Below are positions 1-64,000 of a stretch of DNA of 64,000 bases, piece by piece. Every line of letters begins with the position of its first letter. Position 1 is the stretch's first letter. The notes under the pieces were generated by a model. It did no database searches, was not told where the DNA came from, and saw nothing but the letters and a program-made list of their open reading frames with translations. Source of the stretch: Candidatus Polarisedimenticolaceae bacterium (GTDB taxonomy: Bacteria; Acidobacteriota; Polarisedimenticolia; Polarisedimenticolales; DASRJG01). The position numbers and the translations under genes were made by a program. The stretch is taken from positions 575,238-639,237 of the forward strand of contig DASUCV010000004.1 in the NCBI GenBank assembly GCA_036275915.1. Direction: 5' to 3'.

Positions 1-273
1 GGCCGCCCCGCCGGCTCGATCGTCGTCCTCGGCCTCCCCGCGGAGGACGTCCTCCTCGCCCGCGGCCAGATCCACGGCACCAGTGCGCGCAACGTCCTCG
101 CCGGCAAGGTCGGCACGCTCACCGACGCCGACGGCGGCGTCGACGTCACCGTGCTCACGCCCGCTCCGATCCGCGCGCGCCTCACCCGCGCGTCGATCGT
201 CGAGCTCGCCTTGTCACGGGGCGCGCCCGTTCACCTCATCGTCAAGGCGAACGCGTTCCGTTTGGCAGGTTAG
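1..273 (+). CDS. modC: Molybdate ABC transporter ATPase ModC, C-terminal end (partial)
   Basis: Only the last 90 residues are in the window; the gene runs in from the left edge in frame 1 and stops with TAG at 271-273. The visible part looks like the molybdate-binding (MOP/TOBE) domain that ends ModC: it has the LPAEDVLLA and GTSARNVLAGKV type segments seen before and at the start of that domain. ModC is the cytoplasmic ATPase of the ModABC molybdate importer. The nucleotide-binding domain lies outside the window, so another TOBE-containing ATPase cannot be fully excluded. Confidence 0.72.
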   Translation, partial: GRPAGSIVVLGLPAEDVLLARGQIHGTSARNVLAGKVGTLTDADGGVDVTVLTPAPIRARLTRASIVELALSRGAPVHLIVKANAFRLAG

Positions 274-301
274 TCGTATCATCCCTCGCAACGGGGGACG
301 C

Positions 302-1453
302 ATGCGTTTCGCAATCATCGTGGCCGCCGTCGTCGGGTTGAGCGCTTCGGCTGCCGACGACAATCGAGTAGCTCAGGCCCAAGATCTCATCCGTCACGGC
401 GACTTCAAGGGAGCATTGACTCTCCTCGATCCACTCATCGCGTCGGAACCCAAGAACATCCAAGCGCGTCTCACCGCGGCTGCAGCGTGCGTCGCGCTGA
501 AGAACGTTTACTGCGGCGAGCAGAACCTCGAAGCGATCGAGAAGCTCGCGAAGGAGACGACCGGCTACGACTCCCTGCGCGGCCGTCTCTACCTCATCGA
601 ATCCGACATGGCACTGCAGCAGAGCGACCTCAAGAGAAGCAAGTCCTTGGCGGACAAGGCGGCCGCCTCGATCTCGAAGGCGCTCGCGGAGTCTCCCGGT
701 CAACCGAAGCTCCTGGCGCTTCACGCGATGGCACTCCGCGCCGCCAGACGGAACGATGAGGCACTCCGGGCCTGCGAGGCCTGGCGCGGCGCGGAGCCGA
801 AGAATCCCGAGGCGTACGCCATGACGGCGGCGGTGCTGGCGAATGCTGACCGCTGGAACGAGACGACGGCGCTATTGGGAACGGTGCCGAGCGACGACGC
901 GTCGCTCCGGCTCGCCATCGACACCGCCGTTCTGTTCAGCGGTCTCGGCCGGGTTCCCTGGAGCACGATCCAACCGCTGTTCGATTCGGTCCGTTCGCGC
1001 ACCAGCGATCCGCAGATCGGACGCTCGCTCGATGCATTCCGGACGGTTCTTGCGGCTTCCGGGTCACCGACGCCGCTCCAGATGCTGGACTATCTCGACG
1101 CCGATCCCGCCGACACCCTGGGCGTCGGTCGCGCGCTCCTCGACAAGGCCCGTGAGGGCAAGCTACCGGTCGGCGATGCAACGCCTCCGGAAAGAGTATC
1201 CGGTGACACGCCGAAGTATCCCGATATCGCGCGACGCGCGCGCATCGAAGGCGTCGTGGTCGTGGTGGCACGTATCCGGTCGGACGGCAGCGTCGGCTCG
1301 GTGCACGTCCTGCGATCCTCGAATCCGTTGTTCAGCGACCCGGCGATCGCGAGCGTCAACTCGATGCGTTTCAAGCCCGCGACCAAGGCCGGTGCTCCGG
1401 TCGAAGTCGCTTGGACGATTCGGGTCGACTTCCTCCTTCGCGCCGGCACATGA
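302..1453 (+). CDS. Secreted TPR protein with C-terminal TonB domain (copy 1)
   Basis: 383 residues. The ATG at 302 is preceded by GGGGGA and opens a signal peptide (MRFAIIVAAVVGLSASA). Residues about 20-230 are alpha-helical repeats of TPR type (RHGDFKGALTLLDPL, AEPKNPEAYAM). The last 90 residues form a TonB C-terminal domain: YPDIARRARIEG, then RSDGSVGSVHVLRSS, then RFKPATKAG. There is no proline-rich linker or long membrane anchor, so it is not a standard TonB; it more likely acts in the periplasm as an adaptor. The next gene is a tandem paralogue overlapping it by 4 bases (ATGA). The function is inferred from domains only. Confidence 0.85.
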   Translation: MRFAIIVAAVVGLSASAADDNRVAQAQDLIRHGDFKGALTLLDPLIASEPKNIQARLTAAAACVALKNVYCGEQNLEAIEKLAKETTGYDSLRGRLYLIESDMALQQSDLKRSKSLADKAAASISKALAESPGQPKLLALHAMALRAARRNDEALRACEAWRGAEPKNPEAYAMTAAVLANADRWNETTALLGTVPSDDASLRLAIDTAVLFSGLGRVPWSTIQPLFDSVRSRTSDPQIGRSLDAFRTVLAASGSPTPLQMLDYLDADPADTLGVGRALLDKAREGKLPVGDATPPERVSGDTPKYPDIARRARIEGVVVVVARIRSDGSVGSVHVLRSSNPLFSDPAIASVNSMRFKPATKAGAPVEVAWTIRVDFLLRAGT

Positions 1454-2601
1454 TCTGGGCCATAGCCGTTCTCATCACCTGGCTCGGCGCCGCAGGCCCC
1501 CCGATCGATCCCGTGAGCCAGGCTCAGCTCCTGGTGCAGAGCGGCGACTATCCTGGGGCGCTCAAGTTGCTCGCGCCACTGCTGGCGACGGATCCGAAGA
1601 ACGTGCAAGGGCAGCTCACCGCCGCGGCGGCCTGCATCGCCATGAAGAACGATTATTGCGGCGAAGAGCACCTGAAGGCGGCCAAGAAATCCGCTTCGGA
1701 GAGCTCGGAGTACCAGCAGCTCACTTGCCGCCTGAACCTCATCCGGGCAGAGGACGCTCTCACGCAGGGAGATCAAGAAAAAAGTTTGGCTTACGGCCAG
1801 AAGGCGGCCGATGCAATCTCGAGCGCTCTTTCGAAGACGCCGGGGCAGCCGAAACTCCTCGCGCTGCGCGCGATCTCGTTGCGGGCGTCCGGCCGGTCCC
1901 ACGAAGCGTTGAAGGCTTACGAGACATGGCGGGTAACCGAGCCGAGAAACCCCGATGTCTACGGTGCCACGACGGCCTTGCTCGTCGATCTGAAGCGTTG
2001 GAACGACACAGCGGCGCTCTTGGCGTCGGCGCCGACAGACGACGAATCGGTTCGGCTCGCGATCGACATCGCTGTTCTGCGTAACGGTCTCGGCCGAGTG
2101 CCCTGGACCTCGACACAACCGCTGTTCGATTCGGTCCGCGCGAGGAACGCGGATCCGCAGGTCGAGCGGATGCTCGAGATTTATCAGACCGTCCTGGTTT
2201 CGACCGAGCGGCCGAAGTCGCTCAAAGTGCTCGACTACCTCGATGCGAATCCCGGCGATGCCCGCGGACTGGGCGCTGCATTTCTCGCTCGGTACCCCGA
2301 GGAATGGAATGCGCGCGGCGACATCGGCGATGACGTCGCTCTTCCCACTCTTGTATCGGAGCGGCCGCCGACCTATCCCAAGCTTGCCCGAGGTGCGCGC
2401 ATCGAAGGAAGTGTCATCCTCCTTGCGCGCATTCGTGAGGATGGAAGCGTCGGCTCGCTGCATGTTCTCAAGTCGACGAGTGCGATGTTTAACCAGTCAG
2501 CCGCCGACTCCGTCCGCTCGCGACGTTACAGGCCTGCCACAAGGGCGGGCCGGCCGATCGAAGTCCCTCTCGTGATCCGCGTCGACTTCCGGCTTCGCTA
2601 A
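1450..2601 (+). CDS. Secreted TPR protein with C-terminal TonB domain (copy 2)
   Basis: 383 residues, exactly the length of the gene before it and collinear with it throughout, so the pair arose by tandem duplication. The ATG at 1450 overlaps the upstream TGA, implying translational coupling. The N-terminus is a short hydrophobic signal (MIWAIAVLITWLGAAG). TPR-like helices follow (QSGDYPGALKLLAPL, DPKNVQGQLTAAAACIAMKN), then a TonB C-terminal domain (YPKLARGARIEGSV, REDGSVGSLHVLKS, RYRPATRAG). The last bases overlap the stop of the convergent peptidase gene by 4 bases. Base composition is somewhat lower in G+C than most of the window. Confidence 0.85.
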   Translation: MIWAIAVLITWLGAAGPPIDPVSQAQLLVQSGDYPGALKLLAPLLATDPKNVQGQLTAAAACIAMKNDYCGEEHLKAAKKSASESSEYQQLTCRLNLIRAEDALTQGDQEKSLAYGQKAADAISSALSKTPGQPKLLALRAISLRASGRSHEALKAYETWRVTEPRNPDVYGATTALLVDLKRWNDTAALLASAPTDDESVRLAIDIAVLRNGLGRVPWTSTQPLFDSVRARNADPQVERMLEIYQTVLVSTERPKSLKVLDYLDANPGDARGLGAAFLARYPEEWNARGDIGDDVALPTLVSERPPTYPKLARGARIEGSVILLARIREDGSVGSLHVLKSTSAMFNQSAADSVRSRRYRPATRAGRPIEVPLVIRVDFRLR

Positions 2602-5600
2602 CGCCCCGCCGCGTGCAGCTCCGCGAGGAGCGACGCATCGGCCCCGTGACGCTTCGCTTCGGCGGTCGCCTCGCGGCAGACGTCTTCATGACCGGTCGCA
2701 TGGGCGGCGGCCGCGTAGAGGAGGTAGTCGCCGCCCGTCCCGATGTCGCCTTCGGCGCGACGGTTCTTGCGCGCGGCGTCGAAGACGGTGTCGGTCTCCT
2801 TCTGCTCGAAGTAAAGGTAGAGGTTCTTGCTGAGCACCTTGTAGGCGCCGGAAGCGTCGCCCGCGCGCAGCGCGAGACGCGCCCGGAGCATGTCACGGAC
2901 GAATCGCGCCCGCGTCTCGTCGCCGTAGTCGTCCGCGTCGACGGCGACCCCGACCGTCCGATCGCCGATCGCGCCGGTCGCATCGTCGACGCGGCCGGCG
3001 TCGAGCGCGATCTCTGCCAGCCGCAAATGGATGCGGCCGTCGAGACGATCGTTCCACCAGCCGGTCTCGCTCTTCTTCTGCTCAACGGCGTTGGCGGGAG
3101 GCGCGGTGAGCTTCATCGTCAGCGCGCGCTCGTAGAGCGCCTTGGCCTGATCCGTCTGTCCGGTCGATTGACGCGCCGCGGCCTGCGCCGCGAGCGATCG
3201 CTTCGGCTCCTGCGTGGCGTCGATCACCGTCGTGGGCACCATGCCGCGCGGGTCGAGGTGCAGCGCCGACGGCTGCTGAGCCACCTTCAAGGCGATCGGC
3301 GTTTCCGGGCCGGACACGGCCACGGTGGTCCGGAACCCCCGCATCTGGTTCGAGCGACCCGGCGCGAGAATCTTCCAGTCGCCGAGGTTGGCGGAGCGCG
3401 GAGCGTCCGATGACGATTCCTCGATCGGAAGCATGGCGGCGATCGACGCCTGCGCCTTCTCGTCGGATTGCAGGACGCGGAACGTGGGCTGAATGTCGAA
3501 GCCGCGGTCGCCGACCTTGACGAGACGGTCGCGGCGAACGCCGCGCGCGACCTGATGCACGGCACCGCGTACGGCGAATCCGCCGTCGACCGGGGCGATG
3601 GCGTAGTCGTAGTGGATCTCGGGGTAGCCGACGCCGCGAATGAACTGGCGCATGAACGGCTCGACGTCGCGTCCGGACATCTTTCCGATCGCACCCAGCA
3701 CGGTCTCCGTGTCGAGGCAGCGGAACTGGGCGCGCTGCGCGACCTCCTTGAGCATGCCGAGAAACGGTTCCTCTCCGAGCTGCTCCGCGAGGAGCGTCAG
3801 GACCATCGCGCCCTTCTCGTAGATGACGGCGTGATAGGCATCGCGGCTGAGACTGGACTGAAGTCGCGACCCGATGGCCAGAGGGCCCATCGCTTCGAGC
3901 GGCCGGTCCGCGGCGGTCGCTGTGGCGAGCGTGGCGGCATTGATTTCGAGATCGAGGTACGCGGCCTGAACCTTCTGTCCCGTCTTCGCCGCCTCGGCAT
4001 TCCGGAAGATCGACGCGGAGTAGTTCGCGAGCGACTCGCTCAGCCACACGTCGCCGTCGCGCGCCCAGCCGACGAGGTTGCCCCACCACTGGTGGGCGAG
4101 CTCGTGCGCGACGATGCGGCGCTGATCGAGCGCGTCGCTCCCCTCGAGCGCGATGCCCTGGACGATGTCGTCCGCGAGCGTGACGAAACCGAGGAACCCT
4201 TGAGCGAAGTCGTAGCGCGTCGTCGCGACGCTCAGCGTATCGAGCGGGTACGGCCCGAATTTCTGCTCGTAGGCGGTCAGCGCGTCGGCGATCGTCGCGA
4301 TCGTCTTCTCGCGATCGGCCTCCCCGGCGGTGCGCTGATCGCTCAGGAAGCCGATCTGGAGCGCGACGTGACCGATCGTTCGGTCGATGATTTTGAACTT
4401 CCCGATCTCGAACCCGAAGAAATCGGTCGGCTTGTCGAGCTCGCGAACCTGCCGGCGCCGGCCGGCGGTGGTGGAGGTGTCGAGCAGCTTCCCGGCGCCG
4501 AGGATTCCGTAGGACTCGGGGCCCTCGAGCTCGACCTTGTACGTCGCGCGGTCGATCGTCCCCGCGTGCGGATACCAATCCTGCGTGGTCCGCTTGCTCA
4601 TGAGCCCGTCGGGCGTCCGCGCGAACAGAACTCCGTGGTACTTGACGTGCGCGACGAGCTTGTCCCCGACCAGGGCCTGACTCGCGAGCATCGCCACGAC
4701 GTCATACTTGCTTCGAACCCAGGGAACAGGAGCGTCTCCGACCGTCACGGCATCCACGACGAGGTCCGGATACAGCGAGAGCCGGAAGCTGCTCGCTCCG
4801 TCGGCGCGGGCCGAAAGCGCGATCGTGACGTTGCCGGTGACGCTCTCCACGGCATCGTCGACGGCGAGCTGGAGATCGTAATGATCGGGCTCGAACGACT
4901 GGTGGCCGTACGCCGTGCCCGACTTCGTCGCGAGTCCGGACGAATACCAGGTGTCCCAGCTTCCATAGTCTTCCAGCTCGGTCGTCAGCTCGCGGCCTTG
5001 CGCTTGCTCGCGCTTCAGCCACGATTGCCAGGAGTCCTTGTCCTGGTCGCCCGCCCGTATCGGCACGAACTGCTTGAGCGTGATCGGCTCCTTCGCGAAC
5101 GGTGACACGTCGAAGTAGAAATGGCCGAGCCGGGGCGATGCGCACCACGTCGCGCAGAATCGCTGTGCCGGACGATCGCCGGCCGCGTCCGCAAGCGCGT
5201 TGAATCGCACCCCTCCGCGGCGGTATTCCCGCGAGGCCCGCCAGTCCTTGAACAGCGCCGCGGCGTCGCGTGTCACGGTGGCGTCGAGAGCCGCCGCTCC
5301 GGGGCGGGAGGAGATCGCTTCGACCACCGCATCGTTTCCCATGGCGAAGACCGCGCTCGTCACCGGCTCGTCGAGCGCCTCGTGCCCGGTGAAGAGGTCG
5401 AGCTGATACCCCTCGACCGGGTCGTCCGTCGCCAGGACGAAGCGCGCCTGACCCATGAAGAGGAATTCCTGCTGAGGAGCGGGGCCGGCGACCGGAACGA
5501 GCCAGCCGCTCTCGATGTCGAGATGCGCCGGGCCCAGCTCGACCCGCATCTTGTCGACTTTCCACCCTTCGGCCTTCGGCTTCGCCGCATCGAGATCGCG

Positions 5601-5693
5601 AAGCCAGCCCTGCGGGTCGGCCGACGGATCGGACGCTGCTCGAGCCAAGGACAGCGCGAGCACGACAATCGAAAGGCACACGAAGCGTTTCAT
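2598..5693 (-). CDS. Secreted M1-family zinc metallopeptidase
   Basis: 1031 residues from the ATG at 5693, which opens a clear signal peptide (MKRFVCLSIVVLALSLARA). The gluzincin motif HELAHQWWGN lies near residue 530, and WLSE follows so that the second glutamate is 18 residues after the second histidine (HEXXH-X18-E), as in aminopeptidase N. Family knowledge makes it a zinc aminopeptidase exported to the periplasm or surface. The N-terminal 200 residues precede the M1 beta-domain and are not recognised. The C-terminal 200 residues are Ala-rich and TPR-like (LYERALTMKL, AYKVLSKNLYLY). It lies 56 bases downstream of the BNR-repeat gene on the same strand, perhaps in one transcript. Confidence 0.9.
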   Translation of the reverse strand: MKRFVCLSIVVLALSLARAASDPSADPQGWLRDLDAAKPKAEGWKVDKMRVELGPAHLDIESGWLVPVAGPAPQQEFLFMGQARFVLATDDPVEGYQLDLFTGHEALDEPVTSAVFAMGNDAVVEAISSRPGAAALDATVTRDAAALFKDWRASREYRRGGVRFNALADAAGDRPAQRFCATWCASPRLGHFYFDVSPFAKEPITLKQFVPIRAGDQDKDSWQSWLKREQAQGRELTTELEDYGSWDTWYSSGLATKSGTAYGHQSFEPDHYDLQLAVDDAVESVTGNVTIALSARADGASSFRLSLYPDLVVDAVTVGDAPVPWVRSKYDVVAMLASQALVGDKLVAHVKYHGVLFARTPDGLMSKRTTQDWYPHAGTIDRATYKVELEGPESYGILGAGKLLDTSTTAGRRRQVRELDKPTDFFGFEIGKFKIIDRTIGHVALQIGFLSDQRTAGEADREKTIATIADALTAYEQKFGPYPLDTLSVATTRYDFAQGFLGFVTLADDIVQGIALEGSDALDQRRIVAHELAHQWWGNLVGWARDGDVWLSESLANYSASIFRNAEAAKTGQKVQAAYLDLEINAATLATATAADRPLEAMGPLAIGSRLQSSLSRDAYHAVIYEKGAMVLTLLAEQLGEEPFLGMLKEVAQRAQFRCLDTETVLGAIGKMSGRDVEPFMRQFIRGVGYPEIHYDYAIAPVDGGFAVRGAVHQVARGVRRDRLVKVGDRGFDIQPTFRVLQSDEKAQASIAAMLPIEESSSDAPRSANLGDWKILAPGRSNQMRGFRTTVAVSGPETPIALKVAQQPSALHLDPRGMVPTTVIDATQEPKRSLAAQAAARQSTGQTDQAKALYERALTMKLTAPPANAVEQKKSETGWWNDRLDGRIHLRLAEIALDAGRVDDATGAIGDRTVGVAVDADDYGDETRARFVRDMLRARLALRAGDASGAYKVLSKNLYLYFEQKETDTVFDAARKNRRAEGDIGTGGDYLLYAAAAHATGHEDVCREATAEAKRHGADASLLAELHAAGR

Positions 5694-5749
5694 GTCTCCC
5701 CCTGACGTTCTTGGGGGAGTGTAGCCGCGAACCGGCCGGCGAAGACGAC

Positions 5750-8392
5750 CTAACGCGTCTCGATTCCGGGCGCGATCTTCACGTCGAAGCTCTGCTTGGA
5801 CGTCGCCTTCCCCAGCGTGAGGATCGCGGTGTAGGTCCCCGGACGCACAAAGAGCGAGCCCTCGCCGCCGTATTCGGTGAGCACGTCCTTCGTCGGCTTG
5901 AGGTCCCACGCGACGCGGCCGAGGCCGGCGATCGCGGGCGCGGTGAGGTTGGCCACGGTCTGGTCGGAGGCGTTCTTGATCTCGATCTTCACGGGGTCGG
6001 GTCCGGTCGCCTTCACCCAGAAGGTGAGCAGCGCGCCGTCGGGCGGGTTGTCGCCGCGGTAGACCGTGCCGCCCGAGGAGTCGACCCAGCCGGGGTACGG
6101 GTAGCGGCCCAGGACCGCGCGGATCGGGAAGAGCTTCGCGTCCTCGGAACGGGCTTCCTTCGTGAGAGCGCCGAGCGCGCTCACGTCGTCGACGACGAAG
6201 AGGCTGCGGCCGTGCGTGGCGATGACGAGATCCTTCTCGCGCGGGTGCACGAGGATGTCGTCGACGGCGACGGTGGGGAGGCCGCCGAACGGGACCCAGT
6301 GCGCGCCGCGGTCGAGCGTGGCGAAGAGGCCGAACTCGGTGCCGGCGTAGAGGACGTCGGGGCGCGTCGGGTCTTCACGCACGACCTTCGCGGGGCCGCC
6401 GTCGGGCAGGTCGCCCGAGACGCTCGCCCAGCTCTTCCCGCGATCGCCGGTGCGCCAGATCATCGGGGTGAGCTTGCCGGAGCGATGCGCGTCGACGACG
6501 AGGTACGCGGTCGCGGCGTCGTGGCCGGGCTCGACGCGCGAGATCCACTCGCCCTTGGCCGCGGCGGGGAGGCTCGAGGTGAGTTCGCTCCACGTCCCGC
6601 CGTCGTCCTCGGTGACCCAGAGCTTGCCGTCGTCGGTGCCGGCCCAGAGCATCCCCTTCTTCACCGGCGACTCCGCGAGCGTGTAGACGATGCCGTACGT
6701 CTCGGCGCCGCTGCCGACCGTCTCGATGCGATCGGCGATCTTCGCGGTGAGATCGGGGCTGATCGCCTTCCAGTTCTCGCCCTTGTTCGTGAAGCGGAAG
6801 ACGCGGTTGCCCGCGAGGTAGAGGACGCCGGGCTCGTGCACGCTCCCGATGAGCGGCGAGTTCCAGTGGAAGCGGTAGCCGGGCGTTCCCTCCGCGGGCT
6901 CGGGCTTCACCACCTTGATCTCGCCGGTGGCGAAATCGAAGCGGTGCATCTCGCCGCCCTGCGATTCGGCGTAGACGAGAGTCGGGTTCTTCGAGTCGAA
7001 CGCGCACGAGAAGCCGTCGCCGCCGCCGATCTGGATCCAGTCGGAGTTCATGATCCCGTCTTTGCTGTAGGTGCGGACCGGACCGACGAAGTTCGAGTTG
7101 TCCTGGAGGCCGCCGCAGATCCGGTAGGGAACGCTGTCGTCGACGTTGATCCGGTAGTACTCCCCCGCCGCGAACTTGTTGAGGAGGTCCCACGTCTTGC
7201 CGACGTCGTAGGTCTGGTAGACGCCGCCGTCGGTGCCGAGGAGGAGACGATCGCGCTTGGCGGGATCGATGACGAGCGCGTGGCAGTCCGGGTGGACTTT
7301 CTTGAAGGCGTCCTCGCGGAACGACTTCCCGCCGTCGTCGGACACGTGCACCAGATACCCGAGAAGATAGACGCGCTGGTCGGACTCCGGATCGACGCGG
7401 ATCTGGCTGAAGTAGAACGGCCGCGGGTTGAGCGGGTTGACGCGCGTCCACGTGCTCCCGGCGTCGTCCGAGCGGAAGACGCCGCCGCTCTTGGAGCGCA
7501 CGCCCCACGTCGAGCTGCCTTCTTCGTCCGACTGGACGACCGCGTAGACGATGCGCGGGTTCTTCGCGAAGACCGCGAGGCCGATGCGGCCGGTGTCGTC
7601 CGGAAGGCCCTTCGTGAGCTTCGTCCAGTGGGCGCCGCCGTCGATCGTCTTGAAGATGCCCGAGACGTTCTTCCCGTCGGTAACCGCGGCGCCGTAGGCG
7701 AACGACCAGGGTGTCCGCCGGCGCGCGTAGAGCGCGGCGTAGATCACGTCCTGGTTCTGCGGATCGACGGCGAAGTCGCCGCAGCCGGCGACGGCGTCTT
7801 GAGGCGACGGTGCCGAGAGGAGCCGCTTCCAGCTCTTGCCGGCGTCGGTCGTCTTGTAGAGGCCGCGCTCGCCGCCCGGGTTCCAGAGATCGCCCATCAC
7901 CGCGACCCACGCGGTCTTCGGGTCCTTCGCCGCGACGACGACGCGCGGGATCGCCTTCGAGAAGCCGAGGCCGACGTTCGTCCAGGTCGCGCCCGAATCT
8001 TCCGAGCGATAGACGCCGTCGCCCCACGACGAGCTGTTGCGATCGTTCCCCTCGCCGCTGCCGACCCAGACGACCTTCGGGTCGGAGGGTGCCACCGCGA
8101 TGTCGCCGATCGCGGCGACCTTCTCCTTCTCGAAGATCGCCGAGAACGACGCGCCCGCGTTCGTCGTCTTCATGATGCCGCCGGTGCCGAGGCCGACGTA
8201 GAACGTCGCGCCGTCCGATGGGTCGAGCGCGATCGACGAGACGCGGCCGCCCATGATCGCGGGGCCGATCGCGCGCGCCTTGAGCGCGGCGAGGGTGTCC
8301 TTGTCGAGGGCGGGCGCCGGCGGCTCGGGCTTCGCGGCCGAGACGAGGAGCGTGATCGAGACGAGCGTGACGATGCGGAGCGCGCGGACCAT
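5750..8392 (-). CDS. Secreted Asp-box (BNR/sortilin-like) repeat beta-propeller protein
   Basis: 880 residues. The ATG at 8392 follows GGGAGG and starts a signal peptide (MVRALRIVTLVSITLLVSAA). At least nine Asp-box motifs of the S-x-D-x-G-x-x-W type can be read along residues 60-700, for example SEDSGATW, TTDAGKSW, TIDGGAHW, SDDAGSTW, TEDDGGTW and TGDRGKSW. This predicts large VPS10/BNR-type beta-propellers. The C-terminal 150 residues resemble an Ig-like segment (VKIEIKNASDQTVANL). Such proteins are often encoded with secreted peptidases, and here an M1 peptidase follows on the same strand. No catalytic residues of sialidases are evident; the substrate is unknown. Confidence 0.85.
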   Translation of the reverse strand: MVRALRIVTLVSITLLVSAAKPEPPAPALDKDTLAALKARAIGPAIMGGRVSSIALDPSDGATFYVGLGTGGIMKTTNAGASFSAIFEKEKVAAIGDIAVAPSDPKVVWVGSGEGNDRNSSSWGDGVYRSEDSGATWTNVGLGFSKAIPRVVVAAKDPKTAWVAVMGDLWNPGGERGLYKTTDAGKSWKRLLSAPSPQDAVAGCGDFAVDPQNQDVIYAALYARRRTPWSFAYGAAVTDGKNVSGIFKTIDGGAHWTKLTKGLPDDTGRIGLAVFAKNPRIVYAVVQSDEEGSSTWGVRSKSGGVFRSDDAGSTWTRVNPLNPRPFYFSQIRVDPESDQRVYLLGYLVHVSDDGGKSFREDAFKKVHPDCHALVIDPAKRDRLLLGTDGGVYQTYDVGKTWDLLNKFAAGEYYRINVDDSVPYRICGGLQDNSNFVGPVRTYSKDGIMNSDWIQIGGGDGFSCAFDSKNPTLVYAESQGGEMHRFDFATGEIKVVKPEPAEGTPGYRFHWNSPLIGSVHEPGVLYLAGNRVFRFTNKGENWKAISPDLTAKIADRIETVGSGAETYGIVYTLAESPVKKGMLWAGTDDGKLWVTEDDGGTWSELTSSLPAAAKGEWISRVEPGHDAATAYLVVDAHRSGKLTPMIWRTGDRGKSWASVSGDLPDGGPAKVVREDPTRPDVLYAGTEFGLFATLDRGAHWVPFGGLPTVAVDDILVHPREKDLVIATHGRSLFVVDDVSALGALTKEARSEDAKLFPIRAVLGRYPYPGWVDSSGGTVYRGDNPPDGALLTFWVKATGPDPVKIEIKNASDQTVANLTAPAIAGLGRVAWDLKPTKDVLTEYGGEGSLFVRPGTYTAILTLGKATSKQSFDVKIAPGIETR

Positions 8393-8451
8393 CGGGACCT
8401 CCCTGTGACATGTTCGCGGCGGGCCGCTCATCATATAGACTCCGCGCCGCG

Positions 8452-9495
8452 ATGAAGGGGTTCGTCTCGTTCCATCCGATCGACCTGGGCTTCTTCGACG
8501 ATCTCATCGCGCCCCTCATCGCGGGGAAGAAGGTGAACCCCGAGGCGTTCGTCGCGGACGCGGTCCGCGTGCGCCGCAACGGTTGGGTCGCACGCCGTTA
8601 CGCCGTCGCCTTGGATCAGCTCTCGCAGCTTGCCGAGGCACCGAAGCCCGATCCCGGCGGCAACCTCTGGCAGCGCCTCAAGAGCAACATCGAGGCGATC
8701 GACTTCAAGCCTGACGAGGCCGCCCGGCTCGCCGCCAAGGGGTTCGACGCCGATCTCCACCTCGACGGGAGGCCGTTCTTCATCGCCGAAAATTCGGCGG
8801 AGAAGGTCGCGGACGCGGTCGTCGCGTTCACTTCCGCCGAGACGTCGGAGGCCGCCGACGCGATCGCCCGCGCGCAGCTCGGGAAGATCGATCCCGCGCT
8901 TCCGCCGCTCGTCGAGCCGGCCGAGATCCCCGATCTCGGAAGCGATCTCGCCTACCGGACCGATCTCCTCGCATCGCTCCGGATCGCCCACGACCTCCCG
9001 CGGCTCGCGCGCGAGGGCAAGCCGTGGACGAACGGGGCGAGCGCCGTCTCCGCGCTTCCGCAGGTGCTGCCCGCGCACGCGGTCGTCCTCCACGGGCGCG
9101 CGCACCCGTTCTGGATCGCGAAGGACGTCGACGGTCTCGAGACGATCTGCCGCGCCGCCGGCGTGCCGCCGCCCGATTGCTTGAGCCCCGCGTTCCGCCC
9201 GTTCGCCGAAGCGTGCGAGGCGTTCCCGTCGCTCAAGGAGAGCCTGGGGCTCGAGATGCGCTCGTCCCCCGCGGTGGGCGCGTTCGTCGCGCCGGCCGAG
9301 ATCGGCGGGCTCGTGGATTTCCTCGCGGGGCACGGCGCCAAGATCATCGGCGCGGCGACGCGGGCCGGCGAAGGGCCGATGGCGACGTCGCTCCTCCGGA
9401 AGATCAAGGAGTGCGCCGTCTACGCTCAGAAGCGCGGGCTCGGTTACCTGGAGGCGGCCGGCGTGCTGCCGCCGGAGCGCGACGCGGTGTCCTGA
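8452..9495 (+). CDS. Conserved-looking protein of unknown function
   Basis: 347 residues, soluble, without signal peptide or membrane segments. The ATG at 8452 is chosen because an in-frame start at 8410 would lie in the short divergent promoter region. The protein begins MKGFVSFHPIDLGFFDDL and contains GRPFFIAENSAEKV and HAVVLHGRAHPFW segments. I recognise no catalytic motif. Its 3' end overlaps the convergent flavoprotein gene by 52 bases. It is divergent from the BNR-repeat gene, with 59 bases between starts. Codon use matches its neighbours and no broken reading frame is seen, so it is probably a real, expressed gene. Confidence 0.7.
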   Translation: MKGFVSFHPIDLGFFDDLIAPLIAGKKVNPEAFVADAVRVRRNGWVARRYAVALDQLSQLAEAPKPDPGGNLWQRLKSNIEAIDFKPDEAARLAAKGFDADLHLDGRPFFIAENSAEKVADAVVAFTSAETSEAADAIARAQLGKIDPALPPLVEPAEIPDLGSDLAYRTDLLASLRIAHDLPRLAREGKPWTNGASAVSALPQVLPAHAVVLHGRAHPFWIAKDVDGLETICRAAGVPPPDCLSPAFRPFAEACEAFPSLKESLGLEMRSSPAVGAFVAPAEIGGLVDFLAGHGAKIIGAATRAGEGPMATSLLRKIKECAVYAQKRGLGYLEAAGVLPPERDAVS

Positions 9496-10718
9496 AGCAG
9501 AGCCGCGGCCGCGGAAGAGCCCGCGATCGTTCCCGTCGCCCACGCCCACTGGAAGTTGTAGCCGCCGATCCTGCCGTCGACGTCCAGGATCTCGCCCGCG
9601 AGGTGAAGGCCGGGACAGACGCGCGACTCGAGCGTCGTGAGATGCGCCTCGCGGAGCGGGATCCCGCCCGCCGTCACCTCGGCGTGCGTGAAACCGCGAT
9701 CGCCCGTGACCGGAACGCGCCACGCGCCGGTCGTCTCGTGGAGCGCGCGGCGCCTCTCGCGGGAGAGCCGTGCGAGCGGGGCGCCCGGCTCGACGCCGGC
9801 CTCGCGGCAGAGCGCGTCGGCCAAGCGTTCGGGGAGGTGCTTGCGCAGGCAAACGCCCGCGGTGCCGTCGTCGTCCCAGCTCCACCCGGGAATCCAGTCG
9901 AGGGTGAGCATGACCGACGGGTCCTCGCGCCGCGCCGCGTTCCAGTGACGGCTCATGTCGAGCACCGCGGGGCCGGAGAGGCCGAAGTGCGTGCAGAGCA
10001 CCGGACCATCGATCTTCGTGAACGCCTTGCCGGAGCTCGAGCGCAGCGTGAGGCGCGCCGGGACCGCGATTCCCGCGAGCGAGCGGACGAAGGCGCCATC
10101 GGCGAGGACGAGCGGAACGAGCGCGGGGAACACCGGCGCCGTCGTGTGACCGAGGCGGCGCGCCATCGCGAGCCCCGCTCCGTCGGACCCCGACTTCGGG
10201 AGCGCGAGCCCGCCTGTCGCGAGCACGACGCGCCCCGCCTCGATCGAGCCTCCGGGTCCCGCGATCGTGAAGCCGGCCTGCGACCGCTCGATGGACGCGG
10301 CACGCCACGGGTGGAGGAGGCGGACGTTCACGTCGCGGCACGCGCGGAGGAGCGCCTCGAGCACGCTGCGGGCGCGGTCATCGACCGGGAAGAGCTTACC
10401 CGTCTCCTCGCGCTTGAGCGGAACGCCCAGCTCCTCGAAGAAGCGGATCGTCGCCGCGACGTCGAAGCGCCGCAGCACGTTGCGGACGGCGGCGGCCGAT
10501 GAGCCCGAGAACGAGCGCTCGTCGACGACGTCGTGCGTGACGTTGCAGCGGCCACCTCCAGCGACGAGGATCTTGGCGCCGAGCCTCGCGGCGCCGTCCA
10601 GTGCGACGACGCGAAGCGGGCGTCCCCGCCGCCCGGCCTCGCGGCCCGCCTGGATCGCGGCCATGAGCCCGGCGGCGGAGGCACCCACGATCGCGAGGTC
10701 ATGGCATTCGTCCGTCAC
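9444..10718 (-). CDS. HI0933/YhiN-family FAD-dependent oxidoreductase
   Basis: 424 residues from a GTG at 10718. The N-terminus carries the dinucleotide-binding fold DLAIVGASAAGLMAA, followed by GGGRCNVTH, which is diagnostic of the HI0933 (BaiN/YhiN) flavoprotein family. The C-terminus has the family ending LHLAGEILDVDGRIGGYNFQ followed by a hydrophobic helix. The family binds FAD; members are annotated as putative NAD(P)/FAD oxidoreductases and the physiological substrate is generally unclear. An ATG just upstream (at 10726 on this strand) is out of frame, supporting the GTG. It is divergent from the DUF1573-cytochrome gene with 45 bases between starts. Confidence 0.9.
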   Translation of the reverse strand: MTDECHDLAIVGASAAGLMAAIQAGREAGRRGRPLRVVALDGAARLGAKILVAGGGRCNVTHDVVDERSFSGSSAAAVRNVLRRFDVAATIRFFEELGVPLKREETGKLFPVDDRARSVLEALLRACRDVNVRLLHPWRAASIERSQAGFTIAGPGGSIEAGRVVLATGGLALPKSGSDGAGLAMARRLGHTTAPVFPALVPLVLADGAFVRSLAGIAVPARLTLRSSSGKAFTKIDGPVLCTHFGLSGPAVLDMSRHWNAARREDPSVMLTLDWIPGWSWDDDGTAGVCLRKHLPERLADALCREAGVEPGAPLARLSRERRRALHETTGAWRVPVTGDRGFTHAEVTAGGIPLREAHLTTLESRVCPGLHLAGEILDVDGRIGGYNFQWAWATGTIAGSSAAAALLQDTASRSGGSTPAASR

Positions 10719-10763
10719 GCGCGCATTTTGACGCGGGCGAGGGCGGATGGTACAAACCGGCGC

Positions 10764-11468
10764 ATGGCGGTGGGGATGCAGACGGTGGCCGCAATCGCGC
10801 TCGTCCTCGCCACGGCCGCGGGGGAAGGCGGCCCCGCGATCAAGTTCGAGGCCTCGACGCACGACTTCGGGACGATTCCCTCCGACGAGAAGCAGTCGTA
10901 CGCGTGGCCTTACCGGAACACCGGCACGGCGGCCCTCGAGATCCGCTCCGCGGACCCGTCGTGCGGCTGCACGGCGACCGTGGCCGATCCGGCGACGGTC
11001 CCGCCGGGATCGACGGGAACGCTGCTCGTCACCTTCGATCCGGCCGGCCAGGTCGGCGACGTGCGCAAGACGATCACGGTCGTCACCAACGATCCGGAAC
11101 ATCCGAGGACGATCCTCACCATCAAGGCGAAGATCGTCGTGCACGAGACACCGCTCAAGCCCGGCGAGCATCCGAGGATCGCCGGTCAGTCGCTCCTCAT
11201 GGGATCGTGCGGCGGATGCCACGCCGCACCGGCGGCGGGGAAGACCGGCGCCGCCCTCTTCACCGCGATCTGCGCGCCGTGCCACGGCTCGGGACTCGAC
11301 AAGGCCTACCTCGCCTCTCACGACGACAAGGCGATCGCCGACGTGATCGCCTACGGGACCGCGAGCCCGAAGATGCCCGGCTTCTCGCAGCTCATGGGGG
11401 GCCCGCTCGACGACGCGCAGGTCGCGTCGCTCGTCGTGCACCTCAGGGCCGGCGGCGCCGCGAAGTAA
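10764..11468 (+). CDS. DUF1573 domain fused to c-type cytochrome with two CXXCH motifs
   Basis: 234 residues. The start ATG at 10764 gives a short signal peptide (MAVGMQTVAAIALVLATAAG). Residues about 25-125 form a DUF1573 immunoglobulin-like domain (ASTHDFGTIP, PSCGCTATVADPATVPPGS, ITVVTNDPEHP). A cytochrome c region follows with CGGCH and, 21 residues later, CAPCH, then a distal Met candidate in SPKMPGFSQLM. CAPCH plus that Met fits a standard class I cytochrome; CGGCH may bind a second haem or be vestigial. A periplasmic electron-transfer role is inferred. It ends 2 bases before the next ATG. Confidence 0.85.
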   Translation: MAVGMQTVAAIALVLATAAGEGGPAIKFEASTHDFGTIPSDEKQSYAWPYRNTGTAALEIRSADPSCGCTATVADPATVPPGSTGTLLVTFDPAGQVGDVRKTITVVTNDPEHPRTILTIKAKIVVHETPLKPGEHPRIAGQSLLMGSCGGCHAAPAAGKTGAALFTAICAPCHGSGLDKAYLASHDDKAIADVIAYGTASPKMPGFSQLMGGPLDDAQVASLVVHLRAGGAAK

Positions 11469-11470
11469 CG

Positions 11471-12883
11471 ATGGAGAGGCGGCCGACGTCCGTCGTCGCG
11501 GAGCGGGCCGTTCGACATCTCCGCGCATCGGGGTCGGCGACGAGCTCGATCGTCCTCGCGCGCGAGCTGCTCGCGCTCACGATCGGCGACGAGGCGCAGG
11601 CGGCACTCGTGCTGCGCGGGGCGTTCGCCGACGACCCTCGTCTCACTTACGGGTCGGGCACGTGGTCGCTCGCCGAGTCCGCCGTCGTCGAGGACGCTGC
11701 GCCCGTGCCGTTCCGGGCCGGCCGCGACATCGCCTTCGTCCTGGTCGAGGGAGGGCGCGCGGCCGCGCACGCGCCGGTCAGGCTGACGGTGGTCGCCGCG
11801 GTGCGGCGGCGCGGCGAGGAGATCGTCGCGGCCTGCGGCGGCGAGCTGGCGCTCTGGCCGCCCGGAGGCGCGCTCAAGGAAGAGCTGCGCGGTCTTCTCG
11901 AGGGCGCCGACGTCGCGCTCCACGCGCCGCGCGGAGGGCTCGCGGCGATCGAGGGTTGGCTCGGCGAGCCGCTCGACCGACCGCTGTCGATCCCGCTCCT
12001 CGCCCGGCGCCGCCGCGAAGTCCCGCTCGACGCGACGATCGAGGCGCTCGCGGCCGCGCTCGGGCTCGCCGTCACCGTCGCGGACGATGCCGCCGGCCGC
12101 GTCGAGCTGGTCGCGGCGTGCTTCGACGCGCTCCGCGCGCCCGGCGAAGAGTGGGCCGCGCTCGAGTCCGCGTGCCGCGCGCCGGTCGAGGCCCTTCCGT
12201 GGGACCGCTACGCCTTCACGCCCGGCGATCTCCGCGCGATTCCCGCCGTCCCCGGGACGTACCGGTTCTTCGACGAGGAGGGCACGCTCCTCTACGTCGG
12301 CAAGTCGAGGAATCTCAGGCGAAGGCTCGGCGACTGGTTCCGCGATCGCGGAAGCCGCAGCGACCGGGTGCGCGCGCTCGTATTCGCGGTGCACCGGTTC
12401 GAGCTGGCGCCCGCGGGCTCCGGCCTCGCGGCGCTCATCCGCGAGGCCGCGGCGATCCGCCGCGAATCCCCGGCCGCCAACGTCCAGCGTGAAGTGCATC
12501 CGCGGGGCGCACGCGCCGCGCGCCTCGAGTCGATCCTCATCCTCGAGCCCGCCGAGGCGCCGTGGAGCCTCAGGGCCTGGCTCATCCGCGACGGCCGTCT
12601 CGTCGACACGATCGCGATCGGTCCGAAGGGCGGCGGGCTCGCGCGCATCGAGCGGGTCCTCGAGCAGCGGTTCTTCGACGGCGGGCCCGGCCCCACCTCC
12701 TCTCGGCCGAAGCCGGTCGACGTCGAGCTGATCGCGCGGTGGCTCGCCGAGCATCGCGACGAGGTCGTCGCGTTCGACCCGACGCACCTCCGGACCGCCG
12801 GCGAGGTCGTGACGCGCCTGAAGTGGTTCCTCGCGCGCGGGGTCTTAATCGACCCCGAGGGGTCGCCTATACTGCCGCGCTGA
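11471..12883 (+). CDS. GIY-YIG nuclease-domain protein with degenerate DnaQ-like N-terminal region
   Basis: 470 residues. The GIY-YIG domain starts near residue 260 (PGTYRFFDEEG, LLYVGKSRNLRRRL), as in the UvrC N-terminus and Cho. Before it, residues 1-65 look like a winged helix. Residues about 75-235 align in order with a DnaQ/DEDD exonuclease (DIAFVLVEGG, VALHAPRGGL, LDATIEALAAALGL), but the expected acidic catalytic positions (DxETTG, HNAxFD, HRAxxDA) are not present. A DnaQ-GIY-YIG architecture is known in bacteria, so I infer an inactivated exonuclease module on a possibly active nuclease module. It overlaps the downstream start by one base (TGATG). Confidence 0.8.
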   Translation: MERRPTSVVAERAVRHLRASGSATSSIVLARELLALTIGDEAQAALVLRGAFADDPRLTYGSGTWSLAESAVVEDAAPVPFRAGRDIAFVLVEGGRAAAHAPVRLTVVAAVRRRGEEIVAACGGELALWPPGGALKEELRGLLEGADVALHAPRGGLAAIEGWLGEPLDRPLSIPLLARRRREVPLDATIEALAAALGLAVTVADDAAGRVELVAACFDALRAPGEEWAALESACRAPVEALPWDRYAFTPGDLRAIPAVPGTYRFFDEEGTLLYVGKSRNLRRRLGDWFRDRGSRSDRVRALVFAVHRFELAPAGSGLAALIREAAAIRRESPAANVQREVHPRGARAARLESILILEPAEAPWSLRAWLIRDGRLVDTIAIGPKGGGLARIERVLEQRFFDGGPGPTSSRPKPVDVELIARWLAEHRDEVVAFDPTHLRTAGEVVTRLKWFLARGVLIDPEGSPILPR

Positions 12884-14181
12884 TGGATGCGGTCCTCGTC
12901 GCCATCGCCCTCCTCATCGTCGCGATCAACGCATTCTTCGTCGCGGCCGAGTACGGGTTCGTCCGCGTGCGCGTCACGCGCATCGAGGACCTCGTCCAGC
13001 GCGGGGTGCCGCGCGCGGCGGCGGCGCGCGAGGTCCTGCGCCACCTCGACGCCGCGATCTCCGCCTGTCAGCTCGGGATCACCCTCACGTCCCTCGGCCT
13101 CGGCTGGGTCGGCGAGCCGGCGTTCGCGCACCTCCTCGAGCCGCTCTTCGGCTGGGCGGGGGCCTTCAGGGCCGGGGCGGCGCACACCGTCGCGATCGTC
13201 CTCGCGTTCCTCCTCATCACCTTCCTCCACGTCGTCCTCGGCGAGCTCGTGCCGAAGACCGTCGCGATCACCTACGCCGAGGCGACGGCGCTCGCCGTGT
13301 CGTGGCCGCTGCGCGTCTTCCGGTTCCTCTTCTGGCCGCTGATCACGTTCATGAACCGGAGCGCGAACCTCGTCGTGCGCCTCATCGGCCTCCCCGCCCC
13401 GACCGAGCGGAGCCTCGCGCACAGCGAGGCCGAGCTGCGGATGATCCTCGCGGTCAGCCGGAAGAGCGGCGCGCTCTCGGAGGCCCACGGGCGCCTCCTC
13501 TCGGCGGCGCTCGACTTCCCCGACCGCGCGGTGCGCCAGATCATGGTGCCGCGGGGCGACGTCCTCTGGCTCGACGCCAACCGGTCGTACGCGGAAAGCC
13601 TCGCCCGCGCCCGCGAGTACGGGCACACGCGCATTCCGCTCTGCGACGGGACGATCGACCGCGTCGTCGGGATCGTCCACATCAAGGACCTGTTCATTCA
13701 GCCGCCGCCGTCGATCGGCGCCCCGACCCTGGCCGCGCTCGCGCGGCGTCCCCTCTTCATCCCCGAGAGCGCGAAGATCCAGCAGGCGCTCGCGCTCTTC
13801 CAGCGGCAGAAGTTCCACCTCGCGATCGTCGTCGACGAGTACGGCGGGACCGCGGGGCTCGTCACCCTCGAGGACATCCTCGAGGAGCTGATCGGCGAGA
13901 TCCAAGACGAGTTCGACCAGGAGTCGCCCAAGGTCGTGCGCCAGCCCGGTGGCCGAATCCTCGCCGACGCGTCGCTCACGATCGCCGAGCTCGAGACGGC
14001 GACGGGGACGCACGACGACGTCGAGGAGGACGTCGACACCGTCGGCGGCCTCGTGCTCGCGCGCCTGGGACGCATCGCGAGGGTCGGCGACTCCGTGCCG
14101 TTCGGCCCGCGGACGCTCGAGGTCGTGCGCGTCCGCGGGCGTCGCATCCTGCGCGTCGCCGTGTCGCCTCCCGAAGTTTGA
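12883..14181 (+). CDS. CNNM/CorC (HlyC)-family membrane protein with tandem CBS domains
   Basis: 432 residues. Residues 1-190 form the DUF21/CNNM transmembrane domain with about four hydrophobic segments and the family segment LGLGWVGEPAFA. Two CBS domains follow (about residues 215-335; IMVPRGDVLWLD, RIPLCDGTIDRVVGIVHIKDL, VDEYGGTAGLVTLEDILEELIGEI). The C-terminus is a CorC_HlyC domain (DVDTVGGLVLARLG). Members are linked to Mg2+/Co2+ efflux and metal homeostasis in the inner membrane. The ATG at 12883 shares its A with the preceding TGA. The gene lies just upstream of the Fur-family regulator, though with 71 bases and an operator between them. Confidence 0.92.
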   Translation: MDAVLVAIALLIVAINAFFVAAEYGFVRVRVTRIEDLVQRGVPRAAAAREVLRHLDAAISACQLGITLTSLGLGWVGEPAFAHLLEPLFGWAGAFRAGAAHTVAIVLAFLLITFLHVVLGELVPKTVAITYAEATALAVSWPLRVFRFLFWPLITFMNRSANLVVRLIGLPAPTERSLAHSEAELRMILAVSRKSGALSEAHGRLLSAALDFPDRAVRQIMVPRGDVLWLDANRSYAESLARAREYGHTRIPLCDGTIDRVVGIVHIKDLFIQPPPSIGAPTLAALARRPLFIPESAKIQQALALFQRQKFHLAIVVDEYGGTAGLVTLEDILEELIGEIQDEFDQESPKVVRQPGGRILADASLTIAELETATGTHDDVEEDVDTVGGLVLARLGRIARVGDSVPFGPRTLEVVRVRGRRILRVAVSPPEV

Positions 14182-14218
14182 CGCGCGTTCCGCGCCTCTG
14201 ATATCGTCGTCTCTCGTA

Positions 14219-14235
14219 TTGCGAACTGCTCGCAA
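14219..14235. promoter_or_regulatory. Inverted-repeat operator upstream of the Fur-family gene
   Basis: The 17-base element reads TTGCGAACTGCTCGCAA: half-sites TTGCGA and TCGCAA around a 5-base spacer. It lies 17 bases before the regulator ATG, where bound protein would block transcription. A second, near-perfect copy lies at 14735-14751 before the next operon, and both are followed by CTA. The geometry TTGC-N9-GCAA resembles the described Nur box of Streptomyces more than the classic Fur box. Binding by the adjacent Fur-family protein, hence autoregulation, is inferred. Confidence 0.7.
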
Positions 14236-14252
14236 CTACTACCGAGGGTCGT

Positions 14253-14717
14253 ATGTCGCTGGCACCGAGGCCGAAGGAGAAGCTGGTCGATCGCATGAAG
14301 GCCCACGGCGTGCGACTGACCGGCCAGCGGCGTGTCCTCGCCGACCTCCTCGAGAACGCGACCGAGCACCTGGACGCGGAGCAGGTCTACCAGCGCGCGA
14401 AGGCGAAGGACGGCTCGATCCACCGCGCGACCGTCTACCGCACCCTCAACAAGCTGAAGAAGCTCGGGCTCGTCGACGAGCTCGACCTCATGCACGTCAG
14501 CGGCGAGCGGCACTACTACGAGATCCGGCCGAACACCCTTCACGTCCACCTCGTGTGCACCGTCTGCAAGGGGGTCGACGAGCCCAGCGAGTCGTTCTGG
14601 GAAGACCTGAAGCGCCGCGTGAAGAGCGACAACGGATTCCAGCCGGAGGTCGTCCGCATCGAGATGGCGGGGACCTGCCGCGCGTGCCAGCGCAAACGCT
14701 CCCGGCATTCCGCCTGA
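14253..14717 (+). CDS. Fur-family metal-responsive transcriptional regulator
   Basis: 154 residues. The winged-helix recognition segment HRATVYRTLNKLKKLG lies at about 57-72. The metal-site region has LHVHLVC and paired cysteines C102/C105 (CTVC) and C142/C145 (CRAC), the structural zinc site of Fur/PerR/Zur proteins. HLDAEQVY near residue 39 is also typical. The sequence alone does not tell whether it senses Fe, Zn, Ni or peroxide. Inverted repeats flank the gene, at 14219-14235 before it and 14735-14751 after it, so it probably represses itself and the porin-FMN-cytochrome-ABC operon downstream. Confidence 0.92.
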   Translation: MSLAPRPKEKLVDRMKAHGVRLTGQRRVLADLLENATEHLDAEQVYQRAKAKDGSIHRATVYRTLNKLKKLGLVDELDLMHVSGERHYYEIRPNTLHVHLVCTVCKGVDEPSESFWEDLKRRVKSDNGFQPEVVRIEMAGTCRACQRKRSRHSA

Positions 14718-14734
14718 TTTTTTTTGAATTGATG

Positions 14735-14751
14735 TTGCGAAAGGTTCGCAA
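14735..14751. promoter_or_regulatory. Inverted-repeat operator upstream of the porin operon
   Basis: The element reads TTGCGAAAGGTTCGCAA, a perfect 7-3-7 inverted repeat (TTGCGAA, AGG, TTCGCAA). It matches the site at 14219-14235 in 14 of 17 bases. It ends 19 bases before the GTG of the porin gene, immediately upstream of the ribosome-binding site, in a short AT-rich patch that stands out from the GC-rich surroundings. The run of Ts at 14718-14725 just before it may belong to the end of the regulator transcript. Control by the Fur-family protein encoded next to it is inferred. Confidence 0.72.
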
Positions 14752-14770
14752 CTATTGAAAGGAGATCCCT

Positions 14771-16147
14771 GTGCGCAGAGTCCTCGTGATCCTCGTGACG
14801 TTGTGGAGCCTTGCGGCGTTCGCCGCCGACCCTTCGGCCGGCGACCTCGAGAAGCAAGTGCAAGAGCTGCAACGACAGATCGAGGCTTTACGCACGGGCT
14901 CGCCGGACTCCGCGAAGATCGCCGAGCTCGAGCGTGAGATCCAGGTGCTCGCGGCGGAGATCGAGAAGCTCAAGCTGGGCGAGGCGGCGCCCGAGGCGAG
15001 TGAGGGCAAGTACGGGCTCGGCCCCTCGGCGTCCAAGATCTACAGCGCGAAGAAGGGCGTCTCCTTCGGCGGCTACGGCGAGGTCGTCTACACCAACCCG
15101 TCGTCGAAGCTCGAGGACGGCTCTCCTTCCGGCCAGACCGCCCAGATCGACCTGCTGCGCGGCGTGTTCTACTTCGGCGCGAAGTTTGGCGACAAGATCA
15201 TCTTCAACTCCGAGCTCGAGGTCGAGCACGCGACGACCGGCGAAGGCGACGAGGAGCGCGGCGAGGTTGCGCTCGAGTTCGCCTACCTGGACTTCCTCGT
15301 GAAGGCTCCCATCAACGTGCGGGCGGGGGCTCTCCTCGTCCCGATGGGGTTCATCAACGAGCGCCACGAGCCGCCGACCTATCTCGGCGTGAACCGGCCG
15401 CTCGTCGAGCAGGTCATCATCCCGGACACGTGGACCGAGCTCGGCGCCGGCCTCTTCGGCGACCTCGGATCGAAGGTGACCTATCGTGCCTACGTGACGA
15501 GCGGCCTCGCAGCGGCGGCGGGCACGTCCAGCGGCGCCGGAGGCTTCTCCGCCGAAGGCATCCGCGACGGCCGCGCCGAAGGCTCGTACGCGTCGGCGGA
15601 GAAGCTCGCGCTCACGGGGCGCATCGACGGCACTCCGGTCTCGGGACTGACGATCGGCGCTTCGTTCTTCACCGGCGACGCGGGCCAGAACTTGCCGTTC
15701 GCAGGCGGGCACCTCGAAGCCTGGACGACGGTCGCCGACCTCCACGCCGAGTACCGCTGGCGCGGCCTCATGACGCGCGCCCTTTACGCGCGCACCTCGA
15801 TCGACCACGCCGCCGACGTCAATGCCGCGCAGGACCTCGTCGGCGACGAGTCGGTCGGCGAGAAGCAGTACGGCTGGTACGGCGAGGCGGGCTACGACGT
15901 GCTCACGCACGTGAAGGACGTGCGGCAGGCGCTCATCCCCTACTTCCGCTACGAGCGCCTGAACACGCAGGACGCGGTCCCCGCGGGCTTCGCCCTGAAC
16001 CCGGCGAACGACATCAAGCTCCTGACCGTCGGCGCGATGTGGAAGCCGATCCCAAACATCGCGGTCAAGCTCGACTGGAATCAGGAGAAGACCGGTGCCA
16101 GGACGGGCGTCGACGAGGTCGCCTTGGCGCTCGGGTTCATGTTCTGA
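14771..16147 (+). CDS. Outer-membrane porin with N-terminal coiled coil
   Basis: 458 residues from the GTG at 14771, preceded by GAAAGGAG with good spacing. A signal peptide (MRRVLVILVTLWSLAAFAA) is followed by a heptad-rich coiled coil at about residues 25-70 (LEKQVQELQRQIEAL). From residue 95 the pattern is alternating aromatic and hydrophobic strands (VSFGGYGEVVYTN), ending in LALGFMF, the terminal aromatic that outer-membrane barrels use for BAM recognition. It is first in a coupled operon with an FMN-binding protein, a membrane cytochrome-like protein and two ABC half-transporters, behind a predicted Fur-family operator. The solute carried is unknown; metal or chelate uptake is a guess from context. 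Confidence 0.85.
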   Translation: MRRVLVILVTLWSLAAFAADPSAGDLEKQVQELQRQIEALRTGSPDSAKIAELEREIQVLAAEIEKLKLGEAAPEASEGKYGLGPSASKIYSAKKGVSFGGYGEVVYTNPSSKLEDGSPSGQTAQIDLLRGVFYFGAKFGDKIIFNSELEVEHATTGEGDEERGEVALEFAYLDFLVKAPINVRAGALLVPMGFINERHEPPTYLGVNRPLVEQVIIPDTWTELGAGLFGDLGSKVTYRAYVTSGLAAAAGTSSGAGGFSAEGIRDGRAEGSYASAEKLALTGRIDGTPVSGLTIGASFFTGDAGQNLPFAGGHLEAWTTVADLHAEYRWRGLMTRALYARTSIDHAADVNAAQDLVGDESVGEKQYGWYGEAGYDVLTHVKDVRQALIPYFRYERLNTQDAVPAGFALNPANDIKLLTVGAMWKPIPNIAVKLDWNQEKTGARTGVDEVALALGFMF

Positions 16148-16677
16148 TGACGCGCCGGGCCGCCGCTCTCGCTCTCGTGGCCGCGCTGGTGACGGCGGCC
16201 CGCGCCGCGGTCTATCTCACCCAGGACAAGGCGCTCGCGCTCGCCTTCCCCGAGGGAACGAAGGTCGAGCGGCAGGCGATCTTCATGACGGACACGCAGC
16301 TCCGGAAGGCGCGCGCGGCGGCGGGCGGCGTGCCGGTCGAGAGCGCGCTCGTCACCCGCTACACGGGGAAGGACGCCGCCGGGCGCGTCGTCGGCACGGC
16401 GTACTTCGACACGCACCGCGTGCGAACGCTCGACGAGACGCTCATGGTCGTCGTCGGCCCCGACGCCAAGGTCGCGCGCGTCGAGATCCTCTCGTTCGGC
16501 GAGCCGCCCGACTACCTGCCGAAGCATGCGTGGCTCGACCAGTTCAAGGGACACGCCCTGGACGACGACCTCTCGGTGAAACGCGGCATCCGCGGGATCA
16601 CCGGGGCCACCCTCTCCTCCCAGGCCGCGACCGATGCCGTGCGACGCGTGCTCGCGATCCACGGGGCCGTGCCGTGA
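16147..16677 (+). CDS. Periplasmic FMN-binding domain protein (covalent flavin)
   Basis: 176 residues with a signal peptide (MTRRAAALALVAALVTAARA). It belongs to the FMN_bind family, related to NqrC/RnfG and NosR. The C-terminal motif ITGATLSS carries the threonine (T155) to which ApbE attaches FMN through a phosphoester bond in this family. An ApbE gene lies at 58622-59695. The ATG at 16147 shares its A with the porin stop, and the stop overlaps the next GTG, so it is coupled on both sides. I infer that it passes electrons between the four-helix membrane protein encoded next and a periplasmic acceptor. Confidence 0.88.
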   Translation: MTRRAAALALVAALVTAARAAVYLTQDKALALAFPEGTKVERQAIFMTDTQLRKARAAAGGVPVESALVTRYTGKDAAGRVVGTAYFDTHRVRTLDETLMVVVGPDAKVARVEILSFGEPPDYLPKHAWLDQFKGHALDDDLSVKRGIRGITGATLSSQAATDAVRRVLAIHGAVP

Positions 16678-17141
16678 CCGCCTTCGAGAAGTGGACCCTC
16701 TGGGCGTCCTCGATCGTGGTGGGGATCACGGGGATCGTCTACGGTGTTCTCAAGTACTTCATGCGAAGCGACGATCCTTACGCCGTGACCCACCACCCGC
16801 TCGAGCCGTGGGTCTTGAAGGCGCACGTCCTCGCGGCTCCGGTCCTCGTGTTCGCCGTCGGCGCCGTGTACACCCGGCACATCGTGCGCAACTGGCGGAC
16901 CGGCCGTGTGCTCGGGCGCCGGAGCGGGATCGCGACGATCGTCGTCGTCCTCCCGATGATCGCCTCCGGCTATCTGATCCAGACGGTGACCGCGGCGAGC
17001 TGGCTCTTCTGGATCGCGATGCTCCACATCGCCGCCGGCCTCGTCTACCTCGCGACGTTCGCCGGGCACCAGCGATCGACCGTGCGAGCGCCGGAGCGCC
17101 GGAGCGCCACCTCGGACTTCCCCGCGGATCCCGACGCGTGA
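16674..17141 (+). CDS. Four-helix membrane protein, probable b-type cytochrome
   Basis: 155 residues with four predicted membrane helices (about residues 8-28, 45-66, 82-104 and 109-130). Histidines occur at places suited to haem ligation: KAHVLAAP and YTRHIV around helix 2, and MLHIAAG in helix 4. This recalls cytochrome b561-like and DUF4405-type proteins, but the family is not certain. The GTG at 16674 overlaps the TGA of the FMN-binding gene (GTGA). Placed beside a covalent flavoprotein, it likely takes electrons from quinol and delivers them to the periplasmic flavin. The hydrophilic tail after residue 135 has no recognisable motif. Confidence 0.75.
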   Translation: MTAFEKWTLWASSIVVGITGIVYGVLKYFMRSDDPYAVTHHPLEPWVLKAHVLAAPVLVFAVGAVYTRHIVRNWRTGRVLGRRSGIATIVVVLPMIASGYLIQTVTAASWLFWIAMLHIAAGLVYLATFAGHQRSTVRAPERRSATSDFPADPDA

Positions 17142-18886
17142 GCCCGGGCGGCTTCCGCCGGTTCGTCCTCTGGGCGCGGCCGTACCGCGGTGCCTACCTG
17201 CGCGGCGCCGCCTGGCTCGTCGCGACGAACGTGCTCGCGCTCGGGATCCCGTGGCTCCTCCGCGGCGCGATCCACGACCTCGAGAAGGGAACGAACGCCC
17301 GCCGTCTCGCCCTCTTCGCGCTCGGCATGGCCGGCCTCGCGCTCGCGCAGGGGTTCGTCCGGACCTTCTCCCGCCTCGCGATCTTGGGCGCGAGCCGCAA
17401 GATCGCCTTCGACGTGCGCGAGGCGTTCTACGCGAAGCTCTTGACGCTCGACGCCCGGTTCTACGACTCGTTCCGGATCGGCGACGTCATGTCGCGCGGT
17501 GTCAACGACCTCCAGCTCCTCCAGTCGTTCTACGGACCGGGCCTCATGAACGCGCTCAACACCGCGGTCGTCTACGTCGGCGTCGTCGCCGTCATGCTGC
17601 GGATCGACGCGGTGCTCACGCTGGTCGCGCTCGCGCTCTTCCCGCTCCTCTACTTCGGCGTGAACCGCATGAGCAAGCGGGTCTATCAGCGCTCGCTCGC
17701 GGTGCAGGAGCAGCTCGCGTCGATCAGCAACCGCGCGCAGGAGAACCTCGCCGGGATCCAGCAGGTCAAGATCTACGCGCGCGAGGAGCAGGAGATCGCA
17801 GCCTTCCGCGCCCTCGCGTCGACGCACCGCGACCGCAATCTCGCCTTCGCGCGGATCCGCGGGGCGATGGTGTCGCTCATCGGGATCTTCTCCGGCGCCG
17901 GCACGCTCCTCGTCCTCTTCGTCGGCGGGCTCCACGTCATCCACGGACGGATCACCCTGGGCGACTTCGTCGCCTTCAACGCCTACTTGGGGCAGCTCGC
18001 GTGGCCCACGATCGCGCTCGGGTGGATCGTCAACGTGTTCCAGCGCGCCGCGGGCGCGATGACGCGCCTCGACGAGGTCCTCCTCGCCGAGCCGGCGATC
18101 CCGCCGCCCGCTCTTCCCGCCGAGGGCGTGATACCGGTCGACGGCGACGTCGCGATCCGCGGCCTCACCTTCGCGTACCCCGGGAGCGAGGACCGCCCCG
18201 CGCTCGAGGACGTCGACCTCAACATCCCCAAGGGGAGCCGCGTCGCGATCGTCGGCGGCGTCGGTTCGGGGAAATCGACGCTCGCGCACCTCCTCGCGCG
18301 CGTCTATCCGGTGCCGGCCGGGACGATCGCGATCGGCGGCGACGATCTGGCGACGACGCCGGTCGAGCGCGTCCGCGCGGGGATCGGGTTCGTTCCCCAG
18401 GAGGCGTTCCTCTTCTCGCGGCCGCTCCACGAGAACGTCGCCTACGGCGCCCCGGGGGCTTCTGCCGCGCGTGTCGACGAGGCGGTCGCCCTCGCGCGCC
18501 TCACCGGCGATCTCACCGCGCTCCCGGACGGCCTCGCCACCGTCGTCGGCGAGCGCGGCTTCACCCTCTCCGGAGGCCAGCGGCAGCGCGCGACCCTCGC
18601 CCGCGCGATCGCCTGCGATCCGCGGCTCCTGATCCTGGACGACGCCCTCTCGAGCCTCGACGCCGAGACCGAGCGGATGGTTCTCCTCGGCCTCGATCGC
18701 GCGCTCGCCGGGCGGACGCTCGTCCTCATCACGCACCGCGCCTCGACCTTGAGGGCCGTCGACCGCATCGTCGTCCTCGAGCGCGGGCGCGTGGTCGAGG
18801 ACGGCCCGCACGCGGCGCTCCTCGCACGCGGCGGCGTCTATGCGCGGCTCTTCCGCCGGCTCGATCTCGAGGAGAACCTGGCGTGA
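17138..18886 (+). CDS. ABC exporter half-transporter, degenerate-site subunit
   Basis: 582 residues: six-helix transmembrane domain (about 15-310), then an ATP-binding domain with Walker A GGVGSGKST near residue 371, signature LSGGQRQRA and Walker B LLILDDALSSLD. The residue after the Walker B Asp is Asp rather than the catalytic Glu. That is typical of the degenerate partner in heterodimeric exporters of the TM287/288, BmrCD and MdlAB type. The GTG at 17138 overlaps the preceding TGA and its own stop overlaps the next GTG, so both half-transporters are made from the porin operon message. The exported substrate is unknown. Confidence 0.88.
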   Translation: MSPGGFRRFVLWARPYRGAYLRGAAWLVATNVLALGIPWLLRGAIHDLEKGTNARRLALFALGMAGLALAQGFVRTFSRLAILGASRKIAFDVREAFYAKLLTLDARFYDSFRIGDVMSRGVNDLQLLQSFYGPGLMNALNTAVVYVGVVAVMLRIDAVLTLVALALFPLLYFGVNRMSKRVYQRSLAVQEQLASISNRAQENLAGIQQVKIYAREEQEIAAFRALASTHRDRNLAFARIRGAMVSLIGIFSGAGTLLVLFVGGLHVIHGRITLGDFVAFNAYLGQLAWPTIALGWIVNVFQRAAGAMTRLDEVLLAEPAIPPPALPAEGVIPVDGDVAIRGLTFAYPGSEDRPALEDVDLNIPKGSRVAIVGGVGSGKSTLAHLLARVYPVPAGTIAIGGDDLATTPVERVRAGIGFVPQEAFLFSRPLHENVAYGAPGASAARVDEAVALARLTGDLTALPDGLATVVGERGFTLSGGQRQRATLARAIACDPRLLILDDALSSLDAETERMVLLGLDRALAGRTLVLITHRASTLRAVDRIVVLERGRVVEDGPHAALLARGGVYARLFRRLDLEENLA

Positions 18887-20655
18887 GCGACCGCGACGAC
18901 GTCCTCGGGAAGGCGTACGACGGCCGGCTCATGCGCCGGCTCGCGGCGTACGTGCGGCCGTACCGCGGCCTCGTCGCCTTGACTCTCCTCATGCTCTTCG
19001 CGGGCGGCGCCGTCCAGCTCGTCCAGCCGTACCTCGTCAAGGAGGTCATCGACCGCTTCATCGTCGCGCGCCGCACCGAGGGGCTCGCGCTTCCCGTCGG
19101 GCTCTTCCTCGCGACCCTGATCCTCGACTTCGTCCTCGGCTTCTTCCAGATCTACTTCCTCGAGCGGACCGGGCAGAACGTCGTCTTCGACCTCAGGACC
19201 GACGTGTTCTCCCACCTGCAGAGGCTCCCGTCGTCGTACTTCGACCGCACGCCGGTCGGCCGCCTCATGACGCGCGTCACGACCGACGTCGAAGCGATCA
19301 ACGAGGCGTTCACGTCGGGGGTCGTCCTCATCCTCGCCGATCTCGCGAAGCTCCTCGGCATCGTCGTGATCCTGATCGCGATGGACGTGAGGCTCGCCCT
19401 CGTCACCTTCGCGGTCATCCCGCCGATGCTCCTCGTGTCGTGGTGGTTCCGTGTCCGCGTGCGCGACGCCTACCGCGCGATGCGTGCCGCGGTCGCGAAG
19501 CTCAACGCGACCCTCCAGGAGTCGGTCTCGGGGATCAGGATCATCCAGCTCTTCCGCCGCGAGCCGCTCGCGGCCGGGGAGTTCGGCGCGCTCGACCACG
19601 AGCACCGTGCCGCCCAGCTCGGCGGGGTCTTCTACGAGTCCGCGTTCTCGGCGGTCGCGGAGCTCATGGGATCGGTCACGCTCGCGGCGATCGTCTGGGC
19701 CGGCGGCCGGCGGCTCATGGGCGGCGCGATCACCTTCGGCACGCTCGTCGCGTTCTTCGAGTACGCGGGCCGGTTCTTCCGGCCGGTCCAGGAGCTGTCG
19801 CAGCGCTACACCGTCATGCAGGCGGCGATGGCGTCGGCCGAGCGGATCTTCGCGCTCCTGGACGTGCGCTCGACGCTCGTCTCCCCCGAGCGGCCTCATG
19901 TGCCGGCGGCGCGCGCGCGGGGCGCGATCGTCTTCGAGAACGTGACGTTCGCCTACGCCTCCGGCCCCCCCGTGCTCAAGGACGTCTCGTTCCGCGTCGA
20001 GCCCGGTGAGCGCCTGGCGGTCGTCGGCTGGACCGGCGCCGGCAAGTCGACGCTCATCCGTCTCCTCGCGCGCCTCTACGACGTCCAGTCGGGGCGCATC
20101 CTCGTGGACGGCGTCGACGTCCGCGAGTACGACCTCCGGCAGCTCCGTAGGACGATCGGCGTCGTCCTCCAGGATCACTTCCTGTTCGCGGGGACCGTCG
20201 CCGGGAACATCGGCCTCGACGACCCGGCCATCGACCGTGCGACGATCGAGCGCGCGGCGCGCACCGTCCGCGCGGACCGGTTCATCGACCGCCTGCCGCA
20301 CCGTTACGACGAGCCGGTGCGCGAGCGGGGCGGCAACTTCTCGGTCGGCGAGAAGCAGCTCCTCTCGTTCGCGCGCGCGCTCGCCTTCGACCCGGCCGTG
20401 CTCGTCCTCGACGAGGCGACGGCCTCGGTCGATCCCGAGACCGAGGCGCACATCCAGCAGGCGCTCGGCCGCCTGCTCGAGGGACGGACCTCGATCGTCA
20501 TCGCGCACCGCCTGTCCACGATCCGGGACGCCGACCGGATCCTGGTCCTCCACCACGGCGAGGTGCGCGAGACCGGCCGGCACGACGAGCTGATCGCCCG
20601 CGAGGGAAGCCTCTACCGGACCCTCTACCTGCTCCAGTCCCAGGTGTCGGCTTGA
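18883..20655 (+). CDS. ABC exporter half-transporter, catalytic-site subunit
   Basis: 590 residues: six transmembrane helices (about 30-320), then Walker A GWTGAGKST near residue 383, a variant signature FSVGEKQLL and a canonical Walker B LVLDEATASVD with the catalytic Glu. The VGEKQ variant together with the Asp-substituted Walker B of the preceding gene fits an asymmetric heterodimer with one consensus hydrolysis site. The GTG start at 18883 overlaps the preceding TGA. It is the last gene of the run that begins with the porin at 14771; 72 bases separate it from the next gene. Confidence 0.88.
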   Translation: MSDRDDVLGKAYDGRLMRRLAAYVRPYRGLVALTLLMLFAGGAVQLVQPYLVKEVIDRFIVARRTEGLALPVGLFLATLILDFVLGFFQIYFLERTGQNVVFDLRTDVFSHLQRLPSSYFDRTPVGRLMTRVTTDVEAINEAFTSGVVLILADLAKLLGIVVILIAMDVRLALVTFAVIPPMLLVSWWFRVRVRDAYRAMRAAVAKLNATLQESVSGIRIIQLFRREPLAAGEFGALDHEHRAAQLGGVFYESAFSAVAELMGSVTLAAIVWAGGRRLMGGAITFGTLVAFFEYAGRFFRPVQELSQRYTVMQAAMASAERIFALLDVRSTLVSPERPHVPAARARGAIVFENVTFAYASGPPVLKDVSFRVEPGERLAVVGWTGAGKSTLIRLLARLYDVQSGRILVDGVDVREYDLRQLRRTIGVVLQDHFLFAGTVAGNIGLDDPAIDRATIERAARTVRADRFIDRLPHRYDEPVRERGGNFSVGEKQLLSFARALAFDPAVLVLDEATASVDPETEAHIQQALGRLLEGRTSIVIAHRLSTIRDADRILVLHHGEVRETGRHDELIAREGSLYRTLYLLQSQVSA

Positions 20656-20727
20656 AGTTCTTATAAAAATTGCTTGCCCCTCCCGGTCCGCTGCGGGTAA
20701 AAAACGTCCGATAGAGGAGGGGTCTTC
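20656..20727 (+). promoter_or_regulatory. Intergenic region with possible promoter
   Basis: The region opens with an AT-rich patch (TTATAAAAATTG at 20661-20672), unusual here, followed by TTGCCC at 20675-20680 and a TAAAAA at 20698-20703 that could serve as -35 and -10 elements. The last bases, GAGGAGGGG, are a strong ribosome-binding site for the ATG at 20728. A short GC hairpin (CCCG at 20682, CGGG at 20694) is too weak to call a terminator. The sequence GCGGGTAAAA recurs upstream of the gene at 36466. Confidence 0.3.
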
Positions 20728-22890
20728 ATGTTCGTCGCCGCCCTCGCCGCCTCGATCACCCTGGCCGCCGTTCCCGTGCGCACGACGCGCGTGCGGAGCG
20801 TCGTGGTGAGCGCCCCGCTCCCGTCCGATCTCGTCTCACCCGAGGGCAAGTCGCGGTGGCACCTCGAGGGCGCTCCTCTCGGCGAGTCCGCGACCCGGAC
20901 GATCACGAACGACGACCTCGCCGCGGCGGGCGCCGAGCGCTGGTTCCTCCCCGACCACGACCCCCTCCAAATGAAGATGGGAGCGCGCGTCACGCTCGAC
21001 CTCACCGAAACCAAGGATGGCTTGATCGATCGCGTGACGGCGGAGATCGCGACCGTCGGCATCGGCTGGGTCCACCTCCCCTCCGGCCCCGAGGAGGTCG
21101 TGCTCGAGCGGGTGCTCCTCCTGCGGCAGCGCGCCGGCGAGCGGGCGTTCCATCCCGACCTCCTCGTGCACCGCTGGGTCAGCCCGAGGAAGGGCGTGCT
21201 CGCGTCGATCGCCGGACCGGCGTCGTCCGACGGCCGCTCCCGTCTCGGCGTGACCGAGGGCACCGTCGTCGACGACGTGCCCCTCGGCGCGGCCGACCTC
21301 AAGGTCTACGCCGACTCGATCTACCGGGGGACCTTCATCGACATCAAGTACGGCTACGATAGGGGCCCGGGCGTGGCGCCGTCGGCGCTCGTCCCCAACG
21401 CCGGAATCAACAACGCTTGCGACCTCGTCAACCTCTCGACGTGGGATTTCTCCGGCGTGAACAGCGGCAAGGAGAACGCGACCACCGACGCGAGCAGCGT
21501 GCCGGCGGAGAGCTGCAACACCGCGCGGTGCGGTTACCAGGGGTATCCGGTCACGGGCGGCCTCCACACGCCGATTCTCGAGCGGCTCGACCGCAATCTC
21601 ACGTCGACGCTCCGCAGGGACAACCAGGTCGTCCAGCGGGAAGACCGGGCGACCGACGTCACGTTCTGGCTCAGGGCCGGGACGCAGAACGAGAACGTCA
21701 ACGGGGTCTTCGGCAGCGGCGAGAGCCGGTTCTGCTTCACCGACGAGACCGGGAAGGACCGCGAGGAGGTGCCGGTCTGGCGGATGGCGCACCAGAATGG
21801 CGTGGGGTGGTACACGCAGGCCGGGGACACATGGGGCAGCGCCCCGCCGGCGGGATGCCAGGAGACGTTCTACACGACCGTGTGCGGGGCGTCGCAGCCG
21901 CTGACGCCGAATCCGCTCTACGGGAAGGCGTGCACCAGCAGCGGCCAGACCTACCCCGGCACGCAGTCGGGCAAAGTCGTGAAGGCCGGAGTCGTCATCA
22001 CGCCGTCCGGACACACGCTGAACGCAATCGTCGTCCGGAATTCGACCGAGTTCTGCGTCTACGGCGACAGCTCGTGCGCCGTCCTCTTCGATAAGGTCCG
22101 CACGGTCGTCTATTACTGGGAAGTCCCCTACCTCGGCTCCGTTGCGCTCGTCCGCGGGCCCCGCCGCGTCGATCTCGCCGCCGGCGAGACGGAGACGCCG
22201 TGCACGAACTTCACGTCGTTCGACTTCACCGACATGGGGTACGGCCTCTACCCGCCGGTGTCGATCGCCACCGGCGCGGTGACCGACACGTCGATCGCGC
22301 TGTCCTGGAATCCGGGAAACGACACGCACCGGATCAGCGGCTACAAGATCTACTGGGATACCGATCCGGGAGCCTCGAGCAACTACGCCTTCAACTCGGT
22401 GACGAACGCCGCACAGGCGTCGATCGTCGGGACGACCGCGACGATCTCCGGCTTGACGCCGGGGACGACGTACTACTTCACGGTGACCTCGCTCTCGAGC
22501 TTCACCGACCCGTCGTCGAGCGTCACGAGCTCGTACGAGAGCATCCGCTATCCGACGACCGTGTCGGGCGATCCGAGCTTCTCCTATCCGGTCGAGGTCT
22601 CGGCGGCGACGACCGGCGGAACGTGCATCCCCCAGACGCAGGTCACGAATCTCACGATCGACCGGTCCGCGACCCCGAACCTGCACGTGTGCTGGAGCCC
22701 GTCGGCCGATCCGTGCACCGTCGGCTACGACATCCTCTCGTCCGACGACGACACGACCGATCAGACGTGGACGGTCGCCGGGCAGACCGGCCTGACCACG
22801 TGCTGGGATGGCGACCCGGGGCACACCTTCGTCCTCGTGAGGGCGAGGGGGACCGGCGGCAGTGGGCCGTGGGGCCACTACAACCACTGA
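20728..22890 (+). CDS. Secreted protein with fibronectin type III domain
   Basis: 720 residues with an N-terminal signal segment (MFVAALAASITLAAV) behind a strong GAGGAGGGG ribosome-binding site. Residues about 510-605 form a fibronectin III domain (TDTSIALSWNPGND, YKIYWDT, TISGLTPGTTYYFTVTS). A second, FnIII-like region lies at 640-715 (LHVCWSPSADPC, VLVRARGTGGSG). The middle is rich in Cys, Asn and Thr (ESCNTARCGY, CQETFYTTVCG), suggesting a disulphide-bonded extracellular protein. No catalytic motif is recognised. It ends 10 bases before the TonB-dependent receptor, so the two may be co-expressed. Confidence 0.75.
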   Translation: MFVAALAASITLAAVPVRTTRVRSVVVSAPLPSDLVSPEGKSRWHLEGAPLGESATRTITNDDLAAAGAERWFLPDHDPLQMKMGARVTLDLTETKDGLIDRVTAEIATVGIGWVHLPSGPEEVVLERVLLLRQRAGERAFHPDLLVHRWVSPRKGVLASIAGPASSDGRSRLGVTEGTVVDDVPLGAADLKVYADSIYRGTFIDIKYGYDRGPGVAPSALVPNAGINNACDLVNLSTWDFSGVNSGKENATTDASSVPAESCNTARCGYQGYPVTGGLHTPILERLDRNLTSTLRRDNQVVQREDRATDVTFWLRAGTQNENVNGVFGSGESRFCFTDETGKDREEVPVWRMAHQNGVGWYTQAGDTWGSAPPAGCQETFYTTVCGASQPLTPNPLYGKACTSSGQTYPGTQSGKVVKAGVVITPSGHTLNAIVVRNSTEFCVYGDSSCAVLFDKVRTVVYYWEVPYLGSVALVRGPRRVDLAAGETETPCTNFTSFDFTDMGYGLYPPVSIATGAVTDTSIALSWNPGNDTHRISGYKIYWDTDPGASSNYAFNSVTNAAQASIVGTTATISGLTPGTTYYFTVTSLSSFTDPSSSVTSSYESIRYPTTVSGDPSFSYPVEVSAATTGGTCIPQTQVTNLTIDRSATPNLHVCWSPSADPCTVGYDILSSDDDTTDQTWTVAGQTGLTTCWDGDPGHTFVLVRARGTGGSGPWGHYNH

Positions 22891-22900
22891 GCGGCGGCGC

Positions 22901-25900
22901 GTGAAAGGACTCTTCCCGGCCCTCGTCCTCGCAGCGGTCGTGTGCGCCTCGCCGCTCCGCGCGCAGTCGACGAGCGCGACGCTCGGCGGCCACGTGCGCT
23001 CGGCGGACGGCAAGCCGGTCGGCGGTGCCCTCGTCCAGGCGCGATCCGCGGATTCGGGCGCCGTCCGAACCTCTTCGACCGATACGGGCGGCCGCTACCG
23101 GTTCGACGCCCTCCAGCCGGGAACCTACGCGCTCGTGGCGCGCAGCCCCGAAGGCGTGCTCTCCGACACGAAGACGATCGTGCTGCGGCTCCAGCAGATC
23201 GGCGAGGTCGACCTCGCGATCGGCAAGGGGCTCGAGGAGCAGGTCACCGTCAGCGCCGAGGCGCCGATTCTCGAATCGAAGAGGACCGGGGGCGAGCTGC
23301 GCGTCCTCGGAACGCAGGCCGAGAATCTTCCCGTGGCACAGCGCAACGCGACCGATCTCGCCCTTCTCGACTCCTCGGTGAGGCGCGCCGCGCCGTCGAG
23401 CTACTACGGCGAGAGGGCCGCGCCGTTCGTCATCAACGGCCAGACGGGTCGGTCGAACAGCTACCTCGTCGACGGCCTCGACAACAACGACCAGGCGAGC
23501 GGCACGTCGCTCAACGCCGAGTTCTCGAGCCTTGTCATCAGCGAGTTCCTTCTCCTGACGCACCAGTTCGCGCCGGAGTTCGGGCGTGCCTCCGGCGGCG
23601 TGATGAACATCATCACGGAGCGCGGGACGAACGAGGAGAGCGCGCTCGGCTTCCTCCAGGGCGCCCCCGAGATGTTCGCCGCGTCGGGCGATCTCGTCGA
23701 TTCGCTCCCGGCGACGCCGGGCGTCTCCGAGGCGTCGTCGTCGTGGTCGTCGGGCCTCCGTTGGGGCGGCCCGATCAAGAAGGACAAGGCGTTCTGGTTC
23801 GCGGCGTTCGAGCACCAGCAGCAGGACGAGGTCATCCCCTACACCGGGTTCACGCACGACCGCACGGTCGGCGGCCGCTACGACGCCCCGAATCGCGACG
23901 ACAACGCGTTCCTGCGCACCGACTTCAACCTCGACCCGAACGACACGCTCATGGTCCGTCTGTCGATCGACGATCGCGACACGCAGGGGATCAACGTCGG
24001 CGGGATCGCGACGCCGCAGTGGGGGTTCTCGATGGCCGAGCGCGACGTCCAGCTCGGCGCGACCTTGACGTCGGTCATCTCCCCCAAGCTCATCAGCGAG
24101 CTTCGCGTCCTCCTCGGATCGTCGTCGCTCGACCAGCGCGCGAACTCGACCTCGACCGGCGTCGAGCACCCGTCGGCCCAGTTCGGCGGGAACAACCTGA
24201 GCCGGCAGCAGCGCGACGCCGCGACCTTCCAGCTCGTCCAGAACCTCACCTGGGTGACCGGCAACCACACGACGAAGTTCGGCTACGACGTCACCCCGTC
24301 GCGCACGAAGGTCGCCGCCCAGTTCAATCCGAACGGGAACCTCACGTACGACACCGACGAGAAGTTCGACGGCGGCGATTGCTACCTCGGCGACCTCTCG
24401 AGCGGGATCGTCGTCAGCGACATCCCGTTCCGTTGCACCGGGGACACGGCTCAGACCTGCTACGTCGAGGACGACCAGTGCCCGGCGATGGGGAAGGGGC
24501 ACTGCGCGCCGGACTACAACGTCCCGGTCCCCTGCCCCGGCATCCCGGGCGTCGACGACAACGGCGACGGGCGCATCGACGAGCCCGCGAAGCCGTGGAC
24601 CTACCCGAAGGTCTTCCAGCTCATCGAGGGCCAGCCCAAGGCGACGCTCAACAACACCGCGATCGCCCTCTTCGCGCAGGACTCCTGGCAGGCGACCTCC
24701 CGATGGCTCCTCGACTTCGGCCTGCGCTACGACCTCGACACCTTCACGCTCCCTGCCTCCGCGATCGTCAAGTCGACGGTGCCGAACGGCGGCGCCGGCC
24801 GCGACTACAACAACCTGGCGCCGCGCCTCGGGTTCACGTACACGGCGGGACGCGATCGCGAGTGGATCTTCCGCGGCGGCGCCGGCGTCTTCTACAACAA
24901 GACGATCCTCGCGTTCCCGGCGGTCGCCGCCGTCACCTCGGGAACGAAGATCGGCCTCATGTTCCCGCAGGGGTTCGCGCTCGAGCTCACCGAGGACTTC
25001 ATCGCGCGGAACGGGATCGACGCCATCAGGCCGGTCCTCTTCTTTCCCGACTTCCTCACCCTGCGGTTCTCGACCGGCACGCGCCTCGACTCGACGCAGG
25101 CCAACCTCTTCAACTTCGGCGTCGAGCGGCTCATCGGGCGCGAGGGAAGCTTCTCGGCCAACGTCACGCGCTCGCTCACCTATCACGTTCCGCTCATGAG
25201 GGACCTGAACCCGGTGATCGGGACCGACCTCCAGGGGATCCCGATCCACGCGTACGACACCGTCAACGTCGGCTCGATCGCCGCGGTCACGACCGAAGGG
25301 CGCGCGTGGTACACGGGGCTCGACCTCGCGTGGAGATGGCAGAGCGGCTGGGGCTGGTATTCGCTCTCCTACACGCTGTCGAAGTCGGAGGACATGGGAC
25401 CCGACCCGCTCAAGGGCGGGATCTACCTGCCGCCGAACTCGTTCGATCTCTCGACCGAGCGCGGCCTCTCCGACAACGATAGGCGGCACCGGTTCGTCGC
25501 CTCGGGCGACATCGCGCTCGGTTTCGGGAGGATGCACCTGTCCGGCGTCTACGAGTACGCGACGCACCTGCCGTTCAACGTGACGACCGGCGCCGACGAC
25601 AACGTCGACGGCATCACGAGCGACCGGCCGCCGGGGGTCGGGCGGAACACGGGGCCGGAGACGTCGCTCGCGGCGATCAACGCCTACCGCGAGGCGCACG
25701 GCCTGACCGACGTGACGTCGCTCTCGGCCCCGTACCTCTCGCAGCTCGACCTGCGCCTCTACCACATCTTCCCGTTTGCGAGCACGAAGGGGACGGGGCA
25801 GGCTTACCTGCAGGTATACAACGTGTTCAACCGGTTCAACGGCGGCCTCGTCGAGGGCCGCGTGCTCGCCACGAACTTCGGGCAGCCGATCAGCAACGCG

Positions 25901-25945
25901 GGCCCGCCGCGGACGTTCGAGCTGGGCCTGAAGATGGGGTTCTGA
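22901..25945 (+). CDS. Oar-like TonB-dependent outer-membrane receptor with carboxypeptidase-regulatory domain
   Basis: 1014 residues from a GTG at 22901, the first start that gives a proper signal peptide (MKGLFPALVLAAVVCASPLRAQ). Residues about 25-105 are a carboxypeptidase-regulatory-like domain (LGGHVRSADGKPVGGALVQA, YRFDALQPGTYALVA). A plug domain follows (VNG-like FVINGQTGRSNSYLVDGLDNND), then a long beta-barrel ending in ELGLKMGF. Oar-like receptors import large molecules or act as surface receptors using TonB energy; the TonB-domain proteins at 302-2601 are possible partners. The barrel contains an insert with many cysteines and a calcium-type loop (DDNGDGRID) near residues 495-565. 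Confidence 0.9.
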   Translation: MKGLFPALVLAAVVCASPLRAQSTSATLGGHVRSADGKPVGGALVQARSADSGAVRTSSTDTGGRYRFDALQPGTYALVARSPEGVLSDTKTIVLRLQQIGEVDLAIGKGLEEQVTVSAEAPILESKRTGGELRVLGTQAENLPVAQRNATDLALLDSSVRRAAPSSYYGERAAPFVINGQTGRSNSYLVDGLDNNDQASGTSLNAEFSSLVISEFLLLTHQFAPEFGRASGGVMNIITERGTNEESALGFLQGAPEMFAASGDLVDSLPATPGVSEASSSWSSGLRWGGPIKKDKAFWFAAFEHQQQDEVIPYTGFTHDRTVGGRYDAPNRDDNAFLRTDFNLDPNDTLMVRLSIDDRDTQGINVGGIATPQWGFSMAERDVQLGATLTSVISPKLISELRVLLGSSSLDQRANSTSTGVEHPSAQFGGNNLSRQQRDAATFQLVQNLTWVTGNHTTKFGYDVTPSRTKVAAQFNPNGNLTYDTDEKFDGGDCYLGDLSSGIVVSDIPFRCTGDTAQTCYVEDDQCPAMGKGHCAPDYNVPVPCPGIPGVDDNGDGRIDEPAKPWTYPKVFQLIEGQPKATLNNTAIALFAQDSWQATSRWLLDFGLRYDLDTFTLPASAIVKSTVPNGGAGRDYNNLAPRLGFTYTAGRDREWIFRGGAGVFYNKTILAFPAVAAVTSGTKIGLMFPQGFALELTEDFIARNGIDAIRPVLFFPDFLTLRFSTGTRLDSTQANLFNFGVERLIGREGSFSANVTRSLTYHVPLMRDLNPVIGTDLQGIPIHAYDTVNVGSIAAVTTEGRAWYTGLDLAWRWQSGWGWYSLSYTLSKSEDMGPDPLKGGIYLPPNSFDLSTERGLSDNDRRHRFVASGDIALGFGRMHLSGVYEYATHLPFNVTTGADDNVDGITSDRPPGVGRNTGPETSLAAINAYREAHGLTDVTSLSAPYLSQLDLRLYHIFPFASTKGTGQAYLQVYNVFNRFNGGLVEGRVLATNFGQPISNAGPPRTFELGLKMGF

Positions 25946-25947
25946 CG

Positions 25948-26739
25948 ATGATCGCCCTCGCCGCCCTCCTTCTCGCCTCGCCGTACACGGAGGTCGTCGC
26001 CGCCGAGCGCGCGTTCGCGGCCGCGTCGATCAAGGACGGGTTCCACGCGGCCTTCGCGGCCGCGTTCGCGCCTGACGGGGTCGTCTTCGACCCGACGCCG
26101 ACGAATGCGATCGCCAAGCACGGGGGAAAGCCGCGGGCCGACGTCGTGCTCTCGTGGGCGCCGGCGTGGGCGGCGGTCTCCCCCGCCGGCGATCTCGGCT
26201 TCACGAGCGGGCCGTGGGAGTACCGCCCGGCCGGAGACAAGCCTCCGGCGACCGGGTGGTTCTTCACCGCGTGGCGGAAAGAGGCCGACGGCACGTGGAA
26301 GGTCGAGGCCGACCTCGGCATCCACGCCGAGCTGACCTACGCCGCGCCGGGCGAAGTCGTGGACGCGCTCGCGGCGGCGGCCCCCGCGAAGGCGACGCCG
26401 TCGTCGGCCGCGCAGGCACGCCTCGCGGTCCTCCACGCGGAGCAGCTCCTCGCGCGCGCGGGGGCGTCGGGCCTCGGCCAGGCGATCGCGGCGGTCGCGC
26501 ATTCTGCGATCCGCGTCTACCGCGACGGCGGGCCTCCCGGAAGCGCAGCGCTCCTCGTGGCCGACACGCGTGAGCCCCGCTGCGAGGCGGCGCGCGTGAC
26601 CGCCTCGGCCTCGGGCGATCTCGCGTACGCGTACGGAACGTGCGACGACTCGAAAAAGGACAAGAAATACGGTTATGTCCGCGTGTGGCGTCGCAATGCG
26701 GATGGGACTTGGCGCGTTTTCGTCGACGTGACGCCGTAG
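25948..26739 (+). CDS. Secreted NTF2/SnoaL-like (DUF4440) protein
   Basis: 263 residues beginning with a short hydrophobic segment (MIALAALLLASPYTE). The sequence looks like two NTF2-like halves: VVAAERAFAAASIKDGFHAAFAAAFAPDGVVF with WRKEADGTWKVEADLG, then LARAGASGLGQAI with VWRRNADGTWRVFVDV. The repeated W-R-x-x-A-D-G-T-W ending marks the DUF4440/SnoaL family. Its role is unknown. It begins 2 bases after the receptor stop, so it is co-transcribed with it, and it ends 42 bases before the nuo operon. Confidence 0.75.
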   Translation: MIALAALLLASPYTEVVAAERAFAAASIKDGFHAAFAAAFAPDGVVFDPTPTNAIAKHGGKPRADVVLSWAPAWAAVSPAGDLGFTSGPWEYRPAGDKPPATGWFFTAWRKEADGTWKVEADLGIHAELTYAAPGEVVDALAAAAPAKATPSSAAQARLAVLHAEQLLARAGASGLGQAIAAVAHSAIRVYRDGGPPGSAALLVADTREPRCEAARVTASASGDLAYAYGTCDDSKKDKKYGYVRVWRRNADGTWRVFVDVTP

Positions 26740-26781
26740 CCGTACGCTAAGATCCTGCCCTTTGCGTTTGGGGAGGATTCC
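26740..26781 (+). promoter_or_regulatory. Leader of the nuo operon
   Basis: A possible -10 element TAAGAT lies at 26749-26754, with no convincing -35 at the right distance. GGGGAGG at 26770-26776 is the ribosome-binding site that selects the TTG start of nuoA at 26782. The nuo genes may instead be read through from the gene upstream. Confidence 0.3.
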
Positions 26782-27153
26782 TTGGCGTCGCCGGCTCCGT
26801 ACATCGGTCTCGCGGCCCACCTCCTCGTTTGCCTCACCCTCGGCATCGCGCTCATCGTCGCGGGGAAGCTCTTCCGCCACCGCGTCGCGATCAGCCGCCC
26901 GGCGAAGCACGCGACCTACGAATGCGGCGAGGAGCCGATCGGCCCCGCGTGGCGTAGCCAGCCGGTGGGCTTCTACCTCGTCGCCCTGATCTTCATCCTC
27001 TTCGACGCCGAGGCGGCGTTCCTCTTCCCGTGGGTCCTCGCCCTGCGGAAGACCGGTCCGGCGGCGTTCTGGGGGATGGTCGTCTTCCTCGCGGTCCTCT
27101 TCGTCGGTTGGCTCTACGCCTGGCGCAAGGGCGATCTGCACTGGGCGCGGTGA
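26782..27153 (+). CDS. nuoA: NADH-quinone oxidoreductase subunit A
   Basis: 123 residues from a TTG at 26782, chosen by the GGGGAGG six bases upstream. Three membrane helices flank the conserved loop [10 protein letters not shown], with the Cys of subunit A/ND3 that lies near the quinone tunnel, followed by the helix [19 protein letters not shown] that is a hallmark of the family. It is the first gene of an eleven-gene operon; its TGA shares a base with the nuoB ATG. Confidence 0.95.
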
Positions 27154-27686
27154 TGGGCGAAGAACGCCTCCCCGTGGTCGGTCAATCGCGAACGATCGAC
27201 GACATCGCCGAAGAGGTCGTCCGCTTCCCCGGCGGCGGCTTGGCGCTCCTCCGGTCCGACGCGCTCTTCCACTGGGCGCAGAAGTCGAGCCTGTGGCCGC
27301 TCACCTTCGGCCTCGCGTGCTGCGCGATCGAGTTCATGGCGACGTTCGCGGGCCGCTTCGACGCCGACCGGTTCGGGGTCATCCTGCGGCCGACGCCGCG
27401 CCAGGCCGACGTCCTGGTCATCGCCGGGACGGTGACGATCAAGATGGCGCCGCGCATCCGGACCCTGTACGACCAGATGGCACACCCGAAGTGGGTCATC
27501 TCGATGGGGAGCTGCGCGAACTCGGGCGACCACTACCGCAACGTCTATTCGGTCGTTCCGGGGGTCGATCACGTCATCCCGGTCGACGTCTACGTCGCCG
27601 GCTGCCCGCCGACCCCCGAGGCGTTCCTTGACGGCGTCTTCGCGCTGCAGAAGAAGATCATGGAGGGCGGCCGTGCCGGCGCCTGA
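27153..27686 (+). CDS. nuoB: NADH-quinone oxidoreductase subunit B
   Basis: 177 residues. It carries the ligands of the terminal [4Fe-4S] cluster N2: the adjacent pair in [10 protein letters not shown], one Cys in [10 protein letters not shown] and one in [10 protein letters not shown]. This cluster gives electrons to quinone at the junction of the peripheral and membrane arms. The ATG at 27153 overlaps the nuoA stop; a GTG directly before it in frame is a less likely start. Its 3' end overlaps nuoC by 14 bases. Confidence 0.97.
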
Positions 27687-28110
27687 GGTCCTGGCCGCTC
27701 TCGCCGCGCGCTTCGGGGCGACCGCCGATCCGATGGGGGCCTCCGTCCCCGCGGCGTCGCTCCTGGAGACGCTCCGCACGCTCCGGGACACGCACGGCTA
27801 CCGCTACTACGTCGTCGGGAGCGCCATCGAGCGCGAGGCCGGGTTCGAGATCGTCCACGCGGTGCGCCGCCTCGAGCCGCTGGACACGATCTTCGTGCGC
27901 TCGACGGTGCCGAAAGATGCCCCCGCGATCGACTCGGCGGCGTTCGTCTACGCCGGCGCCGAGTGGCACGAGCGCGAGATCTTCGACCTCTTCGGGGTCG
28001 GCTTCCGCGCGCATCCCGATCTCCGCAGGATCCTCATGCCCGACGATTACGAGGGGCATCCGCTCCGGAAGGACTTCCCGATGGAGACGCCGTGGGGGTA
28101 CCGGAAGTGA
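27673..28110 (+). CDS. nuoC: NADH-quinone oxidoreductase subunit C
   Basis: 145 residues from a GTG at 27673, preceded by GGAGG inside nuoB. The 30-kDa subunit signature is clear: [26 protein letters not shown], then [13 protein letters not shown]. It docks against NuoD in the peripheral arm and has no cofactor. NuoC and NuoD are separate here, unlike the fused NuoCD of Escherichia coli. The stop overlaps the nuoD GTG. Confidence 0.95.
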
Positions 28111-29258
28111 GCGAGGCACAGGTCGAGATCGTCGAGCGGGAGTTCGGCGAGCTGGCGCTCAACATGGGCCCGCAGCACCCGTCGACGCACGGGGTGCTGC
28201 GTCTCGTCCTCCATCTCTCCGGTGAGACGGTCTTGAAGGCGCAGCCGGTCATCGGCTACCTCCACCGCGGCGTCGAGAAGCTCTCGGAGCATCTGGCGTA
28301 CGACCAGTTGGCACCGGTCTACGAGCGCGACGACTACCTCTCGCCGACGGCGAACTCGAACGCGTACGTGCTCGCGGTCGAGAAGCTCGGAACGATCGAG
28401 GTGCCGCGGCGCGCGCGGTGGCTCCGGGCGCTCGCGTGCGAATGGCAGCGGGTCGCGAGCCACCTCGTGTGGCTCGGCACGCTGGGGCTCGACCTCGGCG
28501 GCGCGCTCGGCGGCGGCACGACCCTCTACATGTACTGCTTCCGGGAGCGGGAGAAGATCCTCGACTGGCTCGAGGCGCTCACCGGCACCCGGTTCCACAC
28601 GAACTTCAACATCGCGGGGGGCGTCCGCTACGACGTCGACGCCGAGACGATCGCGCGCTCCTCCGCCCTCGCGGACGGCATCGCGGCGGCGCTCCCGGAG
28701 CTCTGGGCGATGTCCGGCGGCAACCCGATCTTCCAAGAGCGGACGCGCGCGGTCGGGACGATCACGCGCGACCTCGCCCTCGGCGTCGGCGTCACCGGCC
28801 CGACGCTCCGAGCCTCGGGGATCGCGTTCGACGTCCGGACCGCCACGCCGTACGACGCCTACGGCGAGCTCCCCGTCGTCCCGGTGACGCGCACCGCCGG
28901 CGACGCCGAGGCGCGCTTCCAGGTTCGCTTCGACGAGATCCAGGCTTCGCTCGCGCTCGTGAAGCACATCGCGGAAGGCCTGCCCGCAGGACCGGTCTTC
29001 TCGCGGAAACCGATCAAGAACCCGAAGGCGACGAAGGTCCCGAAGGGCGAGGCGTACGCCGCCGTCGAGTCGCCGCGCGGCGAGCTGGGATTCCACATCG
29101 TCTCGGACGGCACCGCGAAGCCGTACCGGCTCAAGATCAATGCGCCGTCGTTCAAGAACCTCCAGGTCGTCCCGCACATCCTCCCGGGCGGCCTGCTCGC
29201 CGACGTCGTCGCGACGCTCGGCTCCCTCGATCCGGTCCTGGGAGACGTCGACCGGTGA
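28107..29258 (+). CDS. nuoD: NADH-quinone oxidoreductase subunit D
   Basis: 383 residues from a GTG overlapping the nuoC TGA. It has the 49-kDa subunit motifs MGPQHPSTHGVLRL near the N-terminus and GYLHRGVEK, and it ends in the GLLADVVATLGSLDPVLGDVDR type tail. Its His and Tyr residues help form the quinone-reduction site next to cluster N2. In a standard 14-subunit operon nuoE, nuoF and nuoG would follow here; instead nuoH begins at once, overlapping by 4 bases. Confidence 0.96.
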   Translation: MSEAQVEIVEREFGELALNMGPQHPSTHGVLRLVLHLSGETVLKAQPVIGYLHRGVEKLSEHLAYDQLAPVYERDDYLSPTANSNAYVLAVEKLGTIEVPRRARWLRALACEWQRVASHLVWLGTLGLDLGGALGGGTTLYMYCFREREKILDWLEALTGTRFHTNFNIAGGVRYDVDAETIARSSALADGIAAALPELWAMSGGNPIFQERTRAVGTITRDLALGVGVTGPTLRASGIAFDVRTATPYDAYGELPVVPVTRTAGDAEARFQVRFDEIQASLALVKHIAEGLPAGPVFSRKPIKNPKATKVPKGEAYAAVESPRGELGFHIVSDGTAKPYRLKINAPSFKNLQVVPHILPGGLLADVVATLGSLDPVLGDVDR

Positions 29259-30232
29259 GCGCGCTCTTCACCGGCTGGATCGGAGCGTTCGCCCTCTCGG
29301 CGCTCACGCTCGGCGCGGCGATGACGTTCGTCGCCTACATGACGTGGATCGAGCGGAAGGTCGCGGCGCGGATGCAGAACCGCATCGGGCCGTACGAGGT
29401 CGGCGTCCCCCACGGTTGGCTCCAGCCGCTGGCCGACGTCGCGAAGCTCCTCGTCAAGGAGGACATCACCCCGCGCGACGCCGACCGCGTCCTCTTCAAC
29501 CTGGGCCCGGTCCTCGTCGTGGTGCCCGCGTTGATCGGGTTCGCCTTCATCCCGCTCGCGCGCGGGCTCGCGATCGCCGATCACGCCTACTCGTTCCTCT
29601 TCTTCATCGCCTTCGCGTCGCTCACCCTGCTCGGCATCTTCGCGGCCGGGTGGTCATCCAACAACAAGTACGCGCTGCTCTCCGCGCTCCGCATGGCGGC
29701 GATGGCGGTCTCGTACGAGATCCCGCTCATCCTCTCGCTCCTGATCCCGGTCGTCCTCGCCGGCTCGTTCCGCCTCACGGACCTGGTCGAGGCGCAGCGC
29801 GGCCTGTGGTTCATCGCGTATCCGCTCGTCGGCCAGCTCGGCTTCCTGATCTTCCTCCTCTGCGCGCTCGCCGAGGGGAACAAGTCGCCGCTCGACATCC
29901 TCGAAGCGGAGTCCGAGCTGATCGCGGCGTACAACGTGGAGTATTCCGGGATCAAGTTCGCCCTCTTCTACGCGGGCGAGTACGCGCACACGCTCGCGAT
30001 CTCGGGCCTCGCGGCGACGGTCTTCCTGGGCGGTTACCTCGGGCCGTCGTTCCTGCCTGGGCCGGTCTGGCTGATCCTGAAGTGCCTCGCGCTCTTCCTC
30101 GTCATCCTCTGGATCCGCTGGAGCTTGATGCGCTTCCGGATCGATCAGGCGATCCGCCTCAACTGGATGGTCCTCCTCCCCGCGTCGCTCGTGAACCTCA
30201 TGATCGTCGCGTGGTGGGTGGCGGGCCGCTGA
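29255..30232 (+). CDS. nuoH: NADH-quinone oxidoreductase subunit H
   Basis: 325 residues, the length of the E. coli protein, with about eight membrane helices. Family motifs are WIERKVAARMQNRIGP and GWLQPLADVAKLLVKED in the first loop, and LAEGNKSPLDILEAESELIAAYNVEYSG, the conserved acidic loop of ND1. It links the quinone site to the proton-pumping arm. The GTG at 29255 overlaps the nuoD stop directly, with no room for nuoEFG. Confidence 0.97.
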   Translation: MSALFTGWIGAFALSALTLGAAMTFVAYMTWIERKVAARMQNRIGPYEVGVPHGWLQPLADVAKLLVKEDITPRDADRVLFNLGPVLVVVPALIGFAFIPLARGLAIADHAYSFLFFIAFASLTLLGIFAAGWSSNNKYALLSALRMAAMAVSYEIPLILSLLIPVVLAGSFRLTDLVEAQRGLWFIAYPLVGQLGFLIFLLCALAEGNKSPLDILEAESELIAAYNVEYSGIKFALFYAGEYAHTLAISGLAATVFLGGYLGPSFLPGPVWLILKCLALFLVILWIRWSLMRFRIDQAIRLNWMVLLPASLVNLMIVAWWVAGR

Positions 30233-30233
30233 G

Positions 30234-30785
30234 ATGGCGACCATCGGCACGATCGCCCTCGGCACGCTGCGCGCGATGGGATGGACGCTCCGGAACGTTT
30301 TCCGTCCGGCGACGACCGTCCCCTATCCCCGCCGCAAGCGCGCGATCCCGAAGACCTGGCGGGCCGGCAGCTTCGCGCTCACGTTCGATCCGGCGACCGG
30401 TGAGGAGAACTGCATCGGCTGCCGTCTCTGCGAGTACGCCTGCCCCTCCGAGATCATCGCGGTGACCCTGAGGAAGGGAGAGGCGCGCAAGAACGGCATC
30501 GGCGCCACCTACTGCGACAAGTTCACGCTCGACTACCAGGCGTGCATGCAGTGCGAGCTGTGCATCCAGGTCTGCCCGACCGACGCGATCGTCATGACCC
30601 GCGCGCTCGCTCCGGCGGCCCTCACGCGCGACGCGCTCTTCCTGAGCAAGGAACGCCTCATGGAGAACGGCCGCGCGCTCGTCGAGTCGCCGGATCTCAC
30701 CTCCTTCGCGACGGGGACGCGCCTGCGCGAATGGACCGACGTGACGCGAGGGCTCCCCAAGCCCGATCCGGATCCGGCCCCATGA
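30234..30785 (+). CDS. nuoI: NADH-quinone oxidoreductase subunit I
   Basis: 183 residues with two ferredoxin-type [4Fe-4S] motifs, CIGCRLCEYACP near residue 61 and CMQCELCIQVCP near residue 104, which hold clusters N6a and N6b. In this operon these are the most upstream clusters encoded, so an external donor would have to deliver electrons near this subunit. The ATG starts one base after the nuoH stop, and the gene overlaps nuoJ by 4 bases. Confidence 0.96.
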   Translation: MATIGTIALGTLRAMGWTLRNVFRPATTVPYPRRKRAIPKTWRAGSFALTFDPATGEENCIGCRLCEYACPSEIIAVTLRKGEARKNGIGATYCDKFTLDYQACMQCELCIQVCPTDAIVMTRALAPAALTRDALFLSKERLMENGRALVESPDLTSFATGTRLREWTDVTRGLPKPDPDPAP

Positions 30786-31258
30786 GGGACGCCGCCTTCT
30801 GGGCGCTCGCCGTCCTCGTGCTCGCGGGCGCCGCCGTCGTCGTGTCGGCGCGTAGCCTGTTCCGCGCGGCGTTCGCGCTCGCGGCCACGCTCCTCGCGAC
30901 GGCGGGGCTCTACGTCCTCCTCAGAGCGCCGCTCCTCGCGGCGATCCAGATCATCCTCTACACGGGCGGGATCCTCACGCTCACCGTCTTCGCGCTCGTC
31001 GTCGCCGGGGGCGAGTCCGGCCGACCGCGCTGGCGGCGCCCGTGGCCGGCGGCGGTCGCGGCGGTCGCGGTGTTCGCGGCGCTCGGACGCGTGGTCGCCG
31101 TGACGCCGACCCCTCCGCCCGGGCCGGGGCTCGAGAGCGGCGCCGAGATCGGCGCCTCGCTCTTCGGGGCCTACCTCGTTCCGTTCGAGCTGCTCTCGGT
31201 CCTCCTCCTCGGCGCGGTGTTCGGCGCGCTCCTCCTCGCGCGGAAGGACACCGCATGA
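30782..31258 (+). CDS. nuoJ: NADH-quinone oxidoreductase subunit J
   Basis: 158 residues with five predicted membrane helices. The ND6-type helix AIQIILYTGGILTLTVFALVV contains the conserved tyrosine and the glycine pair of the pi-bulge. The ATG overlaps the nuoI stop (ATGA), and its stop overlaps nuoK in the same way. The length is close to that of other bacterial NuoJ proteins. A Pro-rich loop (TPTPPPGPG) lies between helices 4 and 5. Confidence 0.93.
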   Translation: MRDAAFWALAVLVLAGAAVVVSARSLFRAAFALAATLLATAGLYVLLRAPLLAAIQIILYTGGILTLTVFALVVAGGESGRPRWRRPWPAAVAAVAVFAALGRVVAVTPTPPPGPGLESGAEIGASLFGAYLVPFELLSVLLLGAVFGALLLARKDTA

Positions 31259-31554
31259 CGCTCGCGAACCTGCTGCTCGTCGCCGCCGCGCTCTTCGCGA
31301 TCGGCCTCTTCGGCCTGCTCGCGCGGCGTCACGCGATCGGCGTCCTGCTGTCGATCGAGATCATGTTCAACGCGGTCAACCTCGCCATCGTCGCGATCGC
31401 GTGGTCGCGCGGCCTCCTCGAGGGGGTCGTGCTCGTCCTCTTCGGGATCGCGATCACCGTCGCCGAGGCCGCCGTGGGGCTCGCGCTCGTGCTCCTCGCG
31501 ACCCGGGTGCGACGCACCGCCGTCCTGGACGATCTTTCGGATCTTTCGGGATGA
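31255..31554 (+). CDS. nuoK: NADH-quinone oxidoreductase subunit K
   Basis: 99 residues and three membrane helices. It has the ND4L signature LLSIEIMFNAVNLA with the membrane glutamate, and FGIAITVAEAAVGLAL with the second conserved glutamate; both take part in proton transfer. It overlaps the genes on both sides by 4 bases (ATGA). Confidence 0.95.
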   Translation: MTLANLLLVAAALFAIGLFGLLARRHAIGVLLSIEIMFNAVNLAIVAIAWSRGLLEGVVLVLFGIAITVAEAAVGLALVLLATRVRRTAVLDDLSDLSG

Positions 31555-33404
31555 TCCTCGGCGCCGTCGTCCTCGCCGGTCCTCTCGCCGCCCTCGCGGC
31601 GATCGGCCTCCTTCCGCCCTTGAGACGCAGCGGACTCCCGGCGGCGATCGTCTCGATCGCCGGGATCGCGCTCTCGCTCGCTGCGGCGGCCGTTCAGGCC
31701 GCGCCGTTTCTTCGCGACGGAGCGTCGCCCGCGGCGCTCGACTTCGTCTGGGCGCCTCTCGCGTCGGCCCCCGCGATCCGCTTCGGCCTCCTCGTCGACG
31801 GCCTCTCCGCGTCGATGGCGGTGCTCGTCTCGCTCGTCGCGCTCCTCGTGCAGATCTACTCGCTCGCCTACATGGCCGGCGAGCCGCGGCCGTCCCTGGG
31901 GCGCTACTACGCCTACCACTCGCTCTTCGCCTTCGCGATGCTCGGTCTCGTCCTCTCCCACAACCTGCTCCAGACCTACGGCTTCTGGGAGCTGGTCGGT
32001 CTCGGCTCGTATCTCCTGATCGGCTTCTGGTTCGAGCGCCCCGCGGCGGCGCGGGCGGCGCAGAAAGCGTTCTGGACGACACGCCTCGGCGACGTCGGGT
32101 TCGCGCTCGGGATCGTGATCCTCTGGGGCGCGTCGGGCACGTTCACCTTCTCCGACCTCTTCGCGAAAGCCGGCGACGGCAGCCTGGCGGGACTGCCGCT
32201 CGTCCTCGGCCTGACCGGGGTCTACCTCGGGGCGATGGGAAAGAGCGCGCAGGTCCCGTTCCACATCTGGCTGCCCGACGCGATGGAAGGGCCGACGCCG
32301 GTCTCCGCTCTGATCCACGCGGCGACGATGGTCGCGGCCGGCGTCTTCCTCATGGTCCGGATCGCGCCGCTCCTCCCGCACGCGCCGGCCCTGACCGAAG
32401 CGGTCTTCGCGATCGGCGTCCTCACGGCGTTCCTCGCCGCCTCGATGGCGCTCGTCGAGCGCGACATCAAGCGCATCCTCGCCTTCTCCACGGTGAGCCA
32501 GCTCGGATTCATGATGGCCGCGGTCGGCGCGGGATCGGCCTCGGCGGCCTACTTCCACCTCGCGACGCACGCCTTCTTCAAGGCGCTCCTCTTCCTGACC
32601 GCGGGATCGCTCATCCACGCGGTCCACACGAACGACATCTTCAAGATGGGCCGCCTCGCGCGCACGATGCCCCTGACCTCGATCTGCTTCGCGATCGGCG
32701 GCCTCGCCCTCGCGGGGATCGTGCCGACGTCCGGCTTCTTCTCGAAGGACGAGATCCTTGCCGCGGTCCTGGCGGGCGGCCACCCGGTCGGCTTCGCGAT
32801 CCTGGTCGGCGTCGCCGGGATGACGGCGTTCTACATCGCGCGCGCGTTCTTCGTCGCGATCCTGGGGAGCGGTCAACCGGAAGGTCATCCTCACGAGTCG
32901 CCGGGCACGATGACGATGCCGATGCTCGTCCTCGCCGGCTTGGCGCTCGCGGGGGGTGCGCTGGCACCGGTCGTGCCGCGCCTCACCGCGGCGACGCTCG
33001 GCGCCCTGCCCGCGGAGACCGAGGGCGCTCCGTTCTTCGTGCCGGTCCTCGGGACGAGCGCCGCGCTCGTCGGCCTCGCGGTCGCGTGGGCGGGTTACGT
33101 CAAGAAGAGCTTCGACGTCGAGGCGCTCCGCCGCGCCGCGGGACCGGTCACGACCCTCCTCGAGCGCCGCTACTACATCGACGACCTCTTCGAGGCGGTC
33201 TACCGCCGCGTCTACCTCGGCATCTCCGCCGCCGTCGGTTGGACCGACCGCTACCTCGTCGACGGCGTCGTCAACGCGGTGACCTGGGGGACGTGGAGCC
33301 TCGCCGGCCGCCTGCGCGTGCTCCAGAGCGGCCGCGTCCAGGACGCGCTCTACTTCGTCGCAGGGGGGCTCGTCCTCCTCGCGGTGCTGGCGTGGGCGCG
33401 ATGA
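31551..33404 (+). CDS. nuoL: NADH-quinone oxidoreductase subunit L
   Basis: 617 residues, full length for the antiporter-like ND5 subunit. Recognisable segments are YGFWELVGLGSYLLIGFW with the key glutamate, KSAQVPFHIWLPDAMEGPTPVSALIHAATMV with the pumping lysine and histidines, and KRILAFSTVSQLG. A long C-terminal region follows, as needed for the lateral helix along the membrane arm. It overlaps nuoK and nuoM by 4 bases each. Confidence 0.96.
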   Translation: MILGAVVLAGPLAALAAIGLLPPLRRSGLPAAIVSIAGIALSLAAAAVQAAPFLRDGASPAALDFVWAPLASAPAIRFGLLVDGLSASMAVLVSLVALLVQIYSLAYMAGEPRPSLGRYYAYHSLFAFAMLGLVLSHNLLQTYGFWELVGLGSYLLIGFWFERPAAARAAQKAFWTTRLGDVGFALGIVILWGASGTFTFSDLFAKAGDGSLAGLPLVLGLTGVYLGAMGKSAQVPFHIWLPDAMEGPTPVSALIHAATMVAAGVFLMVRIAPLLPHAPALTEAVFAIGVLTAFLAASMALVERDIKRILAFSTVSQLGFMMAAVGAGSASAAYFHLATHAFFKALLFLTAGSLIHAVHTNDIFKMGRLARTMPLTSICFAIGGLALAGIVPTSGFFSKDEILAAVLAGGHPVGFAILVGVAGMTAFYIARAFFVAILGSGQPEGHPHESPGTMTMPMLVLAGLALAGGALAPVVPRLTAATLGALPAETEGAPFFVPVLGTSAALVGLAVAWAGYVKKSFDVEALRRAAGPVTTLLERRYYIDDLFEAVYRRVYLGISAAVGWTDRYLVDGVVNAVTWGTWSLAGRLRVLQSGRVQDALYFVAGGLVLLAVLAWAR

Positions 33405-34921
33405 GCGGCCATCTCCTCTCGCTGACCCTCGCGGGGCCGTTCGTCGCGGCGGTCGTCGTCTTCCTCTTGCCGCAGTCCGCCCGCCTCGCGATCCGCCTCG
33501 CGTCGCTTGCCGGGGCGCTCGTGCCGGCCGCGACCTCGGCCGTGATCCTCTCGCGCTACGACGTGGCGCGCGGGGGGTTCCAGCTCGAGGAGCACCTGCC
33601 GCTCATCCCGCGCCTCGGCGTCTCGTGGCATCTCGGCGCCGATGGGATCGCGGTCGCGCTCCTCGTCCTCACCGCGCTCATCCACGTCACGTCGGTCTGC
33701 ACCTCGTGGAGCCTGAAGTCGCGCGAGAAGGAGTTCTTCCTCTTCGTCGCGCTTCTCGTCACCGGCGTCTACGGCGTTTTCGTCTCGCTCGACCTGTTCC
33801 TCTTCTTCCTCTTCTACGAGCTCGCCGTGCTCCCGATGTATGTGCTCATCGGCATCTGGGGCTCGTCGATGGACGTGCCGGGGCGGGGTCCGTTCGGCGG
33901 CCTCTTCAAGAAGGTCGGCGTCGGGCTCAAGGAATACGGTGCGATGAAGCTGACCCTCTACCTCCTCGCCGGGTCGGCGTTCATCCTGGTCGGGATCTTC
34001 GTCCTGTGGGTCCAGGGTGGGAGCACGTTCGATTACGTCGCGCTCTCGCGCGTCACCTTCGCCGGCGCTTCGGGCCGCACCCTCTTCCTTCTTTTCTACG
34101 TCGGCTTCGGTGTCCTGGCGGGGATCTGGCCGTTCCACACCTGGTCGCCGGACGGCCATGCCGCGGCGCCGGCCGCGGGCTCGATGATGCACGCCGGCGT
34201 GCTCATGAAGCTCGGCGCCTACGGCGTCCTCCGCGTGGGCTTCGGGCTCCTCCCCGCGGCCGCCGCCGATCTCGCGTGGCTCGTCGGCCTCGTCGCCGTG
34301 ATCAACATCGTGTACGGCGCGCTCGGGGCCGGCTGGCAGAAGGACATCAAGTACCTGATCGCCTACTCGTCGGTCTCGCACATGGGAGTCGTCATGCTCG
34401 GCATGGCCACGCTCAACGCGGCGGGGATCACGGGCTCGGTCTACCAGATGGTCGCCCACGGGATCATGACGGCGCTCTTCTTCACGCTCGTCAACCTCGT
34501 CTACGACATCTCGCACCTCCGCGACATGACGAGGATGGGCGGGTTCGCCCACGCGATGCCGGCGCTCGCGACCTTCTTCGTGATCGCGGGGCTGTCCTCG
34601 CTCGGCCTTCCAGGGCTCGCGGGGTTCGTCGCCGAGCTCCTCGTCTTCCTCGGCGCCTGGACCTCCGCGCACCCCTGGTGGCTCGTCCCCGGCGTGCTCG
34701 GCGCGTTCATCACCGCGCTCTACGTCCTTCGCGCGGTGCGCACGATCTTCCTGGGCCAGGCCCCGCCCGCGGACCTGCACCTCCGCGACGCGCGCGGAGC
34801 GGAGTGGGCGACCTGCCTCCTCCTCGGAGGCGCTCTCGTCGTCCTCGGCGTGTGGCCGAAGCTCCTCCTCGATCCGATCGGTGCCGGCGTCGGCGAGCTC
34901 CTGACCCGGCTGGGGCGCTGA
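33401..34921 (+). CDS. nuoM: NADH-quinone oxidoreductase subunit M
   Basis: 506 residues, the usual ND4 length. Family features include FFLFYELAVLPMYVLIGIWG, WPFHTWSPDGHAAAPAAGSMMHAGVLMKLG and KYLIAYSSVSHMGVVMLG. It forms one of three antiporter-like proton channels. The ATG overlaps the nuoL stop (ATGA), and nuoN begins one base after its TGA. Confidence 0.96.
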   Translation: MSGHLLSLTLAGPFVAAVVVFLLPQSARLAIRLASLAGALVPAATSAVILSRYDVARGGFQLEEHLPLIPRLGVSWHLGADGIAVALLVLTALIHVTSVCTSWSLKSREKEFFLFVALLVTGVYGVFVSLDLFLFFLFYELAVLPMYVLIGIWGSSMDVPGRGPFGGLFKKVGVGLKEYGAMKLTLYLLAGSAFILVGIFVLWVQGGSTFDYVALSRVTFAGASGRTLFLLFYVGFGVLAGIWPFHTWSPDGHAAAPAAGSMMHAGVLMKLGAYGVLRVGFGLLPAAAADLAWLVGLVAVINIVYGALGAGWQKDIKYLIAYSSVSHMGVVMLGMATLNAAGITGSVYQMVAHGIMTALFFTLVNLVYDISHLRDMTRMGGFAHAMPALATFFVIAGLSSLGLPGLAGFVAELLVFLGAWTSAHPWWLVPGVLGAFITALYVLRAVRTIFLGQAPPADLHLRDARGAEWATCLLLGGALVVLGVWPKLLLDPIGAGVGELLTRLGR

Positions 34922-34922
34922 G

Positions 34923-36350
34923 ATGGGTTTTCAAGCGGCGGCGCTCGAGATCCTCGTCCTCGCGGTCGCGGGGCTCGTCCTCCTGTGGGACCTCGCGTCT
35001 CCCGGCGGCCGCGCACGGGGAAACGGTCCTTACGTCCTCGCGTGCGTCGGCCTCGGCGCCCTCTTCGTCGCTTCGTTTTTTGTCACGGCCCCGGCTTCGC
35101 TCACCGACGCCTTCGTGCTCGACGGCTTCGCGCTCTACGTGAAGCGGATCCTGCTCGCATCGGCGCTCTTGGCGATCGTCGGTATGGGGCCTTACCTCAA
35201 GGCCCGCGGCTCGGGCGGCCGTTCGGCCGAGGCGATCGTCCTCTTGCTCTTCTCGACGGTCGGCGCGATGGCGCTCGTCTCCGCGCGCGAGCTCCTCACA
35301 CTCTTCGTCGCGTTCGAGCTGGTGTCGCTTCCCCTCTACGTCCTCACGGCGCTCGAGAAGGAGCGACGCTCCTCGCCCGAGGGGGCGCTCAAGGTCTTCC
35401 TCTTCGGGAGCGTCAGCTCCGCGATCCTCCTCCTCGGGATCGGCTTCCTCTTCGCCGCGACCGGAACGACCTTCTGGATGCAGGTGGCCGCGTGGCCGCA
35501 CGACCGGCTCGTGGGATTGGGCGCCGCGCTCGTCCTCGTCGGCTTCGGGTTCAAGATCGCGATCTTCCCGTTCTCGCTCTGGGTGCCCGACACCTACCAA
35601 GCGGCTCCCGCTCCGGTCGTCGCCTTCCTGTCCGTGGCGCCGAAGGCGGCCGCGGTCGCGGCGCTCTTCCGGCTCGTCTTCGAGCTGTTCGGGCCTGCGG
35701 GCGTCGGGATCAAGAGCTGGCTCGTCCTCCTCTCCGCGATCACGATGACGGTGGGAAATCTTCTCGCGCTCCGGCAGCAAGACCTCAAGCGCCTCCTCGC
35801 CTTCTCCGGCATCGCGCAGATCGGCTACGTGCTCGCGGCGCTCGCGGCGGGCACGCCGATGGCGGCGGGCTTGGCACTCTTCTACTTCGTCGCCTACCTC
35901 GTCTCGAACGCGGGCGCGTTCCTCGTCGTCGCGGCGCTCGAGACCGCGGGCGAGGCGCCGACGCTCCACGGTGCCAGGCGTCTCGTGCGCAGGAGCCCGG
36001 CGCTGGCGGCGTCGATGCTGGTCTTCCTGTTGTCGCTCGGAGGGATCCCGTTCGTGCTCGGCTTCTGGGGGAAGATGTACGTCTTCCTCGCAGCCGCGCA
36101 GGCCGGCCTTTACGGGCTCGTCTTCCTCGGCGCCGTGCTCGCGGTCGTCGCTCTCTTCTACTACCTGTCGGTGGCCCGTCTCATGTTCATGTCGACCGAC
36201 GACGGACCCGACGTCCCGGTCGCCGCCCCGCTCCTGGCGGCGATCGTCGTGTGCGCGCTCGTGGCGGGGATCGGCGGGCTATTGCCGCAGAGACTGGTCA
36301 ATTCTGCATTGTCGGCGGCAGAAACGATCACGGTTCCGTCATCCCGCTGA
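34923..36350 (+). CDS. nuoN: NADH-quinone oxidoreductase subunit N
   Basis: 475 residues with about 14 membrane helices. ND2-type motifs include FELVSLPLYVLTALEK, FPFSLWVPDTYQAAPAPVVAFLS and KRLLAFSGIAQIGYVLAA, each with the charged residues used in proton pumping. It is the last gene of the eleven-gene operon. A small GC hairpin with a T-rich loop lies just after it at 36359-36373. No maturation factor or nuoEFG gene follows. Confidence 0.96.
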   Translation: MGFQAAALEILVLAVAGLVLLWDLASPGGRARGNGPYVLACVGLGALFVASFFVTAPASLTDAFVLDGFALYVKRILLASALLAIVGMGPYLKARGSGGRSAEAIVLLLFSTVGAMALVSARELLTLFVAFELVSLPLYVLTALEKERRSSPEGALKVFLFGSVSSAILLLGIGFLFAATGTTFWMQVAAWPHDRLVGLGAALVLVGFGFKIAIFPFSLWVPDTYQAAPAPVVAFLSVAPKAAAVAALFRLVFELFGPAGVGIKSWLVLLSAITMTVGNLLALRQQDLKRLLAFSGIAQIGYVLAALAAGTPMAAGLALFYFVAYLVSNAGAFLVVAALETAGEAPTLHGARRLVRRSPALAASMLVFLLSLGGIPFVLGFWGKMYVFLAAAQAGLYGLVFLGAVLAVVALFYYLSVARLMFMSTDDGPDVPVAAPLLAAIVVCALVAGIGGLLPQRLVNSALSAAETITVPSSR

Positions 36351-36358
36351 CTATTCGC

Positions 36359-36373
36359 CGCACTTTTCGTGCG
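36359..36373 (+). terminator. Weak hairpin after the nuo operon
   Basis: CGCAC and GTGCG form a 5-base stem with the loop TTTTC, 9 bases after the nuoN stop. There is no U-run behind it, so intrinsic termination is uncertain. It is the only candidate in the 115 bases between nuoN and the next gene. Confidence 0.25.
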
Positions 36374-36465
36374 CCGTTTCAACCCCTCCTGGCACCGCTC
36401 CGCTGTTCACCGTACCTCCCCCTCATGGACCGGGTGTTGCAATAGGTCCTGGCGGGTAAAAGACC

Positions 36466-37086
36466 GTGAGAACGACACGAGCCAGCCGTCTTTTCGTGGC
36501 AGCCGCGATGCTGCTGGCGGGGACGGCCGCGCTCGCGGACGATCACCCGTCGCTCCCTTCGCCGTCGCTCGCACCGGCTCCGGTGGCGCCGTCCTCGACG
36601 TTCCTCGACACGGTCATCGTCCCTCGCGTCGACTCGAACTTGCGGTCCGACGCGGCCGCCGCCCTCGATTACGCAGGCTTCCGCAGCGACCCTTTCGCAA
36701 ATCCGTGGACGCACGACAACCGGACGGTCCAGCGGGTCGGCAGCGGCGCGATCAATGCGACGCAGGACGCGGTCAAGCGTTACGTCGTCAGGCAGCTCGG
36801 CCTCGACAAGTGGTCGCTGCCGCTCGGCGGTGGAAGCAAAGGCGGCGGTCTCTCGTCGCTCCGGACCGACTCGGGCGGCATGCGCCTGCGCTTCGGCGTC
36901 GCGCACATGGCGCCCCGTGCCGAGCTGCTCATCCCCTCCGGGAACACCGGTCGGGTGACCCTCGGCCTCGACGGGCGCGGGCGCATGTCGATCGGGTTCG
37001 AGACCGCGCCCCAACACTTCCACGTCGGCGGATCCTACGACCCGATGTCGCACGATGCGAACATCGGGTTCGTCGCGCAGTTCTAG
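36466..37086 (+). CDS. Secreted hypothetical protein
   Basis: 206 residues from a GTG at 36466 that gives a signal peptide (MRTTRASRLFVAAAMLLAGTAALA). A Pro/Ser-rich stretch follows (SLPSPSLAPAPVAPSS). The C-terminal half alternates polar and apolar residues (RLRFGVAHMAPRAELLIPSG, RVTLGLDGRGRMSIGFE) and ends in IGFVAQF, a pattern suggestive of beta strands and an outer-membrane C-terminal signature. I recognise no family. The ribosome-binding site is weak (GGCGGG about 9 bases upstream). Confidence 0.6.
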   Translation: MRTTRASRLFVAAAMLLAGTAALADDHPSLPSPSLAPAPVAPSSTFLDTVIVPRVDSNLRSDAAAALDYAGFRSDPFANPWTHDNRTVQRVGSGAINATQDAVKRYVVRQLGLDKWSLPLGGGSKGGGLSSLRTDSGGMRLRFGVAHMAPRAELLIPSGNTGRVTLGLDGRGRMSIGFETAPQHFHVGGSYDPMSHDANIGFVAQF

Positions 37087-37087
37087 A

Positions 37088-37354
37088 TCAGATCCGCACC
37101 TTCGCCCGATAGCTCCGCATCATGACCATCGCCCCGTTCAGGCGCTGGATCTTCCTGTTCCTCGCCTGGATCATCGGCAGGTCGTCGGTCGCGGGCTGCT
37201 CGGCGCGGATGTCGCGCAGGGCGCGGTCGATCTCGAAGGCGAGCTGGTCCATCTCGGGCTTCGTGAGCCCCTTGAACGACCGCTCCGTCACGGTCTGGAA
37301 GCCTTCCGCGATGTCCCTCGCGTAGGAGAACGCCGACCCGCCCGGAATCGCCAT
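37088..37354 (-). CDS. Small hypothetical helical protein
   Basis: 88 residues from the ATG at 37354. A longer open frame upstream would run into the HD-domain gene and is not credible, while this start falls in the 17-base gap between the two genes. The sequence is charged and mostly helical (DIAEGFQTVTERSF, EIDRALRDIRAEQPATDDL, RNRKIQRLNGAMVMM). There is no signal peptide or cysteine. It lies directly downstream of the HD-domain gene on the same strand and is probably co-transcribed with it. No function can be assigned. Confidence 0.6.
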   Translation of the reverse strand: MAIPGGSAFSYARDIAEGFQTVTERSFKGLTKPEMDQLAFEIDRALRDIRAEQPATDDLPMIQARNRKIQRLNGAMVMMRSYRAKVRI

Positions 37355-37371
37355 AGCCGCGGAAGGATACC

Positions 37372-37935
37372 TTACAAGCCGAGCGCCGAGGCCGACGCGC
37401 GCATCGCATCGACGACGAACACGATGTGGTCCTCGACCGTCATCCTGATCGCGGCGGCCCCGTTCACGATGTCGTCCCGATTCACGCTCCTCGCGAACGC
37501 CTTGTCCTTCATCCGCTTCTTGACCGACTCGTATTTCAGGTCGGCGAGCGCCTTCGAGGGGAGGACGAGCGTGCACGCGGTCACGAAACCGCACAGCTCG
37601 TCGACGGCGAAGAGGCACTTCTCGAGCCCGGTCGTGCGCGCGACCTTCGTGTGGTCACCGTGCGAGAGGATCGCGCGGCGGAACCACTCCGGGTAGCCGA
37701 GGCGCTCCAGGATCTCGCTCCCGCGGAACGGGTGATCGTCGAGCGACGGCCACCTCTCGTAGTCGAAGTCGTGGAGCAGGCCGACGAGACCGAACGCCTC
37801 CTCGGGCTCGCCGAGGCGCCGCGCGTGCGCGCGCATCGCGCACTCGACGGCGTACGCGTGCTTCCGGAGCCCCGCGCCCTGCGTGTACTCGTGGAGGAGG
37901 CCCAGCGCTTCGTCGCGTGACGGCAATTCGTTCAT
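37372..37935 (-). CDS. HD-domain metal-dependent hydrolase
   Basis: 187 residues. The HD superfamily metal ligands appear in order: the His of KHAYAVE near residue 26, GLLHDFDYE near residue 54, AILSHGD and then the Asp of AVDELCG. This pattern suits a small phosphohydrolase of the HDIG type; the substrate is unknown. The ATG at 37935 faces the MFS gene, with 23 bases between starts. A small unknown gene follows 17 bases downstream. Confidence 0.85.
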   Translation of the reverse strand: MNELPSRDEALGLLHEYTQGAGLRKHAYAVECAMRAHARRLGEPEEAFGLVGLLHDFDYERWPSLDDHPFRGSEILERLGYPEWFRRAILSHGDHTKVARTTGLEKCLFAVDELCGFVTACTLVLPSKALADLKYESVKKRMKDKAFARSVNRDDIVNGAAAIRMTVEDHIVFVVDAMRASASALGL

Positions 37936-37958
37936 GCTCCCTATGCTAGCGTGCCGCG

Positions 37959-39194
37959 ATGAGCCTCTCCCGCTGGAATCCGTGGCGGGGCCTCGGCGCC
38001 CTGCCGCCGAAGATCTGGATCCACTTCACCGCCACCCTGATCAACAGGATGGGGACGATGGCGATCCCCTTCCTCGTCCTCTACCTCACGAAGGACGTCG
38101 GGTTCACCGCCGAGCGTGCGGGGCTCATGCTGAGCCTCTACGGGATGGGCTCGCTCGTCTCCTCGCCGTTCCTCGGGAAGCTGGCCGACCGCATCGGCCC
38201 GGTCCGGGTCATGAAGGGGTCGCTGTTCGTCTCCGCCGGGTTCATGTTCCTCTACCCATTCGCGCACACGACGGCGCAGGTCGCCGCCGTCACCTTCCTC
38301 CTCGCGGTGGCGACCGAGGCATTCCGCCCTGCAAGCCTCGCGGTGCTCACCGACATCGCGCCGCCCGAGCTCCGGAAGGCCGCGTTCGCGGTGAATCGCC
38401 TCGCGATCAACCTCGGGATGAGCGTCGGGCCGGCGGTCGGGGGCTACCTCGCGGAGGTGAGCTTCCCCTCGATCTTCCGCGTCAACGGCACCGCCTCGCT
38501 CGCCGCGTGCGCCGTCCTCGCCTTCACCGGCTTCCAGGTCGCGCACCACCGTGCCACCGCAGCAGGCGACGCGCCGCGCTCCGGTCCTGCCTGGCGCGAC
38601 CTGCGCCTCATCGCCTTCCTCGCCGCGTGCGTCCCGCTCGCCGCGGTCTTCTTCCAGCACGAAGGAGCGCTCCCGCTCGACGTCGTCCGCAACCTCGGCC
38701 TCTCGGAGTCGTTCTTCGGCTGGATGTTCACGATCAACACGATCATGATCGTGTTCCTGGAGGTGCGCCTCAACCTCTCGAGCGCGCACTGGCCGCACCG
38801 GAAGAGCCTCGCGCTCGGTGCCCTCTTCATCGCGTGCGGGTTCGGCGCCATGGCGTTCGCACACACGGGCGCGGCGGTCGCTGCCACCGTCGTCGTGTGG
38901 ACGATCGGCGAGATGACCCTGCTCCCGAGCATGTCGAACTACGTCGCCGAGCTGTCCCCCGCCGACCGACGCGGCGAGTACATGGGCCTCTACTCGATGT
39001 CGTGGGGGATCGCCTTCGCGCTCGGCCCGTGGCTCGGCACGGTCGTCCTCGAGCGCTTCGGCCGCGACGTCCTCTGGGCCGGCGCGTTCGCCATGGCGGC
39101 GCTCGCCGCGCTCGCGATGTCGCGAATGCCCTCACCGCGCGAGGCGGGGACGACCGCGAGCCAAGCGGTCGAAACCGAGGAAGTCTCGGCCTGA
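37959..39194 (+). CDS. MFS transporter, drug/metabolite efflux type
   Basis: 411 residues with about twelve membrane helices. The loop between helices 2 and 3 carries the MFS signature GKLADRIGPVRVMKG (G-x-L-x-D-R-x-G-x-x-x-x-x). The pattern NRLAINLGMSVGPAVGGYLA in helix 5 is that of the antiporter motif C, so proton-driven efflux is likely. The C-terminal 20 residues are hydrophilic. The substrate cannot be told from sequence. Its start lies close to the divergent HD-domain gene. Confidence 0.88.
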   Translation: MSLSRWNPWRGLGALPPKIWIHFTATLINRMGTMAIPFLVLYLTKDVGFTAERAGLMLSLYGMGSLVSSPFLGKLADRIGPVRVMKGSLFVSAGFMFLYPFAHTTAQVAAVTFLLAVATEAFRPASLAVLTDIAPPELRKAAFAVNRLAINLGMSVGPAVGGYLAEVSFPSIFRVNGTASLAACAVLAFTGFQVAHHRATAAGDAPRSGPAWRDLRLIAFLAACVPLAAVFFQHEGALPLDVVRNLGLSESFFGWMFTINTIMIVFLEVRLNLSSAHWPHRKSLALGALFIACGFGAMAFAHTGAAVAATVVVWTIGEMTLLPSMSNYVAELSPADRRGEYMGLYSMSWGIAFALGPWLGTVVLERFGRDVLWAGAFAMAALAALAMSRMPSPREAGTTASQAVETEEVSA

Positions 39195-39218
39195 GGGATT
39201 GATGTAGTCTAGGCACGC

Positions 39219-39854
39219 ATGGATCTCGTGCAGCCCGACATCGACCGGTACCTTGCCGCCTTCGCCGCCCACGACGACCCGGTTCTCCGCAGGATGGAGG
39301 CGATCGCCGCCGAGCGCGACTTTCCGATCGTGGGGCCGCAGGTGGGGCGCCTCCTCGAGATGGCGGCGCGTGCGTGCGGGGCGCAGCGCGTGCTCGAGCT
39401 CGGCTCCGGATTCGGCTACAGCGCGTACTGGTTCCTGCGCGGCACGGGGCCGGCGGGCACGGTCATGCTCACCGAAGGGAGCGCGGAGAACGCGAAGTCG
39501 GCGGAGGCCTATCTCACGCGCGGAGGTTTCAGCGGGCGGTTCCGCATCGAGGTCGGCGACGGGCTCGCGATCGCGGAGGCGCTCGAGCCACCGTTCGACA
39601 TCGTGTTCTGCGACATCGACAAGCACGACTATCCCAAGGCGCTGCCGATCGCGCGCCGCCTCGTGCGTCCCGGCGGCCTCTTCATCATCGACAACATGCT
39701 GTGGGACGGCCGCGTCCTGAACCCCGCACCCGACGATCACGTGACGCGCGGCGTGCTCGAGCTGACGGCGGCGCTCAAGAGCGCCCCCGACTTCGCGGTG
39801 TCGATCGTGCCGATCCGGGACGGCGTCGCGATCGCGACGAGGCTCGCGCCCTGA
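39219..39854 (+). CDS. Class I SAM-dependent O-methyltransferase (caffeoyl-CoA/catechol type)
   Basis: 211 residues. The SAM-binding motif I is VLELGSGFGYSAYWF near residue 55. FDIVFCDIDKHDYPKAL contains the metal-binding Asp, and GGLFIIDNMLWDGRV contains the second metal site (D-N), as in cation-dependent O-methyltransferases of the CCoAOMT/COMT group. The acceptor is unknown. Its TGA overlaps the proposed CTG start of the peroxiredoxin-like selenoprotein gene, in the same manner as other coupled pairs in the window. Confidence 0.88.
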   Translation: MDLVQPDIDRYLAAFAAHDDPVLRRMEAIAAERDFPIVGPQVGRLLEMAARACGAQRVLELGSGFGYSAYWFLRGTGPAGTVMLTEGSAENAKSAEAYLTRGGFSGRFRIEVGDGLAIAEALEPPFDIVFCDIDKHDYPKALPIARRLVRPGGLFIIDNMLWDGRVLNPAPDDHVTRGVLELTAALKSAPDFAVSIVPIRDGVAIATRLAP

Positions 39855-40315
39855 CCCGCCTCGACGTCGGTAGTTCCGCGCCGCCCCTCTCCGGGACGAC
39901 GGCGACCGGCGAGCACTACGACCTCGCCGCGCCGCGCGCGCGCAACGTCCTGGTCGAGTTCCACCGCGGCACCTGGTGACCGAACTGCGTGCGACGCATC
40001 GCGCAGTTGCGCGAAGGGGTCCAGAACCTTCGAGCCGCCGGACTCGACGTCGTGATCGTGCTCTGCCAGAAGCGGTCGGCGGTCACCGAGTGGGTCGTGC
40101 GTCACCCGCTGCCGTTTCCCTTGCTCGTTGACGGCGATCGTTCGCGTGCGAAGGGCTGGGGCGCGTACGTCCCGTTCTCCTATGACTCGATCAACATCGC
40201 GCGGCCCGCGTCGTTCGTCGTCGACACCGCCGGTGTGATCCGATACGCTCGCCTTTCGCGGCATCAGCTCGACCCGGCGCCGCTCGAGGGGATCCTCGGC
40301 GCCCTGCCTCTGTGA
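39851..40315 (+). CDS. Peroxiredoxin-like (AhpC/TSA, UxxC) candidate selenoprotein with in-frame TGA
   Basis: 154 residues if the TGA at 39977-39979 is read as selenocysteine. Before it lies VLVEFHRGTW, after it PNCVRRIAQLREG; the family motif here is FxRGxWCPxC, so the TGA replaces exactly the first, redox-active Cys, giving U43-P-N-C46. Downstream the same frame continues as a normal thioredoxin-fold domain (FPLLVDGDRS, ARPASFVVDTAGVIRYA) to the TAG-less TGA stop at 40313-40315. C72 lies in VIVLCQKR. No ATG, GTG or TTG is available upstream; CTG at 39851 overlaps the preceding TGA (CTGA) and is the likely start. A nonsense mutation or a sequencing error is the alternative. Confidence 0.75.
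39999..40014 (+). promoter_or_regulatory. Candidate bacterial SECIS hairpin
   Basis: The sequence TCGCGCAGTTGCGCGA forms six consecutive Watson-Crick pairs with the tetraloop AGTT. The loop begins 25 bases after the UGA and has G as its second base. That agrees with the published description of bacterial SECIS elements (loop about 16-37 bases from UGA, a G in its first two positions). An overlapping alternative pairs AACTGCG at 39983-39989 with CGCAGTT at 40002-40008. Short GC hairpins are common at this base composition, so the support comes mainly from position. Confidence 0.5.
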
Positions 40316-40326
40316 AGGAGCACGCC

Positions 40327-40848
40327 ATGCGGATTCTCGTGACCTTCGTCCTCGCCGCCCTGGTCTCGACGGCCGCCGCCCGCGCCGAAGGCTCGCCCCT
40401 GGCGCCGCTCGACTTCCTCCTCGGCTCGTGGGAAGCGACCGGCGGCGGCGCGCCGGGAAGCGGCCTCGGCAGCACGACGTTCGAGCGCAAGCTCGGGAAC
40501 AAGGTCGTGGTACGCACGAACCACGCCGACTACCCGGCGTCGAAGGATCGTCCGGCGTCCGTGCACGACGACCTCATGGTGATCTACGCCACGTCCGACG
40601 GTCAGATCCACGCGAGCTACTACGACAACGAGGGTCACGTCATCGACTACACCGTCGAGACGGCCGACGGCTCGGCGGTCTTCACGAGCGGCAACGTCCC
40701 CGGCATGGGGAAGTTCCGGCTGACCTACAAGCAGGCGTATGCGGGGATCGTGAGCGGACGGTTCGAGATCGCGCCCGCGAGCGACCCGCAGGCGTTCAAG
40801 AGCTACCTCGACTGGACGATGAAGCACCCGACGGCGCCCTCGAGGTAA
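40327..40848 (+). CDS. Secreted DUF1579-like protein
   Basis: 173 residues. The ATG at 40327 is preferred because GAAGGAG lies 6 bases upstream and it gives a signal peptide (MRILVTFVLAALVSTAAARA); a GTG at 40312 overlapping the upstream stop is possible. The mature part begins PLAPLDFLLGSWEATGGG and contains HDDLMVIYATSDGQIHASYYDNEGHV, typical of the lipocalin-like DUF1579 group. Its biochemical role is unknown. It follows the peroxiredoxin-like gene closely and ends 2 bases before the DUF2071 gene. Confidence 0.75.
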   Translation: MRILVTFVLAALVSTAAARAEGSPLAPLDFLLGSWEATGGGAPGSGLGSTTFERKLGNKVVVRTNHADYPASKDRPASVHDDLMVIYATSDGQIHASYYDNEGHVIDYTVETADGSAVFTSGNVPGMGKFRLTYKQAYAGIVSGRFEIAPASDPQAFKSYLDWTMKHPTAPSR

Positions 40849-40850
40849 CG

Positions 40851-41537
40851 ATGGCCGCGGCCTTCCTGACCGCGGAGTGGCGCCATCTGGTGCTGTTCAA
40901 CTTCGCGGTGGACCCCGCTCTTCTCTCCCCGATCGTTCCCCACGGAACCGAGCTCGATGCGCCCGCGCATGTGAGCCTCGTCGGCTTCCGCTTCGAGAAG
41001 ACGCGCGTCCTCGGGCTGCCGGTGCCGTTCCACCGCGACTTCGACGAGATCAACCTGCGCTTCTACGTGAGGAGCCGCATGCCCGAAGGCTGGCGCCGCG
41101 GCGTCGTCTTCGTGCGCGAGGTCGTGGCGAAGCGGGCGATCGCGATCGCCGCGCGCGCGATCTACAACGAGCCTTACGTCACGAGGCCGACACGATCGAA
41201 GGTAGATTCCGATGGCGCAACGTACGCGTTCGAGAACGAGACGTCGTGGCTCTCGCTCGGCGCGCACCACGACGAACCGCCCTCGTGGGACGACCACATC
41301 GAGGCGATGACGGAGAACCTCTGGGGCTACACGCGGCAGCGCGACGGCGGCACGATCGAATACGCGGTCGAGCACCCGCGATGGACCGTGTGGCGCGCGA
41401 GCCGATTCGAGCTCGCCGGCGACTTCGCAAGGTTCTACGGCGACGCGTTCGGCGCCGTGCTCTCGTCGGCGCCCCGCTCCGTTCTCGTGGCGGACGGATC
41501 GCCGGTCGTGGTGCGCCGAGGCGAGCGCGTGGGTTGA
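40851..41537 (+). CDS. DUF2071 (YqjF-like) protein
   Basis: 228 residues, soluble. Family features are the N-terminal WRHLVLFNFAVDPALLSPIVP, then HVSLVGFRFEKTRVLGLPVPFH, NLRFYVRS and a conserved RGVVFVREVV. DUF2071 proteins resemble acetoacetate decarboxylase folds, but no activity is established. There are 2 bases between it and the preceding stop. Confidence 0.85.
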   Translation: MAAAFLTAEWRHLVLFNFAVDPALLSPIVPHGTELDAPAHVSLVGFRFEKTRVLGLPVPFHRDFDEINLRFYVRSRMPEGWRRGVVFVREVVAKRAIAIAARAIYNEPYVTRPTRSKVDSDGATYAFENETSWLSLGAHHDEPPSWDDHIEAMTENLWGYTRQRDGGTIEYAVEHPRWTVWRASRFELAGDFARFYGDAFGAVLSSAPRSVLVADGSPVVVRRGERVG

Positions 41538-41574
41538 AGATCCCGAGCCTCCCGATTGACCTTATCCTGCGCGC

Positions 41575-42423
41575 GTGACGCGCGCCGCCTTCGCCACCCT
41601 CCTCGCCCTCGTCGCCTTCGCATCGAACTCGATTCTGTGCCGGCTCGCGCTGCGCGCCGGCGCCATCGATCCCGCGAGCTTCACCGCGATCCGCCTCGTC
41701 TCGGGAGCGGTCGTGCTCTCGATCCTCGTGGCGGCGCGAAAAAAGACGCCGGCGGCAGGTGCTCGCCGCCCCTGGCTCGCCGCGTTCTGGCTCACCCTCT
41801 ACGCGGTGCCGTTCTCATGGGCGTACGTCGATCTCCCGGCCGGGACCGGTTCTCTCTTGGCCTTCGCCTCGGTGCAGATCACGATGATCGTCGTCTCAAT
41901 CGTCCGCGGCTCGGCCCCGACGCTCAGACAATGGGGCGGCCTCGTCATTGCGTTTCTCGGTGTGGTCTGGCTCGTGCTCCCCGGCGTCGCGGCACCGCGA
42001 CCCGCGAACGCCGCGCTCATGATCGTCGCCGGCGCGGCGTGGGGCTTCTACACGCTGGGCGGCCGCGGCTCTACCGACCCGCTCGGTCAGACCGCCCGGA
42101 ATTTCGTCTGGTCACTTCCCTACGTGTTCGTCGTGTGCGCGTTGACGTGGCCTCGGAGCGTTCCGGCGACGAGCGGCGTCGTCTGCGCGATCGCGTCCGG
42201 AGCGCTCGCCTCGGGTCTGGGCTATGCGATCTGGTACGAGGCGCTCCGGTCTCTCTCGGCGATCCCCGCAGCCTCGGTACAACTCGCCACGCCCGTGATC
42301 ACTGCGGCGGGAGGAATCGCTTTTCTCGGGGAGACGCTCTCGCTGAGGCTCGTGGAATCCTCCGTTCTCGTGCTCGGCGGAATCGGGCTGACATTCGCGC
42401 GCTCACGCCGAGGACCTTCGTGA
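41575..42423 (+). CDS. EamA/DMT-family permease
   Basis: 282 residues with ten predicted membrane helices in two EamA repeats (about 5-130 and 142-275), each ending in a GGIxFxGExL type segment such as AAGGIAFLGETLSL. It is a drug/metabolite exporter family member and the substrate is unknown. The GTG at 41575 lacks a clear ribosome-binding site. It has 37 bases of upstream spacing holding TTGACC and TTATCC, the latter a possible -10. The stop overlaps the next GTG. Confidence 0.88.
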   Translation: MTRAAFATLLALVAFASNSILCRLALRAGAIDPASFTAIRLVSGAVVLSILVAARKKTPAAGARRPWLAAFWLTLYAVPFSWAYVDLPAGTGSLLAFASVQITMIVVSIVRGSAPTLRQWGGLVIAFLGVVWLVLPGVAAPRPANAALMIVAGAAWGFYTLGGRGSTDPLGQTARNFVWSLPYVFVVCALTWPRSVPATSGVVCAIASGALASGLGYAIWYEALRSLSAIPAASVQLATPVITAAGGIAFLGETLSLRLVESSVLVLGGIGLTFARSRRGPS

Positions 42424-42722
42424 AGGAACGGATCGCGTGGTCGCGAGTGCTCTCGCTGGTGGTCGCGGCGATCTACCTGGGCCCGTGCCTGTTTCAGCCC
42501 GGGCCCGGCCCCTTCTTCAAGGCTGCGACGTTCATGGCAATCCCGTTTCTCTCCATCTGGTTTCCACTGAAGACCGCGGAGTTCGTCTCGGCGTGGTACA
42601 ACCGCGGCGACATCGACGACGTCGATCCTCCCGAACGCTTGATCGTCGCGCTCGCCTGGATCGTCTACCTGCTGCCTCTCCTCTGGGTACTCGCCACGGC
42701 GCGAGCGCTGGTGCGACATTGA
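42420..42722 (+). CDS. Small membrane protein of unknown function
   Basis: 100 residues from a GTG at 42420 overlapping the TGA of the permease gene. It has two or three hydrophobic helices (VLSLVVAAIYLGPC, ATFMAIPFLSIWFPL, LIVALAWIVYLLPLLWVLA) and a polar middle (YNRGDIDDVDPPERL). I do not recognise the family. Coupling to the EamA gene suggests related expression, not a known complex. Confidence 0.65.
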   Translation: MKERIAWSRVLSLVVAAIYLGPCLFQPGPGPFFKAATFMAIPFLSIWFPLKTAEFVSAWYNRGDIDDVDPPERLIVALAWIVYLLPLLWVLATARALVRH

Positions 42723-42727
42723 GCGTC

Positions 42728-43387
42728 ATGAGCCTTCCCGACCTCATCGCTGCGCTCCGAGCGCATTACGGCAAGCCGCAGGCTCCGCCGACGACCGATC
42801 CGTTCGAGCTGGTCCTCTACGAGAACGTCGCGTACCTGGCGTCGCCGGAGAAACGTCGAGCGGCATTCGAGGAGCTGAAGCAGACCGTCGGCACCGACCC
42901 CGCGAAGATCCTGGCGGCGAAGCCGGCGGCGCTCGAGCGGATCACCGCCCGAGGCATCCTGGCTCCGATGTTCGCCGAGAAGCTCCGGGACTGCGCGACG
43001 CTCGCGATGGAGGTCGATCTCGCCGGTCCGATCGATCAGGCGAAGAAGGCGCTCCGGAAATTCCCCGGGATCGGCGAGCCGGGGGCGGAGAAGATCCTGA
43101 CCTTCGCCGGGCGCGCGGCGTTCCTGGCGCCCGAGTCGAACGGGCTCCGCGTGCTGGCGCGTGTCGGCTTGATGCGCGAGGACAAATCGTATGCGAAGAC
43201 GTACGCGGCAGGGCGCGCGTTGGGTGCGGCGCTCGGCGATGCGCCCCGCATCCAGCGCGAGGCGCATCTCCTGCTGGCCGAGCACGGCCGTACGTTGTGC
43301 AAGCGCAGCGCACCGCTCTGCGACCGGTGTCCCCTCCTCAAGCGCTGCGCCTACGCAAGAGCCGCTACTGCGCGTTCGCGCGGGTGA
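42728..43387 (+). CDS. Endonuclease III-like (HhH-GPD) DNA glycosylase homologue
   Basis: 219 residues. The helix-hairpin-helix is FPGIGEPGAEKIL and the C-terminal [4Fe-4S] loop is C-x6-C-x2-C-x5-C (CKRSAPLCDRCPLLKRC). Compared with Nth, the catalytic lysine of GVGRKTA is missing (Pro occupies it) and VDTH is replaced by PESN, with Glu where Nth has its Asp. It may be a monofunctional glycosylase or have another role. The start is ATG 42728; a TTG at 42719 overlapping the upstream stop is possible. A canonical Nth is encoded at 47957. Confidence 0.82.
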   Translation: MSLPDLIAALRAHYGKPQAPPTTDPFELVLYENVAYLASPEKRRAAFEELKQTVGTDPAKILAAKPAALERITARGILAPMFAEKLRDCATLAMEVDLAGPIDQAKKALRKFPGIGEPGAEKILTFAGRAAFLAPESNGLRVLARVGLMREDKSYAKTYAAGRALGAALGDAPRIQREAHLLLAEHGRTLCKRSAPLCDRCPLLKRCAYARAATARSRG

Positions 43388-43529
43388 TCGTGACGCTGCG
43401 GAGCACGATGCCGGTCACGATGAGACCGACCGGCAGGATCCAGCCCGGAAGGTCCAGCTTCGTCACGCACAGGATCAGCCCGATGAGAACCGCGATCATG
43501 ATCACCGCTCGGATGCCCGAGAAACCCAT
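43365..43529 (-). CDS. Small two-helix membrane protein
   Basis: 54 residues. The ATG at 43529 has an excellent ribosome-binding site on this strand (GAGGAGG, 5 bases away). Two hydrophobic stretches (AVIMIAVLIGLILCV and WILPVGLIVTGIVL) are separated by TKLDLPG. Its end overlaps the convergent glycosylase gene by 23 bases. Small proteins of this form are common near membrane stress genes, but no function can be given. It is short enough to be missed by gene callers. Confidence 0.6.
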   Translation of the reverse strand: MGFSGIRAVIMIAVLIGLILCVTKLDLPGWILPVGLIVTGIVLRSVTITRANAQ

Positions 43530-43631
43530 GACGCCTCCTCGGAGGTGTTCGACCTCGCTGCGACGAAACCTAGGAACCTCGAAGGGGGGAGGCAACCCGC
43601 CGCCCAATTGGCCCGGAATGCCGGGAGATCC

Positions 43632-43640
43632 TGCTATGCT
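43632..43640 (+). promoter_or_regulatory. Possible extended -10 promoter for the OsmC gene
   Basis: TGCTATGCT matches an extended -10 element (TGn followed by TATGCT), 33 bases before the OsmC ATG. No good -35 is seen at 16-18 bases, which extended -10 promoters can lack. The rest of the 144-base gap shows nothing else definite. Confidence 0.35.
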
Positions 43641-43673
43641 GGACGGCCATCCCCTCTGGATAGGAGACAAGCA

Positions 43674-44099
43674 ATGAAGCGTACGGCCTCGGCTCAGTGG
43701 AAGGGCGGACTCAAGGACGGGAAGGGCACGATCTCGTGCGAGAGCGGTGTGCTCTCCAACGCGCAGTACTCGTTCTCGACGCGGTTCGAGAACGGCATCG
43801 GCACGAACCCGGAAGAGCTGGTCGGCGCGGCGCACGCCGGCTGCTTCTCGATGGCGCTCTCGGGGCAGCTCGGCAACGCCGGCATGACGGCGGAGAGCAT
43901 CGCGACGACGGCGACGGTCACGATGGAGAAGACCGACGCCGGCCCCACGATCACGAACGTCCACCTCGACGTGAAGGTCCGCATTCCCGGCGGCAACGCC
44001 GAGGCGTTCCAGAAGGCGGCGAACGACGCGAAGACCGGCTGCCCGATCTCGCGCGTCCTGAACACGAACATCACGATGGACGCCAAGCTCGAGTCGTGA
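43674..44099 (+). CDS. osmC: OsmC/Ohr-family peroxide-detoxifying protein
   Basis: 141 residues behind TAGGAG. Family motifs are the N-terminal [35 protein letters not shown] with the first redox Cys, and TGCPISRVL with the second. The Cys pair reduces organic hydroperoxides, using a lipoyl donor in OsmC/Ohr proteins. The full-length match to YhfA/OsmC proteins and the E-E-L-x-G-A-A-H motif favour OsmC over Ohr. The stop overlaps the PLP decarboxylase GTG. Confidence 0.92.
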
Positions 44100-45544
44100 C
44101 GGAGCGCCGCCGGGCTGCGCTCGACATGCCGCCGGAGGAGTTCCGTGCGCTCGGTCACGCTCTCGTCGACCGGCTCGCGGAGTTTCTCCATGCGGTTCCC
44201 TCGAGAGCCGTCACGCCGGCGGAGGCGGCGCCCGCGCTCCGCGCGCTCCTCGGCGACGATCGCCTGCCCGAGCACGGGGCCGAGGCGGGCCCGCTCGTCA
44301 CGCGGGCGGCCGATCTCGTGATCGACCATTCGCTCTTGAACGGTCATCCGCGATTCTTCGGTTACATCACGTCGTCGGCCGCCCCGATCGGGGCGCTCGC
44401 CGATCTCCTCGCGGCGACGGTGAATCCCAACTGCGGGGCGTTCGCGCTCTCGCCGATCGCCACCGAGATCGAGGCGCAGACGATCCGGTGGATCGCCGAT
44501 CTCCTCGGCTACCCGCGCGACTGCGGCGGCCTCCTCGTCAGCGGCGGCAACATGGCGAACTTCGTCGGCTTCCTCGCGGCGCGCCGCGCGAAGGCAGGCG
44601 CCCGCGTGCGAGAAGAAGGACTGCGGGGCGGGCCGGAGCTCGTCGTGTACGTCTCGAAGGAGACGCATACCTGGATCGAGAAAGCGGCCGATCTCTTCGG
44701 GCTCGGCACGACGTCGATCCGCTGGATCAGGACCGATGCCGGCCTCGCCATGGACACGGACGCGCTCGCCGCCGCGATCGTCGAGGACAAGCGGAGCGGT
44801 CGCCAACCGTTCCTGGTCGTGGGCACCGCCGGGTCGGTGAGCACCGGCGCGATCGATCCCCTGGACGCGATCGCGCGGATCTGCCGCGAGCACGAGCTCT
44901 GGTTCCACGTCGACGGGGCGTACGGCGCGCCGGCCGCCGCCCTTCCGGAGGCACCTGCATCGCTCAAGGCGCTGTCCCTCGCCGACTCGGTCGCCGTCGA
45001 CCCGCACAAGTGGCTCTACGCGCCCCTCGAGGCCGGGTGCGTCCTCGTCCGCGACCGTCGCGCGCTCGAGGACACCTTCGCGTACCACCCGCGCTACTAC
45101 GCCTTCAAGACGGAAAACGACGAAGCGCCTCTCGACTATTACGGCCTCGGCTTCCAGAACTCGCGCGGCTTTCGCGCGCTCAAGGTCTGGCTCGGGCTCC
45201 TGGCCGCCGGACGCGACGGCTGTGTCGCCGCGATTTCGGGCGACATCGCGCTCGCACGCACGCTCGAGTCGGCGGTGCTCGAGCACCCCGAGCTCGAGGC
45301 CGGGCCGGGCGGCTTGAGCATCGCGACGTTCCGATTCGCTCCGCCCGACGGAAAGGACCTCGATGCGCTCAACCGGGAGATCCTCACGAGGATCCAGACC
45401 GGCGGCGAGGCCTTCGTCTCGAACGCCGAGATCGGTGGCGCGGTCTTCCTGCGCGCCTGCATCGTCAATTTCAGGACGCAGCGAGCCGATGTCGAGGCGC
45501 TTCCCCCGCTCGTCGTCAGGATCGGCCGCGAGCTTCGCCGATAA
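44096..45544 (+). CDS. PLP-dependent group II (aromatic-L-amino-acid type) decarboxylase
   Basis: 482 residues from a GTG overlapping the OsmC stop. The N-terminal [20 protein letters not shown] and [23 protein letters not shown] are typical of the aromatic amino acid decarboxylase group. HVDGAYGA contains the Asp that binds the pyridine nitrogen, and [13 protein letters not shown] contains the Schiff-base lysine. [15 protein letters not shown] is the phosphate-binding region. The substrate could be Trp, Tyr, Phe or another amino acid. A tryptophanase is encoded at 53438. Confidence 0.9.
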
Positions 45545-45555
45545 TGGGAGACGGC

Positions 45556-46236
45556 ATGAACCGGCCGTTCGTCTACGTGAACATGGCGATGAGCGCGGAC
45601 GGGAAGATCACGTCCAAGCTCCGGGAGGAGCCGCGCTTCACGTCGCCGCGTGACAAGAAGACGATGGACAAGCTCCGCGCCGAGGCGGACGCCCTGCTCA
45701 TCGGCGCGGGGACGCTCCGTCACGACGACCCGCGCCAGGACGTCCGCGACCCGGAGATGAAGGCGTACCGTCGCTCGCTGGACAAGCCGGATCTCCTCCT
45801 GAACGTCCTCGTCACGGCGTCCGCCGACGTCGATCCGCAATCGAAGCTGTTCGACCCGGCGAAGTCCGAGGCGTGCGTCGTGGCGACGGTCGAGGACGCT
45901 CCGGAGGAGCGTCTCCGGCGCCTCCGGGAGGTGGCGGAGATCTGGACGCTCGGCCGCGGCCGCGTCGACATCCCGCTGCTCCTCGCGCGCCTCAAGGCGC
46001 GGGGCGTGGAGCGGCTCCTCGTCGAGGGGGGCGGCGACATGAACTGGAGCTTCGTCGAGAACGACGCGATCGACGAGCTGTACGTCACCGTCGCGCCCGC
46101 GATCTTCGGCGGCCGGGACGCGCCGACGCCGGTCGAGGGTGAAGGGCTCACGATGGCGTCGCGGCGGAAGCTCAGGCTCGTCTCCGCCGAGATCGTCGAG
46201 GGCGAGATCTTCTGCCGGTACGCCTTCGTCCGATGA
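45556..46236 (+). CDS. RibD C-terminal/dihydrofolate reductase-like reductase
   Basis: 226 residues. The ATG at 45556 is chosen over the in-frame ATG at 45544 because GGGAG lies 5 bases before it. The fold is that of the RibD reductase domain: [59 protein letters not shown] and [14 protein letters not shown]. Stand-alone forms include archaeal-type 2,5-diamino-6-ribosylamino-pyrimidinone reductase, NADPH-dependent, in riboflavin synthesis. There is no deaminase domain. The exact substrate is uncertain. Confidence 0.85.
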
Positions 46237-47960
46237 TCGACCGCGGAAGGGTCGCTGACGCCCTCGACGAGATCGGCGTGCTCCTGGAGCTCCTCGGCGA
46301 GAACGCGTTCAAGACCCGCGCGTACGCGAACGCCGCTCGCATCGTGCGCGGCCTCGACGAGGACCTCGAGACGGTGATCCGCGACAAGCGGCTCGGCACG
46401 ATCAAGGGGATCGGCCCCGCGCTCGTCGACAAGATCACGACGCTCGTCGCGACGGGCGGCCTCCCCGCGCTCGAAGAGCTCCGGCGGCAGGTGCCGCCGG
46501 GAATGCTCGAGTGGCTCCGCGTCCCCGGGCTCGGCGTCAAGAAGGCGCGCGCGATCCACCTGACGCTCGGCATCTCGACGCTCGACGAGCTCGAGGAGGC
46601 GGCCCACGCGGAGAAGCTCCGTGTCCTCGAAGGCTTCGGCGCGGCGACCGAGGCGAAGATCCTCGAAGGAATCGGACGCGTCCGCCGGCACGCCGGCCGG
46701 TTCCACCGGCCGCTCATCCTCGAGGAGGCGCGGCGCCTCCGGGACGCGCTCGCCGTGCTCCCCGGCGTCACCGTCGAGATCGCGGGCTCCGCGCGCCGCG
46801 GAGCGGCAACGTCGAAGGACGTCGACCTCGTCGCGGCCGCCTCGGATCCGGCCCCCGTGATGGAGGCGTTCCTCGCGTTGCCCGGGATCGACGGCATCGT
46901 CGGGCGGGGGCCGACGAAGTGCAGCGTGCGCCTCGCGGCCGGCCCGAACGCCGACCTGCGCGTCGTGACGCCGGAAGCGTTCCCGTTCGCGCTCTGCTAC
47001 TTCACCGGGAGCCAGGCCCACAACATCGCGCTCCGCGGCCGGGCGCAGCAGCGCGGAATGCGTTTGAACGAGTACGCGCTCGTCCGGGAGGCCGACGGAT
47101 CGCGAGTCCCGTGCTCGAGCGAGGCGGAGATCTACGCCGCTCTCGGCCTCGCCTACGTCCCCCCCGAGCTGCGCGAGGACGCCGGCGAGATCGCCGCCGC
47201 GGAGCGCGGCCCGCTTCCCGATCTCGTGACCGTCGCCGATCTCAAGGGAATCCTGCACGTCCACTCGACTTGGTCGGACGGCACGGCGACGATCCGCGCG
47301 ATGGCCGAAGCGGCGCGCGCGATGGGGATGACCTACCTCGGCATGTGCGACCACTCGCGCTCGGCGGCGTACGCGGGTGGGATGTCGATCGAGCGCGTCC
47401 TCGAGCAGCATCGCGAGATCGACACGTTGAACGCCGAGTATGCGGGTGCGTTCACCGTGCTCAAGGGGATCGAGGTCGACATCCTCGTCGACGGCACGCT
47501 CGACTATCCCGACGAGGTCCTGCGGAGCTTCGATCTCGTCGTCGCCTCGGTGCACAGCCGGTTCAACCTGAGCGCGGCCGAGCAGACGGAGCGGATGATC
47601 CGGGCGGTCCGGAGCGGCTTCGTCGACATCGTCGGGCATCCCACCGGGCGGATCCTCCTCGGCCGAGACCCGTACCCGCTCGACCTCTTCGCGCTCATCG
47701 ACGCCGCCGCGGAGCGGGGCGTCGCCATCGAGGTCAACGCGCACCCGCACCGGCTCGACCTCGACCCGGTGGGTCTCCGCCACGGTCTCGCGCGCGGACT
47801 CGAGACCGCGATCGATCCCGACGCTCACGAGACCGGCGGCTTGCACGACATCACCTACGGGATCGACACGGCGCGGCGCGGCGGCTGCACCGCCGCGGAC
47901 GTGCTCAACACGAAAACCCTTTCCGGGCTGCGCGCGTGGCTCCAGGATCGCCGGCGATGA
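46233..47960 (+). CDS. polX: DNA polymerase X family protein with PHP domain
   Basis: 575 residues, the usual bacterial PolX length. The N-terminal 8-kDa-like domain and helix-hairpin-helices (IKGIGPALVDKI, VPGLGVKKARAI) lead to the nucleotidyltransferase motif AGSARRGAATSKDVDLV, with both catalytic aspartates, and a third in ADLRVV. The C-terminal PHP domain starts at KGILHVHSTWSDGTATI and includes MCDHSRSA and VEVNAHPHRLDL, the metal ligands of a 3'-5' exonuclease or AP-processing site. It acts in gap filling and base-excision repair, which fits endonuclease III encoded next (ATGA overlap). Confidence 0.94.
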   Translation: MIDRGRVADALDEIGVLLELLGENAFKTRAYANAARIVRGLDEDLETVIRDKRLGTIKGIGPALVDKITTLVATGGLPALEELRRQVPPGMLEWLRVPGLGVKKARAIHLTLGISTLDELEEAAHAEKLRVLEGFGAATEAKILEGIGRVRRHAGRFHRPLILEEARRLRDALAVLPGVTVEIAGSARRGAATSKDVDLVAAASDPAPVMEAFLALPGIDGIVGRGPTKCSVRLAAGPNADLRVVTPEAFPFALCYFTGSQAHNIALRGRAQQRGMRLNEYALVREADGSRVPCSSEAEIYAALGLAYVPPELREDAGEIAAAERGPLPDLVTVADLKGILHVHSTWSDGTATIRAMAEAARAMGMTYLGMCDHSRSAAYAGGMSIERVLEQHREIDTLNAEYAGAFTVLKGIEVDILVDGTLDYPDEVLRSFDLVVASVHSRFNLSAAEQTERMIRAVRSGFVDIVGHPTGRILLGRDPYPLDLFALIDAAAERGVAIEVNAHPHRLDLDPVGLRHGLARGLETAIDPDAHETGGLHDITYGIDTARRGGCTAADVLNTKTLSGLRAWLQDRRR

Positions 47961-48601
47961 GGGAGTCCCCGGCGGACAGGAAGACGCGCGCGAAGCGCAT
48001 CGTGCGGACGCTCAAGAAGCTCTACCCGGACGCCGAGACGGAGCTTCGGCATCGGAACCCTCTCGAGCTGCTCGTCGCGACGATCCTCTCGGCGCAGTGC
48101 ACCGACGCGCGCGTCAACCTCGTGACCCCGGCCCTCTTCGCGAAGTACGAGACCGCCGCCGACTATGCGCGCGCGAAGACACCCGACATGGAAGAGCTCA
48201 TCCGATCGACCGGGTTCTTCCGGAACAAGGCGAAGTCGATCATCGGCCTCGGCCGAGCGCTCGCCGAGCGCCACGGCGGGAAGGTGCCCGACACGATGGA
48301 GGAGCTCGTGAAGCTCCCCGGGGTCGGGCGCAAGACGGCGAACGTGCTCCTCGGGAGCTGGTTCCGCCGGCCGGCGATCCCCGTCGACACTCACGTCCAG
48401 CGCGTCGCAGGGCGTCTGGCGTTGACCCGTGAGACCGATCCGGTCGCGATCGAGACCGACTTGCAGCAGGTCATCCCCGAAAAGGATTGGACCTTCGCCT
48501 CGACCGGGCTCATCTGGCACGGCCGTCGCGTTTGTCATGCCCGCAAGCCCGACTGCCCGTGCTGCGCGCTGAACCCCGACTGTCCGTTTCCCAGGCCTTG
48601 A
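47957..48601 (+). CDS. nth: Endonuclease III
   Basis: 214 residues. It has the catalytic lysine in LPGVGRKTANVLL and the catalytic aspartate in VDTHVQRVAGRL, and the C-terminal [4Fe-4S] loop C-x6-C-x2-C-x5-C (CHARKPDCPCCALNPDC). It removes oxidised pyrimidines and cleaves abasic sites. The ATG at 47957 overlaps the polX stop, so a glycosylase and a repair polymerase are made together. Confidence 0.96.
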   Translation: MRESPADRKTRAKRIVRTLKKLYPDAETELRHRNPLELLVATILSAQCTDARVNLVTPALFAKYETAADYARAKTPDMEELIRSTGFFRNKAKSIIGLGRALAERHGGKVPDTMEELVKLPGVGRKTANVLLGSWFRRPAIPVDTHVQRVAGRLALTRETDPVAIETDLQQVIPEKDWTFASTGLIWHGRRVCHARKPDCPCCALNPDCPFPRP

Positions 48602-48669
48602 CGCACGGGCGCTCGCCCGCTCCCTTCGCTATATTGCCCCGCGTCCCTTTGGTCACGGGAGGAGCGGGA

Positions 48670-49551
48670 TTGCGTCCGGGGGATCGCTTCAAGCCCATCG
48701 CGGCGGATGAGCTCTACGAGAGGCTCGCGATGGGCGAGCCGTTCTGCGTCGTCGACGTCCGGACCGACGGCGAGTACGCACAGGCCCACATCCCCGGCTC
48801 GATCCTCATGCCGCTCCACGAGCTTCCCGCGCGCGCCGCGGAGATCCCGAACGGCGGCACGCCGATCGCGATCGTCGCCGAGCAAGGGCACCGCAGCGTC
48901 TCCGCGTGCAACTTTCTGGCGGAGTGCGGCTTCGGCCCTCTCTACAACCTGGACGGCGGCCTGACGCGCTGGCACGGGCCGCTCGCCACGGGGATCAACG
49001 GGCAGCACCACCCGCATCAGCTCATTGCGCCGACGCCGTGGCTCGTGGAGAACTTCCATCACCTCCCGAAGGGCGTGGCGCTCGACGTCGCGATGGGCAA
49101 CGGCCGGAACGCGATCTATCTCGCGACGCGGGGATTCGACGTCGACGGCGTCGACGTCGACCCGGACGTCGTCGCGACGGCGCGGCAGACCGCCCGCCGG
49201 TTCCACGCGCCGATCCGCGCGATCGTCGGCAACGTCGAGGATGGGACCTACATCCTGCCGATGGAGGCGTACGACGTCATCGTCGTCTTCAACTTCCTCC
49301 ACCGCCCGCTCTTCTGCGACATCCGCGACGGCCTGCGGCCCGGTGGCGTCGTCGTCTACCAGACGTATTTCGAGGATCAGATCCGCTTCGGCAAGCCGAC
49401 GAGCCCCGCCCACCTCCTCGCGAAGGGCGAGCTGGAAGAGGCGTTCTCGTCGTTCGAGATCCTGCGGCACCACGAGCGGATCGACGCCGCGGTGCCGGGC
49501 GGGCCGCTCTGCGCGCTCGCCGGGATCGTCGCGAGGAAGCCCGAAGCCTGA
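48670..49551 (+). CDS. Rhodanese-like domain fused to SAM methyltransferase
   Basis: 293 residues from a TTG at 48670, supported by GGGAGGAG five bases upstream. Residues about 1-105 are a rhodanese fold (FCVVDVRTDGEYAQAHIPGSILM, then IAIVAEQGHRSVSACNFL). The active loop has Ala where the catalytic Cys of C-x-x-G-x-R would be. Residues about 130-290 are a class I methyltransferase (VALDVAMGNGRNAIYLATRGFDVDGVDVD) of the TehB-like kind. I infer that the rhodanese part has a binding or regulatory role. The methyl acceptor is unknown. Confidence 0.82.
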   Translation: MRPGDRFKPIAADELYERLAMGEPFCVVDVRTDGEYAQAHIPGSILMPLHELPARAAEIPNGGTPIAIVAEQGHRSVSACNFLAECGFGPLYNLDGGLTRWHGPLATGINGQHHPHQLIAPTPWLVENFHHLPKGVALDVAMGNGRNAIYLATRGFDVDGVDVDPDVVATARQTARRFHAPIRAIVGNVEDGTYILPMEAYDVIVVFNFLHRPLFCDIRDGLRPGGVVVYQTYFEDQIRFGKPTSPAHLLAKGELEEAFSSFEILRHHERIDAAVPGGPLCALAGIVARKPEA

Positions 49552-49569
49552 TCGCGCTACCATGGCTCC

Positions 49570-50238
49570 ATGTCGGCCGAGCGTTTGGTTCCCGTCTTCC
49601 CCCTCCCCGACGTCGTCTTCTTCCCTCGCACCGTCCTGCCGCTCCACGTCTTCGAGTCGCGCTATCGCGCGATGGTGAAGGACGCGCTCGCCGCCGACCG
49701 CACCTTCGCGGTGGCGCTCCTCCAGCCCGGCTGGGAGAAGGACTACCGCAGGAGCCCCGCGTTCCATCCCATCGCCACGATCGGACGGATGGAGGACGTC
49801 GAGACGACGCACGATGGGAGATTCCTGCTCCGCCTGGTCGGCGTCAGCCGTGTGCGCCTCGGCCGTGTCGCGCGGGAGACCCCCTACCGGGTCTGCCGCG
49901 CCGACGAGATCCCCGAACGGCCGCTGAACGCGACCGACCCGAAGCTGCGCCGGGCGAAGCTCGATCTGCTGGCGTCGCAGGTGTGCCTCGCGCGCGAGCT
50001 CGCCGGTACCGCGCACACAGGGCTGATCCTGGACGAGACGCTGTCGTTCGAGGCGGCGGTCAACGGCGCCTGCACGATCCTACCGGTCGAGACCGCCGTG
50101 CGGCAGTCGCTCCTCGAGATCGACGATCTCATCGAGCGCCACCGCCGCGCGGCGAAGATCCTGGACGAGATCCTGGAGCGTGTGCTGCGGCTGAAATCGC
50201 TCAGGGGACGGGACGAAGGATCGAGCGGGCTCAACTGA
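49570..50238 (+). CDS. Stand-alone Lon N-terminal (LAN) substrate-binding domain protein
   Basis: 222 residues. The sequence begins LVPVFPLPDVVFFPRTVLPLHVFESRYR, the signature of the Lon N-domain, and continues with FHPIATIGRMEDVE and GRFLLRLVGVSRVRLG. The ATPase and protease domains are absent, so it is not Lon protease. Such proteins are widespread, and their role (possibly peptide binding) is not established. Its last 8 bases overlap the convergent membrane-protein gene. Confidence 0.9.
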   Translation: MSAERLVPVFPLPDVVFFPRTVLPLHVFESRYRAMVKDALAADRTFAVALLQPGWEKDYRRSPAFHPIATIGRMEDVETTHDGRFLLRLVGVSRVRLGRVARETPYRVCRADEIPERPLNATDPKLRRAKLDLLASQVCLARELAGTAHTGLILDETLSFEAAVNGACTILPVETAVRQSLLEIDDLIERHRRAAKILDEILERVLRLKSLRGRDEGSSGLN

Positions 50239-50545
50239 CCGTGTAGGTAGGCTGGAGCTTCCGCCGCCGCAGGAGGCGCCACATCAGCCACACGGCGCCC
50301 GCGAGGAGCAGGAACGGAAGCAGCGGCACGATCAGGATCGCGCCGAAGACGAGGAAGGCGATCGCGAGACCGATCCCGCCCACGACGAGCCCGAGGAGGC
50401 CGAAGACGAGGCCGAAAGTCAGCTTGAGGCCGAACGCCGCGAGGCGAATCGGCAGAAAGACGACCGCGAAGACGAGACGCAGGAAAAGCCCGACGAGCAT
50501 GAGCGGCACGACGAGCACCATCGCCAAGAGCAGCAGTCCGAACAT
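50231..50545 (-). CDS. Small multi-helix membrane protein
   Basis: 104 residues, almost entirely hydrophobic: three or four helices rich in Leu, Val, Gly and Phe (LLLAMVLVVPLMLVGLFL, LVVGGIGLAIAFLVFGAIL, LLPFLLLAGAVWLMW) and a short basic tail (RLLRRRKLQ). The ATG at 50545 faces the CDF gene, with 91 bases between starts. No family is recognised. Confidence 0.65.
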   Translation of the reverse strand: MFGLLLLAMVLVVPLMLVGLFLRLVFAVVFLPIRLAAFGLKLTFGLVFGLLGLVVGGIGLAIAFLVFGAILIVPLLPFLLLAGAVWLMWRLLRRRKLQPTYTVS

Positions 50546-50636
50546 CGTCAGCCCCGGGCCGGGGGGAAGACCCCGGACACGCCCGATGGTACGAGGGCGG
50601 CGGCGCCCGGGTTCTCGCCTGCGTTAACCTTTCCCC

Positions 50637-51560
50637 GTGCACCGCCACGCCCACGGCCCGGACGGCCACGCGAAAGAGTCGGAGCAGCGCCGTTTGCGCT
50701 GGGTCCTGGCCCTGACGCTCGTGTACACCGTCGCCGAGATCGCGGGCGGGCTGGCGTCCAACTCGCTCGCGCTCCTGGCGGACGCGGGCCACATGGTCAC
50801 GGACGATCTGGCGCTCGGCCTCGCCGTCCTCGCGGCCTGGTTCGCGAGCCGCCCTCCCGACCGCGGAAGGACGTACGGCTACCAGCGCGCCGAGATCCTG
50901 GCGGCGCTCGTGAACGGGATCGGGCTCGCGGTCGTGTGCGCGTTCATCTTCTGGGAGGCGATCCGCCGCTTCAACGCGCCTCCCGACATCCGGACCGGGA
51001 TGATGGCGTGGATCGGCGCCGGCGGGCTCGCGGTCAACACGGTCTCGGCTCTCCTCCTTCACCGGCACGCGCACGGGCTGAACGCGCGCGCCGCGCGCCT
51101 GCACGTCCTCGGCGATCTCTTCGGGTCGATCGGGGTGCTCGCCGCCTCCGCTGCGATCGCGCTCTTCGGCTGGGGCTGGGCGGACCCGGTGACGAGCATC
51201 GTCATCGGCGTCATCGTCGTCGTGAGCTCGATCCGCCTCATCCTCGATTCGGTGCACGTGCTCATGGAGGGGACCCCGGGACATCTCGACGCCGAGGAGA
51301 TCCGCCGCGCGCTCGCGGCGCTGCAGGGGGTGACCGACGTCCACGACCTCCACGTCTGGTCCCTCGGAGGGCGGGTCCCGCTCCTGACCGCGCACCTCCG
51401 GGTCGAGCACTCGGCGCGCGGTCATGACGTCCTGAGGGTCGCGACGGCGCTCCTTTCGGAGCGTTTCGCGATCGGCCACGTCACCCTCCAGATCGAGCCG
51501 GCCGACTTCAACATCCGAGGACTGCCCGCCCCCGTTGACAAGGGCGGCGCCTCGACGTAA
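50637..51560 (+). CDS. Cation diffusion facilitator (CzcD/ZitB-type zinc exporter)
   Basis: 307 residues from a GTG at 50637, with a His-rich N-terminus (HRHAHGPDGHAKE). Six membrane helices carry the metal site residues: LLADAGHMVTDD in helix 2 and ARLHVLGDLFGS in helix 5, the H-x3-D pairs of zinc-type CDF proteins. The cytoplasmic C-terminal domain has VTDVHDLHVWSLGG. It exports Zn2+ (or Cd2+/Co2+) in exchange for protons. The 91-base upstream gap has no clear metal-regulator box. Confidence 0.92.
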   Translation: MHRHAHGPDGHAKESEQRRLRWVLALTLVYTVAEIAGGLASNSLALLADAGHMVTDDLALGLAVLAAWFASRPPDRGRTYGYQRAEILAALVNGIGLAVVCAFIFWEAIRRFNAPPDIRTGMMAWIGAGGLAVNTVSALLLHRHAHGLNARAARLHVLGDLFGSIGVLAASAAIALFGWGWADPVTSIVIGVIVVVSSIRLILDSVHVLMEGTPGHLDAEEIRRALAALQGVTDVHDLHVWSLGGRVPLLTAHLRVEHSARGHDVLRVATALLSERFAIGHVTLQIEPADFNIRGLPAPVDKGGAST

Positions 51561-51569
51561 AGCCTCCGC

Positions 51570-53384
51570 GTGCGCCTCCCCGCCCTCGTTCTTGTCGCCG
51601 CGCTTGTCGCCGCCGCCGCGCTCGCTGCCGAGCCGGCCGACGTCAAGATCGCCCCGTGGCTCTCCTCACGGCTCGCGGGCGGCGCCCAGGACGGCCTCCT
51701 CGTTCTCTTCGACGACGACGCCGGATTGCAGCGCACGCTCCACGGTGCGCGTGGATCCGCCGGGGTCTACGCCGCGCTCACCGAGCGCGCGCACGCGACG
51801 CAGGCGTCGCTCCGGGCCGCGCTCACTGCGGACGGGATTCCGTTCCGCCCGCTCTACCTCGTCAACGGCCTCGCCCTCCGCGGGGATCTCGCGCTGGCGC
51901 GGCGGATCGCGGCCCGCCCCGAGGTCGTCCGGATCGTGGGCGATCCGAAGGTGCAGGGGATCGAGTCGAGCCTCTTCTCCCCCGCCCCGTCGGCGATCGA
52001 CACGATCGAGTGGGGCGTCTCGCGCGTGAACGCCGACCACGTCTGGACCCTGGACGGCAAGCGCGGCGAGGGGATCGTCGTGGCCTCCGCGGACACCGGC
52101 GTCGAATGGACGCATCCGGCGATCCAGGGAAAGTATCGCGGCTGGAACGGGACGACCGCGAGCCACGACTTCAACTGGTTCGACGCGATCGACGCCACGA
52201 CGACGGCGCCGCTCGACGACAACAACCACGGCACGCACACCACGGGCACGATGGTCGGGGACGACGGCGCGGGGAATCAGATCGGCGTCGCGCCCGGAGC
52301 GAAGTGGATCGCCTGCCGCAACATGGACCACGGGGTCGGGCAGCCGTCGACCTACATCGCGTGCAACCAGTTCTTCCTCGCCCCTTTTCCGCACGGCGGC
52401 GATCCGGAGACCGACGGCGACCCTTCGCTCTCTCCCGACATCGTCAACAACTCGTGGAGCTGTCCGACGTCGGAGGGCTGCGACGCCTTCGTTCTCGAGT
52501 CGAGCTTCGCGGCGCTCCGGGCCGCGGGGATCCTCGCCGTCGCCGCGGCGCAGAACAGCGGCCCGGGCTGCAGCACCGTGACCGATCCCCCGGGGATCTA
52601 CGACGAGGCGCTCGTCGCGGGCGCGTCGGACATCAACAACGCGCTCGCCGGCTTCTCGTCGCGCGGGCCGGTGACGACCGACGGAAGCGGGAGGATGCGG
52701 CCCGACGTCGCGGCGCCCGGAGTCTCGGTCCGCTCGTCGATCCGCGGCGGGACGTACGCGAGCTTCAGCGGCACGAGCATGGCGAGCCCCCACACCGCCG
52801 GCTCGGCGGCGCTCCTCTGGTCGGCGAAGCCGCAGGTGCGCGGGCTCATCGGGATCACGAAGTGCTTGCTGAGCCGCTCGACGACGACCGTGCTCACTCT
52901 GTCCTCGCCCCAGACCTGCGGGGGCACGACGGCCGCCGACCGGCCGAACAATTTCTGGGGCTGGGGCTTGGTCGACGCCTACAACGCGATCCACTTCGGC
53001 CCCGACTCGGATGGCGACGGGATCGCCGATGTGTGCGACTGCCGGCCGGCCGACTCCGGGGTGTACGACACGCCCTCGGACGTGACGCGGCTCGAATTCA
53101 ACGCCTCCAAGACGCTCCTGTCCTGGGACGACCAGTCCCGTCAGGCGGGCAACGCGACCGTCTATGACGTGGTTCGCGGCGATCTTCAGACGCTGCGCGC
53201 CACCGGGACGATCGCCGATGCGCTCTGCCACGGCCCCGCGGGGACGGCGACCAGCCTCGGCGACCCTTCGATTCCTGCGGTGGACGCCGGCTTCTACTAC
53301 GTTGTCCGCGCCCGGAACGCCTGCGGGGACGGCGGATGGGGAGCGTCCTCGAGCGGCCCGCGCACCCACGCCACCTGCCCGTAA
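51570..53384 (+). CDS. Secreted subtilisin-like serine protease (S8)
   Basis: 604 residues from a GTG at 51570 with a signal peptide (MRLPALVLVAALVAAAALA). A pro-domain (about 25-125) precedes the catalytic domain. The triad is Asp in ASADTGVEWTHP, His in NNHGTHTTG and Ser in SFSGTSMASPHTAG; the oxyanion Asn is in AAAQNSGPG. After the domain comes a calcium-type loop (DSDGDGIADVCD, near residue 480) and a C-terminal Ig/FnIII-like region (about 495-600). It starts 9 bases after the CDF stop. Confidence 0.93.
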   Translation: MRLPALVLVAALVAAAALAAEPADVKIAPWLSSRLAGGAQDGLLVLFDDDAGLQRTLHGARGSAGVYAALTERAHATQASLRAALTADGIPFRPLYLVNGLALRGDLALARRIAARPEVVRIVGDPKVQGIESSLFSPAPSAIDTIEWGVSRVNADHVWTLDGKRGEGIVVASADTGVEWTHPAIQGKYRGWNGTTASHDFNWFDAIDATTTAPLDDNNHGTHTTGTMVGDDGAGNQIGVAPGAKWIACRNMDHGVGQPSTYIACNQFFLAPFPHGGDPETDGDPSLSPDIVNNSWSCPTSEGCDAFVLESSFAALRAAGILAVAAAQNSGPGCSTVTDPPGIYDEALVAGASDINNALAGFSSRGPVTTDGSGRMRPDVAAPGVSVRSSIRGGTYASFSGTSMASPHTAGSAALLWSAKPQVRGLIGITKCLLSRSTTTVLTLSSPQTCGGTTAADRPNNFWGWGLVDAYNAIHFGPDSDGDGIADVCDCRPADSGVYDTPSDVTRLEFNASKTLLSWDDQSRQAGNATVYDVVRGDLQTLRATGTIADALCHGPAGTATSLGDPSIPAVDAGFYYVVRARNACGDGGWGASSSGPRTHATCP

Positions 53385-53437
53385 GGGTCCCGAGCCCGGC
53401 TTGAATGGAGTGGCCCGGTGTGGTCGACTGACCCGCC

Positions 53438-54829
53438 ATGGCGTTCAAGACCATCATCGAGCCGTTCCGGATCAAGACCGTCGAGCCGATCCGGCGGACG
53501 ACCCGCGCCGAGCGCGAGGCCGCCCTCGTCGCGGCGCATCACAACCTCTTCCTGCTCCCCGCGCGCGACGTGCTCATCGATCTCTTGACCGACTCGGGCA
53601 CCGGCGCGCTCTCGTCGGAGCAGTGGGCGGCGATGATGCGCGGCGACGAGTCGTACGCCGGCTCGGAGTCGTTCTACCGGTTTCAGTCGACGGTGCAAGA
53701 GATCACCGGCTATCCCCACGTCCTGCCGACGCACCAGGGGCGCGCGGCGGAGCGGATCCTCTTCGGCACGATGGTGAAGCCCGGCGACGTCGTCCCGAAC
53801 AACACGCACTTCGACACGACGCGGGCCAATGTGGAGCATCGCGGGGCGACGGCGCTCGACCTTCCGCTCCGCGAAGGTCTCGATCCGACGTCGCCACATC
53901 CGTTCAAGGGGAACATGGACGTGGCCCGCCTGACGCGCGTCCTCGAGGAGAACCCCGGGAAGGTCCCGCTCGTCATGCTCACGATCACGAACAACTCCGG
54001 CGGCGGGCAGCCGGTGAGCCTCGAGAACGTGCGGGCCGTCCACGACGTCTGCCGCGCCCGCGGGATCCCCCTGTTCCTCGATGCCTGCCGGTTCGCCGAG
54101 AACTCCTGGTTCGTCAAGACACGCGAGTCCGGCCGGGCCGCGCTGTCACCGCTCGCGATCGCGCAGGAAACGTTCTCTCTCGCCGAAGGCTGCACGATGA
54201 GCGCCAAGAAGGACGGGATGGTGAACATCGGCGGCTTCCTCGCCCTTCGTGACCCCGACCTTGCGCGCCGGTGCAGCGACCTGCTCATCCTCACGGAGGG
54301 GTTCGTCACCTACGGCGGCCTCGCGGGCTACGACCTCGAGGCCCTCGCGGTCGGCCTGAAGGAAGTCCTGCACGAGGACTACCTCGAATACCGGACGCGC
54401 TCCGTCGCCTACCTCGCCGAGCGCCTCATCGCGGGCGGCGTGCCGATGATGACCCCCGCCGGCGGGCACGCTCTCTACCTCGATGCGAAGCGGTTCCTCC
54501 CCCACGTGCCCCAGGAGGAATACCCGGCGTGGGCGCTCTCGCTCGCCCTCTACCTCGAGGGCGGCATCCGCTCGGTCGAGATCGGATCGGTCATGTTCGG
54601 GCGCCAGCCCGACGGAAGCGAGCGGCCCGCGCCGATGGAGCTCGTGCGCCTCGCCTTCCCGCGGCGGGTGTATACGCAGAGCCACGTCGACTACGTCGCC
54701 GAGGTCGTGCTCCACGTGAAGACGCTCGCGTCGAAGATCCGCGGCGTGCGCATCGTCGAGGCGCCGCCGACCCTCAGGCACTTCTCGGCGCATCTCGCGC
54801 CGGCGGGACCGGCGCTCATCGCCACCTAG
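53438..54829 (+). CDS. tnaA: Tryptophanase (beta-eliminating lyase family)
   Basis: 463 residues, the normal length. Family features are FRIKTVEPIRRTTRAER at the N-terminus, LPTHQGRAAERILF, PLVMLTITNNSGGGQPVSLENV and SAKKDGMVNIGG, which holds the PLP-binding lysine. It would cleave tryptophan to indole, pyruvate and ammonia. Tyrosine phenol-lyase is the close alternative, and the sequence does not settle it by eye. No tnaC-like leader peptide or permease is seen; the 53-base upstream gap shows nothing definite. Confidence 0.88.
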   Translation: MAFKTIIEPFRIKTVEPIRRTTRAEREAALVAAHHNLFLLPARDVLIDLLTDSGTGALSSEQWAAMMRGDESYAGSESFYRFQSTVQEITGYPHVLPTHQGRAAERILFGTMVKPGDVVPNNTHFDTTRANVEHRGATALDLPLREGLDPTSPHPFKGNMDVARLTRVLEENPGKVPLVMLTITNNSGGGQPVSLENVRAVHDVCRARGIPLFLDACRFAENSWFVKTRESGRAALSPLAIAQETFSLAEGCTMSAKKDGMVNIGGFLALRDPDLARRCSDLLILTEGFVTYGGLAGYDLEALAVGLKEVLHEDYLEYRTRSVAYLAERLIAGGVPMMTPAGGHALYLDAKRFLPHVPQEEYPAWALSLALYLEGGIRSVEIGSVMFGRQPDGSERPAPMELVRLAFPRRVYTQSHVDYVAEVVLHVKTLASKIRGVRIVEAPPTLRHFSAHLAPAGPALIAT

Positions 54830-54850
54830 CACAGCGAACGCCGAGTTCGA

Positions 54851-56959
54851 TCATCTCGGAGTGTCGAGGAAGAGAACCATTCCGCGCTTGAGCAGCACGA
54901 TCACGCCATCGGACATCGGGTTTTTGGCGAGTGCCTCGACATCGTTCCCAGTGGACGACAAACGAGAGCCACCGTCGATCAGGTCGTGTCCGTCAAGAAT
55001 CCAGAGTCCGGCACCGCCCATCCAGATGCGGCCGCGGCGATCTCGTGCGAGTCGGCGAACCTCTTGTGGGGGGACAGGAAACTCGCACGACAAGAGAGTA
55101 TTGCTCCGTGTGTCGAAGACCTTCAGACCAGCGCTCGTAGCCACCAGCAGGCGGGATGGTGCCAGAGCGATCGCGTCGTAGACTTCGAGGCTGTCATCGC
55201 CATCGAGTTTGACGTCGCGGAGGCGCGCCGAATGGAACTCACGGTCGTAGTCGAACATGACCAGACGATGGTCGATCGCCAGAGGACTGAGTCGCCTGTT
55301 CAAGATGAACCACGGTGGGCCAATCTCGGAGACGACCTTCTGCAGGTCCACGGTTGAATCAGGGAGATCGCTTGCCTCGGATCCAGCATCCGCGTCGACC
55401 CAGTCTCCACCGACCAACCGCGTGATCCGCCCGCCGCCGAAATGCCATATCGCGCCGTCGGCCGTGCCCAGAATGTCCCGCCACCAGTCGTCGGATGTCC
55501 ATCGGTGCAGCACCTCCACGCGGTCATGGCGCCAGCGTGACAGCACACGGGAACCCGGAGACTCGCACGATGTCGCCGTCATGAGCAGCGAATCGTTGGC
55601 CCCTGGCGTGACAAACCCTTCGCTCCAGCAGTCTTCGCCCGTGTCCGAAGGGAACACCGGCAGTTCTTTCCAAATTTTGCCGTCGAAGACTTGTGGCGAG
55701 CGCGCCTCGGTCGAATTCACGAAAGCGATGCTGGATCCGAACGTGACGAGCGTGTCGAATCCGGTGCCGGTCGGCTGAAAGGGAACGGCCTTCGAGAGCA
55801 CTTTTCCGAAGTCCAAGAGCAGATACCCATCAAGCTTTGTGGCGAGCAAGAAACGAAACGGACGATCGAGAGGGTGGGCTTTTACGATCGATGGATAGAA
55901 CCCTACCGCGTTGGCGCGGCCGGTACCGTAGCGAAGATGAAGGCGTGCGGCATCGTTCCAGGTCTTGAACTCTTGGTCGACAAGAAAAACTCGGTCGTAG
56001 GAGAAGACGAGCAAATGCCCCGGCGTCGCGTCAGGGATGACGGCGCTTATCGGCAACAACGGACGGTCCTTGGGTGGATCGAACTTCGGGTCGTCCGGGC
56101 GATAGTTCGTCTGTTCATAGAGGATCGAGAAGGCGTCGTCTCGAACTGAGCCGATGAACGCGCCGCTCAGGCCCAGGTGCATGCCTCCGCCGAACGCGAG
56201 GACGCCCCCATCGACGGACGCGAACCCATAGACGTCGCCCGAGTCAAACCACTTCTGACGCCCGAGATCGACGTCCAAGTATCCGCATCGCCCTCCGAAC
56301 TCGCCCGCGTCGAACCCGATCCAGAGCCGGTGCTCCGACAGGAGGAAGGTGCGATCCCCGTTGAATTCCCCCTCGAGTCGGAATGCCGCCTTCCCGGGTA
56401 GGTTGAATACGGTCAAGACGTCCGCGTCGTACTCACCGCCCCCCTCTTGAGCCGTCCAACGCTTGCGCTCGCTGCTTGCCGTTACGATCAAGACGCGTGG
56501 CTCGACCCATTCGCTCGGCATGGGACTCACCCAAACCGGTCGACCCGTGACGTGAGCGATCGCATTCAGACTCATCCGCGCGATGTCGACGGTGTAGACC
56601 GTGCCGTCCTCAGCAGCGGCGATGATGACGCCGTTCAGCGCGCCGACGCAGGCGATCGGACTGCGACCTGAATACTCGCCCGTCAGCGCGACCTCAGGCA
56701 ATGAGAACCGGAGCAACGTGCCGGCATGGGTGAGCGCGACTGCCACGCGACCCGCGATGATGCTGTCAATCAAGGCATTACGGTTGTAGGCGATCCTCGT
56801 CGTCCCATGCGGAGACGCCGCGACGTTCGGAGCAACTGTCTTCGAGGCACCGTGGGTTACGACACACGAGGTGGCGAGAACAGTAGGAAGTACAACGAGT
56901 CCGAAGCGGCGGAGTACGAGGCAATCCCGAACCACGACTAGGGGACGCAATGTCCACAT
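54851..56959 (-). CDS. Orphan lipoprotein-like beta-propeller protein of lower G+C
   Basis: 702 residues. The N-terminus has a basic segment, a hydrophobic stretch and LATSC, a possible lipobox. The rest is strand-rich with repeated W/F-x-G-x and D-G patterns (AAEDGTVYTVDIAR, DRRGRIWMGGAGLWILDGHD, TADGAIWHFGGGRI), suggesting a WD40/YVTN or sensor-type propeller. No family is recognised. Base composition and codon use are visibly less GC-rich than in neighbours, and it stands alone between convergent tnaA and ALDH; recent transfer is likely. Confidence 0.7.
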   Translation of the reverse strand: MWTLRPLVVVRDCLVLRRFGLVVLPTVLATSCVVTHGASKTVAPNVAASPHGTTRIAYNRNALIDSIIAGRVAVALTHAGTLLRFSLPEVALTGEYSGRSPIACVGALNGVIIAAAEDGTVYTVDIARMSLNAIAHVTGRPVWVSPMPSEWVEPRVLIVTASSERKRWTAQEGGGEYDADVLTVFNLPGKAAFRLEGEFNGDRTFLLSEHRLWIGFDAGEFGGRCGYLDVDLGRQKWFDSGDVYGFASVDGGVLAFGGGMHLGLSGAFIGSVRDDAFSILYEQTNYRPDDPKFDPPKDRPLLPISAVIPDATPGHLLVFSYDRVFLVDQEFKTWNDAARLHLRYGTGRANAVGFYPSIVKAHPLDRPFRFLLATKLDGYLLLDFGKVLSKAVPFQPTGTGFDTLVTFGSSIAFVNSTEARSPQVFDGKIWKELPVFPSDTGEDCWSEGFVTPGANDSLLMTATSCESPGSRVLSRWRHDRVEVLHRWTSDDWWRDILGTADGAIWHFGGGRITRLVGGDWVDADAGSEASDLPDSTVDLQKVVSEIGPPWFILNRRLSPLAIDHRLVMFDYDREFHSARLRDVKLDGDDSLEVYDAIALAPSRLLVATSAGLKVFDTRSNTLLSCEFPVPPQEVRRLARDRRGRIWMGGAGLWILDGHDLIDGGSRLSSTGNDVEALAKNPMSDGVIVLLKRGMVLFLDTPR

Positions 56960-57098
56960 CGCCGCCTCACTCGAACATGCCTGCGATTAGATACCCGTGG
57001 GCCTCGAATCCCAGGCATCGCGAAGGCAGCCGCTGAGAATTCGTCGCATCGCGGCTCCGCGGCGATACTCGCGGGAGCACTTAGTGAGAATCGGACTT
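56960..57098. other. Intergenic region with no recognised feature
   Basis: These 139 bases lie between the start of the orphan lipoprotein gene and the end of the aldehyde dehydrogenase gene, both on the minus strand. They share the lower G+C of the orphan gene. An imperfect GC hairpin can be drawn around 57044-57066, not strong enough to name as a terminator. Confidence 0.4.
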
Positions 57099-58625
57099 CT
57101 AGAGGTCGAACCGCACGCCCTGGGCCAGCGGGAGATCGTCGCCCCAATTGATCGTGTTCGTCTGGCGGCGCATGTAGGCCTTCCAGGAATCCGACCCCGA
57201 CTCGCGCCCGCCGCCGGTTTCCTTCTCGCCGCCGAACGCGCCGCCGATCTCCGCGCCCGACGTTCCGATGTTGACGTTCGCGATGCCGCAGTCGCTGCCG
57301 AGCGCCGAGAGGAACGTCTCCGCGTGCCGCATGCCGTCGGTGAAGATCGACGACGAGAGCCCCTGGGGAACGTCGTTCTGGATCGCGATCGCTTCGTCGA
57401 GCGACTCGACCTCGTAGACGTAGAGGATCGGCGCGAACGTCTCGTCCTTCGGCGTCGCCATTCCGCGCTTCACGCGAACGATCGTCGGCTCGACGAAGTG
57501 CCCGGGCCGGTCGACGCGGTGGCCGCCCCTCACGACCGAGCCGCCTTCCTTCCGGACGCGGTCGAGGGCGGTCATCATGTCCTCGACGGCGCCGCCGTCG
57601 ATGAGCGGCCCCATGAGCGTCTCCGGCTCGAGCGGGTCGCCGATGCGGACGTGGGCGTACGCCTTCTCGAGGCGCGAGACCATCTCGCTCGCGACGTTCT
57701 TGTGGACGATGAGGCGGCGCGTCGTCGTGCAGCGCTGTCCCGCGGTGCCGACGGCGCCGAAGAGGACCGCGCGCACGGCGAGGTCGAGGTTCGCATCGTC
57801 CATGACGACGATCGCGTTGTTGCCGCCCAGCTCGAGGAGCGTCCGACCGAGCCGCTCGCCGACGACGACGGCGATCCGCCGCCCCATGCGGCACGAGCCG
57901 GTCGCCGAGATCAGGGGCAGGCGCTTGTCGGCGAGCATGAGCTCGCCGACATCCGCGCCGCGGCCGATGACCAGGTTGAATACCCCTCGGGCGTCGTTCG
58001 CTTCCATGACGCGGTGCGCGATGTTCTGGACGGCGACCGCGGTGAGCGGGGTCTTCGAGGAAGGCTTCCAGACCATCGTGTCGCCGCACACCGCGGCGAT
58101 CGCCGCGTTCCACGCCCAGACCGCGACGGGGAAGTTGAAAGCGGTCACGATCCCGATCGGCCCCAACGGGTGCCACTGCTCGTACATACGGTGCTTCGGC
58201 CGCTCCGAGTGCATCGAGAGCCCGTAGAGCTGCCGGCTGAGCCCGACCGCGAAGTCGCAGATGTCGATCATCTCCTGGACCTCGCCCAGTCCTTCGGAGA
58301 GGATCTTCCCGGCTTCGAGCGAGACGAGGCGCCCGAGCGTCTCTTTGTGCTTGCGCAGCTCCTCGCCGAGCTGGCGGACCATCTCGCCGCGCTTCGGCGC
58401 GGGAACCATGCGCCAGCGCGTGAACGCGTCGGCCGCCGATCTCACGACCGTCTCGTAGTCCTCCGCGGTCGCCTGGACGACGCGGCCGAGCGGCTCACCC
58501 GACGCGGGATCGAACGAGACCAGCTCCGGCCCTCGCGTCGCGAGCCAGGTGCCGATCGCGGCCCCGGAGCTCGTGGTCTCGATGCCGAGGCTGGCCAGAA
58601 CGTCGTTGCGAGTGGCGGTCGTCAT
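57099..58625 (-). CDS. amaB: ALDH7-type aldehyde dehydrogenase (aminoadipate semialdehyde/piperideine-6-carboxylate)
   Basis: 508 residues behind GGAGGG. The catalytic Glu is in LLELGGNNAIVV and the nucleophilic Cys in GTAGQRCTTTRR; the latter and GGAFGGEKETGGGRESGSDS near the C-terminus are specific to the ALDH7 (antiquitin) group. FNFPVAVWAWN is the NAD-binding region. Members oxidise alpha-aminoadipic semialdehyde in lysine breakdown. The ATG overlaps the ApbE stop by 4 bases, so it is read after apbE. No other lysine-pathway gene is in the window. Confidence 0.88.
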   Translation of the reverse strand: MTTATRNDVLASLGIETTSSGAAIGTWLATRGPELVSFDPASGEPLGRVVQATAEDYETVVRSAADAFTRWRMVPAPKRGEMVRQLGEELRKHKETLGRLVSLEAGKILSEGLGEVQEMIDICDFAVGLSRQLYGLSMHSERPKHRMYEQWHPLGPIGIVTAFNFPVAVWAWNAAIAAVCGDTMVWKPSSKTPLTAVAVQNIAHRVMEANDARGVFNLVIGRGADVGELMLADKRLPLISATGSCRMGRRIAVVVGERLGRTLLELGGNNAIVVMDDANLDLAVRAVLFGAVGTAGQRCTTTRRLIVHKNVASEMVSRLEKAYAHVRIGDPLEPETLMGPLIDGGAVEDMMTALDRVRKEGGSVVRGGHRVDRPGHFVEPTIVRVKRGMATPKDETFAPILYVYEVESLDEAIAIQNDVPQGLSSSIFTDGMRHAETFLSALGSDCGIANVNIGTSGAEIGGAFGGEKETGGGRESGSDSWKAYMRRQTNTINWGDDLPLAQGVRFDL

Positions 58626-59695
58626 GGAACCCTCCGTCCGGTCATGGTAGCAGCGGGGAGCGTGAACCTCGGGGAGTCCGGCGTGAAGCCTAGGGGCCTC
58701 GTGAGCGTCAAGCGACCTTGCAGCGAGCGCGACGCAACGACCGCCAGAAGGTCACCTTCCGCGACGATGAGAACCGCCTCGGCATCCGGGTAGGCGCGGA
58801 GGACGGCGGGCGCACCGTCGAGACCTCCGATGAAGAGCGCCTTGCTCAGGATCTCGCTGATCGTCGCCTCGGTGTGGAACGCCGTCGCCTGGACGACGGC
58901 CGTCACCGCCGGTCTCCCGGTGCGCGGATCCATGATGTGGCCGTAGACGACGCCGCCGATCACGTTCCGGTTCTCGAGATCGGACGACGTCGAGGCGGTG
59001 ATGCCCGGAGGCAGGCGAGCCTCGCCGCAGCTCGCCTCGGGGTCGCGCGGGTCGCGCAGATCGACGTCGACCACGTGCCCGGGCGGCTCGCCGAAGAACG
59101 CGAGGCCTCCGCCGAGATCGAGGAGGCCGAACCGGCGCGGCGCGACGATCGCCCGGCGCGCGGCGTCGAGAGCGCACCCCTTCGCGATCCCGCCGAGATC
59201 GATCTCCATGCCTTCGCGCTCGAAGCGCACCGACGCCGCGGCGCGATCGAATCGCACCCGGGCCGCTCCGACGCGCGCCATCGCCTCGGCGATCGCCGCA
59301 TCGCCGGGAACGCGCGGCGTCTTCGGCCGGAACCCCCACAGCGTCATGAGCGGTCCGACCGTCGGGTCGAACAGGCCGCCCGTGCGAGCGGCCCCGTCCA
59401 GCGCTGCGGCCACACACGCCGCGAGGTTCGCGTCGGCGATCCGATAGGTCCCGCGGCCGGCCTCGCGGTTCAAACGCGAGAGCTCGCTCTCCTCCGTCCA
59501 GTTGCTCATCGCCGCGTCGACGGTGCCGAACGTCTCGCGGACCCGCGCCACCGCACGCTCGGCGGCGGCCGGATCGGGGTCGGTCACCGTAGCGCGGGCG
59601 AAGGTTCCCATGACCGGCCAGGACCGCGTGAGCCCCGGCCCGGCGCACGACGAGACAATCGCGGCGAGTCCGATCCCGACGACACCGCGCCTCAT
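58622..59695 (-). CDS. apbE: FAD:protein FMN transferase (ApbE lipoprotein)
   Basis: 357 residues. The N-terminus MRRGVVGIGLAAIVSSCAG has a lipobox (SSC), as in periplasmic ApbE. Family motifs are VMGTFARATV, DLGGIAKGCALD, LLDLGGGLAFFG and HIMDPRTGRP. It transfers FMN from FAD to a Thr of FMN-binding domains, using Mg2+. The only visible acceptor in the window is the FMN-binding protein at 16147 (ITGATLSS). The gene is divergent from kgd, with 38 bases between starts, and coupled to the ALDH gene. Confidence 0.93.
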   Translation of the reverse strand: MRRGVVGIGLAAIVSSCAGPGLTRSWPVMGTFARATVTDPDPAAAERAVARVRETFGTVDAAMSNWTEESELSRLNREAGRGTYRIADANLAACVAAALDGAARTGGLFDPTVGPLMTLWGFRPKTPRVPGDAAIAEAMARVGAARVRFDRAAASVRFEREGMEIDLGGIAKGCALDAARRAIVAPRRFGLLDLGGGLAFFGEPPGHVVDVDLRDPRDPEASCGEARLPPGITASTSSDLENRNVIGGVVYGHIMDPRTGRPAVTAVVQATAFHTEATISEILSKALFIGGLDGAPAVLRAYPDAEAVLIVAEGDLLAVVASRSLQGRLTLTRPLGFTPDSPRFTLPAATMTGRRVP

Positions 59696-59733
59696 TGCCC
59701 TGCCGTCCTCCCAAACGTAGGATAGCCGTCACG

Positions 59734-62700
59734 ATGAGCGGCTTCGGTCAGAACGCGGGGTACGTCGACGAGGTGTACCGACGCTACCTCGCGAACCCCG
59801 AATCGGTGAGCGAGGCCTGGCGCGAGTTCTTCGAGGATTACAAGCCTCAGACGGCCGAGCCATCTCCGGCGCATGAGACCGCTCCGCCGGATGCGCGGCC
59901 CCTCTCGGGGATCGCCGCGCGAATCGCCGGGAACATGGAGGCCTCGCTCGCGATCCCGACGGCCACCTCGGTCCGCACGATCGCCGTCAAGCTCCTCGAG
60001 GAGAACCGGCGGATCGTCAACCGCCACCAGGCCGCGTTCTCCGCCGCGAAGATCTCGTTCACCCATCTCATCGGATGGGCGGTCCTGCGCGCGCTCGAGA
60101 AGCATCCGGTCATGAACGGCGCCTACGAAGAGGTCGCGGGCGTTCCGCACGCGCGCGCGCCTCGCTCGGTGAACTTCGGCGTCGCCGTCGACACCGAGCG
60201 CAAGGGCGAGCGGATCCTCGTCGTCCCGAACGTCAAAAACGCGCAGACGCTCGATTTCCCCGGCTTCGTCGCCGCCTACGACGACCGTGTCGCGAAGGCG
60301 CGCGCCGGAACCCTCGGCGTGGACGACTACTCCGGGACGACGATCTCGCTCACGAACCCGGGCACGCTCGGCACGACGCTCTCCGTTCCCCGGCTCATGC
60401 CGGGGCAGGGAGCGATCGTCGGGACCGGGGCGATCGGCTACCCGCCCGAGTACGCGGGCATGAGCGACGAGCGCATCGCGGGGCTCGGCCTCTCGAAGAC
60501 CGTGACGCTCACCTCGACCTACGACCACCGCGTGATCCAGGGGGCGGCCTCCGGCGCGTTCCTCGCGACGATCGAATCGCTCCTCCTCGGCGACGACCGG
60601 TTCTACGAGCGGATCTTCGCGGAGCTCGGCGTCCCGCGGCAGCCGGTGACGCGCGAGCCGGGGGCGGCCGCGGAGGCGACGGAAGCGGCGTCCGAGATCG
60701 ACAAGCAGGCCGGCGTGATCCAGCTCATCCGCGCGTTCCGCGTGCGCGGCCATCTCTCGGCGTACATCGATCCGCTCGGCTCGCCGCCGCTGCACCAGGA
60801 CGAGCTCGAGCTCGGGTTCCACAATCTCTCGGTATGGGACCTCGACCGGACGTTCGCACCGGGCGTCCTCGCCGGGTCACGGCGTGCGCGCTCGCTCCGC
60901 GAAATCGTCGAGGTCCTCCGCGACACCTACTGCCGGTACGTCGGCGTCGAGTTCATGCACATCCAGGAGCTTGCCATCCGGCGGTGGCTCGAGGAACGGA
61001 TGGAGAGCTCGCGCAACGCGGCGCCGCTATCCTCGGACGACCAGGCACGCGTGCTCGCGAAGTTGAACGCCGCCGAGGCGTTCGAGAAGTTCCTCCACAA
61101 GGCGTACGTCGGCCAGAAGAGGTTTTCGCTCGAGGGCGCCGAGACGCTCGTGCCGATGCTCGACGCCCTCCTGTCCGACGCGGCCGACGCCGGCATCGAC
61201 GAGGCGGTCATCGGAACCAGCCATCGCGGCCGCCTGAACGTGCTGTCGAACATCGTCGGCAAGTCGTACGAGGCGATCTTCCGCGAGTTCGAGGGTGCGG
61301 TCGACCCGGAGAGCGTGCAGGGGTCAGGTGACGTCAAGTACCACCTCGGCGCCGAGGGCGCGCATGACGCGCCGTCGGGCCGGCGGATCGCGCTCACCCT
61401 GGCCTCGAACCCGAGCCACCTCGAGGCGGTCGACCCGGTCGTCGAGGGAATGGTCCGCGCGCGCCAGGACCGCCGTGGCGACCTCATGCACAAGCGGGTC
61501 CTCCCGATCCTGATGCACGGCGACGCGGCGTTCGCGGGCCAAGGGGTCGTCGCGGAGACGCTCAACCTTTCGCGCCTCCGCGGGTACCGCACCGGCGGCA
61601 CCGTGCACATCGTCATCAACAATCAGATCGGCTTCACGACCGGCCCGCAGGACGCGCGCTCGTCGCCGTACGCGACCGACGTCGCGCGCACGGTGCAGGC
61701 GCCGATCTTCCACGTCAACGGCGACCGGCCCGAGGACGCGGTGCGCATCGTCCGCCTCGCGCTCGCGTTCCGGAACGCGTTCCAGCGCGACGTCGTCGTC
61801 GACCTCGTCTGCTACCGCCGGTGGGGCCACAACGAGGGCGACGACCCGTCGTACACCCACCCCACCCTCTACGCGAAGATCGAAGGGCACCGCTCCCCGC
61901 GGAAGCTCTATACCGAGGAGCTGCTGCGCCGCGGCGACCTCACCGGGGACGACGCGGAGCGCGCGCTCGACGACTTCCGCGGGCGTCTCGAGAGCGCGCT
62001 CGCCGCCGTGCGCGCGATGAAGGCGGAGACAGGCGCCGGAGACGACGCGCCGGCCACGCCTTCCGCCGGGGACGAAACGATCGGGACCGTGCCGGAGGCC
62101 GGCGACGACGCGCTCGGACGCGTCCTCTCCGGCCTGGCGCGCGTGCCCGACGGCTTCGAGATCCACCCCAAGCTCGCCGTCCAGCTCGAGAAGAGGCGCG
62201 CGCAGTACGCGGACGGAACGATAGAGTGGGCGCTCGCCGAGGCGCTCGCCTTCGGCACGCTCGTCCTCGGCGGCGTGCCGGTGCGCCTCTCGGGGGAAGA
62301 TTCGGGCCGCGGGACGTTCAGCCAGCGCCACGCGATCCTCTACGACCACCGGACCGGCGCGCGCTTCATACCGCTCGGCGAGCTCGCCTCGGACCAAGGG
62401 CGCTTCCAGGTCTACGACTCGCACCTCTCCGAGTTCGCGGTCCTCGGCTTTGAATACGGCTACTCGGTCGCCGACCCCGACACGCTCGTCCTCTGGGAAG
62501 CGCAGTTCGGCGACTTCGCGAACGGCGGCCAGGTGATCATCGATCAGTTCATGGCCTCGGCCGAGGCGAAGTGGGGGCAGACGAGCCGCCTCACGCTCCT
62601 CTTGCCCCACGGTTACGAGGGCCAAGGCCCCGAGCATTCGTCCGCGCGGCTCGAGCGGTTCCTCCAGCTCGCCTCCGAGCGCAACCTGCGGATCGCCTCG

Positions 62701-63261
62701 CCTTCGACGCCGGCGCAGTACTTCCACCTCCTGCGCCTGCAGGCGCTCGCCGCGGAGCGGAAGCCGCTCGTCGTCATGACGCCCAAGAGCCTTCTCCGTC
62801 ACAAAGATGCCGTCTCGACCGCCGCCGAGCTCGCCGCAGGGAGGTTCGCTCCGGTTCTCGACGACACGCGCGTCACCAAGCCGTCGGCCGTGCGGCGCGT
62901 CGTGCTCTGCACCGGCAAGGTGGCCTACGATCTGGACGCCGCGCGGCGCGAGTCCACGGCGGACGACGTCGCGATCGTCAGGATCGAGCAGCTCTACCCA
63001 TTCCCGGCTGCGAGCGTCGATCGCGTGCTCGCCCGCTACCCCGCCGCCGTCGAGATCTGCTTCGCGCAAGAGGAGCCGAGGAACATGGGTGCCTGGCGAT
63101 TCGTCGAGGATCGACTGCATCGCACGCTCCGCTACGCCGGCCGCCCGGAGAGCGCGTCCCCCGCGACCGGCTCGCACTCGCGTCATCTGCAAGAGCAGCG
63201 CGCCCTGGTTCGCGAAGCGCTCTCCGGTGTCACGACCGAGGCGGCCCCGGCGCGCCGGTGA
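59734..63261 (+). CDS. kgd: Multifunctional 2-oxoglutarate dehydrogenase E1/E2 fusion (Kgd type)
   Basis: 1175 residues, close to actinobacterial Kgd. The N-terminal segment FGQNAGYVDEVYRRYLANPES is the usual OdhA/SucA-type start. Residues about 60-305 are a dihydrolipoamide succinyltransferase catalytic domain (NFGVAVDTERKGERILVVPNVKN; TSTYDHRVIQGA with the catalytic His). From about 320 comes the thiamine-dependent E1 (GTSHRGRLNVL, MHGDAAFAGQGVVAETLNLS, NNQIGFTT, HNEGDDPSYTHP). There is no lipoyl domain, so it must work with an external lipoyl carrier. It acts in the TCA cycle. The TGA overlaps the NDH-2 GTG. Confidence 0.94.
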   Translation: MSGFGQNAGYVDEVYRRYLANPESVSEAWREFFEDYKPQTAEPSPAHETAPPDARPLSGIAARIAGNMEASLAIPTATSVRTIAVKLLEENRRIVNRHQAAFSAAKISFTHLIGWAVLRALEKHPVMNGAYEEVAGVPHARAPRSVNFGVAVDTERKGERILVVPNVKNAQTLDFPGFVAAYDDRVAKARAGTLGVDDYSGTTISLTNPGTLGTTLSVPRLMPGQGAIVGTGAIGYPPEYAGMSDERIAGLGLSKTVTLTSTYDHRVIQGAASGAFLATIESLLLGDDRFYERIFAELGVPRQPVTREPGAAAEATEAASEIDKQAGVIQLIRAFRVRGHLSAYIDPLGSPPLHQDELELGFHNLSVWDLDRTFAPGVLAGSRRARSLREIVEVLRDTYCRYVGVEFMHIQELAIRRWLEERMESSRNAAPLSSDDQARVLAKLNAAEAFEKFLHKAYVGQKRFSLEGAETLVPMLDALLSDAADAGIDEAVIGTSHRGRLNVLSNIVGKSYEAIFREFEGAVDPESVQGSGDVKYHLGAEGAHDAPSGRRIALTLASNPSHLEAVDPVVEGMVRARQDRRGDLMHKRVLPILMHGDAAFAGQGVVAETLNLSRLRGYRTGGTVHIVINNQIGFTTGPQDARSSPYATDVARTVQAPIFHVNGDRPEDAVRIVRLALAFRNAFQRDVVVDLVCYRRWGHNEGDDPSYTHPTLYAKIEGHRSPRKLYTEELLRRGDLTGDDAERALDDFRGRLESALAAVRAMKAETGAGDDAPATPSAGDETIGTVPEAGDDALGRVLSGLARVPDGFEIHPKLAVQLEKRRAQYADGTIEWALAEALAFGTLVLGGVPVRLSGEDSGRGTFSQRHAILYDHRTGARFIPLGELASDQGRFQVYDSHLSEFAVLGFEYGYSVADPDTLVLWEAQFGDFANGGQVIIDQFMASAEAKWGQTSRLTLLLPHGYEGQGPEHSSARLERFLQLASERNLRIASPSTPAQYFHLLRLQALAAERKPLVVMTPKSLLRHKDAVSTAAELAAGRFAPVLDDTRVTKPSAVRRVVLCTGKVAYDLDAARRESTADDVAIVRIEQLYPFPAASVDRVLARYPAAVEICFAQEEPRNMGAWRFVEDRLHRTLRYAGRPESASPATGSHSRHLQEQRALVREALSGVTTEAAPARR

Positions 63262-64000
63262 GCTCGGGGAGGCCGCGCGTCGTCATCGTCGGCGCCGGCT
63301 TCGGCGGCCTCCACGCGGCGAAGGCGCTCGCGAAGACCGAGGTCGACGTCGTCCTCCTCGATCGCAACAACTACCACCTCTTCCAGCCACTCCTTTACCA
63401 GGTCGCGGTCGCCGCTCTGCCTCCGGCGGAGATCGCCTACCCGGTGCGGCCGATCGTCCGGCGGATCGAGAACGTCGCGTTCCGCGTCGCCGAGGTCACC
63501 GGGTGCGATCTCGCACGCAAGGTCGTGATCACCGACCGCGGTGAAGTCCCCTACGACGCCCTCGTCGTGGCCGCCGGCGCCGCGACGAACGACTTCGGCC
63601 TCCCGGGGATCGCCGAGCACGCGTTCGATCTGAAATCGCTTCCCGACGCGCTGCGGCTTCGCAATCATGTCCTGCGCTGCTTCGAGCGGGCCGTCGCCAG
63701 CGGCAGCGCCGACGAGCGGCGCGCTCTCCTCACGATCGTCGTCGCCGGCGGCGGACCGACCGGAGTCGAGGTCGCGGGTGCGGCGTCCGAGCTCCTTCGG
63801 CGTGTGCTGGGGCGCGACTACCCCGCCCTCTCGCGTGACGAGATCGCCGTGCATCTCCTCGAGGCGGGCCCGCGCGTCCTCGCGGCATTCCCGACCGACC
63901 TCGCCGAGGCCGCGGCGAAGGCGCTCGCACGGATCGAGGTGGTGGTGGAGACCGGCGTCAAGGTCGCCGGCTACGACGGTGCTTCGGTCCGCTTGGCGGG
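63258..64000 (+). CDS. ndh: Type II NADH dehydrogenase (NDH-2), N-terminal part
   Basis: The gene starts at a GTG overlapping the kgd stop and runs off the right edge; 247 residues are visible. The FAD-binding motif is VVIVGAGFGGLHAAKAL, followed by the family segment RNNYHLFQPLLYQVA. The second dinucleotide fold (NADH) is TIVVAGGGPTGVEVAG. NDH-2 oxidises NADH and reduces quinone without pumping protons at the inner membrane face. It would supply the NADH oxidation that the truncated nuo operon lacks. Confidence 0.92.
   Translation, partial: MSSGRPRVVIVGAGFGGLHAAKALAKTEVDVVLLDRNNYHLFQPLLYQVAVAALPPAEIAYPVRPIVRRIENVAFRVAEVTGCDLARKVVITDRGEVPYDALVVAAGAATNDFGLPGIAEHAFDLKSLPDALRLRNHVLRCFERAVASGSADERRALLTIVVAGGGPTGVEVAGAASELLRRVLGRDYPALSRDEIAVHLLEAGPRVLAAFPTDLAEAAAKALARIEVVVETGVKVAGYDGASVRLA

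Follow-up and report, generated by a model that had tools for sequence, protein, structure and literature searches.

Selenoproteins of the peroxiredoxin-like (Prx-like) kind, in which a UxxC motif marks the active site, have been previously described in the Sargasso Sea study, where they were set against peroxiredoxins of the TxxU type (PMC1088965). They are present in Deltaproteobacteria (PMC1794560), account for 225 sequences of the GOS set under the name Prx-like 1 (PF00578, UxxC; PMC2398784) and are included in a 2026 review (PMC13188914). This kind of selenoprotein has been known since 2005, and the gene analysed here is a new, unannotated one of that kind. It lies at positions 39851-40315 of the window, i.e. 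the whole 64,000-nucleotide stretch of DNA under analysis. What is modestly new is the clade to which it belongs, since Sec is found in every member seen. Judging from the sequence, we are nearly certain that the gene encodes a selenoprotein with Sec at codon 43.

Reading frame, active site and probable chemistry

The features of the locus are the following:
39219..39854, forward strand: upstream neighbour, an O-methyltransferase gene (Methyltransf_3), whose stop overlaps the CTG start of the next gene
39839..39842, forward strand: GAGG, possible ribosome-binding site for CTG 39851, as read from the sequence
39851..40315, forward strand: Sec-containing Prx-like gene, 154 codons including Sec43 and then a TGA stop; the CTG start is putative
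39977..39979, forward strand: in-frame UGA, probably read as Sec43, position 1 of UxxC (all 14 orthologues have TGA here, and the genome encodes Sec machinery)
39986..39988, forward strand: TGC, the second, invariant Cys46 of UPNC (an invariant column in two alignments)

Translation of 39851-40315 gives exactly one internal stop, the TGA at codon 43 (39977-39979), with FHRGTW before it and PNC after it; the terminal TGA is at 40313-40315. In the read-through product, residues 6-132 of 154 match Pfam AhpC-TSA with an E-value of 3.4e-21 and cover the profile almost fully, and Redoxin matches as well (E 2.5e-18). This confirms the original prediction of a whole AhpC/TSA-like domain with a single TGA placed on the first Cys of the motif. 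The prediction had also anticipated that a standard gene caller would return a fragment from about 39989. Indeed, standard ORF calling yields a 201-aa ORF ending at 39979 and a product of 108 aa from GTG 39989.

The nearest in-frame ATG, GTG or TTG on the 5' side of the domain is GTG 39701, located deep within the upstream methyltransferase gene. CTG 39851 overlaps the TGA stop of that gene as CTGA and has GAGG 8 nt upstream. It is likely that this non-canonical codon is the start of the Sec gene. There is no recognisable signal peptide in the protein of ~154 residues. The gene order HD-domain, MFS, methyltransferase and Sec gene is common to the sister genus and occurs in none of the six other genomes inspected. 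The gene directly downstream (window 40324-40848) encodes a predicted secreted protein of 174 aa with no Pfam match at E 0.001. A genome search for the pattern TGG-TGA-(N)5-STGY found 20 sites as compared to 31 for the reversed-pattern control, so this motif alone is no evidence. The single-sequence AlphaFold model of the protein has a pLDDT of 36, which is too poor for use.

The cis-Pro, the Prx Thr and the Prx Arg have well-known roles in these folds. We aligned the Sec protein with BCP-type Prx and TlpA/ResA-type proteins. Cys46 aligns with the peroxidatic Cys of BCP-type Prx. Sec43 aligns with the Prx Thr and with the first Cys of CxxC oxidoreductases, and Pro119 with the Prx Arg and with the Pro of oxidoreductases. 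A typical peroxiredoxin has Thr or Ser three residues before the peroxidatic Cys together with a conserved active-site Arg; here U43 and P119 stand at these places. The description "peroxiredoxin-like" in the original prediction holds for the fold family but not for the active site, which lacks the Prx Thr and Arg and looks Trx-like (UxxC plus Pro) rather than like that of a true peroxiredoxin. Given this pattern of Cys46, Sec43 and Pro119, the protein most likely has the chemistry of a UxxC thiol:disulfide oxidoreductase, and peroxidase activity via the same UxxC pair is possible.

It is rather unlikely that the protein is, instead of a Trx-like oxidoreductase, a true peroxiredoxin using Sec as the peroxidatic residue in the manner of the TxxU type. 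AhpC-TSA is its best Pfam model, as would be expected in that case. However, the alignment with BCP-type Prx assigns the peroxidatic position to Cys46, puts Sec in place of the Prx Thr and Pro119 in place of the Prx Arg, and published Sec-Prx are TxxU proteins whereas the Prx-like group is UxxC (PMC1088965). For a Trx-like UxxC protein we suggest the following scheme. The product would be a thioredoxin-fold protein of the AhpC/TSA superfamily, ~154 residues long, with the redox motif U43-P-N-C46. Its Sec selenolate would attack a disulfide or peroxide substrate, Cys46 would resolve the resulting intermediate by forming a selenenylsulfide, and the enzyme would be regenerated by a thiol reductant of the cell. 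We consider it probable that the protein works through such a Sec-selenolate cycle as a thiol:disulfide oxidoreductase or a thiol-dependent peroxidase.

The Sec codon among homologues

Relatives at E <= 1e-6 are found in 21 of the 41 genomes of the class, and the best of them have a single TGA, which falls on the same codon. In a search of 396 genomes of the phylum with a profile built from six orthologues, the 14 top-scoring matches reach 120-245 bits and the following one 99; TGA occupies position 1 of RGTWUPxC in all 14. This orthologous group comprises 14 genes in 14 genomes, spread across many families of the phylum, and it forms a single clade with support of 100/99 in a tree of 61 homologues (midpoint root). 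Since the same codon carries TGA in all 14 orthologues, its presence is not a matter of chance. Frameshifts or further stops in relatives would have counted against the original prediction; none of the 14 orthologues has a second stop or a frameshift.

The window gene and the orthologue from the sister genus are 51-53% identical. Over the 111 codons after the TGA, dN is 0.39 and dS is 0.93, values that indicate purifying selection on this part of the gene. The part before the TGA comprises 29 aligned codons, too few and too loosely aligned for an estimate of selection. These results bear on the idea that the gene is a decaying pseudogene in which a Cys codon was mutated to nonsense, which we regard as very improbable. 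A single in-frame stop in an otherwise ordinary domain and the fragment shown by standard callers agree with decay. On the other hand, the identical TGA in 14 of 14 orthologues from many families refutes it in practice, and both purifying selection on the downstream part and the lack of a second stop or frameshift argue against it.

Cys forms exist further away. Specifically, the best 30 profile matches, taken irrespective of the codon, include 26 with TGA, three with TGC and one of a different Prx type. We added 20 loci picked for the absence of TGA, 20 picked for its presence and the earlier class-level loci; the 55 Sec and 6 Cys rows are a selected set and not a census. TGC or TGT replaces the Sec codon in six more distant homologues, and on the 61-homologue tree the Cys forms make up two separate groups nested among Sec forms. 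The original prediction had proposed to look for TGA or Cys codons at this position in homologues. The in-frame UGA stands where homologues have UGA or Cys, with TGA in the orthologues and Cys in a minority of the more distant ones. SelA is present in all 14 genomes of the Sec clade. It is missing from the three genomes of genus g55 that have the Cys form and present in the three g62 genomes with the Cys form.

No Cys member of the 14-gene clade was found in the phylum sample of 396 genomes. Tentatively, the FxRGTWUPxC clade (14 genes, all Sec) might represent a distinct Prx-like subfamily that is wholly Sec-dependent, has no Cys form, has a dedicated substrate and escapes standard annotation, although we would not count on it. 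A scan of genome contigs with the single protein returned only one distant relative, from Myxococcaceae. A separate scan of viral contigs found no relative, so a phage origin is unsupported. At another homologous locus (G039:C5:12993-13430) an open frame of 542 aa continues from a UxxC Prx-like domain into a long repeat protein that looks like a YVTN-type beta-propeller.

Sec machinery and the predicted SECIS hairpin

The original prediction depended on Sec machinery being encoded in the genome. The genome of the window (4.5 Mb, 98% complete) has selA, selB, selC and selD. More specifically, tRNA-Sec with the anticodon UCA is located at C4:356751-356843 (72.4 bits against a cut-off of 47), SelA at C4:447777-449111 (518 bits), SelB at C4:396390-398216 (314 bits; full-length, with the C-terminal region intact) and SelD at C11:265241-266182 (361 bits). 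The selenoprotein reading is supported by this machinery together with the TGA of the 14 orthologues.

SelD has its own in-frame TGA, in the N-terminal motif CAGUASK. Many SelD proteins are known to be selenoproteins, and the SelD of this genome is likely one itself. At C13:37912-37926 there is a lipoprotein-like, thioredoxin-like frame (VEVWAPW-U-HSCRYMRATVL) with TGA on position 1 of UxxC and 227 further open codons after it; this frame is likely a third selenoprotein of the genome. In the class, SelA occurs in 39 of 41 genomes. The only two without a SelA match, G018 and G021, belong to the same family (f6) and are both near 100% complete, which possibly reflects loss of the Sec trait.

Bacterial Sec insertion has a further signature, the SECIS hairpin, for which the window gene offers this candidate:
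39999..40014, forward strand: predicted bacterial SECIS hairpin, 6-bp stem UCGCGC/GCGCGA, apical loop AGUU (40005-40008)

Its loop starts 25 nt past the UGA and its energy is -9.4 kcal/mol. Published limits for bSECIS elements are a loop of 3-9 nt with G in the first two positions, a stem of 4-16 bp, a distance of 16-37 nt from the UGA and an MFE of <= -7.5 kcal/mol (PMC13188914). The hairpin at 39999-40014 falls within all of these limits, and a longer segment of the window folds better into a competing stem. To tell RNA constraint apart from protein constraint, we generated 2000 synonymous recodings of the 48 nt following the codon in each gene, at the same GC3. As compared to their own recodings, the 55 Sec genes have a mean z of 2.2 (2.1 for the 43 non-redundant ones), with p < 0.1 in 77% of Sec genes. 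The six Cys genes, in which the hairpin is absent, have a mean z of -0.2. The combined probability is tiny but should not be taken literally, since the genes share ancestry and two clusters supply all six Cys genes.

The apical loops of the Sec genes are mostly GGU, GGC or AGUU, with G in the first two positions, and, taking the T of TGA as the starting point, loop starts recur at 20, 25, 28 or 29 nt. Between close orthologues a compensatory change replaces the stem pair T25-A36 by G25-C36. Taken by itself, the window sequence has a hairpin that only slightly exceeds chance (p 0.06), and general folding of the 43-64 nt after the TGA is not significant by itself. We predict that the 39999-40014 hairpin is a SECIS element, as it fits the published bacterial model. 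The UGA at 39977-39979 would be read as Sec by tRNA-Sec and SelB, steered by this hairpin within the coding sequence, ~25 nt downstream of the UGA.

There is very little to recommend the view that an altered genetic code or a suppressor makes the UGA stand for Cys or Trp and not for Sec. In its favour, what is seen is the codon and not the inserted residue. However, UGA serves as an ordinary stop codon in this genome, since the Sec gene and its upstream neighbour both end in TGA. A dedicated Sec system is encoded, and Sec members but not Cys members have a SECIS-type hairpin downstream of the UGA. Least credible of all is a one-base sequencing or assembly error, excluded in practice by separately assembled genomes having the same codon; the Sec machinery and the SECIS-like hairpin would then be coincidences.

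Relation to described redox selenoproteins

The gene is a clear case of one cut short by standard callers because UGA most probably means selenocysteine. For this lineage, with its nearly universal SelA, correct annotation alters the predicted redox repertoire. The invariant Sec of the clade is a fair subject for asking why some thioredoxin-fold enzymes keep Sec over Cys.

Several described families share features with the protein. It has weak profile similarity (E 1e-8) to the SelL-related redox protein of NCBIfam NF040769, and at 34.9 bits, below the curated cut-off of 120 bits, it does not qualify as a member. ResA/TlpA-type thiol-disulfide oxidoreductases, to which it is 26-28% identical in the alignment with BCP-type Prx and TlpA/ResA-type proteins, have CxxC where the window protein has UxxC, and they share its Pro at the cis-Pro position. 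Unlike them, the window protein has no signal peptide seen, carries Sec for the first Cys and has an extra FxRG motif. Sec-containing peroxiredoxins (TxxU) belong to the same superfamily and have Sec at the active site. Their Sec occupies the peroxidatic position and is preceded by Thr at a distance of three residues, whereas in the window protein Sec takes the place of that Thr and the peroxidatic position falls to the second Cys.

The closest likeness is to the Prx-like thiol:disulfide oxidoreductase selenoproteins (PF00578, UxxC; WP_010940744.1 type; the "Prx-like protein" of Sargasso Sea/GOS). These are single-domain members of the AhpC/TSA superfamily in which UxxC replaces CxxC, found in bacteria with Sec machinery, and the window gene likewise has a PF00578 domain with UxxC. 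A literature search for the exact motif gave no match. Compared by description, the clade differs from the published Prx-like selenoproteins in having no Cys member in our sample and in its own conserved FxRGTWUPxC and IA[RH]P motifs.
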